Below, in pieces: positions 1 to 53,607 of a stretch of 53,607 bases of DNA. The DNA comes from Candidatus Peregrinibacteria bacterium (GTDB lineage: Bacteria; Patescibacteriota; Gracilibacteria; UBA1369; PNNO01), in contig JAFGJT010000007.1 of assembly GCA_016928915.1 (NCBI GenBank), positions 1 through 53,607 of the forward strand, read 5' to 3'. Numbering within the stretch: position 1 is the first letter of the stretch; each line of letters opens with the position of its first letter. Under the pieces are notes generated by a model. The model did not search any database. It worked only from the letters and a program-made list of their open reading frames with translations, and was not told the DNA's origin. A program made the translations under genes and the position numbers.

Positions 1-220
1 ACCTCAAGTTTGCAAATTCCTCTATAGTTAGCTGGAACATAAAGTCTATAGGAAATCTTTCCTTATTTCTACGAACAGCTTGATTAAAAGCTTTAGTTTT
101 AATGCCGTATATTCTTGCTAAATCTTCATCCAGCATTACTCTCTGCTCACGGATTATATAAATAGCATAATCAATATTTTGGCCCGGTACTGCTATATTT
201 TTCGTATGCTTTTCAATCAT
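1..220 (-). CDS. ORF6N-domain protein, N-terminal part (runs off window)
   Basis: Reading the minus strand from the ATG at 220 gives 73 residues before the window edge. The stretch 'IIREQRVMLDEDLARIYGI' followed by 'AVRRNKERFPIDFMFQLT' is the hallmark of the ORF6N domain. That DNA-binding domain is found in phage and plasmid antirepressor-like proteins, often beside KilA-N and Bro-N proteins. The role here is inferred to be DNA binding in a regulatory or phage-defence context; the partner is unknown. The gene diverges from the two plus-strand cassettes that follow. Upstream (221-300) the DNA is very AT-rich and contains a tandem ATTCTTATAAA repeat near 247-271. The C-terminus lies outside the window. 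Confidence 0.85.
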   Translation of the reverse strand, partial: MIEKHTKNIAVPGQNIDYAIYIIREQRVMLDEDLARIYGIKTKAFNQAVRRNKERFPIDFMFQLTIEEFANLR

Positions 221-365
221 GTATTAATTAATAGCATATAAACATTAAATTCTTATAAAATTCTTATAAAATAATTCTAAAAATCCATTAGTCACGCATG
301 GAAATCCAGAAATACTTTATCCTGCCACAACACCCTTTCCCACTCCCCCCTCCTCCAAACCTTCC

Positions 366-601
366 CGCACCAACCAAATTCAGCTACTTTCAATATCCAT
401 AATCATAAATACCCATGACTTAAGTAGCGGATCTTAAAAGAATCAGGATATAGTGGCCGGAAGACACTTTTAGCGGGGCGCAGGTAAATAAGGAGTAATA
501 TATGGAATCGGTTAGTGAATATGGTAAGACCGGATATCATAAAAACGAAGTGGCGCGGTTTTTAAGGGTGAGAGATAAGAATAGGGTTTGATGCTTGATG
601 G
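366..601 (+). repeat. 236-bp direct repeat, copy 1 (cassette leader)
   Basis: This stretch matches 1771-2006 without gaps, with about nine differences counted by eye (roughly 96% identity). It contains inverted arms GCTACTT (383-389) and AAGTAGC (422-428), which could close a 32-nt loop in DNA or RNA. It also contains a Shine-Dalgarno AAGGAG (490-495) and a 29-codon ORF (502-591). Each copy lies upstream of an antirepressor-type gene, so it looks like the leader of a repeated cassette. Confidence 0.9.
502..591 (+). CDS. 29-residue ORF in the cassette leader, copy 1
   Basis: The ATG follows AAGGAG by 6 nt, one of the clearest ribosome binding sites in the window. The peptide begins MESVSEYGKTGYHK and ends FLRVRDKNRV, stopping at TGA. 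It is basic, with no signal or membrane segment. The second copy (1907-1996) has the same length and start. Its differences are one Gly-to-Arg change, one Asp-to-Glu change and one silent change, which fits selection on a peptide. I do not recognise the peptide. It may be a leader peptide or a small independent protein. It could also be a relic of a larger gene carried in the repeat. Confidence 0.5.
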   Translation: MESVSEYGKTGYHKNEVARFLRVRDKNRV

Positions 602-829
602 TAATTGTTGAATCTATTGTTTTTTATATCCGTCATTATTAATGGCGGTTGTCATCCGGGCTTCGGGATCCCTGATTGTTTCTGCGGACATAGCCTCCAT
701 TTGGGCGGGGGTGAATAAATATGATTCTAAAGGCATCGAATTCAATGCTCTTATTAGTGCGTAATGGGATTTTAATTATGGCGAAACTGCCACAATTAGA
801 TATTGAACTGCTTTATAATATATTTTATT
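602..829. other. Variable segment between the leader repeat and promoter module, cassette 1
   Basis: No plus-strand gene is visible. On the minus strand a frame stays open from about 772 to a TAG at 614-616. An internal ATG at 736 gives 40 codons (MPLESYLFTPAQMEAMSAET...). It looks protein-like but has no clear ribosome site and no family I recognise, so it may be a gene fragment. Bases 751-775 resemble 2077-2100 in the second cassette (TTATTAGTGCGT followed by an ATGGATTTTAAT-like run). About 54 extra bases follow here that the second cassette lacks. Confidence 0.4.
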
Positions 830-857
830 TTCCGCAACAGGAAAGGGTTTGTTTGTA

Positions 858-886
858 TTGACGGTGAGCGTGTACTCACCTATAAT
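858..886 (+). promoter_or_regulatory. Sigma-70-type promoter with a palindromic operator in its spacer, copy 1
   Basis: TTGACG (858-863) and TATAAT (881-886) are separated by exactly 17 nt. The palindrome GGTGAG-CGTGTA-CTCACC (863-880) fills the spacer, so a bound repressor would block RNA polymerase. The surrounding block 830-886 recurs at 2102-2158 with three differences. Transcription should start near 893, about 26 nt before the KilA-N gene. The cognate repressor is unknown; one of the neighbouring DNA-binding proteins is an obvious candidate (inference). Confidence 0.8.
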
Positions 887-918
887 AGAGATTCAATATC
901 CTTAACAATTTTCTAAAT

Positions 919-1737
919 ATGAAACAGAAAAAGATTAATGTGCAGGGAACGGAGATAGTCCTGTTACAACAAAAAGATGAAGATTATATTTCTCTAACTG
1001 ACATGGTTAGAAATATTAATAACGGACTTGTTTTGATTGAAAAATGGCTAAGGAATAAAAACACAATCGAATTTATTGGTATATGGGAACAAATAAACAA
1101 TCCAAATTTTAATTCCCCCGAATTCGGGGGAATTAAAGACCAAGCTGGATTAAATCGTTTTACTTTGTCAGTAAAGGAATGGATTTTAAAAACAAATTCT
1201 ATTGGAATTGTGGCCAAAGCCGGACGTTATGGCGGGACATATGCACACAAAGACATAGCTTTTGAATTTGCCTCGTGGATTTCACCTGAATTCAAACTCT
1301 ATTTAATCAAAGAATTTCAGCGTCTTAAAGAGGATGAAAACAGAAGACTTACAACAGGCTGGAATGTAAAAAGAACACTCGCTAAAGTAAATTACCGAAT
1401 TCATACGGATGCGATCAAGGAATATATAATTCCAAAAATAACACTCGAGCAGGCAAATATTACTTACGCAAACGAAGCTGATGTCCTCAATAAAGCACTG
1501 TTCGGTTTAACTGCTAAGGAATGGGAAGATTCTAATCCCGGGAAAAAAGGAAACATACGAGATTATGCCGATGTGGTTCAGCTTGTCTGTCTATCAAACC
1601 TGGAAAGCTTAAACGCGGAATTCATCCGTGAAGGGCTTCCTCAGGACAAAAGATTGATGCGCCTAAATGAAACTGCAATTTTTCAGATGAAATCTCTTAT
1701 TGGAAATCCAAGTATTAAAGTATTAAAAAATAGCTAA
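919..1737 (+). CDS. KilA-N domain protein
   Basis: A 272-residue soluble protein. The N-terminal half carries KilA-N features: 'DYISLTDMVRN' near residue 23, 'IEKWLRNKNTIEFIGIWE' near 40, and 'AGRYGGTYAHKDIAFEFASW' followed by 'ISPEFKLYLIKEFQRLKED' near 100-138. KilA-N is a DNA-binding fold of phages, large DNA viruses and bacterial accessory regions. The C-terminal half (about 150-272) is the extension usual for the bacterial version of this family. The gene lies 33 nt downstream of a strong promoter/operator and has no obvious Shine-Dalgarno. It starts the first of two similar cassettes. The family is clear; the biological role (antirepressor, defence or selfish regulator) is not. Confidence 0.85.
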   Translation: MKQKKINVQGTEIVLLQQKDEDYISLTDMVRNINNGLVLIEKWLRNKNTIEFIGIWEQINNPNFNSPEFGGIKDQAGLNRFTLSVKEWILKTNSIGIVAKAGRYGGTYAHKDIAFEFASWISPEFKLYLIKEFQRLKEDENRRLTTGWNVKRTLAKVNYRIHTDAIKEYIIPKITLEQANITYANEADVLNKALFGLTAKEWEDSNPGKKGNIRDYADVVQLVCLSNLESLNAEFIREGLPQDKRLMRLNETAIFQMKSLIGNPSIKVLKNS

Positions 1738-1770
1738 CACCTTTGCCATCTGCCTTTGTGCAAAGGATGT

Positions 1771-2006
1771 CGCACCAACCAAATTCAGCTACTTTCAATA
1801 TACAAAATCATAAATATCCATGACTTAAGTAGCGGATCTTAAAAGAATCAGGATATAGTGGCCGGAAGACACTTTTAGCGGGGCGCAGGTAAAAAAGGAG
1901 TAATTTATGGAATCGGTTAGTGAATATGGTAAGACCAGGTATCATAAAAACGAGGTGGCGCGGTTTTTAAGGGTGAGAGAGAAGAATAGGGTTTGATGCT
2001 TGATGG
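1771..2006 (+). repeat. 236-bp direct repeat, copy 2 (cassette leader)
   Basis: Second copy of 366-601 at a constant offset of 1405 bp. It keeps the GCTACTT/AAGTAGC arms, the AAGGAG site and the 29-codon ORF. It starts 33 bp after the KilA-N stop codon and leads into the second cassette. Homology ends sharply at 2006, where the downstream sequences diverge. Confidence 0.9.
1907..1996 (+). CDS. 29-residue ORF in the cassette leader, copy 2
   Basis: Same length, start and ribosome site (AAAGGAG, 6-nt spacing) as the ORF at 502-591. The peptide reads MESVSEYGKTRYHK to FLRVREKNRV and ends in TGA. Compared with copy 1 there is one Gly/Arg difference, one conservative Asp/Glu difference and one silent change. 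I recognise no family. Confidence 0.5.
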   Translation: MESVSEYGKTRYHKNEVARFLRVREKNRV

Positions 2007-2014
2007 CGAAATGT

Positions 2015-2048
2015 GAGTCGGTCACAAAATGTGACCAACTGAAACTGA
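2015..2048 (+). pseudogene. Short Bro-N gene fragment with a palindrome
   Basis: These 34 bases match 2383-2416, inside the Bro-N gene, at 30 positions. In frame they encode ESVTKCDQLKL, the counterpart of ESVTNCDKLKL in the intact protein. The fragment holds the palindrome GGTCACA-AAA-TGTGACC (2020-2036). It is either a remnant of another Bro-N gene or a copied piece kept for its palindrome. Confidence 0.5.
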
Positions 2049-2052
2049 CTTT

Positions 2053-2076
2053 AAACCCGTCGAAATCGACGGGTTT
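2053..2076 (+). terminator. Rho-independent-like terminator in the second cassette leader
   Basis: AAACCCGTCG and CGACGGGTTT form a perfect 10-bp stem around a four-base AAAT loop, followed by TTATT. It lies between the 29-codon ORF and the promoter at 2130. It would end transcription of the leader and insulate the Bro-N promoter. Confidence 0.6.
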
Positions 2077-2129
2077 TATTAGTGCGTCATGGATTTTAAT
2101 ATTCCGCAACAGGAAAGGGTTTGTTAGTA

Positions 2130-2158
2130 TTGACGGTGAGCGTACACTCACCTATAAT
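2130..2158 (+). promoter_or_regulatory. Sigma-70-type promoter with a palindromic operator in its spacer, copy 2
   Basis: TTGACG (2130-2135), a 17-nt spacer and TATAAT (2153-2158). The spacer palindrome is GGTGAG-CGTACA-CTCACC (2135-2152), pairing at 8 of 9 positions around a GTAC centre. It corresponds to 858-886 and differs only in the middle of the palindrome, so the outer arms look conserved. It should drive the Bro-N gene at 2194. Confidence 0.8.
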
Positions 2159-2193
2159 GAGGATACTATTTTTTATCATTAACCAAAAATTTT

Positions 2194-2955
2194 ATGACAA
2201 ATTTTGATGAATCTCTGGCTATCTTTAATAACTTTAAGATTCGCCGTCATTATGATGAAGCAAGGGGGCTGTGGTACTTCTCGGTGATTGATGTTGTTGC
2301 GGCTTTGATTGAGCAGCCGGATTTTAAAAAAGCTCAGAGTTATTGGACAACTCTTAAAAACCGCTTAAAACAAGAAGGAAACGAGTCTGTCACAAATTGT
2401 GACAAACTGAAACTAAAATCTACCGATGGGAAATATTACAAAACAGATGCTGCAGATGTGGAAACTCTTCTCCGTCTTATTCAATCAGTACCAAGTCCAA
2501 AGGCTGAACCTGTCAAACTCTGGCTCGCAAAAGTGGGATATGAAAGGCTTCAGGATATCGCGGATCCTGAAAGATCATTAAACAGGGCGAGAGAATACTG
2601 GAAACAACGCGGACGAAGTGAAAAATGGATTCAGCAAAGGATGTTAAATCAGGAAACAAGGAACAAACTGACCGATTACTGGGGTTTGCATGACATTAAA
2701 CAAGGTGAAGAATTTGCCATTCTAACAAATATTATTCATAAAGAATGGTCCGATTTATCAATAAAAGAACATAAAAATCTGAAAGGACTTAAAAGCCAAA
2801 ACCTGCGCGATCATATGAGCGAAGCCGAATTAATATTTAGCGCTCTTGCGGAGTTTTCAACCCGTCAGATAGCGCAAAGTGTAAATGCCGTCGGAATGGA
2901 TGAAAATAAAAAAGCCGGCAAACAAGGCGGCGGTATAGGAAAAACGCGAGAGTAG
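2194..2955 (+). CDS. Bro-N family (phage antirepressor/DinD-like) protein, probable 3' frameshift
   Basis: A 253-residue protein. 'WYFSVIDVVAALIEQPDF' near residue 27, 'LLRLIQSVPSPKAEPVKLW' near 91-109 and 'AKVGYERLQDIADPERSLNR' are typical of the BRO N-terminal antirepressor family. The second half ('NKLTDYWGLHD', 'GEEFAILTNIIHKEWSDLS', 'AEFSTRQIA') follows the DNA-damage-inducible-D-like bacterial version. The frame stops at TAG after GGGIGKTRE. The usual C-terminal ending (NARVELEEKTGKQVVTG) is present just downstream in another frame, up to a TAA at 3063-3065. One more A in the run at 2940-2944 would restore it. This is either a real truncation or a homopolymer error. Confidence 0.85.
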   Translation: MTNFDESLAIFNNFKIRRHYDEARGLWYFSVIDVVAALIEQPDFKKAQSYWTTLKNRLKQEGNESVTNCDKLKLKSTDGKYYKTDAADVETLLRLIQSVPSPKAEPVKLWLAKVGYERLQDIADPERSLNRAREYWKQRGRSEKWIQQRMLNQETRNKLTDYWGLHDIKQGEEFAILTNIIHKEWSDLSIKEHKNLKGLKSQNLRDHMSEAELIFSALAEFSTRQIAQSVNAVGMDENKKAGKQGGGIGKTRE

Positions 2956-3071
2956 AGCTTGAAGAAAAAACAGGAAAGCAGGTAGTAACTGGCAGAAATT
3001 TTCTTAAAAATGATCAAAGCAGGAAAATTCACAAATCCTTATCTATCAGACAGAAGACAATCTAACGAAAT

Positions 3072-4031
3072 CTAAATATCCCCGGCGTACTGCAGCATTT
3101 TAACGATCACCTTTGCGGCTTCGGCACGGGTCATGTTTCTGCCCGGGTAAAAGCGCTGGTTTGGTTCGCCGCCGATAAGACCCATTCTGTAAGCGTCTTC
3201 AACCCATCCGATCATCCAGCCGGTTACATCAATGTATGTGATTTTGTCGTAATTTACGGGGTGTTTTCCAAAAGAGGCGAGTACCATTTTTACGCCTTCG
3301 GCGCGGTTAACGGGGTTGTTTGGCTTGAATAAGCGCACTCCGGAATACGGACCGGTATAGCCGTCAGCTATATCCATTCTGTAAGCGGCGTTAACCCAAG
3401 GTGCCTGCCAGTTATCAAGATCCGTATAAAATCTGTTTCGATCTTCATCGCCAGGAACGGGCATTACGCCGGCGGCCATCATGCACATTTTTAGCATCTC
3501 AGCGCGGGAAACAGCCTGTTCGGGCCTGAAAGTGCCGTCGGGATATCCCTGAATTATGCCAAGCATTGCAAGTTGATATATGTATCCTTCAGCCCAGTGA
3601 CCGTGCAGATCGTAGAAGAACGGAACTGTGGTTACCGGAGGGTAATAGTCGTTGTAATACGGATCGCCGTAGTAGCTGTCGCCCGTGTTATCGGGGTAAT
3701 ACTCCTGAACAGGAAGCATCGCATCCTGCAAACCCCCGGCAGGGCATCCGTACGGGTAATTAAATTCACCTCCGCCTGAGCAGTAGCAGATGTGTCTTCC
3801 GCTAACTATGTCCCACTCGCCGCCCGTATCTTCGCACATGGCCCTAAAATCTTCGGCTTTCATGCCAAAAAGCCCGTCGTTTTTTACTTCGCGCGGGGCC
3901 TGAGGTTCTTCGCTGTAAACCTCGATCATTCCATAACCGGGTACATAAACATAGTCTGCGGCATAAGCCACATTTGAAAGCAAGGTTGATTGTATCAACA
4001 ATATGCCGGTCAATAAGATAAATTTTTTCAT
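3072..4031 (-). CDS. Secreted SLH-domain protein
   Basis: About 319 residues from the ATG at 4031, which gives a classic signal peptide (MKKFILLTGILLIQSTLL...AYA); an in-frame ATG three codons upstream (4040) is possible. A cysteine-rich segment near residues 65-105 contains 'CEDTGGEWDIVSGRHICYC' and a later GC. The C-terminal half has three SLH-like repeats: 'HWAEGYIYQLAMLGIIQGYP' with FRPEQAVSRAEML, then a 'WVNAAYRMDIADGY' repeat, then 'WVEDAYRMGLIGG' with MTRAEAAKVIVKML. SLH domains typically anchor proteins non-covalently to cell-wall polymers. The gene has its own strong promoter (4073-4101). Two other SLH proteins occur in this window, one of them giant. Confidence 0.85.
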   Translation of the reverse strand: MKKFILLTGILLIQSTLLSNVAYAADYVYVPGYGMIEVYSEEPQAPREVKNDGLFGMKAEDFRAMCEDTGGEWDIVSGRHICYCSGGGEFNYPYGCPAGGLQDAMLPVQEYYPDNTGDSYYGDPYYNDYYPPVTTVPFFYDLHGHWAEGYIYQLAMLGIIQGYPDGTFRPEQAVSRAEMLKMCMMAAGVMPVPGDEDRNRFYTDLDNWQAPWVNAAYRMDIADGYTGPYSGVRLFKPNNPVNRAEGVKMVLASFGKHPVNYDKITYIDVTGWMIGWVEDAYRMGLIGGEPNQRFYPGRNMTRAEAAKVIVKMLQYAGDI

Positions 4032-4072
4032 ATACTGCATGTTTAAATGGATAAAATATAGTTTAAGGATAA

Positions 4073-4101
4073 TTTATACAGCAAACAGACAGTTGTGTCA
4101 A
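4073..4101 (-). promoter_or_regulatory. Promoter of the SLH gene
   Basis: On the minus strand TTGACA (4101-4096), a 17-nt spacer and TATAAA (4078-4073). It lies about 40 nt upstream of the SLH gene start and downstream of the rlmH stop, so the SLH gene is transcribed separately. Confidence 0.75.
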
Positions 4102-4132
4102 GTATTAATTATTGGTGTAAATTCGCCGGTGC

Positions 4133-4564
4133 TTAATAGTGGTAAGTTTTGCCTTCCAGAATGGTAAAACCGCGGTAAATCTGTTCCAGTAGAAAAATGC
4201 GCACCATCTGGTGGGTGAAAGTCATTTTTGAAAGGGAAAGTTTTAAATCGGCTTTATTAATAACCGCTTGCGGCAGGCCGTGCGGACCGCCGATAATAAA
4301 AGTGACTTTGCCTTTTTCGCCCATTTTTTTTAGCAAACCGGCAAAATCTTCGGATGAATATGCTTTTCCTGTTATTTCCAGAACGATTTTATATGAATCT
4401 TTCCATGCGCGTTTTTGGATTTTTTCATCTTCGTTTGAGCCTGTTTCAATAATGTCGGTCCGGATTTTTGCGTAGCGTGACAACCGCTTTAAAAACTCAT
4501 TTTCAGCTTCAATAAAAAATTTTTCTTTTGTTTTGCCGATATGAATTATCTGAACGTGGAGCAT
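4133..4564 (-). CDS. rlmH: 23S rRNA (pseudouridine-1915 N3)-methyltransferase RlmH
   Basis: A 143-residue SPOUT-class methyltransferase, slightly shorter than the roughly 155-residue E. coli enzyme. It has the SAM-binding knot motif 'FIIGGPHGLP' near residue 89, the 'LSLSKMTFTHQMVRIFLLEQ' helix and the diagnostic YHY C-terminus. RlmH methylates pseudouridine 1915 in helix 69 of 23S rRNA on assembled 70S ribosomes. It diverges from the TrmA/RlmD-type methyltransferase at 4638, leaving 73 bp between the two starts. Confidence 0.95.
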   Translation of the reverse strand: MLHVQIIHIGKTKEKFFIEAENEFLKRLSRYAKIRTDIIETGSNEDEKIQKRAWKDSYKIVLEITGKAYSSEDFAGLLKKMGEKGKVTFIIGGPHGLPQAVINKADLKLSLSKMTFTHQMVRIFLLEQIYRGFTILEGKTYHY

Positions 4565-4637
4565 ACGGATATTTTAATGTAGTATGGTGAAGTGTGGCGG
4601 CGCCAGTATATCAGATTGTGTTATTGACTGAATATAA

Positions 4638-6062
4638 ATGGGACAAAATCCTTTTAAAAAATTGGAACGGATCAACGTGAAAATTGAAAAGCTGGCTTTT
4701 GGCGGAGCGGGAATCGGCTATATTAAAAGCGAGGCGGATACCGCGAAACCAGAGGATGCCGCGAAACCAATGGTTGTTTTTGTTGAAGATACTGTTCCAG
4801 GCGATGAGATAACAGCGGAAATTCGTAAAATAAAACCCAATTATCTTGAGGCAAAACTTACGGAAATTGTTAAACCTTCCGCCTTTCGCATTGAACCGCG
4901 GTGCAAACATTTTAATATCTGCGGTGGGTGCAGCCTGCAGAACCTGAATTACGATGAACAGCTTAAGATAAAAGAAAATCAGGTGCGCGAAGCTTTATCG
5001 CACATAGGAGGCATTAAAGATCCGCCGGTTCTTAAAATAATTGGATATACAGGGGGTGAAAACGGGCCGTGGTTTTACAGAAACAAAATGGAATTCAGCT
5101 TTGGTACCGGCGGGGACGGGAATGCTACAGCGGGTGGAAATGTTACTTTGGGGCTTCATCCCAAGCATTACAGGTATGATGTTTTTCAGCTTGAGGAATG
5201 TTTTCTTGAAAATTCGGATATCGGTGAAATGGTGCGGGCAATCGCGGAATTTATGAATGAAAAGGATTCGGGTCTTTTAAAAACTTTTACGGTGCGCGAA
5301 GGCAAAAGAACCGGTGAAAGGATGGTGAATTTAACGGTTTCGGATGCACCGTTTTTGCGGCAGAAAGAGTTTGTTGAAATGCTTACCCGGTCAAAAAAAT
5401 TCAAAGCGCCAAATTCGGTTTATTTAACAAATCAGATTATAAAAAAAGGGCACAGAACGGAGCTGATTGAAAATCTTTTGTTCGGCGAGGCCTTTTTAAA
5501 AGAAAAAATGATGCTCCAGAACGGATCCACTCTTGAATTTGAAATTTTTCCGCAGTCTTTTTTTCAGCCAAATACATTGCAGGCTGAAATTTTATATCAA
5601 AAAGTTATTGATATGGGAGAGATTGAAAATGGTTCGGTTGTTTACGATTTATTCTGCGGCACCGGCACAATAGGGCTTTTTGCAGCGCACAGGGCCGGGG
5701 AGGTTTTGGGAGTTGATATTAATGAAAGCGCCATTAAAAACGCGCGCGCAAACGCGGAAAAAAACGGGATAAAAAATGTTAAATATTATATAGGTGATGT
5801 ATTTAAGGTGATTACAGGCAGAACCGACAAGCCCGATGTTGTAATTGTTGATCCGCCGCGTGCAGGGCTGGGCGATAAACTTTGCGGACATCTGCTGGAG
5901 GTGCGCGCGCCAAAGATTGTTTATGTTTCGTGCAACCCCGGCACTCTTGCGCGGGACCTTAAGATTTTGTGCGCAGGAAAGTACAATCTGGCGGGCATCC
6001 AGCCCGTTGATATGTTTCCGCAGACTTATCATATTGAAACTGTGTGCGAATTAAAGTTATAA
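4638..6062 (+). CDS. rlmD: TrmA/RlmC/RlmD-family RNA uracil-C5 methyltransferase
   Basis: 474 residues. An N-terminal TRAM-like RNA-binding segment (about 1-80) carries an acidic/proline insert (AKPEDAAKPM). A [4Fe-4S] cluster motif, C-x5-CGGC (KHFNICGGCSLQ) near residues 90-98, follows, with the fourth cysteine probably in 'FQLEECFLEN'. The C-terminal Rossmann fold has 'VYDLFCGTGTIGLFAA' (SAM binding), 'VIVDPPRAGL' and the catalytic 'YVSCNPGTLARDL'. The family forms m5U in 23S rRNA or tRNA. The iron-sulphur motif favours RlmC/RlmD over TrmA, but the exact target cannot be read from sequence, so the symbol is tentative. Confidence 0.85.
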   Translation: MGQNPFKKLERINVKIEKLAFGGAGIGYIKSEADTAKPEDAAKPMVVFVEDTVPGDEITAEIRKIKPNYLEAKLTEIVKPSAFRIEPRCKHFNICGGCSLQNLNYDEQLKIKENQVREALSHIGGIKDPPVLKIIGYTGGENGPWFYRNKMEFSFGTGGDGNATAGGNVTLGLHPKHYRYDVFQLEECFLENSDIGEMVRAIAEFMNEKDSGLLKTFTVREGKRTGERMVNLTVSDAPFLRQKEFVEMLTRSKKFKAPNSVYLTNQIIKKGHRTELIENLLFGEAFLKEKMMLQNGSTLEFEIFPQSFFQPNTLQAEILYQKVIDMGEIENGSVVYDLFCGTGTIGLFAAHRAGEVLGVDINESAIKNARANAEKNGIKNVKYYIGDVFKVITGRTDKPDVVIVDPPRAGLGDKLCGHLLEVRAPKIVYVSCNPGTLARDLKILCAGKYNLAGIQPVDMFPQTYHIETVCELKL

Positions 6063-6111
6063 TGCAGGACGGTATCCGATACCCACCACAAATCCATAAC
6101 AAACCAAAACC

Positions 6112-7269
6112 ATGAAAAAAACCGCATTCGTAATCGTTTTATCGCTTTTTATAAACGTATTTCTTGTTGCGCACACAACCTTTGCCGCGGAATTTTTGGG
6201 CGGTGAGGAATTATATGTTACTGAAGCGCTTGCAGATGACGCTTATTTGGGCGGCGGCCTTATAACCGTTGAAAAAGACGTTGCGGGAGATTTATATATC
6301 GGCGGCGGATCAGTGACCGTCAACGGAAATATTGAAGGCGACCTTGTTGTGGGCGCCGGACAAATTGTTGTAAACGGAAACGTAAAAGATGATTTAAGGG
6401 CGGCCGGCGGATCTATATTTGTTAACGGAAGTGTGGGCGACGACATTATTGTAACAGGCGGTCAGCTTAATCTTGGAGCACAGTCTCTGGTTGGCGGAAG
6501 CCTTGTTCTTGGCACGGGTTACGCAAATATCCTGGGAACAATCAATGAAGATATAAAAGGCGGAGGCGGCAAAATTGTTTTGGGCGGCACTGTTTACAGG
6601 GATATTATGGTTGAAGTCGGTGAAAATATCAGCCTTACAAAAGACGCGAGAATAAACGGAAATCTTGTATATACAAGTCTTGTTGAAGGAAAATTCGATG
6701 AAACGCAGATCGGCGGATACATTGAATTCAACAAACAAAAACCAGCTGAAGATGTCGGCACACAAATGGAAAACTTTTTTACACGCTGGCATCTGTTTTT
6801 TGAACTCGGGCATTATGCTGCGTTAATGCTGATTGCCCTGGTATTTATCCTGCTTGTTCCGGCAGCTTTTGTAAGCATTAACAAAACATTAAAAGCCCAT
6901 TTTTGGAAAAGTCTGGGGCTGGGATTTGTGATAAGCATCTGTTCCGTTGCCGCGGCAATAATTATTGCAATTACAGTTATAGGCCTTCCTCTCGCGGGAA
7001 TTTTACTGGGAATTCTGCTGATTATGTGGTGTGTTGCAAAAGTATATACCGCAGCATTTATAGGCAGTCTGTTAATTAAACCGAAAAAAACAACAAAACT
7101 TAAGCTCTTTGGAATAACAGCGCTCGGAGGTTTTATTCTTTTGGTGGTCGGTCTTGTGCCTTTTATAGGATGGCTGCTTGTTAAACTTGTTGTTATGGCC
7201 GCTTTCGGAGCGCTTGTGTGGTACAAAAAAGGTCTTTATGACAAGCTAAATATGCAGAAACTGGAGTAG
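6112..7269 (+). CDS. Secreted/membrane bactofilin-like polymer-forming protein
   Basis: 385 residues. A signal peptide (about 1-26, ending FAA) is followed by a right-handed beta-helix region (about 40-190). Its short repeats have the form 'VNGNIEGDLVVGAGQIVVNG' and 'VNGSVGDDIIVTGG', the spacing seen in bactofilins and related polymer-forming proteins. About four membrane segments follow (near residues 236-258, 270-300, 300-325 and 335-365) and a basic tail (WYKKGLYDK). Classical bactofilins are cytoplasmic. The signal peptide here places the beta-helix outside the membrane, as in the larger 'polymer-forming cytoskeletal' membrane family. The function is likely structural at the envelope (inference). 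It ends 9 bp before the convergent cca gene. Confidence 0.8.
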   Translation: MKKTAFVIVLSLFINVFLVAHTTFAAEFLGGEELYVTEALADDAYLGGGLITVEKDVAGDLYIGGGSVTVNGNIEGDLVVGAGQIVVNGNVKDDLRAAGGSIFVNGSVGDDIIVTGGQLNLGAQSLVGGSLVLGTGYANILGTINEDIKGGGGKIVLGGTVYRDIMVEVGENISLTKDARINGNLVYTSLVEGKFDETQIGGYIEFNKQKPAEDVGTQMENFFTRWHLFFELGHYAALMLIALVFILLVPAAFVSINKTLKAHFWKSLGLGFVISICSVAAAIIIAITVIGLPLAGILLGILLIMWCVAKVYTAAFIGSLLIKPKKTTKLKLFGITALGGFILLVVGLVPFIGWLLVKLVVMAAFGALVWYKKGLYDKLNMQKLE

Positions 7270-7278
7270 AGGTAAAAG

Positions 7279-8583
7279 CTACTTTATGCTTTTAAGCCAT
7301 TTAATCGCATCCTTTTTTGTTTTAAGATTTCCGGCAAGCTGCTCTTCTTCAAGACGGTTCAAAATAATGCCTATTATCGGCCCGGGTTCAAGTTTGAATT
7401 TTTTCATGATTTCCTCACCTGTTAAAAGCGGCTTCGGCTTTTCGGGCATTTCATCCATAAGAGCGCGGTAGCGATCGTAAATCTTATCATACAGGCTCAT
7501 ATCGCTCGGATCTGTTCCGCGCACATCAGCTTCAAAAAGACGCATCAAATTTAAAAACTGTTCTTTTAAAAACCATTTTCGCGCTTTTGCGTCGGGCATT
7601 TCTATCAAAGGAACCATCATCATGTGATGTTTAACAAGCCATTTCACATTCTCCGCATCCCTGCGCGGAAATTTTAAACGCTTAAAAATCTTTTCTATTA
7701 TTTTTTCTCCTTTTTCTGTGTGCCCGTTAAACCTTATCCTCTCCTCAACCGAAAAAGTCGCGGGCTTGCCGATATCATGCAATAAACACGCCCATTTAAC
7801 ATCGCGCGAAGCATTTTTATCGCACACTTCAAGAGTTTTTAAAGAATGTTTCCACACATCGCCCTCCTTGTGATATTTATACGGCTGCGGAACCCCGTGC
7901 ATTTCCTCCATTTCGGGAATAATCCATTTTAAAATTCCAAGATCGCTTAAATCCTCAAAAGCAGCGGCGGGGTGCGGACCCTCAATCATTTTATTAAGCT
8001 CGTCGCGTACTCTTTCAGGGCTTACTTTTACCACCAGATGCGCATGCTCCTTTAGTTCAGCATAAGTATCGGGGTGCAACTGAAACTCAAACTGATTTTT
8101 AAATCGCACTGCACGCAAAATCCTCAAATGATCTTCATTAATACGCTGGTGCGCATCGCCAATAAACCTTATCAATCGCGCATCAAGGTCTTTTTGTCCG
8201 CCCACATAATCCAGAATTTTATCTTGTAAAGGATCGTAAAACATCCCGTTAATTGTAAAATCGCGGCGCAGCGCATCGTTTTTCGCATCCGTAAAAAAAA
8301 CCGCATCAGGCCTGCGTCCGTCGGAATAATCGCTGTCCGACCTGAAGGTCGCCACTTCAAAAGATTTCTCGTTTTCAATAACCAGAATCACGCCGAATTC
8401 TTTTCCGACCGGTTTTGTGAACTCAAGAAGTTTTTCAATTTCATCAGGTTTTGCGGAAGTGGCGATATCATAATCTTTTGGCTCAATACCAAACAAAATA
8501 TCACGAACACAGCCACCCGCCCAATATGCTTTATGGCCGGCTTTGCGCAAAGTTTCGATAATTTTAATTGATGTTGGCTTCAT
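7279..8583 (-). CDS. cca: CCA tRNA nucleotidyltransferase with HD domain
   Basis: 434 residues. The class II polymerase-beta-type head carries 'AYWAGGCVRDILFG' and 'DYDIATSAKPDEIEKLL' with the catalytic Asp pair, then 'RRDFTINGMFYDP'. Next comes the 'RILRAVRFKNQFEFQL' region that recognises tRNA and nucleotide, and a C-terminal HD phosphohydrolase domain ('WACLLHDIGKPATFS', 'WLVKHHMM'). The enzyme adds or repairs the 3' CCA of tRNA. A short GC-poor hairpin (AAAAGC...GCTTTT, 7274-7293) overlaps the stop and could serve both convergent genes. The start sits about 9 nt from the -10 box, so the mRNA is nearly leaderless. Confidence 0.95.
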   Translation of the reverse strand: MKPTSIKIIETLRKAGHKAYWAGGCVRDILFGIEPKDYDIATSAKPDEIEKLLEFTKPVGKEFGVILVIENEKSFEVATFRSDSDYSDGRRPDAVFFTDAKNDALRRDFTINGMFYDPLQDKILDYVGGQKDLDARLIRFIGDAHQRINEDHLRILRAVRFKNQFEFQLHPDTYAELKEHAHLVVKVSPERVRDELNKMIEGPHPAAAFEDLSDLGILKWIIPEMEEMHGVPQPYKYHKEGDVWKHSLKTLEVCDKNASRDVKWACLLHDIGKPATFSVEERIRFNGHTEKGEKIIEKIFKRLKFPRRDAENVKWLVKHHMMMVPLIEMPDAKARKWFLKEQFLNLMRLFEADVRGTDPSDMSLYDKIYDRYRALMDEMPEKPKPLLTGEEIMKKFKLEPGPIIGIILNRLEEEQLAGNLKTKKDAIKWLKSIK

Positions 8584-8591
8584 TACATTTA

Positions 8592-8620
8592 ATTATACTT
8601 ATGGCCAACATTAATCACAA
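8592..8620 (-). promoter_or_regulatory. cca promoter
   Basis: On the minus strand TTGTGA (8620-8615), a 17-nt spacer and TATAAT (8597-8592). The -35 and spacer lie inside the 37-bp repeat copy at 8595-8631. Transcription should start near 8585, almost at the cca ATG. Confidence 0.65.
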
Positions 8621-8631
8621 TCCTTATAAAA
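8595..8631 (+). repeat. 37-bp direct repeat flanking an orphan gene, copy 1
   Basis: Matches 9428-9464 at 35 of 37 positions (core GGCCAACATTA). On the minus strand it still spells FYKDCD-stop, the tail of the small protein at 9444-9740. It therefore looks like a duplicated 3' end of that gene. Confidence 0.85.
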
Positions 8632-8644
8632 TATTTAAATTGTC

Positions 8645-8674
8645 TTGACATTTATTATAAAATGTTATTATTAT
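8645..8674 (+). promoter_or_regulatory. Promoter of the orphan gene at 8702
   Basis: TTGACA (8645-8650), an 18-nt spacer and TATTAT (8669-8674), about 28 nt before the ATG at 8702. The -35 box explains the apparent upstream TTG start, which is therefore not a real start codon. Confidence 0.65.
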
Positions 8675-8701
8675 AGCTTCCATTTTTTATTTAAAATAAT
8701 T

Positions 8702-9388
8702 ATGAAATTAGGAGAATCTTTAAAAAGGGGCTATATATTAGCTAAAAATAAAATTATACCACCGAAGGCTAAATTGGCAGCACTTAAATTTGGAAAAGTT
8801 TTAAGACAAAGACAAATATTTAGAGATGGAATGGAAGAGGTGTTGAGTCAATTAAAAAAACCATATCTTGACCAAGCGGAGCACCTGGCACTTAAACTAG
8901 CATTAAAAAAATATAAACGTACCGGGCGTCGTGTAACTACTGGTCAAGACGGTAATATCTTTACACCTGGTGCCCCGTCATTATTAGAGCCCATAATTCT
9001 TGAACCTGATGTGTCAGATCCCAGAGATTTTGATGAAATTCGGGAACGTTATCCTGACATACCTTACCCTGCTGAGTGGAAGAAAACGCCTGATAGCGGA
9101 TATTATTATGCGGAGGTATTTGATATTGCAGATGGTGTTCGTGAAGCTGTTGCACGTATAGCCAAAGAATTCGGTGTTCATTTCGCCTCACATCATGGAA
9201 CTTTTGGAAGTGAAGGCCATTTTCTTGATAGATTTACAGTACCAGCCCATTTAAACCGTGGAAAATTTGGCTACGGAGGTTATTGCGGTTGGGCATATGT
9301 TAGCTTTGCCGATGATCCTCAGGTGTTAATTGATGCATATAAATATTTTTCATATAGTTTAGAAGAGGAAGAAACAGAGAAAAAATAA
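8702..9388 (+). CDS. Hypothetical protein between 37-bp repeats
   Basis: 228 residues from the ATG at 8702, chosen because the promoter covers the upstream region. I do not recognise it. The N-terminus is basic (LKRGYILAKNKIIPPKAK), followed by a helical stretch to about residue 80. A proline-rich linker ('IPYPAEWKKTPDSGYYY') and a compact C-terminal part follow ('FGVHFASHHGTFGSEGHF', 'GKFGYGGYCGWAYVSFADD') with several His, Gly and aromatic residues. No signal peptide or membrane segment is visible. The gene has its own promoter, opposite orientation to both neighbours and 37-bp direct repeats on either side, which suggests a separately inserted cassette. Confidence 0.7.
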   Translation: MKLGESLKRGYILAKNKIIPPKAKLAALKFGKVLRQRQIFRDGMEEVLSQLKKPYLDQAEHLALKLALKKYKRTGRRVTTGQDGNIFTPGAPSLLEPIILEPDVSDPRDFDEIRERYPDIPYPAEWKKTPDSGYYYAEVFDIADGVREAVARIAKEFGVHFASHHGTFGSEGHFLDRFTVPAHLNRGKFGYGGYCGWAYVSFADDPQVLIDAYKYFSYSLEEEETEKK

Positions 9389-9427
9389 AGAAAGCGCATA
9401 CCATCTGTGATCAACTGAGTAATCTAA

Positions 9428-9464
9428 ATACTTACGGCCAACATTATTCACAATCCTTATAAAA
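9428..9464 (+). repeat. 37-bp direct repeat flanking an orphan gene, copy 2
   Basis: Second copy of 8595-8631. It overlaps the 3' end of the small minus-strand gene, encoding its last residues FYKDCE and the stop. Confidence 0.85.
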
Positions 9465-9740
9465 CGTTTGCGTAAAAGGTGCGGGTGCGGGATGCACTAT
9501 TGCTTCAATGCATTGTTTTATCAATTTTATTTGCATTTCAGGAGGATCACCTTTTTTTAATGGCTCTTTTGTTTTAACGGAAATTCTATACATGTCTTCG
9601 GGAGGATCAACAGCTCTTGTAACTTTTCCAACACCGATTGCAATAATTGACATTATTCCAAAAATACCAAGAATAATTGACGCATCTTCAGCAACTTTTC
9701 TTAATTTGCTTTTTTTAATTTCCGGCCCCTTCTCTTTCAT
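9444..9740 (-). CDS. Small single-pass membrane protein, unknown
   Basis: 98 residues: a basic N-terminus (EKGPEIKKSKLRKVAED), one membrane segment near residues 20-40 (ASIILGIFGIMSIIAIGVG), then an outward or soluble tail ending FTQTFYKDCE. It is not a lipoprotein and no family is recognised. It has its own minus-strand promoter (9775-9803). A fragment of its 3' end is duplicated at 8595-8631 beside cca, which suggests it once lay directly upstream of cca. Confidence 0.65.
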   Translation of the reverse strand: MKEKGPEIKKSKLRKVAEDASIILGIFGIMSIIAIGVGKVTRAVDPPEDMYRISVKTKEPLKKGDPPEMQIKLIKQCIEAIVHPAPAPFTQTFYKDCE

Positions 9741-9774
9741 TTAAAAATTATATAATTTATAATTTACATGTTAA

Positions 9775-9803
9775 GTCTATATATTATTTTAAAATTTTGT
9801 CAA
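9775..9803 (-). promoter_or_regulatory. Promoter of the small membrane protein
   Basis: Minus strand TTGACA (9803-9798), with a weak -10 such as TATAGA (9781-9776, 16-nt spacing). It ends four bases before the tsaD start codon on the other strand, so the two genes diverge from overlapping control DNA. Confidence 0.5.
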
Positions 9804-9807
9804 GCAA

Positions 9808-10863
9808 ATGAGGGTACTTGGAATTGAAACATCGTGCGACGAAACCGCTGCTAGCGTTGTGGAAAACGGCACGAAAGTTTTGTCGAATGTGATTGCGTCG
9901 CAGATTGATCTGCATAAGAAAACCGGCGGTGTTGTGCCGGAAGTTGCTGCGCGCGAGCATATTTTAAAGATTATTCCGGTTATAAAAGAGACTTTAGAGC
10001 AGGGCGGTTGTGAATGGAAAGATATTGACGGAATTGCGGCTGTGCCGGGGCCGGGACTTATTTCCGCTTTATTAACGGGGACTTTAACTGCTTCAACTTT
10101 GGCTTTGGTTAAAGAAAAACCGCTGATTCCGGTTCATCATATACTCGGGCATATTTACGGAAACTGGTGCGGCCGCGAAAAAGAAAAATTTGAATTTCCG
10201 ATACTTATTTTAACGGTTTCAGGAGGCCACAACGACCTTATTTTAATGAAAAATCACGGCGAGTTTGAACTTATAGGGCAGTCGCGCGACGACGCGGCTG
10301 GAGAGGCTTTTGATAAAGTTGCAAAACTTTTGGGGCTCGGATATCCGGGGGGGCCGGCCATTCAAAAAGCGGCTTTAGAAGGTAATAAAAACGCTTTTGA
10401 TTTCCCGAAAGCGAAACTTGGCAGCAATTCAAACGGCAATTCCGAAATTTTTGATTACAGTTTTTCGGGCCTTAAAACAGCGGTTTTATACGCGGTTCAG
10501 GAAAAATATGGAAAAGATTATCTGCCGGAAAAATTAAATAGAAAATTTGTATGCGACACAGCCGCTTCATTTCAAAAAACCGTTGTTGATACTTTAATTG
10601 ACCGGCTTGAAAACGCTGCTGACAAATATAATCCCAAAGAAATTCATATTGCCGGGGGGGTTTCGGCAAATCTTGCATTAAGAGAAGAAGCGAAGACGCG
10701 TCTTGTAAAGTTTAATGTTCCCATAAAATATCCCGTTGATATTTCTTACTGCACCGATAACGCGGCCATGATTGCCTCGTGCGGATATTTTCTTTTCAAT
10801 AAAGATCCCAACAAATATAAAAATTGGCAAAACATTCAGCCGAGCGCGGATTTTACTTTTTAA
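9808..10863 (+). CDS. tsaD: tRNA N6-threonylcarbamoyladenosine transferase TsaD
   Basis: 351 residues of the Kae1/TsaD family. 'LGIETSCDETAASVV' starts the ASKHA ATPase fold, 'HHILGHIYGNW' supplies the HxxxH metal ligands and 'TVSGGHNDL' the phosphate loop. 'DDAAGEAFDKVAKLLGLGYP' and 'AGGVSANLALRE' follow, and 'CTDNAAMIA' supplies the C-terminal Asp ligand. TsaD, with TsaB and TsaE, transfers threonylcarbamoyl to A37 of ANN-decoding tRNAs. Length and motifs are complete. The gene starts at a bare ATG with no clear Shine-Dalgarno and is followed 48 bp later by a membrane-protein gene in the same direction. Confidence 0.95.
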   Translation: MRVLGIETSCDETAASVVENGTKVLSNVIASQIDLHKKTGGVVPEVAAREHILKIIPVIKETLEQGGCEWKDIDGIAAVPGPGLISALLTGTLTASTLALVKEKPLIPVHHILGHIYGNWCGREKEKFEFPILILTVSGGHNDLILMKNHGEFELIGQSRDDAAGEAFDKVAKLLGLGYPGGPAIQKAALEGNKNAFDFPKAKLGSNSNGNSEIFDYSFSGLKTAVLYAVQEKYGKDYLPEKLNRKFVCDTAASFQKTVVDTLIDRLENAADKYNPKEIHIAGGVSANLALREEAKTRLVKFNVPIKYPVDISYCTDNAAMIASCGYFLFNKDPNKYKNWQNIQPSADFTF

Positions 10864-10911
10864 TAAAGATGTGTAAACTGTCTTTCAGCTAAGGTTTGTA
10901 TTAAAAAATAT

Positions 10912-11940
10912 ATGATTAAAAGGACATTCGCGTTTTTGTTCTTTCTTGTGATAGGGATTATTCTTTTTGTTTCGGTTATCGCGAATACCGGTATTGATTC
11001 GATATCTCAGTCGCTTGAAAAATTCTCCCTGATCAATTTTATTTTTCTTCTGTTTTTATCTTTAGTTAATTTTGCGCTTTTCACCCTGCGCTGGGATATT
11101 ATTCTGCATCATCACCATACAACAAAAAAAGTGCCGTTTTACCGTTTGTTTCTGCACAGAATGTCATGTTTCGCCGTGAGCTATCTAACGCCCGCAGCCG
11201 CCACCGGAGGTGAACCTGTAAGAATTTTCTTTCTTCAGGAAGACGGTGTTCGCACGGGTGATGCAGTATCAAGCACTGTAATTGATAAAGTGTTTGAGTT
11301 TACGGCTCTTACGCTGTTTATTTTCTCGGGAGTACTTGTCTCTATTATTGACGGTTCCGTTTTTTCGGGAAAAACAGAAATCATGCTCGGAGTTTTTATA
11401 TTAATGTTCGGCGGGCTGATTTTTTGGTTTTATTACTCAACAATAAAAAAAATAGGTTTTTTTAGTTCACTTTTTCGGTTTATGCGGCTAAACAAGATTA
11501 AAAGATTTGCAAAATATGAAGACGGAATAATCCGAGTTGAAAATCAAATGACGCTGTTTTATACGCACCACCTTAGAAAATTTATATTTCTTATGGCTAT
11601 TTCTCTGGCTACGGTTTTCTTTATGGTGCTTGAACATTATTTGGTGGCTTTATTTATGGGTGTAAAACTCACTTTCTTCCAGTCTTTTTTAGCGGCAACT
11701 ATCCCGGGAATTTCTTATATAATCCCGGTTCCGGGAGCTCTTGGAATGCTCGAAGGCAGTCATGCCGCTATTTTTGGCATACTTGGTGTAAGCATCAATG
11801 TGTTTGTTTTTGTACTTATTTTAAGACTCCGTGACATTATTTTTGTGTTAATAGGGCTTGCTCACGCTTCAAAACATGGCATACAAATGATCTTAAAAAG
11901 CTTTACCAACGGCAAAACAACAAAAAATTCCGATCTGTAA
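10912..11940 (+). CDS. Flippase-like membrane protein (UPF0104 / MprF N-terminal type)
   Basis: 342 residues with about eight membrane helices. 'YLTPAAATGGEPVRIFFL' near residue 93 and 'IPGISYIIPVPGALGMLEG' near 264 are typical of the lysylphosphatidylglycerol synthase transmembrane / AglD-like family. Members act as lipid flippases or glycosyl-lipid transfer proteins; the lipid here is unknown. There is no C-terminal aminoacyl-transfer domain, so it is not a full MprF. It lies between tsaD and hisS in the same direction. Confidence 0.8.
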   Translation: MIKRTFAFLFFLVIGIILFVSVIANTGIDSISQSLEKFSLINFIFLLFLSLVNFALFTLRWDIILHHHHTTKKVPFYRLFLHRMSCFAVSYLTPAAATGGEPVRIFFLQEDGVRTGDAVSSTVIDKVFEFTALTLFIFSGVLVSIIDGSVFSGKTEIMLGVFILMFGGLIFWFYYSTIKKIGFFSSLFRFMRLNKIKRFAKYEDGIIRVENQMTLFYTHHLRKFIFLMAISLATVFFMVLEHYLVALFMGVKLTFFQSFLAATIPGISYIIPVPGALGMLEGSHAAIFGILGVSINVFVFVLILRLRDIIFVLIGLAHASKHGIQMILKSFTNGKTTKNSDL

Positions 11941-12007
11941 TATTCAAATTTTGGCTTGATTTATAAGAAAAATGATTTATCATATTAGCTACGGTTAACT
12001 TTTTTTT

Positions 12008-13393
12008 ATGTCCGATGAACTTCAGGTTTCTGCTTTAAACTCCTCTCAACCGGCAAATCAGGAAGAATCAAATTTCAATCTAAAACCACCTTATCAGACT
12101 CCAAAAGGAGTCCATGACATTCTCCCCGCTGACCACGAATACTACACATTTATTAAAAAAGTTGTGCGCCACAGAATGCGCCAGGCGGGATTTAAACGCA
12201 TTGCAACCCCGATTTTTGAGTATACCGATGTTTTTGTACGCTCAATAGGAGACGCGACCGATATTGTTGACAAAGAAATGTATACGTTCCTTGATAAAAA
12301 GGGGCGCAGTTTAACATTAAAACCCGAAGGCACGGCAGGTGTTGTGCGCTCTTTTATTCAAAACGGAATGAATCAGCTTCCGCAGCCCGTTGAGCTTTAT
12401 TATATTGAACCGCATTTCCGCTACGACAGACCGCAAAAAGGCAGATACCGCCAGTTCTGGCAGTATGGTTTCGAAATAATTGGAGAGCTTGATCCGGCTC
12501 TTGATGCACAGGCTATTTTTTTGGCAAATAAAATCAATGAAGATCTTGGTATAGATAAACTGTTTAAAATTCAGCTTAATACAATTGGATCGCTTGAAGA
12601 CCGCAAAAAATATACGCAGGCACTTCGCGATTATTATTACGGCAAAGAAAGAAATCTTTGTGAACACTGCCGCGACAGGCTCACAAAAAACCCTCTCCGA
12701 CTTTTGGACTGCAAAAACGAAGACTGTATGATTCTTGCTCAGCTTGCGCCCAAAATGAATGATTATTTATCACCCGAAAGCAAAGAATATTATAATGATG
12801 TAAAAGAGTATCTTGCAGAACTGGATATTGATTTTGTTGAAAACCCGACTCTTGTACGCGGTCTGGATTATTATACGAATACGGTTTTTGAATTCTGGGA
12901 CGCTCATGACGGTGCACAGAACGCAATAGGAGGCGGAGGCAGATATGACGGACTGATTGAGATTATGGGAGGACAGCCCACTCCGGCTGTTGGGTTTGCA
13001 GCGGGAATAGAAAGAATAATCGCTAACATGAAACGAGAAAAAATCCGCGTGCCCTCAAAAGATGACGTACATGTTTTTGTAGCCCAGCTTGGCAAAGAAG
13101 CAAAGAAAAAATGTCTTAAACTTATATATGAAATGCGCGAGTCGGGCATTAAAACAATAGGAGCTCTGGGGATGGGTTCCATTAAACAGCAGCTAAAATT
13201 AGCGGATAAATTCAATGCTCCTTATACTCTGATAATGGGAATTACCGAAGTGCGGGAAGGAACGATAATTATAAGAAATATGACAAAAGGAAGCCAGGAA
13301 ATTGTAAAATTCGATAATGCCATAGAAGAAGTTATAAAGAAGATCGGGGAAAAAAATCTTGATAAATATTCTCCGGGCGAGGTTATGTACTAA
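12008..13393 (+). CDS. hisS: Histidyl-tRNA synthetase
   Basis: 461 residues, class II synthetase. Motif 1 lies in 'MRQAGFKRIATPIFEYTDVF'. Motif 2 is 'HFRYDRPQKGRYRQFWQYGF' and the histidine-A motif is 'LVRGLDYYTNTVFEFW'. Motif 3 is 'PAVGFAAGIERI'. A cysteine-containing insert ('CEHCRDRL', 'LDCKNEDC') sits near residues 220-240. The C-terminal anticodon-binding domain starts near 360 (DVHVFVAQLG). A roughly 25-residue N-terminal extension precedes the usual 'TPKGVHDILP' start. The enzyme charges tRNA-His. A terminator-like hairpin follows the stop codon. Confidence 0.97.
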   Translation: MSDELQVSALNSSQPANQEESNFNLKPPYQTPKGVHDILPADHEYYTFIKKVVRHRMRQAGFKRIATPIFEYTDVFVRSIGDATDIVDKEMYTFLDKKGRSLTLKPEGTAGVVRSFIQNGMNQLPQPVELYYIEPHFRYDRPQKGRYRQFWQYGFEIIGELDPALDAQAIFLANKINEDLGIDKLFKIQLNTIGSLEDRKKYTQALRDYYYGKERNLCEHCRDRLTKNPLRLLDCKNEDCMILAQLAPKMNDYLSPESKEYYNDVKEYLAELDIDFVENPTLVRGLDYYTNTVFEFWDAHDGAQNAIGGGGRYDGLIEIMGGQPTPAVGFAAGIERIIANMKREKIRVPSKDDVHVFVAQLGKEAKKKCLKLIYEMRESGIKTIGALGMGSIKQQLKLADKFNAPYTLIMGITEVREGTIIIRNMTKGSQEIVKFDNAIEEVIKKIGEKNLDKYSPGEVMY

Positions 13394-13436
13394 AAAAACT
13401 GTTTGTTTTTGGGGATTTGTAAAATAAACAGTTTTT
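13394..13436 (+). terminator. Terminator-like hairpin after hisS
   Basis: AAAAACTGTTT (13394-13404) pairs with AAACAGTTTTT (13426-13436) around a 21-nt loop and ends in a T run directly after the hisS stop. The long loop makes it weaker than average. Confidence 0.5.
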
Positions 13437-13474
13437 AGTTAATATAATAAAGAAAAAAATTCAACCAAGAACAA

Positions 13475-14452
13475 ATGAAAGAAAAAAAGATAAGACTCCC
13501 GGGTCCTTGGATGCTTGCTTCGTTTGCGCTTCTATTAATTCTTGCCGGACTGCTTTTTTACGACAAGAGCCCGACTTTCAGAAACAATATTAATTATCTG
13601 CTAGGCTTAACGGAGGTTCAGATACCCGAGGGCGAACCCAGGGAAGTTAATCTTGTAATTCTTACGGATAAGTTTTTTGTAAACCCCCCTTATGATGTTG
13701 ACGACAGCATTGATAAGCTTAAAGAAGAAATTATTTCGAAATTAAACGTAAAAACGGTTGATATTAATGATGACGAAGGTAAACAGCTTATTGAGGAATA
13801 CAATATCACAACAATACCGGTTTTTATTTTTGATGAAAGCTTTGGAAAAACAAGCATCTATAAAGAAGCCGCTCCGTATTTTACCGCAGAAAAAAACCAT
13901 TTTCTTTTAAAGCTTGATCCGTTTAAATTTCTTGTTCTGCCGGAGGCCGGAGACGGTTGGGTTCGGGAAGAAACCGATATGGCAAAAGTAACAATTATTG
14001 AGTATTCAAGCTTTACGTGTCCTTACTGTGAAATCATGAGGCCTGTTTTTGATCAGGCATTACAAGAATACCCGGGTAAAATCAAACTGGTTTATAAACA
14101 TTTTAACCGCGGGGGTCTTGACCCTTTAATTGAAAACGCTTCGGAATGCGCAGGAGAGCAGGGAAAATTCTGGGAGATGCACGATTATATTTATTCAAAC
14201 CGCACGGAACTTGTTAAAAACAATCCCGAAGAATTGTTCTTAGATGAAGCTGAAAATCTTGGTCTTGATACGGCTCAATTTGAAATCTGCGTAAAAGAAA
14301 ACAAGTATCTTGATAAAATCGAAAAGCAGACGCAGGAGGCTTATTCGTTTGCTGTTTCGGGCACACCCGGAATTTTTGTTAATGACGTATTCATCGGCGG
14401 CGCGGTAGATTATAATACATTAAAAAAAGTTATTGATTCATTTAATCCATAA
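13475..14452 (+). CDS. Membrane-anchored DsbA-like thioredoxin-fold protein
   Basis: 325 residues. An N-terminal membrane anchor (about 11-30, MLASFALLLILAGLLFY) is followed by two thioredoxin-like parts. The first (about 55-150) has no cysteine pair but keeps a cis-proline-like 'TTIPVFIFDE'. The second (about 160-325) has the active-site CPYC in 'SFTCPYCEIMRP' and 'SGTPGIFVNDVFIGG' with the cis-Pro. It is expected to form or isomerise disulfides in exported proteins, which fits the cysteine-containing secreted proteins in this window (inference). The stop lies 3 bp before the lgt-like gene, suggesting one operon. Confidence 0.85.
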   Translation: MKEKKIRLPGPWMLASFALLLILAGLLFYDKSPTFRNNINYLLGLTEVQIPEGEPREVNLVILTDKFFVNPPYDVDDSIDKLKEEIISKLNVKTVDINDDEGKQLIEEYNITTIPVFIFDESFGKTSIYKEAAPYFTAEKNHFLLKLDPFKFLVLPEAGDGWVREETDMAKVTIIEYSSFTCPYCEIMRPVFDQALQEYPGKIKLVYKHFNRGGLDPLIENASECAGEQGKFWEMHDYIYSNRTELVKNNPEELFLDEAENLGLDTAQFEICVKENKYLDKIEKQTQEAYSFAVSGTPGIFVNDVFIGGAVDYNTLKKVIDSFNP

Positions 14453-14455
14453 ACT

Positions 14456-15223
14456 ATGCCATTCACAAAACTGACAGTAATAAATATCGGACCTGTAAAT
14501 ATTCAGGTTTGGGGTTTACTTGTTGCTCTCGGAATGCTTGCCGGACTGCTTTTTACACTGCATGAAGCAAAAAAGAAAAAAATGAAAAGCGATAATTTTA
14601 TCGACCTTTTTATTCTGATTTTTGTATCTTCCATTATTGGAAGCAGGCTCTTTTATGTTGTCCAGTACTGGGATAATTATAAAGACAATTTAATGTCTGT
14701 TTTTAGTGTCAACGAAGGCGGTCTTGTTTTTTTGGGAGGTGTGATTTTTGCGATACTTGCAATACTTATATATGTAAAATGGAAAAAATTATCATTCTGG
14801 AAAGTATGCGACACGATTGCACCGGGAATGGCTCTGGGTATAGGAATAGGAAGGATAGGCTGTTATCTGATAGGCGATCACATCGGCTCAAAAACAAATT
14901 TTTTTCTTGGATCTTATTACAACGGGGATTTAAGGCATGAACCTGCACTCTATCTTTCAATCAACGGGTTTGTTTTATTTTTTGTAATGCTTCTGCTTCT
15001 GCCGTTTCTGCGAAATAAAGAGGGAGCGCTTACTTATTTCTTTCTGGCATGGTATTCGGTTTCGCGGTTCCTGCTTGATTTTACCCGCGCCGCTGATATA
15101 GAAGGTCTTTCTGACGCAAGGTACTGGAATTTAACAGCTTCCCAGTGGCTTTGCATGGCGGGCTTCCTGGTATTTCTGCCGCTTTTTATTAATAAACTCA
15201 CATGTTCAAAACGAAAAAAATAA
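14456..15223 (+). CDS. lgt: Prolipoprotein diacylglyceryl transferase-like protein
   Basis: 255 residues with about seven membrane helices. 'VWGLLVALGMLAGLLFTLHE' and 'LGIGIGRIGCYLIGDHIG' match the Lgt family, and the C-terminal 'FFLAWYSVSRFLLDFTRA' carries the conserved Arg region. Lgt adds diacylglycerol to the lipobox cysteine of pre-lipoproteins. Some motif residues differ from the E. coli pattern: the 'SFHGGLIG' His position reads 'VFLGGVIF', and the signature has Cys-Tyr and Asp where Asn-Phe and Glu are usual. Divergent Lgt proteins are known, so activity is plausible but not certain. It overlaps the next gene by 22 bp and lies near a small lipoprotein gene. Confidence 0.85.
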   Translation: MPFTKLTVINIGPVNIQVWGLLVALGMLAGLLFTLHEAKKKKMKSDNFIDLFILIFVSSIIGSRLFYVVQYWDNYKDNLMSVFSVNEGGLVFLGGVIFAILAILIYVKWKKLSFWKVCDTIAPGMALGIGIGRIGCYLIGDHIGSKTNFFLGSYYNGDLRHEPALYLSINGFVLFFVMLLLLPFLRNKEGALTYFFLAWYSVSRFLLDFTRAADIEGLSDARYWNLTASQWLCMAGFLVFLPLFINKLTCSKRKK

Positions 15224-16548
15224 TTTTTGTATTGGGCGTTTTTGTTTTCCACATGGCGGCATCCGCTGTATACGCTCAGCAGGATCAGTCCTTTGCCGAT
15301 GTTCCGCTTGATTCAAAATATTTTATTGCCATAGAACATTTTAAACAGCAGGATGTAATACAAGGATACAATGACGGAACTTTCAGACCGGGCCAGGAGG
15401 CAACACGCGCCGAAGCTTTAAAGATAATTTTATTGAGTTCCGGTATTCAGATTCATTCGACTCAGATTGAAGAGCCTTTCTTTCCGGATGTTTTATCTTC
15501 CGAATGGTATTATCCGCATATAAACACAGCCAAAGAAATGGGGATTGTAATGGGATACGAAGACGGAATGTATAAACCGAATCAAACGCAGAATATCGCT
15601 GAAACATTAAAAATCATATTTTTAGCAAATGGAATTTCAGCTGATCCTGTTCCGGAAAACACATCGTTATATCCGGACGTTTCTTATGATGCCTGGTTCG
15701 CGCCTTTTGCTTTGTACGCAAAAGAAAAAAACATAATTGAACCTCAGGATGACGGCAAAATGCATCCCGAGAAAGGAGTAACTCGAGGCGAACTTGTAGA
15801 AATTATGTACAGGCTGGAAATGGTGCTTGCCAACAACAATCAGCCTTTTGATATTTCAACAAACTGGAAATATAATAATTATCCGCAATATTCTTTTAAA
15901 GCCAAGCTCCCGTTTGACTGGAAAGTGGTTAACAATGAAGATCAGGTTGTTTTCTGGCATCCTGATGCAACAAATCATCAGAGCACCTACGAGGTGCCCT
16001 TCCCTTTTTCCGCTTCAATAACCTTTCATCTTGATATGAATGCGGGGGGGCTTTCACCGACCGGCTACACTGAAAAAATGGAACAAATTTACAAAGCGGA
16101 ATATGGCAGCTATCAAAAAAATACGCTCATGCTGGGCGGCGTTCAGACGCTGAATCTTAATGCCGGACCCGATAATGATGATTTCTTTTTGTTTTTTCCG
16201 GAAAACAGAGTGTTAAACGTGTTCACCTCATACGGATGGTCTGATCTGACCCCTCATCTTAAACTGGAAATTGACGGGGTGCTGCGCAGCATACAAAATA
16301 TTGCATTAACCGAAACCGAAAGCGGTGATCTTGTTTCGGACGCCCGCGCCTTAATTCTGGTTGAAGGCCAGGGGCAGGCTGTTCTTGATAAATTCAGCGA
16401 TCTTATAATTATTGAAACAGACACTATCGGCGCGGGCAACGGACCCGTGGATTATTATTACAGCGCAGGTTTTGATATCACCATAAAATTCGAACGCGTC
16501 TCGGTTACGGTCCTTGATATCCAAACCGGCAGAACAAGCGCTTTTTAA
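15202..16548 (+). CDS. Secreted SLH-domain protein with a C-terminal beta-rich domain
   Basis: 448 residues. The signal peptide ends near residue 25 (ASAVYAQ). Three SLH repeats follow: 'FIAIEHFKQQDVIQGYNDGT' with ATRAEALKI, 'HINTAKEMGIVMGYEDGMYK' with NIAETLKI, and 'FALYAKEKNIIEPQDDGKMH' with TRGELVEIMYRL. Residues about 215-448 form a domain I cannot name with confidence. 'YSFKAKLPFDWKVV', 'VVFWHPDA' and an 'FFLFFPENRVLNVF' core loosely recall the PsbP-like fold. It overlaps the lgt-like gene by 22 bp, so it is probably translated from the same message. It should be exported and bound to the cell surface. Confidence 0.8.
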   Translation: MFKTKKIIFVLGVFVFHMAASAVYAQQDQSFADVPLDSKYFIAIEHFKQQDVIQGYNDGTFRPGQEATRAEALKIILLSSGIQIHSTQIEEPFFPDVLSSEWYYPHINTAKEMGIVMGYEDGMYKPNQTQNIAETLKIIFLANGISADPVPENTSLYPDVSYDAWFAPFALYAKEKNIIEPQDDGKMHPEKGVTRGELVEIMYRLEMVLANNNQPFDISTNWKYNNYPQYSFKAKLPFDWKVVNNEDQVVFWHPDATNHQSTYEVPFPFSASITFHLDMNAGGLSPTGYTEKMEQIYKAEYGSYQKNTLMLGGVQTLNLNAGPDNDDFFLFFPENRVLNVFTSYGWSDLTPHLKLEIDGVLRSIQNIALTETESGDLVSDARALILVEGQGQAVLDKFSDLIIIETDTIGAGNGPVDYYYSAGFDITIKFERVSVTVLDIQTGRTSAF

Positions 16549-16593
16549 TAGGGCGCGACAAGATGACAAGCACTATTTAAATCCATATATTCT

Positions 16594-16785
16594 ATGAAAA
16601 AAATAATTTTATTCGGGACAATTATATTTCTCTTTTCTCTTATGGCTTTTTTCCCGGGCTGCGGATGCGGGCAGAATGAACAGCCTCAAGAAGAAAAACC
16701 CGTTAATGTACTTGACCCGGATTTTAAAGGCCCGGATTCGCTCCCCTTTTCACAGGGTCCCGGCACACCTCCGCCAACTAACTAA
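16594..16785 (+). CDS. Small proline-rich lipoprotein
   Basis: 63 residues. A hydrophobic signal (KKIILFGTIIFLFSLMAFF) ends in PGC-GC, an imperfect lipobox with Cys near residue 23. The mature part is short, acidic and proline-rich (NEQPQEEKPVNVLDPDF...PGTPPPTN). It is a candidate substrate for the Lgt-like enzyme encoded upstream. No domain is recognised. It ends 8 bp before yebC. Confidence 0.65.
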   Translation: MKKIILFGTIIFLFSLMAFFPGCGCGQNEQPQEEKPVNVLDPDFKGPDSLPFSQGPGTPPPTN

Positions 16786-16793
16786 TTTATATT

Positions 16794-17549
16794 ATGTCAG
16801 GACATTCAAAATGGCACTCAATAAAGCATAAAAAAGGCGCGATTGACGCCAAAAGAGGTAAAATCTTTACAATGCACGCCAAATTAATCGCAGTTGCAGC
16901 GCGCGCCGGCGGCGGAGACCCTTTAACAAACGCCTCACTGCGAACAGCTATTGATAACGCCCGGGCTGATAATGTGCCGAATGCAAATATTGAGCGCTCG
17001 ATAAAATCAGGCACAGGCGAGCTAAAAGATCAGGCCGCATTCAGCGAATCAATGTATGAAGGTTTCGGGCCCGAAGGTATTGCGGTTTATATACAAACAA
17101 TCAGCGATAATAAAAACCGTACGGTTGCCAGTCTTAAAAATATTTTATCAAAAAACGGCGGAAATATGGCGGGCGCAGGATCCGTTTCATGGATGTTTCA
17201 TCAAAAAGGGTTAATTCATTTAAAGGTTGATCCGTCCAAGCGGGATGATCTTGAACTTGCCGCTATAGACGCGGGAGCCGAGGATGTAAAATCCGAAGGT
17301 GAAAGCGTTGAAGTTTATACTAATGTTAAGGAATTAAATACCGTAAAAGCAAAACTGGAACAGGCCGGATTTTCAGTTGAAAAAGCGGATATGAGTTTTA
17401 TACCTGAAAAAGAGGTTAAAATTGAATCAGAAGAAGCGGCAAAAAAAGTCCTGAATTTAATAGAAGCGCTTGAAGAAGACGATGATGTAAACAATGTTTA
17501 CGCGAATTTTGATATTCCTGAGGAAATTTTAAACAAAGTTGCAGGATAG
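16794..17549 (+). CDS. YebC/PmpR family protein
   Basis: 251 residues, full length for the family. The start 'MSGHSKWHSIKHKKGAIDAK' is diagnostic, followed by 'RADNVPNANIERSIKSGTGE', 'YEGFGPEGIAVYIQTISDNK' and 'NGGNMAGAGSVSWMFHQKG'. YebC-family proteins were long annotated as transcription regulators and are now also linked to translation through difficult sequences such as proline runs. Here that would suit proline-rich secreted proteins, but this is inference. Its TAG stop sits at the start of the 17544-17600 repeat cluster. Confidence 0.93.
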   Translation: MSGHSKWHSIKHKKGAIDAKRGKIFTMHAKLIAVAARAGGGDPLTNASLRTAIDNARADNVPNANIERSIKSGTGELKDQAAFSESMYEGFGPEGIAVYIQTISDNKNRTVASLKNILSKNGGNMAGAGSVSWMFHQKGLIHLKVDPSKRDDLELAAIDAGAEDVKSEGESVEVYTNVKELNTVKAKLEQAGFSVEKADMSFIPEKEVKIESEEAAKKVLNLIEALEEDDDVNNVYANFDIPEEILNKVAG

Positions 17550-17600
17550 GGATTACCGAGAGGATAGGGATTACCGAGTAATTTTCCGGTTACCGAGTAA
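17544..17600 (+). repeat. Cluster of TTACCGAGTAA-type repeats after yebC
   Basis: GGATAGGGATTACCGAG occurs at 17544-17560 and 17562-17578. The palindrome TTAC-CGA-GTAA is complete near 17571-17581 and at 17590-17600. The same palindrome occurs at 20761-20771, 24584-24594 and in the array at 52499-52570. Here it fills the gap between convergent yebC and the DHH gene. Confidence 0.8.
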
Positions 17601-17612
17601 TTTTTCCGGCCG

Positions 17613-18977
17613 CTAAACCTCGAACTTATAAGTAACTCCCGGCTGAAGATCTATTTCATCCTGATTTTTTGCAACGCTTTCAACTATATCTTTGGGAGCT
17701 GCTTTTTTGCCTGCGGCAGGTTTGGCGGCGCTCCAGTTCTTTTTAGCTTCAAGTTTTTTTGTAAATTTTTCTTTGTTCAGTTTTAAATCAACCACCTCGG
17801 GCTGCTCGTCGGGATGAATATTTAATCTTTTTGCCTGGAATTCTCTTATTTTTTTAATTATATTCTGCTCCGTCTGCAAAAGATCGCCGTTCTTTATTTT
17901 AAAACCCGCGGCCTGCGTATGTCCGCCGCCGTCAAACATTTCCGCAATTACACTTGCATCAATAGACGGGCTTACAGTTCTTATGCTTCCCGAAATAATA
18001 CCGTCATGCCTTTGTTTGATTAAAAGAACTATATCCGCGCCCGGTGCGTTCGTCATTAGTTCATCAATAATATCGCCCGTATCTTCGTCGCGGCTCTGAG
18101 TCTCCTTAAAATCCTGCTGTGAAATTGTCGACCATACAATTCTGAATAATTTATCAAACTGAATTTTTGTTAAAACCCGGCCCCACAGTTTAAGCATTGT
18201 AAGGTTTTTTGTCTTATATATGTGTTGAATAATTTCCTGCTGACGCGCGCCGTACCCAAGCAGATGAGACGCATTGGCAAATGCTTTCGGGCTTGTATTG
18301 GCATTCTGGAAACTGCCGGTATCGGTAATAATTCCCGCAAGCAGCAAAGTTGCGACATCCTCCGTAATCAGCTCTTTTCCAGTTACTTTTGAAAGCTCCT
18401 CCAGAACCGGTATTAAGAGTTCCGTTGTAGAAGAAGCCATAATATCAATATAATTAATTTTACCGAAATGATTATTACTAATATGATGATCAATGTTTAT
18501 TACCGGAACCTGTGTAAAAAGTCCGGCATTTTGTTCGTACAATTTTCCAAGCTGGCTCAAATCTCCGGTATCAACAACAATTATTAAATCGTATTTAGAC
18601 TGACCGTAATGAAAAGAAACATCTTTATCGCCCAGAGTCCCTTCCTTTGGAGTAATAATAATATTAACCTTATTATCCTGAAGATCGGTTTTTATTGTAT
18701 CAAGCTTGGCTTTTGTTAAGTCCAGCGTAACAATAAAATCGTTTGATGTAACAAGTTTTGAGTCGATTATATTTGTTGTAGGCAAAAACTGAATTGCCTC
18801 GGGAACCGGATCGGCGCACGCAACCGTTGCCTGCTTGCCGAGTTTTTTTATTACATGAAAAAGCGCAAGCGCGGAGCCGATTGAATCTCCGTCCGGAGGA
18901 GACGACGGCAGTATCAGAATTTTTTCGCTTTTCTGAATTAACTGAATTATCTGAGTTTGTAATTGGGAACCGGTCAT
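17613..18977 (-). CDS. DHH/DHHA1 phosphoesterase (NrnA-like) with C-terminal extension
   Basis: 454 residues. DHH motifs: 'LPSSPPDGDSIGSALAL' near residue 24, 'IIVVDTGDLSQLG' near 130, 'NIDHHISNNHFGKINYID' near 157 and 'GIITDTGSF' near 215. The DHHA1 part ends in 'MFDGGGHTQAAGFKI' near 340. This arrangement matches oligoribonuclease/pAp-phosphatase NrnA, which degrades very short RNAs and may act on c-di-nucleotides or pAp. NrnA is usually about 310-330 residues. The extra 100 or so residues are lysine- and alanine-rich (KKLEAKKNWSAAKPAAGKKA) and end 'LQPGVTYKFEV'. It has its own promoter at 19000-19028, downstream of recJ. Confidence 0.85.
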   Translation of the reverse strand: MTGSQLQTQIIQLIQKSEKILILPSSPPDGDSIGSALALFHVIKKLGKQATVACADPVPEAIQFLPTTNIIDSKLVTSNDFIVTLDLTKAKLDTIKTDLQDNKVNIIITPKEGTLGDKDVSFHYGQSKYDLIIVVDTGDLSQLGKLYEQNAGLFTQVPVINIDHHISNNHFGKINYIDIMASSTTELLIPVLEELSKVTGKELITEDVATLLLAGIITDTGSFQNANTSPKAFANASHLLGYGARQQEIIQHIYKTKNLTMLKLWGRVLTKIQFDKLFRIVWSTISQQDFKETQSRDEDTGDIIDELMTNAPGADIVLLIKQRHDGIISGSIRTVSPSIDASVIAEMFDGGGHTQAAGFKIKNGDLLQTEQNIIKKIREFQAKRLNIHPDEQPEVVDLKLNKEKFTKKLEAKKNWSAAKPAAGKKAAPKDIVESVAKNQDEIDLQPGVTYKFEV

Positions 18978-18999
18978 TATTTTCTAATCAATTCGTATT

Positions 19000-19028
19000 A
19001 TTATATAATAATCTAACCGTTTCGTCAA
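19000..19028 (-). promoter_or_regulatory. Promoter of the DHH gene
   Basis: Minus strand TTGACG (19028-19023), a 17-nt spacer and TATAAT (19005-19000). The start site should be near 18993, giving a leader of about 16 nt. Confidence 0.75.
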
Positions 19029-19065
19029 ACGTCTTGATTATTAGGGAATTAAAGTATCAAATTCT

Positions 19066-20757
19066 TTATTTGAAATCAATAACATTTAACTGGATTGTTT
19101 TGTTGTTGTTCCACTGGTTCGTTTCGAGCCTAAAAACCAAATCAAGGGTTTGCCGCTTCCCGGTATAATCTTTAAATTTCCCCATGTTAAAAGCGATTCC
19201 GCGCATCGGCAGTGTCCCCGAATTCAATTCAAGAGACATATGTTTATTATCCCGTCCTACAGAACGAGCATTTCTCACTGTAACATTTTTCATTAAAAAA
19301 ACAGGATTTTCATTGCCGGTTCCAAAAGGAGCAAGAGACTCGATGAAACCGACCGTATCCCAGTTTATATCTGATGTTTTGATTTCACAGTCTATACTTA
19401 AAGTTGGTTTGAGGTCGGTGTCTTTTAATGTTTCGTCTGTATAGGTGGTAATTTCTTTAATAAAGTTTTCCAGATTATCTTTTTTTATATTAAATCCGGC
19501 TGCCTGCGCATGTCCGCCGAAATGGTCCAAATATTTTGAAAACTTTGTGATAGCCTCGATAATATTAAAAAAATCGGTGCTTCTTGCCGAAGCTACCAGA
19601 TAATCCCCAAAATCCTGCATGATTATAGCGGGACGAGTATACTTTTCAGCAAGTTTTCCGGCAATTAGTCCGATAATTCCGGAGTGCCAGTATTTGTCAT
19701 ATTCAATAATAATTTTTGTTTCTCCCTTTTCGATAAACTTTTCATGAACTCTTTTTTCGGCTTCTTCTACAGCTTTATGCAGCATATCCTGTCTTTTTCT
19801 GTTAAGGTCTTCCAGTTTTTTTGCCAATTTTTGTGCAGCTTCGCTGTTCCCTCCCTGAATTAACAACTGCAGAGCATAATATGGGGAATCAATTCTCCCC
19901 GCCGCATTAATTCTCGGCGCAATCTGAAAACCTATAACAGATGAATTTATTGGATCGGAATTTTTTACTCCCGCAATTTCCTGAAGAAATTTAAGACCTT
20001 CCCATTTTGTATTTGGCAACAATTCTAATCCTTTTTTTACTATCAAACGGTTTTCACCTACCAAAGGTCCCAAATCAGCAACAGTGCCAAGGCTCGCCAA
20101 GTCCAATAATGAAAAAATCAGTTCGTTATCTTTTTCTTTATGTCCGTCGCGCATTAAAAGCGCCTGTGCAAATTTAAAAGCCACGCCCGCTCCGGTTAAC
20201 CCTTTAAACGGGTAGTTCCCGCCTTCCCTGCACGGATGCAAAACCTCATAAGCGGCTTCGGGATAAGTTAAAGGAATAGTATGATGATCGGTAATAATCA
20301 CATCAATCCCCTTTTCCTTAGCCAATTCAACCTGTTTATAATTTGAAATTCCGCAGTCAACCGTAATAACAAGTCCTATCCCGATTTTTTCAAACTCATT
20401 AATAAATTTATCGTTCAGACCGTAACCGTCCTCAACCCTGTGCGGCAGACGATACGAAACCTGCCCACCCAGATGCTGAAGAGTTAAATATAAAATCGCG
20501 GACCCGGAAATTCCGTCAACATCATAATCGCCGTAAATTATAATACGTTCATTTTTTTTTATGGCTTTTTCAACGCGCTCAACAGCATTTTGCATCCCGT
20601 TAAATAAAAACGGATTGTGAAGATCCTTTAAATCGGGATTTAAAAATTCTCTTAAATCATCAGGATCTTTTAAACCTCTGTTTTCACGGATTTTATCAAG
20701 AACACCGCACTCAGAGTCAGTGTTTTTTATCACCCATTTTTTTCCCAGAACTGACAT
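19066..20757 (-). CDS. recJ: Single-stranded-DNA-specific exonuclease RecJ
   Basis: 563 residues. DHH-superfamily motifs: 'IIYGDYDVDGISGSAILYL' near residue 72, 'LVITVDCGISNY' near 128, 'IDVIITDHHTIP' near 152 and 'FDHFGGHAQAAGF'-like 'DHFGGHAQAAGFNIKKDN' near 415. A C-terminal OB-like domain ends 'ETNQWNNNKTIQLNVIDF'. RecJ is a 5'-to-3' ssDNA exonuclease in recombination and mismatch/base-excision repair. The start codon lies 3 bp after the miaA stop, so the two are almost certainly cotranscribed. Confidence 0.95.
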   Translation of the reverse strand: MSVLGKKWVIKNTDSECGVLDKIRENRGLKDPDDLREFLNPDLKDLHNPFLFNGMQNAVERVEKAIKKNERIIIYGDYDVDGISGSAILYLTLQHLGGQVSYRLPHRVEDGYGLNDKFINEFEKIGIGLVITVDCGISNYKQVELAKEKGIDVIITDHHTIPLTYPEAAYEVLHPCREGGNYPFKGLTGAGVAFKFAQALLMRDGHKEKDNELIFSLLDLASLGTVADLGPLVGENRLIVKKGLELLPNTKWEGLKFLQEIAGVKNSDPINSSVIGFQIAPRINAAGRIDSPYYALQLLIQGGNSEAAQKLAKKLEDLNRKRQDMLHKAVEEAEKRVHEKFIEKGETKIIIEYDKYWHSGIIGLIAGKLAEKYTRPAIIMQDFGDYLVASARSTDFFNIIEAITKFSKYLDHFGGHAQAAGFNIKKDNLENFIKEITTYTDETLKDTDLKPTLSIDCEIKTSDINWDTVGFIESLAPFGTGNENPVFLMKNVTVRNARSVGRDNKHMSLELNSGTLPMRGIAFNMGKFKDYTGKRQTLDLVFRLETNQWNNNKTIQLNVIDFK

Positions 20758-20760
20758 TTG

Positions 20761-20784
20761 TTACTCGGTAATTTGCTCGGTGAG
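20761..20784 (-). repeat. TTACCGAGTAA repeat inside the miaA 3' end
   Basis: On the minus strand the last bases of miaA read CTCACCGAG-CAA-ATTACCGAG-TAA: two tandem repeat units that encode LTEQITE and supply the stop codon. A dispersed repeat has apparently become the C-terminus of MiaA. Confidence 0.7.
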
Positions 20785-21714
20785 TTTCTCTCCCGGCACC
20801 CATAGTACATCAGGCTCGCGCCTAAACCAAGTTAACTGTCTTTTTGCGTAATTCCGTGTGTTTTGCTGTATCATTTCAAGAGCACACGTAAGCGAAATTT
20901 CGCCTTTAATATATGCTGTAATTTCCGGATAGCCAAGTGATGACATTGATGGTAATTTTATTGAATACCCTTTCTGTAAAAGAGTCTTTGTCTCGTTAAT
21001 CAAACCTTCATCAATTTGGTTCTTTGCACGCTCGTCAATCCGGCTGTAAAGTTTTTCGCGCTCCCAGTCGATTCCGATTTTCAAAATATTATATTCGCTT
21101 TCGCCATTCATATCACGTTTATTCATACCAGACATCGCAACTTCTATAGCTCGAATAACATAGACATGATTATGAGGATGGATTTTTGCAGCAGCTTCAG
21201 GATCAAGCTTAATAAGTTTTTTATAAACCGCGTCCTCGCCGTTTTCCAGAATTTCTTTTTCAAGCTGATCGCGTATCTCATAATTCGGGGCAACACGCGG
21301 AATATTGTAATTCTGACAGATTGCTCTTATATATAAGCCGGTTCCTCCGACCAAAATCGGGAGTTTTCCGTGTTTCAGAATTTCATCAATATAAAATTTT
21401 GCCTTTCTAACATAATCAGCAAGCGTAAATTCCTTATCCGGGTCAACTTCATCAATCATATAATGAGGAATACCTTCAGTTTCATTGGTTTTAACCTTTG
21501 CGGTCCCGATATCCATAAACTTATAAACCTGCCTTGAATCAGCGGAAACAACTTCACCATCAAACTTTTTTGCAATCTCAATGCTAAACGAAGTTTTCCC
21601 TGAAGCGGTCGGACCGAGGATAACAAGAAGAGGTTTAGCCGCATGGCCCTGAGCTTTTCTCTCAGCGGAATTCTTTAAAAACTGCACAATGATTTGTTCG
21701 ATATCTTCGAGCAT
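20761..21714 (-). CDS. miaA: tRNA dimethylallyltransferase MiaA
   Basis: 317 residues from the ATG at 21714. A longer frame reaches 21828, but its first 38 residues resemble no MiaA. Motifs: P-loop 'LGPTASGKTSFSIEIAKKF', 'SADSRQVYKFMDIGTAK', 'VGGTGLYIRAICQNYNIP', 'GYPEITAYIKGEISL' and 'NTRNYAKRQLTWFRR'. The enzyme transfers dimethylallyl to A37 of UNN-decoding tRNAs. The last residues come from a dispersed repeat. It is first in a miaA-recJ unit. Confidence 0.95.
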   Translation of the reverse strand: MLEDIEQIIVQFLKNSAERKAQGHAAKPLLVILGPTASGKTSFSIEIAKKFDGEVVSADSRQVYKFMDIGTAKVKTNETEGIPHYMIDEVDPDKEFTLADYVRKAKFYIDEILKHGKLPILVGGTGLYIRAICQNYNIPRVAPNYEIRDQLEKEILENGEDAVYKKLIKLDPEAAAKIHPHNHVYVIRAIEVAMSGMNKRDMNGESEYNILKIGIDWEREKLYSRIDERAKNQIDEGLINETKTLLQKGYSIKLPSMSSLGYPEITAYIKGEISLTCALEMIQQNTRNYAKRQLTWFRREPDVLWVPGEKLTEQITE

Positions 21715-21906
21715 GATATTTATCGGCAAAATTAAAATCCGTCTATTACGGGAGTAGTAATAGCAAAAATGGACAATGAGCACAATGTTAACTTTGTTAT
21801 ATATGAATTTCACAATTTCCCGAATCAATCAACGAGGCATTACGCTTCACCGCTGTTTCAAAGGGTCACAAAATCAATTGCCCAATTTTTTCGAATCATG
21901 CTTTTT

Positions 21907-22812
21907 TTATTTCTCCACCCTTTTAACCAATTCTTTAATTGTCTTGTTCCAGTCCAGAACCTGTTTTTTCTCTTTTTCAAGATTGAGTTTAAATTTTCGA
22001 AGCCTGAATTCCGTATCATCGTCAATATGTATAACGAACGCTTTTTTATTCTTCAACTTAAAGGCGTCCTCATCAATCCCATTAACAATTCCCGCATCCC
22101 GAAATTCTTTTTCGAACATCCCGGTTTGCTCATTTGTTTGCGCTTTTCTGAATATGGCCATTCCGTCTTGTTTACCTTTCTCTGTTATTCTATTCTCGAC
22201 CTTCCCGCTGATACCTGGCTCCCATGGGGATTTTGGACACAACGAAGGTTTGTTTTCCTGGTTATGAGATGAAAGAATTTCTGATTCCTCAACCTTTTGC
22301 CCTACATTAAGCGGATTCTCTCTAATTATCTGCATTTCCTGATAATTTTTAACTCCTCTCACTAAAACCTCAAGCGCCGGCCGCGACATATCAACAACCT
22401 TCGCGGCCCAAAATTGTTCGGAATGGCTTGTAACAATGCAGGCAACGACTTTTAATTTGCTTATACCCACTTCACCTATCAATTCTTTCATTTTCGGAAA
22501 ATCTTTAAATTTTTCATTGATGCGCAGAGTTTCGTTAACGGTTTTATGGCTTAGCCCGCCTATTTTTGATGCAAACTCATGAATCGAACGAAATTTATAT
22601 TTAAGATAAAGATGGCGGCGCGCGACTTCCGGGATTGCCGCTATAAAACGACGCGTCCAGATTCGCGCATTAATACCGGCAAATCTGCAATAATCATAAA
22701 GCTCCCTGTCCGAAAAATTCTTAATTTGGGCCGGGCCGATTTTGAATGGAAATTTTTCAAATAACTTACTCGTCTTGTTATTTATCTGATTTGAAACAAC
22801 AATATTATTCAT
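21907..22812 (-). CDS. HNH-endonuclease-family-like protein lacking an HNH motif
   Basis: 301 residues. The segment 'RRFIAAIPEVARRHLYLKYK' to 'SIHEFASKIGGLSHKTVNE' and the following 'FPKMKELIGEVGISKLKVVA' resemble the N-terminal helical domain of HNH endonuclease-like proteins common in CPR genomes. 'DMSRPALEVLVRGV' fits as well. In those proteins a Cys/His-containing HNH nuclease normally closes the C-terminus. Here the chain stops after 'LDWNKTIKELVKRVEK' with no such motif, so it may be a truncated, non-nuclease form. The family call is from memory of the pattern. An 8-bp inverted repeat (22834-22855) lies just upstream. Confidence 0.55.
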   Translation of the reverse strand: MNNIVVSNQINNKTSKLFEKFPFKIGPAQIKNFSDRELYDYCRFAGINARIWTRRFIAAIPEVARRHLYLKYKFRSIHEFASKIGGLSHKTVNETLRINEKFKDFPKMKELIGEVGISKLKVVACIVTSHSEQFWAAKVVDMSRPALEVLVRGVKNYQEMQIIRENPLNVGQKVEESEILSSHNQENKPSLCPKSPWEPGISGKVENRITEKGKQDGMAIFRKAQTNEQTGMFEKEFRDAGIVNGIDEDAFKLKNKKAFVIHIDDDTEFRLRKFKLNLEKEKKQVLDWNKTIKELVKRVEK

Positions 22813-22833
22813 AAATCTTGGATTAAATTTTAA

Positions 22834-22855
22834 AGGATTTTTACATTAAAATCCT
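22834..22855. repeat. Inverted repeat upstream of the HNH-like gene
   Basis: AGGATTTT-TACATT-AAAATCCT is a perfect 8-bp palindrome with a 6-nt centre, 22-43 nt upstream of the gene start at 22812. Its position would suit an operator or a 5'-UTR hairpin. Confidence 0.45.
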
Positions 22856-23372
22856 ATTACAAAACCGCACTTGATTTCAAATGATAAGCGGCTTATAGCA
22901 GCCAAATATAGCATTATACAATAATCAAAAAATTGCCCGATTACAGGGTTGGAAATTAATAAACGTTTTACGTTCAAAAATTCCTTCAAATTTCCATATA
23001 AATCGATAATAAGAAAATTTTTACGAATTACTTATAAAAACCACATTTAAATTCAAATAAAGGTGAAAATAAAAAAAATAAAATCCTGTCAATTTGAAAT
23101 TCCAATAACAAAAACCATTATTATTATCAATTATTCGCGAGCAATACAATAAAAATCAATTACAATCTCACTAAGTAATTTCGTAAGCCTAAAAAGGTCT
23201 AATGCGGCGATATATTCATGTGCTTTCGTCAAGTATTTTTCCTTAATTTTCCTTCCTTTTATTGACTCCGCCTCTAAAATCGGTAAACTGTCTCCTGTCA
23301 AAGACAGCAGGTTCGCCCGCATGCGTGTGTCGCAGTAAAACGAAAGTAAACCGAAAAACACATCGCAAAACG
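22856..23372. other. AT-rich stretch without a convincing gene
   Basis: About 500 bp between the HNH-like gene and the rplJ leader. It is strongly AT-rich up to about 23130. A minus-strand ORF of 76 codons (23131-23361, MFFGLLSFYCDTRMR...) has a helical look (YIAALDLFRLTKLLSEIVID) but no ribosome site, promoter or family I recognise, so I do not call it as a gene. A small CTGTC-AAA-GACAG hairpin lies near 23300. I see no tRNA or known RNA here. Confidence 0.5.
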
Positions 23373-23495
23373 GGCTTTAAAATCACTATCCTGCCGAGAC
23401 ATTCAAACAGGTAATTTAAGCCAACGGGCGGCCGTCAAACGGCACAAACCCAAAAGCGCAATTATCCGTCTCGAAAGTCTTTGAGACGGTTTTTT
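23373..23495 (+). promoter_or_regulatory. Probable L10 leader with attenuator upstream of rplJ
   Basis: A structured leader precedes rplJ. GGCTTTAAA (23373-23381) can pair with TTTAAGCC (about 23415-23422), enclosing CCTG/CAGG. A GCCGT-CAA-ACGGC hairpin follows (23431-23443). The leader ends in a strong terminator, CCGTCTC (23466-23472) with GAGACGG (23483-23489) and six T, only 13 nt before the rplJ ATG. CGAGAC at 23395-23400 is complementary to GTCTCG at 23468-23473 and could form an antiterminator. Ribosomal protein L10 is known to bind such leaders and repress rplJ-rplL in many bacteria. The specific folding here is inferred by eye. Confidence 0.65.
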
Positions 23496-23508
23496 AACAC
23501 AATATAAT

Positions 23509-24042
23509 ATGGCTGTAACAAAGCAAAAAAAAGTTGATATTCTAAAGGATCTTGATGCTTACTTTAAAGATGCGAAGTCGGTAGTTTTCTCTAACTACAA
23601 GGGCGTAAGCGTTAAAGATATAAGCACTCTTCGAAGGCAGCTCAGCGCTGCGGACTGCAAATTCAAAGTCGCAAAAAAAACTCTTATTAAAATCGCGGCT
23701 GAAAAAGCGGGTTTTAAAGACATTCCCGATGAATCCTTTGAAGGCCAGGTTGGCGTTGCTTTCTCAAAAGGTGATGAAATTGCTGCAGCAAAAACTTTAT
23801 ACGATTTCTCAAAAACCCACGAACAAATTCAAATTCTCGGTGCATTAATGGAGGGACGTGCATTAACAAAGGCGGAAGCAATGGTGCTTGCAAAAATGCC
23901 GGGCAAAGACGAACTTCTTGCAAGACTTGTGGGCTCAATCAAAGCTCCTGTCAGCAACTTCCACGGACTTTTGTACGCATTGCTGCGAAATTTTGTGGGT
24001 GTTGTAAGCGCATACAAAGAAAAAATGGAAAGCGGAAAATAA
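23509..24042 (+). CDS. rplJ: Ribosomal protein L10
   Basis: 177 residues, normal length. 'KSVVFSNYKGVSVKDISTLR' and 'KFKVAKKTLIKIAAEKAGF' form the rRNA-binding N-terminal domain. The C-terminal helix that holds L7/L12 dimers is 'FHGLLYALLRNFVGVVSAYK'. L10 forms the base of the ribosomal stalk. The gene begins just after an attenuator-type terminator and is followed by rplL after 43 bp, the usual pairing. Confidence 0.97.
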   Translation: MAVTKQKKVDILKDLDAYFKDAKSVVFSNYKGVSVKDISTLRRQLSAADCKFKVAKKTLIKIAAEKAGFKDIPDESFEGQVGVAFSKGDEIAAAKTLYDFSKTHEQIQILGALMEGRALTKAEAMVLAKMPGKDELLARLVGSIKAPVSNFHGLLYALLRNFVGVVSAYKEKMESGK

Positions 24043-24085
24043 CCGCATTTAATATATTAATTTTATCCTTAACTAATTAAATCAC

Positions 24086-24502
24086 ATGTCTGACGAAACA
24101 AAGGTAGAAATCAGCAAGGACGCAGAAAAAATTCTCGAGATGGTTGAGAAACTTTCTGTTTTGGATCTTGCAAATCTTGTTAAAGCCATGGAGGACAAGT
24201 TCGGCGTTTCTGCCGCCGCTCCCGTTATGATGGCAGGTGCCGCTCCGGCAGCTGGAGGTGCCGCAGGCGCAGCAGCAGGTGACGCTGCAAGCGAAAACTG
24301 TTCAGTTGTTCTGGCCTCGGGAGGCGGACAAAAAGTAGCTGTTATCAAGGTTGTTCGTGAACTTACAGGTCTTGGATTAAAAGAATCCAAAGACTTGGTA
24401 GACGGCGCACCAAAGCCGGTAAAAGAAAACGTACCACGAAAAGAAGCAGAGGAAATGAAGAAAAAACTTGAAGAAGCCGGTGCAACAGTTGAATTAAAAT
24501 AG
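24086..24502 (+). CDS. rplL: Ribosomal protein L7/L12
   Basis: 138 residues. An N-terminal dimerisation domain ('[20 protein letters not shown]') is followed by an Ala/Gly-rich hinge of about 25 residues, slightly longer than usual. The C-terminal factor-binding domain has '[20 protein letters not shown]' and '[20 protein letters not shown]'. It recruits translation factors to the stalk. A terminator follows at 24541-24574. Confidence 0.97.
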
Positions 24503-24540
24503 TCTCCGCCCGGTTTTAGGGCACACAAGCATCTCTCATT

Positions 24541-24574
24541 AAAACCGCTTGCCAATATGGCCGGCGGTTTTTTG
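24541..24574 (+). terminator. Terminator after rplL
   Basis: AAAACCGC pairs with GCGGTTTT, with an inner GCC/GGC stem, followed by a run of T. It ends the rplJ-rplL unit before the pilus promoter. Confidence 0.8.
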
Positions 24575-24582
24575 TCAGTTGG

Positions 24583-24594
24583 ATTACCGAGTAA
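24583..24594 (+). repeat. Single ATTACCGAGTAA repeat after rplL
   Basis: One complete copy of the palindromic repeat seen at 17570-17600, 20761-20771 and 52499-52570. It sits just past the rplL terminator. Directly after it, CCCTGG (about 24595) and CCAGGG (about 24619) form a further hairpin. Confidence 0.75.
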
Positions 24595-24630
24595 CCCTGG
24601 AACTTAATTCACGGATCACCAGGGATTTTT

Positions 24631-24660
24631 TTGACTCATCAGGGCAAAATGTGATAAAAT
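24631..24660 (+). promoter_or_regulatory. Promoter of the type IV pilus operon
   Basis: TTGACT (24631-24636), an 18-nt spacer and TAAAAT (24655-24660) preceded by TGA, giving an extended -10 TGATAAAATATATAG. The start site should be near 24667, about 19 nt before the first pilus gene. The -10 region resembles that of the giant-protein gene at 29842-29850. Confidence 0.7.
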
Positions 24661-24685
24661 ATATAGAAAATAAAAACAAAACAAC

Positions 24686-25981
24686 ATGCCGCTATTTAAT
24701 TTAAAAAAAGAAAATCCAAAGGAACCTGTTGCCGACATCACGATTCAACCTCCCAAACCGGAGCCCGAAAAGCCCGTAAAACCCGAAACCCCTGCAGCGG
24801 AAGGAAATGTTTACACAAACATTTTTGAAAAACCAACCGCAGCCAAAACCGAGGAGGTTAAAAGTGATATTATTCAAGGCGTTTTTACCAGTGAAGAAAA
24901 AAAATTAAAACCCGATGAAAATATCCTGGGCCCTCTTCCGGAACTTGAAAAAAAAATAGTAGGCGCTTTTAATCCCGAAAAAAGAAAACTTAATTTAATA
25001 CGAACCGGCTTTTTTGCGCTTGTTGTGATTTCTCTTCTTTTAATCGGGTTCTTTTACATAGAATTAACCCCTGAATTTGATCTTTTAAGCGGCGTGCGCG
25101 GACAAAACACCGTACAAAGGCTTAATAACACTCAAAAAGATGTTATCGCTCTGCAGACATCCATCAATCAGAAAAATTATCTGCTTTTAAATTACTATCT
25201 TCAGGAAATAAGCTATTTATCAGACACATATCTGACCGCAAGAAATAAAAGCCTGCCTGAAAATGAAATAGGAACTCTGCGCAGCAATATGCTTCTTGCC
25301 TATGAAAATGCCTACATCAAATGGAAAGAACCAACAACCGCCGGCGGAATTCCCGATGAAACATTTAAAACCGAACTTAAAAACAGTCTGACCGGTGAAC
25401 TTGCAAAATTAAAAAAAGAAAATCTTACACCGGATATTGAAACGCAGATTAATGCCTATGAAGCAACAATAAGGCTGGTTTCAAACACAAGGCTCGGATC
25501 GTTTTTTAAGTTTAACACGGATGAAATAAGAGCCGCTCTGCCTATGGATGATTCTAAAATTGTTGAAATGGCAAATTCAGCACTTGGACTTTTGCAGAAT
25601 GATTTCAGCACAATCAGCCAGATAAAATCGTTTAGAATGAACTGGGCTGATATTATTAACGAAATCGAAAAAACAACAAAAAGCGTTGATACTTTGTACA
25701 ATACGGGCTTCTTTGATGAACTCGGCGGTATAAGATATTCGGCTTTTGACCTTGACTCCCAATCGGGCAAAATTGTGCTTACCGGAAACGCAAAAAGAGA
25801 TGACGGCAGCACGTTCTCGCTTATTGCCAATTTAATGGACGCACTTGAAAAATCATTAATGTTTTCAAATGTGGAAAACAGAAATTTTCCGAAATCCGGT
25901 TCTGACGAAGAAGGATACAGCTCAACATTCAGGATTGAACTTTCGCTTGAGAATCCAACATTACCAATAACTCCCGCATAA
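24686..25981 (+). CDS. PilN-like type IV pilus inner-membrane protein
   Basis: 431 residues, much longer than typical PilN (about 180-200). Residues 1-100 are a cytoplasmic Pro/Lys/Glu-rich tail ('PPKPEPEKPVKPETP'). One membrane helix follows near 108-127 ('TGFFALVVISLLLIGFFYI'), then helical material and a C-terminal beta-alpha domain. The end ('FSLIANLMDALEKSLMFSNV' through 'TFRIELSLENP') matches the ferredoxin-like fold of PilN/GspL proteins. PilN with PilO forms the alignment complex linking motor and pilus. The call rests mainly on position: next come PilO-like, PilB and PilC genes. No pilM is visible upstream. Confidence 0.65.
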   Translation: MPLFNLKKENPKEPVADITIQPPKPEPEKPVKPETPAAEGNVYTNIFEKPTAAKTEEVKSDIIQGVFTSEEKKLKPDENILGPLPELEKKIVGAFNPEKRKLNLIRTGFFALVVISLLLIGFFYIELTPEFDLLSGVRGQNTVQRLNNTQKDVIALQTSINQKNYLLLNYYLQEISYLSDTYLTARNKSLPENEIGTLRSNMLLAYENAYIKWKEPTTAGGIPDETFKTELKNSLTGELAKLKKENLTPDIETQINAYEATIRLVSNTRLGSFFKFNTDEIRAALPMDDSKIVEMANSALGLLQNDFSTISQIKSFRMNWADIINEIEKTTKSVDTLYNTGFFDELGGIRYSAFDLDSQSGKIVLTGNAKRDDGSTFSLIANLMDALEKSLMFSNVENRNFPKSGSDEEGYSSTFRIELSLENPTLPITPA

Positions 25982-25983
25982 AA

Positions 25984-26610
25984 ATGGAAAAATTAAAATT
26001 TTTAAAATCAAAAGATATTCAGGGTAAAATTTATCTTGTTCTTTCGATAATTCTTTTGTTAACAGTTGGCTACTATTCTTACACGAATTTCACAAAATTT
26101 TTTGATATGCGGGAAGAAATTGCGGTAAATGAAAAACTGCACAGTGCGCTTGTATCGGTCGATCAGACGGTGGCTGACGAACTTAAAAAAGTAAAAGAAG
26201 AAGGCAGCGCTCTTGAACAAAAGATTAAAAACGAGCTCGATCAGGTGCTTCCTAAAACCGAAAACCATACCGCATTAACAAGGGCTCTTGAAATGTTTTC
26301 AAATAATTTAAACAGGCTTAAAGATCCATTTGTGGTTTCAAACCTGCAGTATATGAAACTTGAAACCCCAAAAAGCGGGAATTATCAGGTTTTGCCGATA
26401 AAAATGACTATACACAGCACTTATTCCAACTTTTACAAATTTCTGGATTTTATAGATAACTCCGGCGCTTTGAGCGACGGCTCAAGGCTTCTTGACGTGC
26501 AGTCAATAATTATAAATTTTGTAAGCCCCAAAGGTTCGCAAAACAACTTGAGCGGCCAGGATGAAATAAATTTCAACATCTCTATAAACGCTTATATAAG
26601 GAAATCTTAA
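25984..26610 (+). CDS. PilO-like type IV pilus protein
   Basis: 208 residues. One membrane helix near 15-33 ('IYLVLSIILLLTVGYYSY'), a coiled-coil-like stretch to about 95 ('DELKKVKEEGSALEQKIKNE') and a ferredoxin-like C-terminal domain ('LPIKMTIHSTYSNFYKFLDF'). Size, topology and order after the PilN-like gene all fit PilO, the PilN partner in the alignment complex. It starts 2 bp after the preceding stop and ends 1 bp before the ATPase gene, so translation is probably coupled. Confidence 0.75.
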   Translation: MEKLKFLKSKDIQGKIYLVLSIILLLTVGYYSYTNFTKFFDMREEIAVNEKLHSALVSVDQTVADELKKVKEEGSALEQKIKNELDQVLPKTENHTALTRALEMFSNNLNRLKDPFVVSNLQYMKLETPKSGNYQVLPIKMTIHSTYSNFYKFLDFIDNSGALSDGSRLLDVQSIIINFVSPKGSQNNLSGQDEINFNISINAYIRKS

Positions 26611-26611
26611 T

Positions 26612-27862
26612 ATGGCCAACGAAAAGCTCGAACAACTGCAGTCATCGATACTTGAGGGGAATATTCCCCAGCTTGTACTTGGCATGATAAGTTACGCGCT
26701 TGAATCAAGGGCCAGCGATATTCATATTGAGCCGCTTGAGCATACTGTTCGCATCCGTTACAGAATAGACGGTGTGTTGAGGGTGATTGTTGAATATCCT
26801 TCAAACCTTCATCCGGCGGTTGTTTCAAGAATTAAAATCATGTCCAATTTAAAAATAGATGAACAAAGAATTCCGCAGGACGGAAGAACCGCCGTAACAA
26901 CACGCGAAGGAAAAGAAATGGATCTACGTGTTTCAACTCTTCCGAGCGTAAACGGTGAAAAAATCGTTATGCGTATTCAGGATAAAACGAGAAAAATCCC
27001 CGAACTGGACAAACTCGGGCTGCAGGGCAACGGACTTAAATTCTTGCTGGAAAGCCTTAATTCCCCTAACGGAATTATTTTAAACACCGGCCCCACCGGA
27101 TCGGGAAAAACAACAACGTTATATTCATGTTTAAGCAAATTAAATACTACAGATGTAAATATACTTACAATCGAAGATCCGGTTGAAATCCAAATGGACG
27201 GATTAAACCAAAGTCAGGTGCATCCCGATATTGACTATACTTTTGCATTCGGCATGCGAACCGCTCTCCGCCAGGATCCGGATATAATAATGGTTGGAGA
27301 AATACGCGACAGAGAGACAGTGGACACTGCCATAGAAGCGTCGCTTACAGGACATCTTGTTCTGTCAACAATACACACAAACAGCGCGGTTGAAACGCTT
27401 ACACGTATAGACAACATGGGCGTTCAGCCTTTTTTAATGGCATCGTCAATAGAATGCATTATCGCCCAGCGCCTTGTCAGGAAAATCTGTGACAACTGTA
27501 AAGTTGAAGATACAGTGGACCCATCATTGCTTGAACATATTAAAAAAGTAGCGGCTCTTATTCATCCCGGGGAAAATGTTGATCCCAAGCTTATTGAAGG
27601 AATGAAGTTTTATAAAGGAAAGGGATGCGAGAAATGCGACAATATCGGATATGTGGGAAGACTCGGACTTTATGAAGTTATGAAAACAAATAATGAAATC
27701 AGAAGGGCGATTTTAAAACGCGAATCACCGATAGAAATTGAAAATATTGCGATAAAAACGGGCATGGTGACTCTTGAACAGGCGGGCATTATTAAAGCTC
27801 TTCAGGGTGAAACAACCATAGAAGAAATTTATTCCGTTGCAAGAAAAATGGAGGAAAAATAA
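26612..27862 (+). CDS. pilB: PilB/GspE-type pilus assembly ATPase
   Basis: 416 residues. 'ASDIHIEPLEHTVRIRYRID' starts the N2 domain. Walker A is 'NTGPTGSGKTTTLYS', the Asp box is 'ILTIEDPVEIQMDGLNQSQV', Walker B is 'DPDIIMVGEIRDRETVDTA' and the His box is 'TGHLVLSTIHTN'. A tetracysteine zinc motif (CDNC near residue 293, CEKC near 332) marks the assembly (PilB/GspE) type rather than the retraction ATPase PilT. Typical PilB is about 560 residues; the N-terminal MshEN-type domain is missing here. It powers pilin extraction and polymerisation at the cytoplasmic membrane. Confidence 0.92.
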   Translation: MANEKLEQLQSSILEGNIPQLVLGMISYALESRASDIHIEPLEHTVRIRYRIDGVLRVIVEYPSNLHPAVVSRIKIMSNLKIDEQRIPQDGRTAVTTREGKEMDLRVSTLPSVNGEKIVMRIQDKTRKIPELDKLGLQGNGLKFLLESLNSPNGIILNTGPTGSGKTTTLYSCLSKLNTTDVNILTIEDPVEIQMDGLNQSQVHPDIDYTFAFGMRTALRQDPDIIMVGEIRDRETVDTAIEASLTGHLVLSTIHTNSAVETLTRIDNMGVQPFLMASSIECIIAQRLVRKICDNCKVEDTVDPSLLEHIKKVAALIHPGENVDPKLIEGMKFYKGKGCEKCDNIGYVGRLGLYEVMKTNNEIRRAILKRESPIEIENIAIKTGMVTLEQAGIIKALQGETTIEEIYSVARKMEEK

Positions 27863-27872
27863 TAAACTCATT

Positions 27873-29144
27873 ATGAAACAGGCAAAAGATTTTGCACAAA
27901 AAACGGGCGGTGAAACCTTTAAACTCGAGAAAGCCGTATCGGCAGAGGAAAGGGCGGCACAGGAGCAGGAAAAAATCGTCCTGAATATTGGCCTGAGCAA
28001 AGACAAAATAAAACTGCGTTTTGCTCCCGGGCAGGAAACAACAGGTAATTTTTTCATTGATGCTTACAATAAAATAAACGGTTTTATTATAAGCATGAAC
28101 AAGGTCAAGATGCAGGAAAAAGCGGTTTTTTTCAGGCTGCTTGCGGTAATGGTTGAAGCCGGAATTCCGATAATAAGATCTCTGCATACACTTGCCGACC
28201 AAAACAAAAAAAATCCAAAATTCGAAAAAATCATTACTGAAATGGCCTATAAGGTTGAAGGAGGCGAGAGCCTTTCGGGATCAATGGATTTATATAAAGA
28301 TGTTTTTTCGGAAGCTGAAATAGGAATGATAAGAAGCGGCGAAGTATCGGGGCATCTTAATGATATTTTAAGGGATCTTGCCAAAAACACCGAAAAAAAC
28401 GCAAGAACTTTAAAAAAAGTTAAAGGCGCGCTTACATATCCAATTGTGGTTCTTGTAATTTTATTCGGCGTGCTTGTTGTGATGATGACAATGGTTGTTC
28501 CGAATATTACAAATATGTTTGTTCAGAGCGGAGCCAAACTGCCGGAAATCACACAGTTTGTTATAAACATGAGTAGTTTTATGAGAAATAATTTAGCTTT
28601 AATGCTGGGTATAATAGTTGTTCTGGGTGTGTGTTTCGTTCTGTGGAAACGCACAAAGACAGGAAAATTTTACTGGGACATCTTTAAACTGCATGTGCCG
28701 ATTATCGGCCCGCTCATACAAAAATCCGTACTCGCGCAGTTCTCGCAAAATCTGGGGAACCTGCTTGGTGCCGGTGTTTCAATTATCCAGTCGATGACAA
28801 TCATTTCAAACGCTACCAGTAATGAGGTTTACAAACGAAAAATCAAATTCGCGGGCGATGATATAAGAACCGGTATTCCGCTTGCGGAAAGCCTTAGAAA
28901 CAGCAAATATTTTCCCACTATGCTTGTAAACATGGTAGAAATCGGTGAACAGACCGCGCAACTTGAAACAGTCACAAAAAAAATCGCGGATTTTTACGAT
29001 GAAGAAGTTGACCTTGCCGTACAGGGCTTAACAAAAGTAATAGAGCCGGTTATCATGGTTTTTGTGGGTGTTGCCGTGGGGGGGCTTGTGGCGGCAATAA
29101 TGCTGCCGATAATGTCTCTTGCGGATGTTGCGGGAACCATGTAA
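27873..29144 (+). CDS. pilC: PilC/GspF-type pilus platform protein
   Basis: 423 residues from the ATG at 27873; an upstream TTG in the same frame lies inside the pilB end and is not needed. Two tandem T2SSF domains: the first contains 'FFRLLAVMVEAGIPIIRSLH' and 'IGMIRSGEVSGHLNDILRDL', the second 'FSQNLGNLLGAGVSIIQSMT' and 'LVNMVEIGEQTAQLETVTKK'. Three or more membrane helices are present, ending in 'GLVAAIMLPIMSLADVAGTM'. PilC is the inner-membrane platform on which PilB acts. Confidence 0.92.
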   Translation: MKQAKDFAQKTGGETFKLEKAVSAEERAAQEQEKIVLNIGLSKDKIKLRFAPGQETTGNFFIDAYNKINGFIISMNKVKMQEKAVFFRLLAVMVEAGIPIIRSLHTLADQNKKNPKFEKIITEMAYKVEGGESLSGSMDLYKDVFSEAEIGMIRSGEVSGHLNDILRDLAKNTEKNARTLKKVKGALTYPIVVLVILFGVLVVMMTMVVPNITNMFVQSGAKLPEITQFVINMSSFMRNNLALMLGIIVVLGVCFVLWKRTKTGKFYWDIFKLHVPIIGPLIQKSVLAQFSQNLGNLLGAGVSIIQSMTIISNATSNEVYKRKIKFAGDDIRTGIPLAESLRNSKYFPTMLVNMVEIGEQTAQLETVTKKIADFYDEEVDLAVQGLTKVIEPVIMVFVGVAVGGLVAAIMLPIMSLADVAGTM

Positions 29145-29198
29145 GTACTGTATACTTTGCGAATGGAAAACCATTTAAATATATTTTAACCAAAGTCT

Positions 29199-29717
29199 AT
29201 GAAAACAAAAAAAGGTTTTACACTGATCGAGTTACTTATCGTAATCGCGATCATCGGAATCCTTTCAGCAGCTCTGCTGCCGACTATTCTTAACGCACCG
29301 GCAAGAGGCCGAGACGCGGCAAGAACAGGACAGTTAAATTCAATCGTTGCTGCTCTTGAGGCTTATAATTCTGATTTCGGTAAATATCCACAGGCCGATG
29401 GATGTATCGGCGATGAAGGCGGGGAGACAGTCTTTGTGGATGATACAAGCGCTTCAGTTCTGGGAAATTATTTTGCCGGAGGAACTCCTCCTCAAGATCC
29501 TTCAGGAGATAGAACTATTACAGGAGAAGCAACTGGTTGTCCGGCTATGGGGCTTTATTATTATCATTATGTTGGCGAAGTTGGTGTTGCAGAATATATC
29601 TTATCAACCGTAATGGAACTTGAAAACAACAATAACAGTGATACTGATCCGACATCAATAGCTGCAGGAACACCTGTTGTTTACGGTGGCACAGATTATT
29701 ACATACTGGTTAAATAA
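29199..29717 (+). CDS. Type IV prepilin / GspG-like pseudopilin
   Basis: 172 residues with a class III signal, MKTKKG|FTLIELLIVIAIIG, cleaved after Gly6 and with the conserved Glu at +5. The hydrophobic N-terminal helix is followed by 'RGRDAARTGQLNSIVAALEA' and 'YNSDFGKYPQADGCIGDEGG', as in GspG-type (major pseudopilin) proteins. Two cysteines (near residues 69 and 115) could form a disulfide. It is likely the main filament subunit. It ends the pilus unit, followed by a terminator. Confidence 0.9.
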   Translation: MKTKKGFTLIELLIVIAIIGILSAALLPTILNAPARGRDAARTGQLNSIVAALEAYNSDFGKYPQADGCIGDEGGETVFVDDTSASVLGNYFAGGTPPQDPSGDRTITGEATGCPAMGLYYYHYVGEVGVAEYILSTVMELENNNNSDTDPTSIAAGTPVVYGGTDYYILVK

Positions 29718-29726
29718 ATTTCGGTT

Positions 29727-29770
29727 AAAAGCCGGTTTTTCTCTTACTCTTAAAGGAAAATCGGCTTTTT
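29727..29770 (+). terminator. Terminator after the prepilin gene
   Basis: AAAAGCCGGTTTTTC pairs, with one mismatch, with GGAAAATCGGCTTTTT across a 10-nt loop. It separates the pilus unit from the giant-protein unit. Confidence 0.7.
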
Positions 29771-29841
29771 ATATGCTTAAATTCTGTCAAGAGAAATGAC
29801 GGATTCGCGGGCAACTCGATCTGTCTTTTTTGGCTGATTTG

Positions 29842-29850
29842 TGCTAAAAT
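29842..29850 (+). promoter_or_regulatory. Extended -10 promoter of the giant-protein operon
   Basis: TGCTAAAAT matches an extended -10 (TG-N-TAAAAT) with no good -35. It resembles the pilus operon -10 (TGATAAAATATA). The start site should be near 29857, 43 nt before the giant gene. Confidence 0.5.
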
Positions 29851-29899
29851 ATAAAGATTATATTAAGGAAAATTAAAAAAAAGCGCAAAAAAACAAAAA

Positions 29900-32800
29900 A
29901 TGACAAATAAAATCAATAAATCCAGTGAATATTCCTTTGTTTCCAGAATTGTTTCGGGAATGCTTATTCCCGTAATTTTATTTGTAAATATTTCTTCGTT
30001 TCCCGTTGCATTGGCGCAGTGGGGATCTAGCACCAACGAACCCGCACAGGTTGTTTCGTTAATCGCCGTTCTTGTTGATAATAGTCTTATTGAAAATAAT
30101 ACTGCGTATGAAGGGTTGAAAAATGATTATACCGATGAACTTAGGGCGGCGAATTTACGCGAACGCATTTTGAGGTTCGCAAAAGATGTACAGCTTTCAC
30201 AGCCTTATACAAAGTCTTTAATAATCCGCGTTAAACCGGAGGACTCACCGGCAAGTATTTCTCAGGCGCTTGAAACTTTATATTTTAAAGGTGAGAGTTC
30301 AACTGAAACAAAAAGCCAGTTAAACGGTGTTATTACCGTGGGTAATGTTCCCCTTCCGGTTGTTAATAAAAACGGCAACAGATTTATTAGTTTGTTTCCT
30401 TATACTGATTTCGAGGACAAGGCATATGTTTATAATTATGAGACAAATGAATTTGAACGTAACAGTTCCGTAATTTCCCCGAAAGTTGAAGTGTGGCACG
30501 GAGTGATTAAACCTTCAAAAGATGGTGAGGACGGCAATAACGAGCTGGCTTATTATTTTGATAAAAATCATTTATATCACAGCGGGCATTCGGATTATGC
30601 CGAATTTGACCGCAGAATGCTTTATGCCGACAACTTTTGGGAATTCGAGACAGCCGATATGAACGCTTACAAAAGATACGAACAGTACATCAAGCATATG
30701 GATGATTTTGCTTATCTGCGTTTTACAAAAACACTTTTAAAAGAACTTTCCGGCGCAAATAAAATTCCCAAAGGCGACGGCATAGACAATGATCTTGACG
30801 GATTTATTGATGAAGATCCTCTGGACGGTGAAGACAATGATAATGACGGAGAAATTGACGAGGATAACGGAGAAGATCCCGAAGCTGTTGATGCGGAAAT
30901 TTTTGATACGCTTCCCGATGTTCAAAGCAGAAATATTATTTTTAGTTATGCATTAAGATTCAACGAGGTTGTTTCAAATCACATACAAAAAATAAATGAT
31001 AATGTTAAAGGGCTTGGCAGATATGATGAATACAATTCCGTGCCTTCGTTGATTACGGCCAAAGATTTATACACGCAGGAATATTTAAAATCAGTAAACG
31101 ATTTAATTGAAACAAAGGTTGATGAATTTGCGCAGAAATTACAGGGAACGGTTACTCTTTTGGACGGAGCCCTGCTAAGCGGCACAATTACGTTTGAAGA
31201 TGATTCCACCGCAAGCATGACAGCCTGGAATTTTGAAAACTACGCAAAACATTCGGGCATTACTTACTATAACGGAAGGCCGGTAACCGATATTACCGAC
31301 CCGTCGCAGTGCACATTGTATCAGGGCGGCGGCAGTTTGCAGGATGAGATAGCCCAGCTTATTGAAAGGAACCGTCTGTATTACGCCCAGAGCGCCGACA
31401 GCAACAACAGCGGATATGCCGGATGCCACGGAGGGAATATAAACAATCCTGAAATGTGTTTCCCCGATGAAGCCACAAACTGGGTGGCGGATGACAGAGG
31501 AACAAAAATTGCTGAAAATGTTTTTGAAAGCGCGGTTAGCTACGGCGGATGTTTTGATTTTAGAGAAGCTACAAGATATTCGCAATATCTTGGTGAAGTG
31601 AGTGATTTTCTTGCGGACCCGGATTCAAATCCTTATCCGGGTGACAAACACAGACCAGCGGAAAATATAAAACTTTATCAAGATGCAAATATTTATCTTA
31701 CACTTAAAGATGTATTGGATTTATACGGCGGCTTTGACGGGACAGACAATGATGAAGACGGAAGCATTGATGAGGCCGATGAATATTCTTTAAGCTACAG
31801 CATTAATAAAGACGACTGGTATGCAATCGGAAGAGAGATTCTTGGTAACAGAAAAAATCATTTCATCATTCAAAATCCACCATATAGCAATGTAAAACAA
31901 ATTGATCTATATGTTGTTCAGGACATATCTGGGTTTTCAAGCCCCATTCCCAGCATCACTTATCATAAAGAACCTCTTCTTCAAACAATCAAAGCTCAGC
32001 TTGCAAAAGGCGACACAGACGCACTTCCGTCAAACAATCCAAGATACGTAGCATTGCAGGATCAGAACGGAAAATTCCAGAGAATTAATTATCCGGATTT
32101 ATTTAAAACAGAATCCGCGGAGGATTTTATGAACAGTTTAAAGGAGCTTGAAAAAAGATTAATTAATATGCCGGGTTACAATCCGTCGGCTTTTAAAATA
32201 GAAGGCGAACTGCAAAAAATAATCATTCCCGACCCAGACGCTGAACAGCAGCCATTATTCAGCAAAGCTGAAGATGCAATAAAATGGAGAAACATGGGAA
32301 CGGATATGAAGCATGCATATATAGTAAAGCAATATCTTGAAGAACATGAAAACGGATATGAATATATGTACCTGACCGCCGAAGGGTCTGCTGACGAATT
32401 TAATTTTGAAATAAATAAAGATCCGAATATAGTTGATAACGATAATACGTGGCTCGATCCGGAATCAACAATGGCTTTTGAGGAAGCGGATGAAGCGACC
32501 GGGGAAGAAGGCTCCGAGTCGGTTTTTATTCTGCAGTGGTTCACATATATCATCGAATATTTAAAGGAAATATCAAAACTTCCCGATAATATGAAGTTTG
32601 AAAAAGCATGTAAGCCCGATGATGAAAAAGAACAAGTTCAGGAACAGCCCATTAGGGGAAGCGACGCTCTAAAAGACGAACTGCCTCTTGAATTTGATGC
32701 TGACCAAAACGGAGTACCCGACAGCGCGGACTCAACTGCGGCTCTTATAATTTCATTCAAAGACAACCAAACAAAAATCCCTTCGGACTCAAGGGAACAG

Positions 32801-35800
32801 TTTACGATTAATGTCAGGGCAACAGACTCTTTAGGTCAAACAGCAAGCACAGATTCGTTCAGCGAAGTGCGGCTTGAAATTGTACAGATATCAAAAGACA
32901 AAAGCATAAAAATATACGGGCAGGACACAATCAATCTTGTAAACGGTGAGGGAATTTTTAAAATTATTCCCACTGGATTGCCGGGAGAATTTTCTTTGAT
33001 TGCCCACACAATCAACAGGCCCGCGAAAATAGTGTCAAATACTCTGGATCTTGAAAGCGAGGGCAAAACAGTAAGAGTTCTTACATATGTCATGGAAACA
33101 CAGGAAGCGCCGGTTTTTACCGAAACCGTTTTAAAAGACTATATAATTAAAAATGACGAAGGCACGGTAATAGCGCTTATTAATGCTGATACCGGAAAAA
33201 TTCAGATTAAAGATCCCGGATATGAAACAGCGGTTTATGAATCCACAAATTTAAAACCTTTTAAAATCGGTGTGACAGAAATACAAACCGGAAATATTGC
33301 TGCGAGTGTTGTTCTTGTACCGAAAAAAGAAGTAACCCCGACAGTACATAAAAGGGATTTTAGTTTTGAGGATAATATTCTCACCTTAAACGGAGTACAT
33401 GTTAAAGATCTTAATGACACTGATTATATTCAGCCTTATTTGGTCGGAGAAAATATTTATATTTACGACAGCCGCGGATTATACGCAAAGCGTATTGCAA
33501 AATTTACAAAACACGGAAAAGTTTATACGGCTGATGAATATTTTTTAAGCGTAAAAAATCCTGATGATTTCTACAAACCATATATATTTTATTTTGAAGA
33601 CGCTAAAGGCGATAAACTGGCGGAATTTGCAATAGGCTATCCGCAGGGCAGTATAAACGTACAAAAAAACGAAGGTGATTTTAAAATCGCATATGCGCAA
33701 ACAAGAACAAATATTGATACTGATTCCGACGGGCTTTCTGATTACGAGGAAATAACAATAGGAACCGACAGACTCAATAAAGACAGTGACGGAGACGGGT
33801 ATACAGACAAAGAAGAAATAGACGCGGGTTACGACCCGCTGAAAAAAGACGTTCTTCTGTTTTCGGACCTGTCGCCGGACCTGGCGGAATACGCCGCTTT
33901 TATAAAGCTGTATTTAAGGGGAATTATAACAAAAACCGCTGACAATAAAATAAATCCAAAAGATTATATTACGCGTGAAGATTATGTTCAGATGGTTTTG
34001 GGTTTAAACTGTATCAACTGCGCGTCATTTTCCGAAAAGACAAAACAGGAAGTTGATGCAAAATACATGCTGGATCCTTTTCCGGACGCCGATATTTCAA
34101 ATGAAAACAAATACTGTATTGCTCAGGGAAAAAATGACGGAATAATAATCGGTTATTTATCGGGTTTGGAAACGGGATTTTTTAAACCAAAATCTTATAT
34201 AAGCCGCGCCGAGGCGGTGAAGGTGGTGTTAAACGGAGCAGGCATCGAATCAGCGGAATATTTTGACCCTGCAAAGCCATGGTATTACCAGTATGTTCTT
34301 AAAGCGCAGGAATTAAAACTGTTCCCCAAGCAATCAAATGAAAATTTATATCCCATAACTTATTCCTCAAAAGATGATTTTAAGAAATGGATTGATATAC
34401 AGCTATCATTAAGCGGCGCCATATTTGAAAGATGGATCAATGAACACATAACACGCGCGGAATTTGCGGTTCTTGTAAGGAACGCAATGGAGAACAGGGA
34501 CTGTTATTTATCAGATTCTGATGGAGACGGGCTTCCTGACAATATTGAAAAATATCAGTACAATACCGATCCAAACAATCCCGATACCGACGCTGGCGGC
34601 AAAAGCGATCTTGAAGAAATAATAGCGGGCAAAGACCCTCTTAATCCGGCAGATGATCTTCTTGCCGATACGGACGGAGACGGGATGCAGGATTCATGGG
34701 AAGAAAATTATAATCTTGATATATATAATCCAAATGACGCACATCTTGATTTTGACAACGACGGATTAACAAATCTGCAGGAATTTTACACTGACACGGA
34801 TCCGCGAAACCCCGATACTGACGCAGGTGGCAAGGACGACGGCGACGAAGTTTTGCTTCAAAGCACCGATCCCAATGAAAAAAGCGATGACGGCAACGGT
34901 ATGGACCTGGATACGGGACTTTATGCAATCGGCAACAGCATCACACCTGACATTGTCTATGTACAAACCGCACAAGGTGAAGTAACAGAAGCGCCTGTCT
35001 ATGTTGACACACTTCCGGCTGACAACAGTTCAACACTTTTTTTGTCAGCGGAACTGCTTGATGAAAACGGTGAAATTATTACAGCCGATACCTCGACGGT
35101 AATCGAATTTTATATAAAAGAAGGCAGTACGGATGTAGAAATACTCCAGGAGAAAGTTAAAGTCGAGAACGGTGTTGCAGTCACACAGATCAAATCAAAC
35201 ACCAAAGCGGGAAATGTAATAATCGATGCGCGTATAATCGGAAGAGAGCTTCCCTCGTTACAAAGAGAAGTTTTTGTTGAACCACTTGAACCAAACAATT
35301 TATTAATTAAAACCGATTCTCCCGTTATCAAAACCGGCGGACTTTCCAAAACAAAAGTTGATATTATTCTGGCCGACCAATACGGCAATATTGTAAACAA
35401 CAGCTTTAACGGTATAACGGTCAATTTGGACGGTCCCGGATTAATAGATCCCGCGGCTGACGAAAGCTCCGACTCCGAAGGAACACAAATTGAGTCATAT
35501 GAAGGCTTATTTACTTTTGATTTATATTCAACCGCCCAGGAAGGTGAAATTTCAATCAACGCAGTATTGAATTCGGAAGACGAGACTATCAAAGGCACGG
35601 CTTTGGTTGTTTCAACTGAAAATCTTGAAATAAAAATCATTGCTGATAAAACCACCCTTATTGCAGACGGAGAAGACACGGTTATATTAAAAGCAGCTGT
35701 TGTTGACTCAACCAATAAGCTTGTTAAAGGATTTAATCAATCCATAACATTCAAAACATCTTCGGTTAATGCCGGCCAATTCCTGCAGGAACCCGTGATT

Positions 35801-38800
35801 GATATGATCGACGGGGAGGCGCAGATTACTTTTAAAGCATCTGTCGTTCTTTCGCCTCTCGAAATAAACGCCGCTGTGCCGGGGCTAGATCAGGCGTCGA
35901 TAATAATCGGAATGATCGCGGACGAACCTTATGAAATCAAACTTGAACCCGATGATATAAAATTTGATTCATCCGCGGATTCGTCAACCAATATTAAAGC
36001 AAGTCTTTTTGATAAAAACGGAAATGCTGTTTTATATGCCGATGATATTCCCATAAAATTTTCAATAACCGAAGCAACAAAAAAATATGCCGAAATTGTC
36101 GGTAATGCAGAAGTCCTCACATCAAAAGGAACTGCCGCTGTTAAAATAAAAGGGAAAGACCTGTCAGGTCCGGTTCATCTTATAGCTGGTGTTGAAGGGC
36201 TTAAATCAGCAACAATCACTCTTCAGGCAATCAAAAAAATTAAAGCGGGCGATATTATCGGCGATAATCCGAATGTGCTTTATGCCACTATGCTGGGTGC
36301 CCCCTTCGGGGATATTACAAAACAGGAATATGCTGCAGGAAGTCTTTTGTTTAAAGGAAAAACACAGGCAGTAACAGCTTTGACCACAGCACCTGACACT
36401 AAAAAGCCGCTTATAAATATAAATTATTCCGGCAATATAAATATACTTGATGAAGCTCAGATATCGGCTTCCTTTGTTCCTTCGGGTATTCTGCCCAACA
36501 GGGTAATTATTGAAAAACCAGATACCCAGGAAACTCTGGCTGAAATCTATTATATTTATCCTGAGGATCTTGATATTACTCTTCAGGAACAAGGTTACAT
36601 CGATTCATTAAAGCAGGGGGTTTATATAAATAAGCTTACAAACGAAACAGTGTACGCATTTAAAAAATCCGATGGCGGTCTTTCAATAACATATAATGGC
36701 AACGAAGCCTTGAAAATAACTAAAAACGGAAGTATAAAAGTAAGCGATAATTTCTTTAATGTAACCTTAAGTGAAGAACGCTCGAATTTTTTGGCATTAA
36801 AGGTAACACGCGGCCAGGATGAAATAGCCGATATTGTGTACGCGATTAATATTGATAAAAATGTAAATATTACAGAAAGCGGTTTTGAATATCAGCCGGG
36901 CTATCCTTACCAGCCGGGTTTCTATTTTAAACTTTCAACAAAGCTTCCGAATTATAAAATTGATGAATCGTTCTCGGGTTTATCAACCAACCTGCCAAAA
37001 GGAGCCGTGCTTATTAATAATGATTTAAGTGTTCCTCAGGATCAGGCTCCGGGCTTTGGATACACTTCGCTTGAAAAGATTTTTACACAGCAGGGGATAG
37101 GATTTAACGGAGACAATAAACATGTATTGTTTTTTGCGGCCGGCAACAATGTTGGAAAATCAAACCTGCCGTTTGCATCTGAAATCGGAATTAATCTCGG
37201 GGATCCGACAATACGAATAAAAAACGAAGCTCTTGCGGGAAGTTCGGGGTTTACGGAAGATATTGGAAATCCGCTATATTATGACAGCGAAACAATAAAA
37301 GAACTAATACTCGCGGATTACAACAATGATGATCTTGATGATATTTTGATTGCATATGAGAACGGAAAAATAAAACTTGTGCAGAACCAGCTTTCAGGAG
37401 AGCAATTTTCTTACAAAGGGAATATTCTTGATATCACAAACGGAATATACAGCGCAAATGCCGCGGATTTTAATAATGACGGTTATGATGATCTGCTGAT
37501 CTCTACCAAAGACAGCTGTCTTGGCAATGAGGTCTGCATATATATTTATGAAAATCAGAACGGGAATTTTATCAGAAAAAATCTTGAACTTGATGTTAGT
37601 GATAAAATTTCACAGGTTAAAACCGCCGATTTAAACAATGATGATTTTCCGGACATTATTCTTGCTGATTTCAGCGGAAATGTAAGGATTTACTATAACA
37701 ATTTCGGCGAGATTGAAACAACCTCACAGATACTTGAAAATCTGGGGATGAGTATTGATGCGGGCGGAGATCTTAAAGAAGAAATTCTAATTCATTATAC
37801 GGGCATGCCGCAGGAAATTCCCGATGACATGAGCGATCCAGCAACCTTTGACGATAATTTTGATTTCGAAATTTTTCAGCTGCAAACAGGCTCGCGCACT
37901 CAAAACGAATTTTTAACAATGCAAGAGCAGGCTGACATTATCGGATTCGGCGCAAGCCCCTCGTCAATGGCAACAACCGAGAATGTAATGTTCATTTATA
38001 TGGACAAAGATCCGATATTCGGCACTGTGGAATCGAAAAAACAGGCTATAGACACTAACGGAGGAACCCTGTCTCTGAACGACAAAATTGTCTATACCGT
38101 CACATTAAAAAATACCGGGCCGACTGATATCAATGACATATTGATAAGCGATATTATCGCCGATTCGGTTGATTTTAATAAAGAAAGTATAAGATGCCTT
38201 AACTGCGGAGAAGATGAAAACCTTGTTCTGATTGATTCGGGACAAAGCATCAGACCGTATATTATCACAGGCCTAAAAATCCCCGCGGGAGAAAGCAGGA
38301 TTGTTTCATACGAAACACGCATCAAAGATATTACAAAAATATCAATTGATTTAAACAAAAATTACGATGCTCCGTTTATTAAAGATGAATATATTGATAT
38401 TAATGTTAATCCCGAAAACAACACTTCGGGCAAAATGATATTTTTCTATTCTGTTGAAAAAAATTCCCAGACCGGAAAAATAACATATGCAAGATACATT
38501 TCGGAGGCTGAAAAAGCGGAGCCAGCAAAGCAGCCGTTTGACAGTGAAAAAGACGATAATAACGATGGTGTGCCAGATGAAATCGGGGATATGTACAACA
38601 ATTTAAATTCCGATGACGATGACGGAGACGGTATCCCCAACTCGTGGGATGAATTAAACGGAGAAATTGATAAGGCTCTTGCAAAAGTTGAAGAATTTCT
38701 AAATAAATTTTCATGCAAAGGAGGAGGGTGCATTCCGACTCCGATAAATATGGCATTCCTTGTTCCGGGTAACATTAATTTAATGGGTATACCGGCAGGT

Positions 38801-41800
38801 TACGATCCGGGTTTGCCCGTATTTGGCTGGGGCGCTCCAAGCACAGTGCCAATATGGCCTCCAACCCCATACCAGACAACACAGGGAGGAAGAATATATT
38901 TAAGCCCCACCTTAACGGGCAAGATTGCGACTGCGGTTTGTCTTGGTTCATACGGATCCGGACAATGCTTTTCAACAACTCTGCCTTTTTCTTTACTGCC
39001 TGAAAGCGCATGCGACGCACTTAACGAAGCATTTACGACAGCCATGTCAAAAGTCAGCAATGCAATGAGTTCTCTTAATTCGGGAATGTCTGTAATGAGC
39101 GGCGGATCCGGCATGCAGGCATCGGCAGACACTTCATTAAACGGAAGAACTTCAAGCGGAGGAATAACAGGAAGCTCAATTCTTGGAGGATATCCGGTTT
39201 CTGCAGACGGAAAAACAAACTTTAAAGCGCCCGGATTTCCAAAAACAATAACTGACTGGTTTGCGAAACAGATGGATGAGATTGTTGGTAAATTATCGGA
39301 TCTTCCTGATTTATATGTGTTATATCCGGATGTTAATGCAATAGTGAACTTTACTCCGCCAAAAGCGGATTTTAAGAATTTTAACGATGTACTTACCTAT
39401 ATCAATAAACTGCCTCTGATTACTCTTGAATCAAGGGAGGTTTCAATAAAAATTCCAGCTCTTACACAAAAAGAAATATTAAAACTTCAGTCCGAGCTGA
39501 TGCAGTGGGTCAATAGCCTAAAAAGGCAGTTGGTTCAGTTTAAGCTGGATTTCAAATGCGGCACAAAAGATGCGCTTGAAAATATTTGCGGCAATTATGT
39601 TGTGAAAATCGACAAAGTAATTCAAAGCGTTGAAAATAATTTAAAAATTCTTGAGGAGTATAAGAAATTACCATATAAAATTCTGGAGTACCGCAATATA
39701 CAAACAAAATATATTCAGGAAATAATATGCTACCTTGACGCCATATTGAATTTTGCAGGGGGTTATTACAAACGCCAGCTTGCAAGAATACGCGGCTGGA
39801 TGGAATTCTCAAATTATCAGAAAAAAATGCTGGATTCGTGGAAAGCAATAAGCAATCTTATGGCGGAATATCAAAAAAGCTGTGACGGGTGCAAAACAGA
39901 AAGATACACGCTTTTTGAAACAATGATGAATGTTGTTTTGGGCGCAATCCCAGAGCCGCCAATTATACCTTTTCCTAAATGGCCGGATATATATTTTGAT
40001 TTTTCACAAATTCAGCTGGGATTAAAAATTATTTGGCCGGACGTTAAATTTAAAGCAGAACCCTTAATTTTTCCAAAACTGCCGACGCTGCAGCTGCCAT
40101 CACTTTCCACCGGATTAAATCTGTCATTGCCGGAGGCGCAAATTCAGGCGGAACTTCCGGCAATTCCCGAAATCCCTTCTTTGCCGCAGCTTCCCGCTTT
40201 GCCCGAACTTCCGGATCTTCCGGCAATACCTATCCCGACTCTGCCCGACATCCCAAAACCGCCGGCAATTCCGGGTATTGATGCGGCAATAAAAAAAGTA
40301 ATCGGTGTTCTGGGTAAATTAATCAAAATAATCTGCCTGGTTAAAAAAGGTCTTCTTCCCGTAAAAGAAACGGATTTAAAAACCCAGATTGAAAGCATGA
40401 CCGCAAGGCCTTTAACTCCCGCGCTGCCAATTGATATGATGTTTAAATTCCAGGCTCCTGCAATAACATATCCAACGGTGGATAAAATAAAAATTACGGC
40501 AAAAATGGATTTTAGAATTGAAACGGAACAATTATATAACGCTGTTAAAGAGCTTGCAGATGAATGGAATAATATACTAACCGATATCACAGAAGTCTAT
40601 ACTCAGGGCGTTTCTCAGGCATCGCAGCAGCTGCAGCAGCAGACCACGCAGGTTCAGCAGACATTAGACGAAGCGTCACAGACGGCAACAGAAACAATTC
40701 CCGATAAAATTGTATTAAAAGCTGAGAATAAATATATTCAAAAAGATATACAGGTAATACCCGAATCACTGCCCGCGGAACTTGAAAATAGTTATCTTGC
40801 GCAGACAAGAAGCTCTCTTATTGCTTATTCCCGAACCTTAAACAGCATACAGCTCGAAGATATAAATTCAGCGTTTACATATCCGGCACTCGATAATTAT
40901 ATCGGCACGCGGCTTATAGCAAGCAATGACGATACTGTCTACAAGCCAAAAACCAACAACCAGACTTCGGGACTTACAGAGAATGAAGAACTTGCACGAA
41001 ATCTTATTGCGTTAAATACAAATGCAATTTCTTCAGCGGTTGTTGACGCGGAAGAAGCAAGCAATCCCACTTCGGGCCAGCAGCTTGAAGGATTGTATAT
41101 TTACAACAAAGACGAAGGAATAAACGAAAAAATACTTGCATACGGCGGTGAAACAAATCTTATAAACCATATTATCATCAATGATTTTGATGATGACACC
41201 GATGAAGACATTGTCTATTCATACGGAGGAAATGTTTACTATAAAGAAAATTACAAAAAACCAAAAAGCAGCAAATTTATAAACTACTTAAACACTGATC
41301 CAATCATCTACAATTTGTCGGAGTTCATCCCGTTAAGCCCGTCAGTAAACAAATTTTCGGTCAATTATGATTCGGGCAAATCAGTAAATTTTTCATGGAA
41401 TTCGCTTGGAGTATATGACCCGGCCGGCTATGAAATTATTTATAAAGATTCGCGTGACAATTTTGAAAAAAATATTTTCACAGCTTCAAATAAAATTAAT
41501 ATTGCGAAAAAGTTTATTACATTTACAACAATAGGCAGATTAAAACAGGATATTGAAATTACCGTTCTTGGCGGAAGCTTTACTGTTAACGGAGAAGCTT
41601 CATCGTTGTACTCATTTGGGGACCGCATTGATACAACCGATACAGCGGACACCAAAATAGCGATAACTTTCTCGGATTCAAGCCAGATTATTTTAGGACC
41701 GTCCGCAGCAGTCACTCTGCCCGATTTTACACCGGGCAACTTTAATCTTACTTTGCATCAGGGAGAAGCTCTGTTTAAAAGCAATTATTTTACCAACTTA

Positions 41801-44800
41801 TTCCTGCAGGATGGCTCCAGTGTAATAAATCAAAACGGCCTGGCGCTTTTGGAACTTAAAAACAACGATACTCTTTTAATCCGGCCCGACACGGTTTATT
41901 TTGGTACAAATATTGAGCAGGGATACGGCTATATTGAAAGAATTGACGGGGATGCCTTAATAAAAAGCAAGCCGAGAACCATAGTAACTCCGTCCACACA
42001 GATACTGCAAGTTAACCAGGATTATCTGATTCATACAATTGAAGATACATTGTTTGTCCTTAATTCCGAAGAAGAATCACGAAGAATATTCACAGTTAAA
42101 GCGAACACATCAATTCCCATATCACAAAATTACGCGAGCGATCTGGAATTAAAAGTAAGCTCCGGAAAACTTGAAATAATAAATATTAAAAGCGACGAAA
42201 CAACAGATATAAAACTTGAAAAAGGCATGCTGGTTTCGTTCGGCGACAAAATAACAATGAATACCGGAACAGCTGCAGTTAAATACGTTAACGGCGCAAA
42301 GACCGATCTTGCGGGCGGCGACACTCTGCTTGTTATGGAGCTTGTTGATAAACAAAACCCTTCTATTGAAATTGAAACCGATGAGGGGAATTTTTATTCA
42401 CAAATTTTTTCATATGATGCAGGAGGTTACCGAAGCAACCCGTCGGATATAAAACTTATGGCGCCGCAGCTTTGTTCCGACAAAGAACCTCCGTTTGCCG
42501 ATGCGGGCTTATCGCAAAAAGAGGTGATAATAATGCAGACCCTCAGGATAGACGCTTCAAAATCGTTTGATATCGCCGGTGCGATTACCTCATACTATAT
42601 GGATTTAAATCCACAAACCGATTCCGACAACGACGGAGACCCTGAAAACGACAAAGATCTGATAAATGAAAATCCCATGAATCCGGAATTTATACTCGGT
42701 CCGTTTAACGAAATAAAAACAAAAAAAGTTGTGCTCAATGTGGTTGATGAATCGTTAAATATCGGCAAACAAATTATTGAAATCAAAGTAATAATTCCGG
42801 ATATTACTCTGGATTCGATCGGTTACGAGGCTGAAAAAATTACCGGAAGCATTGATCCTTTAGCACAATATGTTCCGGTTACCATCATCAGAGACCGAAA
42901 CGGAATTTATAAAAAACTCGGTTCCGATTTAACGGATGATTCCGGAGAGTTTGAAATTTCAGGAATGGAATACGATGACACAATTCTTATTAAAAATTCA
43001 GAAGGCAAAACCATTGCCGAAGTAGACACAAAGACAGGACGCATTATCATACTCGACAATAATTATTATGTCGACGTTCTTGAAGCCGTGCCTCCAAATC
43101 TGCCCACAAGGCTTGTGATTAAAGAAAAAATCACGGAAATTATTTTATCAACAATACTTTTAATTCCCGATATCAACACGGATGTCACGATCCAAAATGA
43201 AAATTTTGAATTCACGCTCGAAAGTGTGATTGCTCTGGAAGGCGTGCATATTATTGATAAAAATCCCGCGGATAATATTAATATTTCAAAACTGCCCGCT
43301 TCAGACCCCAACTTTACGGGTGCGGCCGAGCTTAAAGAATTTGACAACCGATTGGCAATAATAGATACGGGCGGCAGTACGTACTTCTTTAGTGACAAAC
43401 TTGACCTTCGTTTAAAAGCGGCTTTATCAGCTGATGAGCCGATTATAATTGAAATCCTGTATGAGGGATTGGCGGCGGCTGAAATGTATATATCAATAAA
43501 CAACAACAAGTCCGCTGAAATCTTTAACCGCGAAATACTCGGCATGCCTCCGGAAGGTGTTCATGAAATTGACAGTGACGGGGACGGTATGAGCGACGCT
43601 TATGAATATAAATACGGTTTTGACGCGCTTAATCCGCTGGATGCCGCGCTTGATTCCGATGGTGATTCGCTGTCGAATCTTGAGGAATACAGATTAAAAA
43701 CCGACCCGTTGAATAAAGACACTGACGGTGACGGATTTGATGATAACGAAGAAATTGCATTCGGCAAAGATCCCCTCGCAAAAGCTTCAGTGCCGTTTGT
43801 TGATGTGGCTGCCGACAATCCTTACTATGACAATATCCTTAATTTGTCGCAAAAAAATATTCTTAAAGGTTATATGATTGACGGCAAATTATACTTTAAA
43901 CCCGATGATCCGATCACAAGAAAAGACTTTACGGATATTATTTTAAAAATGCTCTGCATTGTTCCGCGTGAAGAAGCATACAAAGCTCCGTCATTCTTTT
44001 ACGATGTAATATATGATGCTCAAAATCTTGATTATTATTTTGCGGTTATAAAAGAAGCTGTTCTGCAGGGATTAATAGCCGGGTATGCAGGTGAAACGGA
44101 TCCGGTGACGGGCTTGAATCCGTTTAAACCCGACAACAATATTTCAACGGCAGAAGCAGTTAAAATCGTTCTTGAAGCTCTTGAAACCATCGAAATAATA
44201 TCGCTTTCGGGAATTCAGCCTGCAGCCGAAGGTGAATGGTTTGCGCCATATATTGCGCTTGCAAAAGACATTACTCCAAAACTTTTAAAAGAAACCGAGG
44301 TAAAAGAAACATATCTTCTTACATCGCAGGAAACGCAGAATCCTAATAAATCAATTACCCGTTCTGAATTTGTGGCCATTGCCGACAGAGTTCTTAAGGC
44401 TTTTGACTGCTATATAATTGATGATGATAATGACGGTATGCCCAACGTATGGGAGCTGACTTACGGACTAAATCCGTTTGATTCTTCGGATGCCTTGCTG
44501 GATTATGATAACGAGGGGCTTATTAATCTGGATGAATATAAATACGGCACAGACCCTTTTAACCCGGATACCGATTTTGGCGGAGCAACCGACCGTGAAG
44601 AAGTTGACAGAGGCACAAACCCTGTAAACTACCCTGTTGACGACAAGCTTGTGTTTGATCTGTATCAAGATGTTCCTGATGAGGATTTTAGAAAAAATCT
44701 CGAAGAAGGAATTTACATTGTAGAAGACACCTGCAACATGTGTCCGTGCAAATCCGCAACAGATCACAGCGCCGATATCATATCAGGTGACATAATTTTT

Positions 44801-44866
44801 GCTGTTATATCCAATGAGGACAATTCAATCATATTCTCAAAAAGTAACGAAATAACATATTTATGA
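29900..44866 (+). CDS. Giant 4988-residue secreted multidomain surface protein
   Basis: The signal peptide ends near residue 40 (PVALAQ). Approximate order: TSP3-like Asp repeats (292-326, 611-628, 1272-1316); SLH set 1 (1330-1527); TSP3 repeats such as 'SDSDGDGLPDNIEKYQYNTD' (1534-1674); invasin/Ig-like domains (1690-2113); FG-GAP/VCBS repeats (2467-2603, e.g. 'ADFNNDGYDDLLIS'); DUF11-like domain (2714-2810); Gly/Ser-rich and helical parts (3050-3340); proline-rich segment (3350-3462); Gln-rich coiled coil (near 3580); VCBS-like (3750-3784); FecR-like beta domains (3887-3967 and near 4070-4140); PKD and carboxypeptidase-regulatory-like parts (4194-4380); TSP3 (4557-4630); SLH set 2 (4632-4834); TSP3 (4837-4904); a tail with CNMCPC near 4945. 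There is no sortase motif or C-terminal anchor. It is probably a calcium-stabilised surface adhesin. Its TGA stop overlaps the next gene's ATG. Confidence 0.9.
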   Translation: MTNKINKSSEYSFVSRIVSGMLIPVILFVNISSFPVALAQWGSSTNEPAQVVSLIAVLVDNSLIENNTAYEGLKNDYTDELRAANLRERILRFAKDVQLSQPYTKSLIIRVKPEDSPASISQALETLYFKGESSTETKSQLNGVITVGNVPLPVVNKNGNRFISLFPYTDFEDKAYVYNYETNEFERNSSVISPKVEVWHGVIKPSKDGEDGNNELAYYFDKNHLYHSGHSDYAEFDRRMLYADNFWEFETADMNAYKRYEQYIKHMDDFAYLRFTKTLLKELSGANKIPKGDGIDNDLDGFIDEDPLDGEDNDNDGEIDEDNGEDPEAVDAEIFDTLPDVQSRNIIFSYALRFNEVVSNHIQKINDNVKGLGRYDEYNSVPSLITAKDLYTQEYLKSVNDLIETKVDEFAQKLQGTVTLLDGALLSGTITFEDDSTASMTAWNFENYAKHSGITYYNGRPVTDITDPSQCTLYQGGGSLQDEIAQLIERNRLYYAQSADSNNSGYAGCHGGNINNPEMCFPDEATNWVADDRGTKIAENVFESAVSYGGCFDFREATRYSQYLGEVSDFLADPDSNPYPGDKHRPAENIKLYQDANIYLTLKDVLDLYGGFDGTDNDEDGSIDEADEYSLSYSINKDDWYAIGREILGNRKNHFIIQNPPYSNVKQIDLYVVQDISGFSSPIPSITYHKEPLLQTIKAQLAKGDTDALPSNNPRYVALQDQNGKFQRINYPDLFKTESAEDFMNSLKELEKRLINMPGYNPSAFKIEGELQKIIIPDPDAEQQPLFSKAEDAIKWRNMGTDMKHAYIVKQYLEEHENGYEYMYLTAEGSADEFNFEINKDPNIVDNDNTWLDPESTMAFEEADEATGEEGSESVFILQWFTYIIEYLKEISKLPDNMKFEKACKPDDEKEQVQEQPIRGSDALKDELPLEFDADQNGVPDSADSTAALIISFKDNQTKIPSDSREQFTINVRATDSLGQTASTDSFSEVRLEIVQISKDKSIKIYGQDTINLVNGEGIFKIIPTGLPGEFSLIAHTINRPAKIVSNTLDLESEGKTVRVLTYVMETQEAPVFTETVLKDYIIKNDEGTVIALINADTGKIQIKDPGYETAVYESTNLKPFKIGVTEIQTGNIAASVVLVPKKEVTPTVHKRDFSFEDNILTLNGVHVKDLNDTDYIQPYLVGENIYIYDSRGLYAKRIAKFTKHGKVYTADEYFLSVKNPDDFYKPYIFYFEDAKGDKLAEFAIGYPQGSINVQKNEGDFKIAYAQTRTNIDTDSDGLSDYEEITIGTDRLNKDSDGDGYTDKEEIDAGYDPLKKDVLLFSDLSPDLAEYAAFIKLYLRGIITKTADNKINPKDYITREDYVQMVLGLNCINCASFSEKTKQEVDAKYMLDPFPDADISNENKYCIAQGKNDGIIIGYLSGLETGFFKPKSYISRAEAVKVVLNGAGIESAEYFDPAKPWYYQYVLKAQELKLFPKQSNENLYPITYSSKDDFKKWIDIQLSLSGAIFERWINEHITRAEFAVLVRNAMENRDCYLSDSDGDGLPDNIEKYQYNTDPNNPDTDAGGKSDLEEIIAGKDPLNPADDLLADTDGDGMQDSWEENYNLDIYNPNDAHLDFDNDGLTNLQEFYTDTDPRNPDTDAGGKDDGDEVLLQSTDPNEKSDDGNGMDLDTGLYAIGNSITPDIVYVQTAQGEVTEAPVYVDTLPADNSSTLFLSAELLDENGEIITADTSTVIEFYIKEGSTDVEILQEKVKVENGVAVTQIKSNTKAGNVIIDARIIGRELPSLQREVFVEPLEPNNLLIKTDSPVIKTGGLSKTKVDIILADQYGNIVNNSFNGITVNLDGPGLIDPAADESSDSEGTQIESYEGLFTFDLYSTAQEGEISINAVLNSEDETIKGTALVVSTENLEIKIIADKTTLIADGEDTVILKAAVVDSTNKLVKGFNQSITFKTSSVNAGQFLQEPVIDMIDGEAQITFKASVVLSPLEINAAVPGLDQASIIIGMIADEPYEIKLEPDDIKFDSSADSSTNIKASLFDKNGNAVLYADDIPIKFSITEATKKYAEIVGNAEVLTSKGTAAVKIKGKDLSGPVHLIAGVEGLKSATITLQAIKKIKAGDIIGDNPNVLYATMLGAPFGDITKQEYAAGSLLFKGKTQAVTALTTAPDTKKPLININYSGNINILDEAQISASFVPSGILPNRVIIEKPDTQETLAEIYYIYPEDLDITLQEQGYIDSLKQGVYINKLTNETVYAFKKSDGGLSITYNGNEALKITKNGSIKVSDNFFNVTLSEERSNFLALKVTRGQDEIADIVYAINIDKNVNITESGFEYQPGYPYQPGFYFKLSTKLPNYKIDESFSGLSTNLPKGAVLINNDLSVPQDQAPGFGYTSLEKIFTQQGIGFNGDNKHVLFFAAGNNVGKSNLPFASEIGINLGDPTIRIKNEALAGSSGFTEDIGNPLYYDSETIKELILADYNNDDLDDILIAYENGKIKLVQNQLSGEQFSYKGNILDITNGIYSANAADFNNDGYDDLLISTKDSCLGNEVCIYIYENQNGNFIRKNLELDVSDKISQVKTADLNNDDFPDIILADFSGNVRIYYNNFGEIETTSQILENLGMSIDAGGDLKEEILIHYTGMPQEIPDDMSDPATFDDNFDFEIFQLQTGSRTQNEFLTMQEQADIIGFGASPSSMATTENVMFIYMDKDPIFGTVESKKQAIDTNGGTLSLNDKIVYTVTLKNTGPTDINDILISDIIADSVDFNKESIRCLNCGEDENLVLIDSGQSIRPYIITGLKIPAGESRIVSYETRIKDITKISIDLNKNYDAPFIKDEYIDINVNPENNTSGKMIFFYSVEKNSQTGKITYARYISEAEKAEPAKQPFDSEKDDNNDGVPDEIGDMYNNLNSDDDDGDGIPNSWDELNGEIDKALAKVEEFLNKFSCKGGGCIPTPINMAFLVPGNINLMGIPAGYDPGLPVFGWGAPSTVPIWPPTPYQTTQGGRIYLSPTLTGKIATAVCLGSYGSGQCFSTTLPFSLLPESACDALNEAFTTAMSKVSNAMSSLNSGMSVMSGGSGMQASADTSLNGRTSSGGITGSSILGGYPVSADGKTNFKAPGFPKTITDWFAKQMDEIVGKLSDLPDLYVLYPDVNAIVNFTPPKADFKNFNDVLTYINKLPLITLESREVSIKIPALTQKEILKLQSELMQWVNSLKRQLVQFKLDFKCGTKDALENICGNYVVKIDKVIQSVENNLKILEEYKKLPYKILEYRNIQTKYIQEIICYLDAILNFAGGYYKRQLARIRGWMEFSNYQKKMLDSWKAISNLMAEYQKSCDGCKTERYTLFETMMNVVLGAIPEPPIIPFPKWPDIYFDFSQIQLGLKIIWPDVKFKAEPLIFPKLPTLQLPSLSTGLNLSLPEAQIQAELPAIPEIPSLPQLPALPELPDLPAIPIPTLPDIPKPPAIPGIDAAIKKVIGVLGKLIKIICLVKKGLLPVKETDLKTQIESMTARPLTPALPIDMMFKFQAPAITYPTVDKIKITAKMDFRIETEQLYNAVKELADEWNNILTDITEVYTQGVSQASQQLQQQTTQVQQTLDEASQTATETIPDKIVLKAENKYIQKDIQVIPESLPAELENSYLAQTRSSLIAYSRTLNSIQLEDINSAFTYPALDNYIGTRLIASNDDTVYKPKTNNQTSGLTENEELARNLIALNTNAISSAVVDAEEASNPTSGQQLEGLYIYNKDEGINEKILAYGGETNLINHIIINDFDDDTDEDIVYSYGGNVYYKENYKKPKSSKFINYLNTDPIIYNLSEFIPLSPSVNKFSVNYDSGKSVNFSWNSLGVYDPAGYEIIYKDSRDNFEKNIFTASNKINIAKKFITFTTIGRLKQDIEITVLGGSFTVNGEASSLYSFGDRIDTTDTADTKIAITFSDSSQIILGPSAAVTLPDFTPGNFNLTLHQGEALFKSNYFTNLFLQDGSSVINQNGLALLELKNNDTLLIRPDTVYFGTNIEQGYGYIERIDGDALIKSKPRTIVTPSTQILQVNQDYLIHTIEDTLFVLNSEEESRRIFTVKANTSIPISQNYASDLELKVSSGKLEIINIKSDETTDIKLEKGMLVSFGDKITMNTGTAAVKYVNGAKTDLAGGDTLLVMELVDKQNPSIEIETDEGNFYSQIFSYDAGGYRSNPSDIKLMAPQLCSDKEPPFADAGLSQKEVIIMQTLRIDASKSFDIAGAITSYYMDLNPQTDSDNDGDPENDKDLINENPMNPEFILGPFNEIKTKKVVLNVVDESLNIGKQIIEIKVIIPDITLDSIGYEAEKITGSIDPLAQYVPVTIIRDRNGIYKKLGSDLTDDSGEFEISGMEYDDTILIKNSEGKTIAEVDTKTGRIIILDNNYYVDVLEAVPPNLPTRLVIKEKITEIILSTILLIPDINTDVTIQNENFEFTLESVIALEGVHIIDKNPADNINISKLPASDPNFTGAAELKEFDNRLAIIDTGGSTYFFSDKLDLRLKAALSADEPIIIEILYEGLAAAEMYISINNNKSAEIFNREILGMPPEGVHEIDSDGDGMSDAYEYKYGFDALNPLDAALDSDGDSLSNLEEYRLKTDPLNKDTDGDGFDDNEEIAFGKDPLAKASVPFVDVAADNPYYDNILNLSQKNILKGYMIDGKLYFKPDDPITRKDFTDIILKMLCIVPREEAYKAPSFFYDVIYDAQNLDYYFAVIKEAVLQGLIAGYAGETDPVTGLNPFKPDNNISTAEAVKIVLEALETIEIISLSGIQPAAEGEWFAPYIALAKDITPKLLKETEVKETYLLTSQETQNPNKSITRSEFVAIADRVLKAFDCYIIDDDNDGMPNVWELTYGLNPFDSSDALLDYDNEGLINLDEYKYGTDPFNPDTDFGGATDREEVDRGTNPVNYPVDDKLVFDLYQDVPDEDFRKNLEEGIYIVEDTCNMCPCKSATDHSADIISGDIIFAVISNEDNSIIFSKSNEITYL

Positions 44867-45435
44867 AAATACTAAAAAAATACAAATCAATCATTGTAAT
44901 AACTGTTCTGATTGCGGCTGTGGGAATATTTATTCAACTTAACAGCTCCGCGATCCATGCGCAGACCGGCACCGGCTCGGACGGAAATATTGATATTAAA
45001 TGTATGACGGATATAAAACCTTATCTGGATGATAAAAATAAAAAATTCCGGGAATATTTAAACGAACATTTTCAAAATAAAAGTACAAACACCTCACTTC
45101 TGGATCTGGCATTAAAACGTCTTGAACTGCATAAAAAGGATCTGCGCGACAAATTCGCAAGCTACTATCCGCAAAGTGGATTCGAACTGCAGTCCAAAGT
45201 GCTTGATACGCTCGCATGCTATCAGATGGTGGAGGATGAAATAAGATTTTCAGAAGAACTGTTAAAAAAATATTTTACACAGACATCAACAATAAAAACA
45301 TCATCGGCAATTATGGAAAAAATACAAAATATCAATAAAAAACTTGATGAATTAAACACATCAATAACGCAGCTTTATTCCAAATGGGAAAACTTAAAAA
45401 ACATTGTACCCTGCCTAATCGAAGAATGCTTATGA
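44863..45435 (+). CDS. Secreted helical protein 1 of the giant-protein operon
   Basis: 190 residues. The signal peptide is about 1-34 (SIIVITVLIAAVGIFIQL...IHAQ). The mature part is mostly helical and charged ('LLDLALKRLELHKKDLRDKF'), with a C-terminal coiled-coil-like run ('MEKIQNINKKLDELNTSITQ') and cysteines near residues 49, 118, 184 and 189. No family is recognised. Its ATG overlaps the stop of the giant gene (ATGA), so translation is coupled and the product probably works with the giant protein (inference). Confidence 0.75.
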   Translation: MKILKKYKSIIVITVLIAAVGIFIQLNSSAIHAQTGTGSDGNIDIKCMTDIKPYLDDKNKKFREYLNEHFQNKSTNTSLLDLALKRLELHKKDLRDKFASYYPQSGFELQSKVLDTLACYQMVEDEIRFSEELLKKYFTQTSTIKTSSAIMEKIQNINKKLDELNTSITQLYSKWENLKNIVPCLIEECL

Positions 45436-46061
45436 TAAAAAACATAAAATCACAAATCGGCATCTTTATAACAATAATTATTATATTACTGTTTAATATA
45501 GTGGATTTAAGCAGCCTGTATGCGCTTGGCGACAGCTCTCCCTATGCAAACGAAAAATTAACTATTTATGAACTTGAAAAACTATATCATAAAAGAATAA
45601 ATGACCTGTTTAATTCAAAATTAAAATTACTTCACGAAGGCTCAAAAGGAAGCGGCACAGGACAAGCGCCTCAAGGTGATGAATGCCCGGACAACAACTA
45701 TAGCACCTATTGCCTTTCATTATCCGCAGCAAAAGAATTTGAGCAGTTTCAGACAGCAATGCTTAAAAAGAAACAGATAGTTGAAATACCCGAAGGTTCA
45801 AATTTAAATCTTCAGGAAGTATCGCTAAAAGCCATTGCCGCAATCAATGAAATAGATTCTGAACTTGCGAGGGCGAAAACAGCACTGGACGCAGCCCTTG
45901 CAACGTATAATGAGCTTCGGATCATGTATCCGATGCATTTGCAGTTCGAAGAAATGATTAAAAATTTAACCGAATATAATAAAAAAATTATTGAATTCAG
46001 AAAAAATGCGGAAAAACTTCCGCCATCCTTTGTGGATTCAACAACCTCTCAATGCGTATAA
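45432..46061 (+). CDS. Secreted helical protein 2 of the giant-protein operon
   Basis: 209 residues from the ATG at 45432, chosen because it forms an ATGA overlap with the preceding stop and gives a proper signal peptide (GIFITIIIILLFNIVDLSSL). A farther upstream ATG would only add residues ahead of that signal. The mature part is helical, with 'LSLSAAKEFEQFQTAMLKKK' and 'AAINEIDSELARAKTALDAA', and four cysteines (e.g. DECPDNNYSTYC). I recognise no family. General style matches its neighbours, suggesting a related set. Confidence 0.75.
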   Translation: MIKNIKSQIGIFITIIIILLFNIVDLSSLYALGDSSPYANEKLTIYELEKLYHKRINDLFNSKLKLLHEGSKGSGTGQAPQGDECPDNNYSTYCLSLSAAKEFEQFQTAMLKKKQIVEIPEGSNLNLQEVSLKAIAAINEIDSELARAKTALDAALATYNELRIMYPMHLQFEEMIKNLTEYNKKIIEFRKNAEKLPPSFVDSTTSQCV

Positions 46062-46065
46062 TCAT

Positions 46066-47592
46066 ATGAAAAAAATATACATATACATCTCGGCAATCAT
46101 ATTCACTGCAGCTGCATGCGCATCAAACGCGCATAATATCGCTGCGGCCGCGGACACGGCTCCCGCTTATTCCAATGCTGTCGATGAGCTTCTTGACCAG
46201 GTTAAAGGTAAAAAGAAAAGTTTTACCGGAGAAAATCTGTATCTTGAAGTTTACAAATCAAGCACGGGAAAAGCAGCCGAGAACACAACAAAAGGCATAG
46301 CCGACAAGTACGGCGTAAGTAAAGAAAATATTGAAAAAATCGTTAAAAACGGTGATATAACGTCACTAATTGAAAGCGATAAAAACGCCACACTGGCTGA
46401 ACTGCAGATAAAATATCTTAAAATCACCAATGATTATAAAACAACCCTTGAAACGGAAAATTTAAGAAATAATCTTGAAGCGCAGGCTTCGCCGGGTGAA
46501 ATATATGCTGACGGCAACACATCAAATTCGGATTTTGACCTGCTTTATGATTTAAATGTGATTGAAACTATATTATTCGACAAATCAACGCCCAGCAGCT
46601 TTACTAATCAGTTTAAAAACCCTGCGGTTAAGATCATCAGCAGCCAAGAACTTGAAGCTTTACGAAATTTATTTAAAAATCAGGAGCAGCGCGAAGCACA
46701 AGAGGCTAGAGAATTAATTACCAAATCCGAGGATAAAAAAACGCCGGCCGAAACACTGGGAACAAATCCTTTGTCGTGTTTTGAATCAGACGACACGCTT
46801 ATAAACGCACTGTCTACATTCAACAACCAACAGCAGTCTTCAGAGGCTCAAACTCAAGCAGGAACTGAAACGGATGGACAAGAAGCAACGGCTCCTTTTC
46901 TAGGGGCGGCTACATCTGAAAATCTTCCAAAAGCCCCGCCTGACGACTGGAAATCAACAACACTGTGCGCCGAAGGTCAAACTTTCTGCATTACAATTGA
47001 TTTTGAAATGAAGCTTGCCGAACTCGGCAATTATCCAAAAGAAGCAAATTGTATTGCGTGCCATGTACAGAAAATCAATGAAGAGCTTGATAAAATCCTA
47101 ACAAAACCCACCACTCCGAATAAATTACCCGGTAATCTGCTGGAAATGCCAAAATGCAAAACCGGATTCGTTAATATTGCAACCAGCATGAATATTATAA
47201 CAAAAGCTGTTCCTCCTCCTCTTCAAGACAATAAAAATGTTTTTCATAACATCAATATTGATAAAGAATGGCAAAAAATCATAGCAACATATACAACTCC
47301 AAAAGCAGCATCTACCGCGACAAGAAAGGCTCTTATGGACGCACCGCCCAATGCGACTCTTGAAGAGATACAAAAAAGAACTGTTCAAATGAACTCATCG
47401 ATACAGCAGGATCAGCAGCAGAATCTGCAGACCGCTCAAAAAGAAAACCAAAGTGAAAATAAAACGCAAAAATTTCAGCTGTTAATAGGCGAAATCAATA
47501 AAATGAACAGTTATTTTAAATCAATCAAAGAAAATTTTGAAAAACTTAAAAAGCCGTGTGAAGAATTAGCCTCTAAAGCAAAATGCCCATGA
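46066..47592 (+). CDS. Secreted protein 3 of the giant-protein operon, with one CXXCH motif
   Basis: 508 residues from the ATG at 46066, chosen because it begins directly with the export signal (MKKIYIYISAIIFTAAAC). The cysteine at about residue 18 gives a loose lipobox (TAAAC). The mature part is helical, rich in Gln, Glu and Lys, with low-complexity runs ('NNQQQSSEAQTQAGTETDGQ', 'SSIQQDQQQNLQTAQKENQS'). A single CIACH at residues 329-333 matches the CXXCH pattern of covalent haem attachment, but no other cytochrome feature is visible. No family is recognised. Its stop overlaps the next start. Confidence 0.75.
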   Translation: MKKIYIYISAIIFTAAACASNAHNIAAAADTAPAYSNAVDELLDQVKGKKKSFTGENLYLEVYKSSTGKAAENTTKGIADKYGVSKENIEKIVKNGDITSLIESDKNATLAELQIKYLKITNDYKTTLETENLRNNLEAQASPGEIYADGNTSNSDFDLLYDLNVIETILFDKSTPSSFTNQFKNPAVKIISSQELEALRNLFKNQEQREAQEARELITKSEDKKTPAETLGTNPLSCFESDDTLINALSTFNNQQQSSEAQTQAGTETDGQEATAPFLGAATSENLPKAPPDDWKSTTLCAEGQTFCITIDFEMKLAELGNYPKEANCIACHVQKINEELDKILTKPTTPNKLPGNLLEMPKCKTGFVNIATSMNIITKAVPPPLQDNKNVFHNINIDKEWQKIIATYTTPKAASTATRKALMDAPPNATLEEIQKRTVQMNSSIQQDQQQNLQTAQKENQSENKTQKFQLLIGEINKMNSYFKSIKENFEKLKKPCEELASKAKCP

Positions 47593-48608
47593 TAAAAAAA
47601 CAAATACAAATCATAATAACAGCAATTTTAATCTGCTCTTTTAACATATCTCCGGCATTGGCCGCTGAAATCAACCAGCAAAATGTTGTTAATACCGTTA
47701 TATGTGAAAGGGACTGGCTTGGTTATATTTCCACAACCCTGTCTTATGCTGATTTTACAGAGACATGGAAAGATATTTTTGTACGATATAACTTTAATAA
47801 ATGTTATTTTGCCGACATACAAAACGTGCTGAAACAAATGGACAATACGGGGGGCCAGCTAAGAAAAGCCTTTTATGCATGCAGTCCGAATTCCGAATCA
47901 TTAAGCAAAAAATACCGTGAACTTGAGGTTGAACTTATGTTTCTGCGGAATTTTATCGATTTTGATAAAGGCAAAGCAACAAAAATATCCGAAGAAAAAA
48001 TACTGCAGAAGTTAAGGAATGAATACGTTCTTGATAGTTTTATCTATACCGATGACGAGTTAAAAGCATTATTCGACAAATTCAAGAAAAAATACGGGGA
48101 TAAATATTCAAAAGTTTATCTTGAATGTATTGATCCTGGTCTGGCGCAGCTGTCAAAAAAATGGGATCAGATAGTAAAAACCGTTAAAGAACTGGGAACA
48201 CAAACTGAAAAACTTGCAGAAGACTGGAATAAAACCATTAATACACCGGTTAAAAGAACGGAGCCGTTTTTACAAAACACCCTAAACACAAGATTAAACA
48301 ATCTGCCGGCGCTTTTATCACCTGATCAGGTATTAACCAAATTTAAAACCACTTACGGAGGAATTGATCCCACTATCAGTGAATTTCAGCAAAGCGTAAC
48401 ACTGACACAGGAAGAATACGCCAAAAAGACAACGCAGGCCGTTATTACGGCGCAATATGAATCACTATACAAAGACGTTGGGGATTCCATGGCAATTGAA
48501 ATGGAAAACAAGCTAAAAGAACTTAATACAACCATTAGAGAAACCTATCTTCCGATTGAAAATTTAACACAGTGTACAAAAACAACTGATGAAAGACAGT
48601 GCAAATAA
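47589..48608 (+). CDS. Secreted helical protein 4 of the giant-protein operon
   Basis: 339 residues from the ATG at 47589, which overlaps the preceding TGA as ATGATAAAAAA, the same junction as at 45432; an ATG two codons earlier is possible. The signal peptide ends near residue 25 (NISPALAA). The mature part is helical and charged ('VELMFLRNFIDFDKG', 'VKTVKELGTQTEKLAEDWNK', 'MAIEMENKLKELNTTIRETY'), with paired cysteines at the ends (VICERDW...KCYF; LTQCTKTTDERQCK). No family is recognised. It is last in the operon and is followed by a terminator. Confidence 0.75.
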   Translation: MIKKQIQIIITAILICSFNISPALAAEINQQNVVNTVICERDWLGYISTTLSYADFTETWKDIFVRYNFNKCYFADIQNVLKQMDNTGGQLRKAFYACSPNSESLSKKYRELEVELMFLRNFIDFDKGKATKISEEKILQKLRNEYVLDSFIYTDDELKALFDKFKKKYGDKYSKVYLECIDPGLAQLSKKWDQIVKTVKELGTQTEKLAEDWNKTINTPVKRTEPFLQNTLNTRLNNLPALLSPDQVLTKFKTTYGGIDPTISEFQQSVTLTQEEYAKKTTQAVITAQYESLYKDVGDSMAIEMENKLKELNTTIRETYLPIENLTQCTKTTDERQCK

Positions 48609-48612
48609 CTAC

Positions 48613-48647
48613 AAAAAACTCCCGGGTAAAGAATAGGGGAGTTTTTT
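48613..48647 (+). terminator. Terminator of the giant-protein operon
   Basis: AAAAAACTCCC (48613-48623) pairs with GGGAGTTTTTT (48637-48647) around a 13-nt loop, ending in a T run. It is a strong rho-independent terminator right after the last gene. Confidence 0.85.
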
Positions 48648-48688
48648 GCTAAGGCTTTTCTAGGGCTTGTATATTTAAAGTTCCGTAT

Positions 48689-48865
48689 TTATGTGTATTT
48701 GCTCACAAGAGCAAGTATTGTTCCTTTAAGCTTTGTTTTAACAAGAGTGCTCTTGGTAACGCTGTTAAGCTTTTCATTAATTTCGGCAATATCGGTTTTG
48801 CAGTAGGGGCAGATATCCTTTAGGCTGGATATCGCTTTCCCGCAGCTAAGGCAGTTAAATATCAT
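48689..48865 (-). CDS. 58-residue zinc-ribbon protein
   Basis: A short ORF beginning MIFNCLSCGKAISSLKDICP. Cys5, Cys8, Cys19 and Cys22 (C-x2-C-x10-C-x2-C) form a typical zinc ribbon in the first 25 residues. The remainder is a basic helix (TKSTLVKTKLKGTILALVSK). Its ATG overlaps the TGA of the upstream HTH gene (ATGA), strong evidence that it is translated. It may bind nucleic acid or a protein partner; function unknown. Confidence 0.7.
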   Translation of the reverse strand: MIFNCLSCGKAISSLKDICPYCKTDIAEINEKLNSVTKSTLVKTKLKGTILALVSKYT

Positions 48866-49101
48866 AATATGTAGTGATCTAGTGTGTTTTCCACCTGAAT
48901 AATTTGCTCGTCAGTCTTAGAAGGATTCAAAGCCATGGATCTATCTTCCAAGAATTGTTCAACGTCTTTCTCGCGAAAACGCCAGACGCGGCCAAGCTTG
49001 ATACCCTTTAATTTTCCGGCCTTTATATATTTAAGGACGGTTAAAGGGTGGACCTGTAAAATTTGTGCAACTTGCCCGGATGTGAGTAATTTTTCTGGCA
49101 C
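48862..49101 (-). CDS. Excisionase-type (MerR-like) HTH DNA-binding protein
   Basis: 79 residues. 'LTSGQVAQILQVHPLTVLKY' and 'IKAGKLKGIKLGRVWRFREK' followed by DVEQFLED form the winged HTH_17/excisionase domain. Such proteins occur as excisionases and as chromosomal regulators; no integrase or att sites are visible, so a regulator is more likely. The C-terminal tail (MALNPSKTDEQIIQVENTLD) is acidic. It overlaps the zinc-ribbon gene by 4 bases. A palindrome in its upstream region (49149-49163) suggests autoregulation. Confidence 0.88.
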   Translation of the reverse strand: MPEKLLTSGQVAQILQVHPLTVLKYIKAGKLKGIKLGRVWRFREKDVEQFLEDRSMALNPSKTDEQIIQVENTLDHYIL

Positions 49102-49141
49102 TATACTTTATTTTAGAATAATTTAGGCAAATTAATTATAT

Positions 49142-49169
49142 CTAATATAAAGTGTACCACTTTTAGCAA
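49142..49169 (-). promoter_or_regulatory. Palindrome at the promoter of the HTH gene
   Basis: AAAGTG-TAC-CACTTT (49149-49163) is a perfect 6-bp inverted repeat. On the minus strand it directly follows TTGCTA (49169-49164), a possible -35, with TATTAG (49147-49142) 16 nt further on. A better TATAAT-like -10 lies a few bases downstream, so the exact promoter is uncertain. It is about 50 nt upstream of the HTH start codon. Confidence 0.5.
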
Positions 49170-49388
49170 GTTTTATCAAACCTTACTTAATTTAACTATA
49201 TTTCAATATGCGTGATTATATATATCATAATTTAAATAATTTTTCAATAATTTTGGCAAGTCTAATTTAATCCTACGATAGTTTATTAAACTTTATTATA
49301 TTTTATTTAACTTTATTTAACTTTCTCAATAAAGACACGTTAGAATATAACATGTCGCCTTATAAGCAATATCCTTTTTAACATAAAC
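49170..49388. other. AT-rich intergenic region with a 10-bp periodic tract
   Basis: No gene is visible. Bases 49281-49324 consist of four 10-bp units of the type CTTTATTTAA, a phasing expected to bend DNA. An imperfect 21-bp direct repeat (GCAAGT...CCT-AC) occurs near 49166 and 49257. No clear DnaA boxes are seen, so I do not call an origin. Confidence 0.5.
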
Positions 49389-49412
49389 AAAAAAACTGTC
49401 TGCACGGACAGT
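49389..49412 (-). terminator. uvrA terminator
   Basis: On the minus strand ACTGTC-CGTGCA-GACAGT is a perfect 6-bp stem followed by seven T. It lies 45 bp past the uvrA stop. Confidence 0.75.
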
Positions 49413-49426
49413 CTATATAATATTAT

Positions 49427-49460
49427 TGTCAAATGTTAAATGTCATATGTCAAATGTCAT
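49427..49460 (-). repeat. Short tandem repeat at the uvrA stop
   Basis: On the minus strand the unit ATGACATTTGAC/ATGACATTTAAC/ATTTGACA is repeated about three times directly after, and overlapping, the uvrA TGA stop. Confidence 0.6.
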
Positions 49461-52345
49461 CCGAGGTATTTCTTTAACCATATACCGGTCAATGATTTTT
49501 TATTCTTGGCAACTTCTTCGGGTGTGCCTGTTGCAATAATTTCACCGCCTTCATCTCCGCCTCTGGGTCCCAGATCAATTATATGATCCACTGACTTGAT
49601 GATATCCAGATTATGCTCTATTGTAAGCACTGTATTTCCCTTTTCAACAAGCCTGTGCAGCACATCCAGCAGTTTTTTAACGTCATCAAAGTGAAGACCG
49701 GTTGTTGGCTCATCCAAAACATAAAAAGTCCTTCCGGTAGATCTTTTGCATAATTCTGATGCAAGCTTAATCCTCTGAGCCTCACCCCCTGAAAGTGTGG
49801 TTGCAGGCTGACCTAAATGTATATATCCGAGTCCTACCTCGCTTAAAGTTTTAAGTTTAGTTTTAATTGAAGGTATTACCTGAAAAAAATCCAAGGCTTC
49901 ATCCACTGTCATGTCCAGAACTTCGGAAATATTTTTTCCCCTGTATTTAATTTCAAGAGCCTCGCTGTTATATCTTTTACCTTTACATACGTCACATGAC
50001 ACATAAACATCCGGCAAAAAGTGCATTTCAATTTTTTTAAGGCCGTCTCCGGCACATGCCTCACATCTGCCTCCTTTAACATTAAAACTAAAGCGTCCTG
50101 CTTTATACCCTCGCATACGTGCTTCGGGAGATTGGGCGAAAAGTTCTCTAATATCGGTAAAAACACCTGTGTAAGTTGCCGGATTTGATCTTGGCGTTCT
50201 TCCAATAGGTGACTGATCTATGTTAATAATTTTATCAATTTGCTTTAAATTTTCTATTGAATCGTGTTTCCCGGGTGAGTCCTTTGATCCATAAATCTCT
50301 TTTGACAATGCCTTTACCAGAATATCGTTAACAAGGGTGGATTTGCCCGAACCGGACACCCCGGTAACCCCAATAAACATCCCCAGAGGTATAACAACAT
50401 CTAAATTTTTTAAATTATGCTCACTCGCCTTTTTAATAATCAGTTTTTCGCCGTTCCCTTTTCTGCGTTTTTTGGGAATGGGAATAAACTTCTTTTTGGA
50501 CAAATACTGACCGGTTACTGAATTCGGATTTTTCATAACTTCTTCCGGTGTGCCGAACGCCACCACTTCTCCGCCGTGTTTTCCGGCTCCCGGACCAATA
50601 TCAAGAATATAATCAGCGCAAAGCATTGTATCTATGTCATGTTCAACGACTATTACCGTGTTTCCAAGGTCGCGCAGAGAAACAAGCGTTTTAATGAGCT
50701 TCTCGTTGTCGTTCTGGTGCAAACCGATACTTGGTTCATCCAGAACATAAAGTACGCCGGAAAGGCGCGATCCGATCTGGGTTGCCAGCCTTATCCTTTG
50801 CGCTTCTCCGCCCGAAAGGGTGTTTGCCGTTCTATCAAGGGTTAAATAGTTAAGCCCAACATCCTCCAAAAACGATAATCTGTTCAAAATTTCCTTAAAA
50901 ATCTGCTTGGCGATATGTTGTTCCATCTGCGTAAGCTTTAAATCCTGAAAAAATCTTAAGCCTTCTTTAACTGAAAATTTTGTTATATCAATAATTGATT
51001 TTTTATCAATCGTAACGGAAAGCGCTTCTTTTTTTAAACGCTCGCCATTACAATCCGGACAGGGCAAAATCCTCATAAACTGTTCGATTTTTTTTCTAAT
51101 ATAATCCGAATCGGTTTCATGAAAGCGACGCTCAAGATTTGGTATAACACCTTCAAAATTCGTTGAATATTCACCCTGGAACACGGATCCTTCGTTTCTA
51201 TTAACCTGTACTTTATATAGCTGATCCCCTGTTCCGTATAAAATAATGTTTAAATCTTCCTGCTTTAACTCTTTTACCGGTACATTTATTGAAAACCCAT
51301 AAGATCTGGCTACCTGTCCCAATATTCTGTTATACCATGTTAAATGGGAAGTTGTAGATGACCATGGGACTATCGCACCCTCCGCTATTGTTAAATTTTT
51401 GTTGGGCATTATAAGGTCAGGATCGATTTCAAGCTTTGTTCCAAGGCCGTGGCATGCTGCGCAGGCTCCGTGCGGCGAATTAAAAGAAAAAGTCCTGGGA
51501 GAAATTTCCGGTATATTTATATTGCATGCGGGGCACGCAAAAAGCTCGGAATAAATATCAATCTGGTTTGTATCATTATCCAATACCATCATTATGCCGC
51601 TGCCGTGCTTTAATGCCAGCTCAACCGAATCAGCAAGGCGCGACCTGTCAGGGTTCGGAATTTCAATTTCTTCACCCGACGAAAGCTTTTTGCTTAACTT
51701 CTTAAAATTTTTAACTACAAGCCGATCAATAACAATCTCAATATTATGCTTTGTGTTTTCATCAAGTTCCGGGAGGTTTAAAACGCTTATTATTTCACCA
51801 TCAACGCGAATTCTTACAAAACCGTCCTTTTTGATTTTCTCAAATACTTTTAAATGGCTGCCTTTTTTATCTCTTATCACGGGTGCAAGCAGAACTATCT
51901 TCTTTCCTTCAGTCATTTCAGCAATTGTTTCAACTATTTGTGAAGCAGATTGCTTGCTAATTGGCTGCCCGCAGCTCGGACAGTGAGGATGACCTATTTT
52001 TGCGAATAAAAGCCGTAAAAAATCATAAACCTCAGTAACCGTACCAACTGTGGAGCGCGGATTTCTTGGCGCGGATTTTTGATCTATTGATATTGCCGGA
52101 GACAGACCGTCTATGGCGTCCACTTCGGGTTTTTCCATTAACTGCAGGAACTGGCGGGCATATGTAGACAAACTTTCAACATATCTGCGCTGCCCCTCGG
52201 CATAAATCGTATCAAACGCAAGAGAAGACTTGCCGGAGCCCGAAAGGCCCGTAAATACAATTAATTTATCACGGGGAATTTCAACGCTTAAATTCTTTAA
52301 ATTATGTATTTTTGCGCCCTTAATTATGATTTTATCCGCTCCCAT
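49457..52345 (-). CDS. uvrA: UvrABC excision nuclease subunit A
   Basis: 962 residues, full length. The first ATPase has Walker A '[20 protein letters not shown]' then [18 protein letters not shown] first zinc site is '[20 protein letters not shown]' with CAACHGLG. Signature and Walker B of half one are '[19 protein letters not shown]' and '[14 protein letters not shown]'. Half two has Walker A '[20 protein letters not shown]', the DNA-binding zinc finger '[20 protein letters not shown]' with CDVCKG, and '[19 protein letters not shown]'. UvrA dimers recognise bulky DNA lesions and load UvrB. It has its own terminator. The intergenic array 52434-52570 lies upstream. Confidence 0.98.
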
Positions 52346-52433
52346 TGCGTGTTTTTTATTAAATCTGACTGGAAAAAAGTGCAGCAGTCAAAATATCATA
52401 ATTTCTAACTGAAGGCAAGAAAAAAATACCTGT

Positions 52434-52570
52434 TGAGTCGGGTTTACAGGGTCGGGTGTCGGGTACCGTGCAACTTCAGGTACTGACCAAGCGTCCCGAT
52501 TACCGAGGAGCGTTTCAATTACCGAGTTACCGTTCGAATTACCGAGTGAGCGTTCGAATTACCGAGTAAT
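52434..52570 (+). repeat. Repeat array upstream of uvrA (GTCGGGT and ATTACCGAG units)
   Basis: Three GTCGGGT-type units lie between about 52437 and 52475. Four ATTACCGAG units follow at 52499, 52518, 52538 and 52558, spaced 19-20 bp and separated by GAGCGTT(T/C)-like sequence. The last is the full palindrome AATTAC-CGA-GTAATT. Units and spacers are too short and spacers too alike for CRISPR. It is the largest cluster of the dispersed TTACCGAGTAA family in this window. Confidence 0.8.
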
Positions 52571-52585
52571 TTAAGCACGGGTAAT

Positions 52586-53452
52586 TTAAGCATCTACACC
52601 TTGAGATGATAATTTTCCGTAAGTTTTAAGATTTTCCTTTTTCTTAAGGAGATAAGTCAGCACCAAATATCCTCCAAACAAGTAAGGAACGATTAAAAAT
52701 GACCATCCCATTTCAAGAAAGATATTAAACAGCGCATGAAGACCCGATGCAACGAGTAAACCCTCCAAGATTTTTTCATCTCTAAAAAGCACCTCCTTTT
52801 TAAAATGTAGCCTCTTGTGGATCCATTTTATTAAAGGGTGGCGTTTTTTTCGGCTTTCTTCACGATAAACAGGATCCGCAAAATGCGCCAGGCCGTAGTA
52901 ATAACCGAAAATCCCCGAAAACATAACATGAGCAAAAGTTGAAAATAAAGATCTAAAGATAAAAGGCCCCCCAAGCTGATCAACTCCGCGAATCAAAGAA
53001 ATATTGTAAAAATAAATAATATTTTCAATAAACGCAAAGCCAAGCGCCGCAATTATTGAAAGAGAAATCGCGTCTTCAATGTCTTTTAACAAATTATTAT
53101 CAGCAAGTCTAACTGCAAAAATTTTTGACATTTCCTCAATAATCCCTACAACCATGAAAGTTACCAACACAGGAACCGGAATAAAAATAAGATCAGAAAG
53201 GCCCAAAAGGTCTGCATTCAAATTTCTTGTCCATAAAAATGCGTTTATCCAAGGGAAAAACTGCCACAAGTACTTATAAACAAGCAGAGGAGTAACGGAA
53301 ACGATGCCTCCTATAAAAGTGATTAAAACAATTTTTTTTCTTTTAGGATTTTTTTTAAGAAAAATATATCCCCAGACGAATATGGGCACAAAGCTGAGAA
53401 TTGTACATATGATCAATGCCGCATATTTTGGTATAATAAGTGCACCTTCCAT
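52586..53452 (-). CDS. PrsW-type intramembrane metalloprotease
   Basis: 288 residues with about eight membrane helices. The peptidase M82 motifs are present: 'GIIEEMSKIFAVRLAD' (EExxK type) near residue 103, 'ALGFAFIENIIYFY' near 136, 'FSTFAHVMFSGIFGYYYG' near 170 and 'ASGLHALFNIFLEMGW' near 236, supplying Glu and His residues expected to bind zinc. PrsW in Bacillus cleaves an anti-sigma factor; many homologues have unknown targets and no such partner is encoded here. The C-terminus reaches the repeat array. An extended -10 promoter lies just upstream. Confidence 0.85.
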   Translation of the reverse strand: MEGALIIPKYAALIICTILSFVPIFVWGYIFLKKNPKRKKIVLITFIGGIVSVTPLLVYKYLWQFFPWINAFLWTRNLNADLLGLSDLIFIPVPVLVTFMVVGIIEEMSKIFAVRLADNNLLKDIEDAISLSIIAALGFAFIENIIYFYNISLIRGVDQLGGPFIFRSLFSTFAHVMFSGIFGYYYGLAHFADPVYREESRKKRHPLIKWIHKRLHFKKEVLFRDEKILEGLLVASGLHALFNIFLEMGWSFLIVPYLFGGYLVLTYLLKKKENLKTYGKLSSQGVDA

Positions 53453-53473
53453 TCTTTGTGTTTATTTCAGTAT

Positions 53474-53482
53474 ATTATAACA
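53474..53482 (-). promoter_or_regulatory. Extended -10 promoter of the PrsW gene
   Basis: On the minus strand TGTTATAAT (TG-N-TATAAT) ends at 53474, giving a start near 53467 and a leader of about 15 nt. No good -35 is seen. Confidence 0.55.
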
Positions 53483-53542
53483 TAGTTTCGGGCGATTGGC
53501 GAGATGCATATGGTTCCCGTTTATATAGTACACAGACATTTA

Positions 53543-53593
53543 GGACACCGTGTTAAGATAAAAGTGCATATACTTAACCAAAACACGATGTCC
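53543..53593. repeat. Inverted repeat over the start of the last gene
   Basis: GGACACCGTGTT (53543-53554) and AACACGATGTCC (53582-53593) pair at 11 of 12 positions. Inner TTAAG/CTTAA pairing extends the structure. The second arm contains the ATG of the ORF at 53588. It may be part of an insertion-sequence end or an operator. Confidence 0.45.
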
Positions 53594-53607
53594 AAAGCAA
53601 AATTACA
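53588..53607 (+). CDS. Start of a gene at the window edge, possibly a transposase
   Basis: Only MSKAKL is visible before the edge. IS481/IS3-type transposases in related genomes often begin in this way, and the inverted repeat just upstream would fit an element end, but six residues cannot prove it. Confidence 0.25.

Follow-up and report, generated by a model that had tools for sequence, protein, structure and literature searches.

A Palindromic Promoter Element as a Predicted LexA Operator of KilA-N and Bro-N Genes in Peregrinibacteria-Type Bacteria

The KilA-N and Bro-N Cassettes

The window, a 53,607-nucleotide stretch of DNA, is one contig (C10) of the 20 that make up the 1.13-Mb assembly of a Peregrinibacteria-type Patescibacterium. 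Near its start lie two phage-antirepressor-like genes on the forward strand, both of which we predict to be controlled by LexA: a KilA-N domain gene (positions 919–1737; 272 residues; PF04383, 92.7 bits) and a Bro-N domain gene (2194–2955; 253 residues; PF02498, 27.6 bits, just over the cut-off). Read by eye, the C-terminal tail of the Bro-N protein apparently resumes in another frame past position ~2945, after a run of A residues (window 2940–3075); this appears to be a frameshift or a sequence error. Each cassette is preceded by a forward copy of a 236-bp repeat (366–601 before KilA-N and 1771–2006 before Bro-N; 96% identical), and a third, partly deleted copy is found on contig C14 (28829–29013), so that three copies flank the ORF6N, KilA-N, and Bro-N cassettes. 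Bases 1–87 of the window repeat the last 87 bases of C14 exactly, and because of this overlap the two contigs probably join; the joined sequence would carry, one after the other, a type I restriction locus (hsdR, hsdS, and hsdM, assigned by reading), the repeat, ORF6N, the repeat, KilA-N, the repeat, and Bro-N. The neighbors of the cassettes look chromosomal or restriction-related by reading, and no prophage was recognized around them. Farther along the window, one open reading frame spans 4988 codons (29900–44866) and would encode a giant protein for a genome of 1.1 Mb.

Both genes are served by near-consensus σ70 promoters with 17-bp spacers, each scoring 11 of 12, the top score in the region, and in both the spacer is filled by a palindrome, GGTGAG-N6-CTCACC. 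At the KilA-N promoter, the last G of the −35 hexamer TTGACG (858–863) is the first base of the predicted LexA operator, or SOS box, GGTGAGCGTGTACTCACC (863–880), and the −10 hexamer TATAAT (881–886) follows directly after the palindrome; at the Bro-N promoter, TTGACG (2130–2135), the predicted operator GGTGAGCGTACACTCACC (2135–2152), and TATAAT (2153–2158) are laid out in the same way, all on the forward strand. The original prediction had described just such palindromes fitted between TTGACG and TATAAT, and it is borne out to the base: the 6-bp arms are perfect in both copies and the spacers are exactly 17 bp. An Rfam search of the first 3.2 kb of the window returned no RNA element.

It had also been argued that conserved arms around a changing center betray a dimeric repressor site. 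The arms are indeed perfect, but the two sites sit in a duplicated 75-bp promoter segment (823–897 and 2095–2169, forward strand, 87% identical) and thus are not two independent witnesses; moreover, the center does not vary freely, being an alternating pyrimidine-purine run, YRYRYR, in both copies. Two matches in the window, taken alone, are only mildly unusual: with up to two mismatches allowed, 7 of 100 shuffled sequences reach two matches (shuffle mean, 0.5). The neighboring ORF6N gene has no GGTGAG-N6-CTCACC site in the window search.

The Same Site at SOS Promoters of the Host

If the two window sites are copies of one another, what marks the palindrome as an operator? The excess of sites becomes visible at the scale of the whole genome rather than in the window. 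The host genome contains five exact GGTGAG-N6-CTCACC sites and zero sites with one mismatch, and the matches fall in promoters of SOS genes instead of being scattered through coding DNA, the outcome that would have spoken against an operator. Two of the five are the KilA-N and Bro-N sites of the window. The other three lie (i) at the recA promoter, arranged as TTGACA, box, TATACT; (ii) at the lexA promoter, arranged as TTGACG, box, TATAAT and followed by a second box, GTGAGCGTACACTCAC, to form a tandem pair; and (iii) directly upstream of a DUF763 gene, a second KilA-N gene being divergently oriented at a distance of 189 bp. The products (RecA, LexA, DUF763, KilA-N, and Bro-N) were identified by Pfam and NCBIfam. 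Behind DUF763, in the same box-bearing operon, come an MGMT/UmuD fusion gene and then a UmuC-type gene, which makes the operon an SOS target of the usual kind. The fusion (L192:4547–5344; G000 contig C2, about 9546–10343) joins an O6-methylguanine-DNA methyltransferase domain (PF01035) to a UmuD-like S24 autoprotease domain. A weaker host site, GGTGAGTATATATTCACT, precedes an HNH-like gene by ~250 bp.

The gene behind the lexA site encodes LexA by model score (TIGR00498, 160 bits against a cut-off of 111), its nearest named relatives being proteins of Patescibacteria and Peregrinibacteria. A DNA-binding domain is encoded, and comparison by eye with solved LexA indicates that the Ala-Gly cleavage site and the Ser/Lys pair are conserved. 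A box at its own promoter is what would be expected of an autoregulated LexA.

Distribution Across the Order

The site is carried by 49 of the 59 genomes of the order (the host and its relatives), with 187 sites against 2 for a reversed-pattern control. The promoter form, TTGAC-N-GTGAG-N6-CTCACC, is confined to the order: it was found in 20 of 22 genomes of the order, in none of the 123 from the remaining orders of the class, and in none of the 177 from other classes; a search of viral contigs for the promoter-operator likewise gave no match. The lexA promoters of ten named Patescibacteria/Peregrinibacteria have the box in all ten cases. The claim that the palindrome is a dimeric repressor site is supported, the same box recurring at promoters of recA, lexA, and other SOS genes throughout the genome and the order.

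This distribution also bears on a non-regulatory reading, in which the palindrome is no more than a by-product of cassette duplication, such as a hairpin or the end of a mobile element. The setting of the window sites, within 87% identical segments that adjoin the 236-bp repeats, might suggest as much; however, the repeat is confined to the host, with no copy in any of the 58 other genomes searched, whereas the box extends across the order and stands at recA and lexA promoters. The by-product explanation is refuted by this pattern, and we give it next to no credence.

A detailed set of 104 sites from 27 genomes (99 from relatives and the five host sites) reveals which genes the box accompanies. 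TTGAC stands directly in front of 67 of the 104 sites, and 53 of those 67 also have a −10-like hexamer. The most frequent genes behind the sites are recA (25; the host and 24 others) and lexA (18), all with TTGAC directly in front; then come Bro-N (8), DUF763 (5), RadA-like (3), DinD type (3), and UmuC/DinB (2) genes, and single cases of a PIF1-like helicase, AntA, RhuM, and Fic. Seven box-linked Bro-N genes from relatives cluster with the Bro-N gene of the window. An HNH-like family lies behind 23 of the 104 sites, none of which has a −35 element; these are a notable part of a subset of order-wide sites that stand outside a −35/−10 context. The proteins of this family have no Pfam match and are called HNH-like from their C-termini, by eye; examples come from relatives (L105, L109, L139, and L171) and from the host itself (L014:128–1252). 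Arm conservation in this set follows by construction, the search having demanded exact arms; the center was left unconstrained, and it reads YRYRYR in 54 of the 104 sites against ~1 in 64 by chance.

Could the proteins encoded behind the window sites be the ones that bind them? KilA-N, Bro-N, and ORF6N domains are thought to bind DNA, two such genes lie directly behind the window sites, and the palindrome could then be an operator through which these proteins autoregulate their own cassettes. But only 15 of the 59 genomes have KilA-N, compared with 49 that have the site, so a KilA-N protein is not its general binder; no KilA-N gene lies near the sites at recA and lexA; and most KilA-N genes, as well as the ORF6N gene of the window, lack the site. 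On the KilA-N distribution and the placement of the sites, autoregulation is very improbable. Among the candidate binders put forward originally, the LexA-like host repressor stands, and KilA-N, Bro-N, and ORF6N proteins are not likely to qualify.

Most KilA-N genes of the order, about 17 of 22 matches, have no box. Those that do are spread over several families: besides the host, the box lies directly in front of KilA-N in family f7, accompanies a truncated KilA-N gene in f13, and is placed ~270 bp upstream in f2. With boxed cases in several families and most genes unboxed, the regulon took up KilA-N genes repeatedly, not universally. We considered whether this KilA-N family is under SOS control in general and rejected the idea: 47 KilA-N relatives on viral contigs have no classical LexA box, the one exception being a GTAC-type palindrome on two near-identical contigs.

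Covariation of the Predicted Operator with LexA

LexA is present in 58 of the 59 genomes, and one family offers a natural variation on the theme. In f15, the exact site is absent, yet the lexA promoters keep the layout with changed outer bases: in the clearest cases, they read TTGACYATGAG-N6-CTCATATA, and YATGAG-N6-CTCAT thus takes the place of GGTGAG-N6-CTCACC at the family's own lexA promoter. The recognition helix, which we placed by alignment to solved LexA, differs as well: SDGF in f15 LexA versus SDN(S/G) in the other families, with SDNS accompanying GGTGAG. As read from the aligned sequences, the predicted operator and the recognition helix of LexA vary together, a rule that rests on a few clear f15 cases and the rest of the order, since about half of the f15 promoters carry imperfect palindromes.

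This covariation weighs on another alternative, that the site is recognized by a different dimeric repressor, which would control lexA and recA jointly with the window genes. The host does encode further S24-domain proteins that might fill such a role. Yet it is the lexA promoter itself that the site overlaps and the LexA helix with which it changes across families; the genes under the box are those of the SOS core, and LexA is nearly ubiquitous in the order. A separate repressor thus has only a very slight chance of being the reader of the box.

A Model for LexA Control

Together, these observations make it highly probable that GGTGAG-YRYRYR-CTCACC is the LexA operator, or SOS box, of this Peregrinibacteria-type order, and that the KilA-N and Bro-N genes of the window belong to the host SOS regulon. 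The suggestion that both cassettes answer to one repressor would then be correct, with chromosomal LexA as the predicted shared regulator. In the classical SOS circuit, a LexA dimer keeps the promoter blocked until activated RecA prompts the repressor to cleave itself, which frees the promoter. By the same logic, we infer that a LexA dimer seated between the −35 and −10 hexamers would block RNA polymerase; DNA damage would activate RecA, LexA would cleave itself, and the box-bearing promoters would be released, allowing KilA-N and Bro-N to be made after damage. The two genes would share this regulon with lexA, recA, and the DUF763–MGMT/UmuD–UmuC operon. The same site occurs in the lexA and recA promoters of the host and of the order, so DNA damage probably turns on the two antirepressor-like genes.

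What might the KilA-N and Bro-N products do? Our best guess, drawn by analogy with two known systems, is a DinD-like or antirepressor-like role. E. coli dinD is a Bro-N domain gene under LexA. One relative's box-linked protein scores 320 bits with the DinD equivalog model (NF008573), above the cut-off of 242; by contrast, the Bro-N protein of the window has no NCBIfam match, hence no DinD call, and only a marginal Bro-N score. In Salmonella, Gifsy prophage antirepressors are directly controlled by host LexA (Lemire et al., 2011, PMC3121763), the arrangement predicted here for the window genes. The Gifsy antirepressors, however, are small prophage proteins, whereas the window genes encode KilA-N and Bro-N domains beside a type I restriction locus, with no prophage recognized.

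Sanchez-Osuna, Barbe and Erill (2017, Environ. Microbiol. 19:3465) have reportedly carried out a comparative analysis of the DNA-damage (SOS) network of the Patescibacteria, the phylum to which the window organism belongs; among the papers available to us, none names LexA together with Peregrinibacteria. As in other bacterial SOS systems, the operator is found at lexA, recA, and error-prone polymerase promoters of a genome that encodes both LexA and RecA. LexA boxes of other bacteria include TTAC-N3-GTAA, GGTT-N10-AACC, and GTTC-N7-GTTC, with 17 LexA motifs reported in all (PMC8565304); GGTGAG-YRYRYR-CTCACC matches none of the motifs given in full in the passages of that work available to us. 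The type of box is in itself ordinary; the interesting part is the recurrence of antirepressor-domain genes (KilA-N, Bro-N/DinD, AntA, and RhuM) in the regulon.

A broader proposal, to which we lean a little less than to its contrary, is that an order-specific LexA operator that has co-varied with the recognition helix defines the SOS regulon of these small-genome bacteria, and that KilA-N, Bro-N/DinD, AntA, RhuM, and the HNH-like family have repeatedly been drawn into this regulon as effectors induced by damage, whose purpose might be to release mobile elements or to act against them. Patescibacteria are hardly ever cultured, and the model assigns their orphan antirepressor-like genes a predicted regulator, LexA, with DNA damage as the predicted inducer. 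The order would also provide a clean operator with a natural switch of LexA specificity between families, testable in vitro, and an SOS regulon that can easily be searched for across the whole order.
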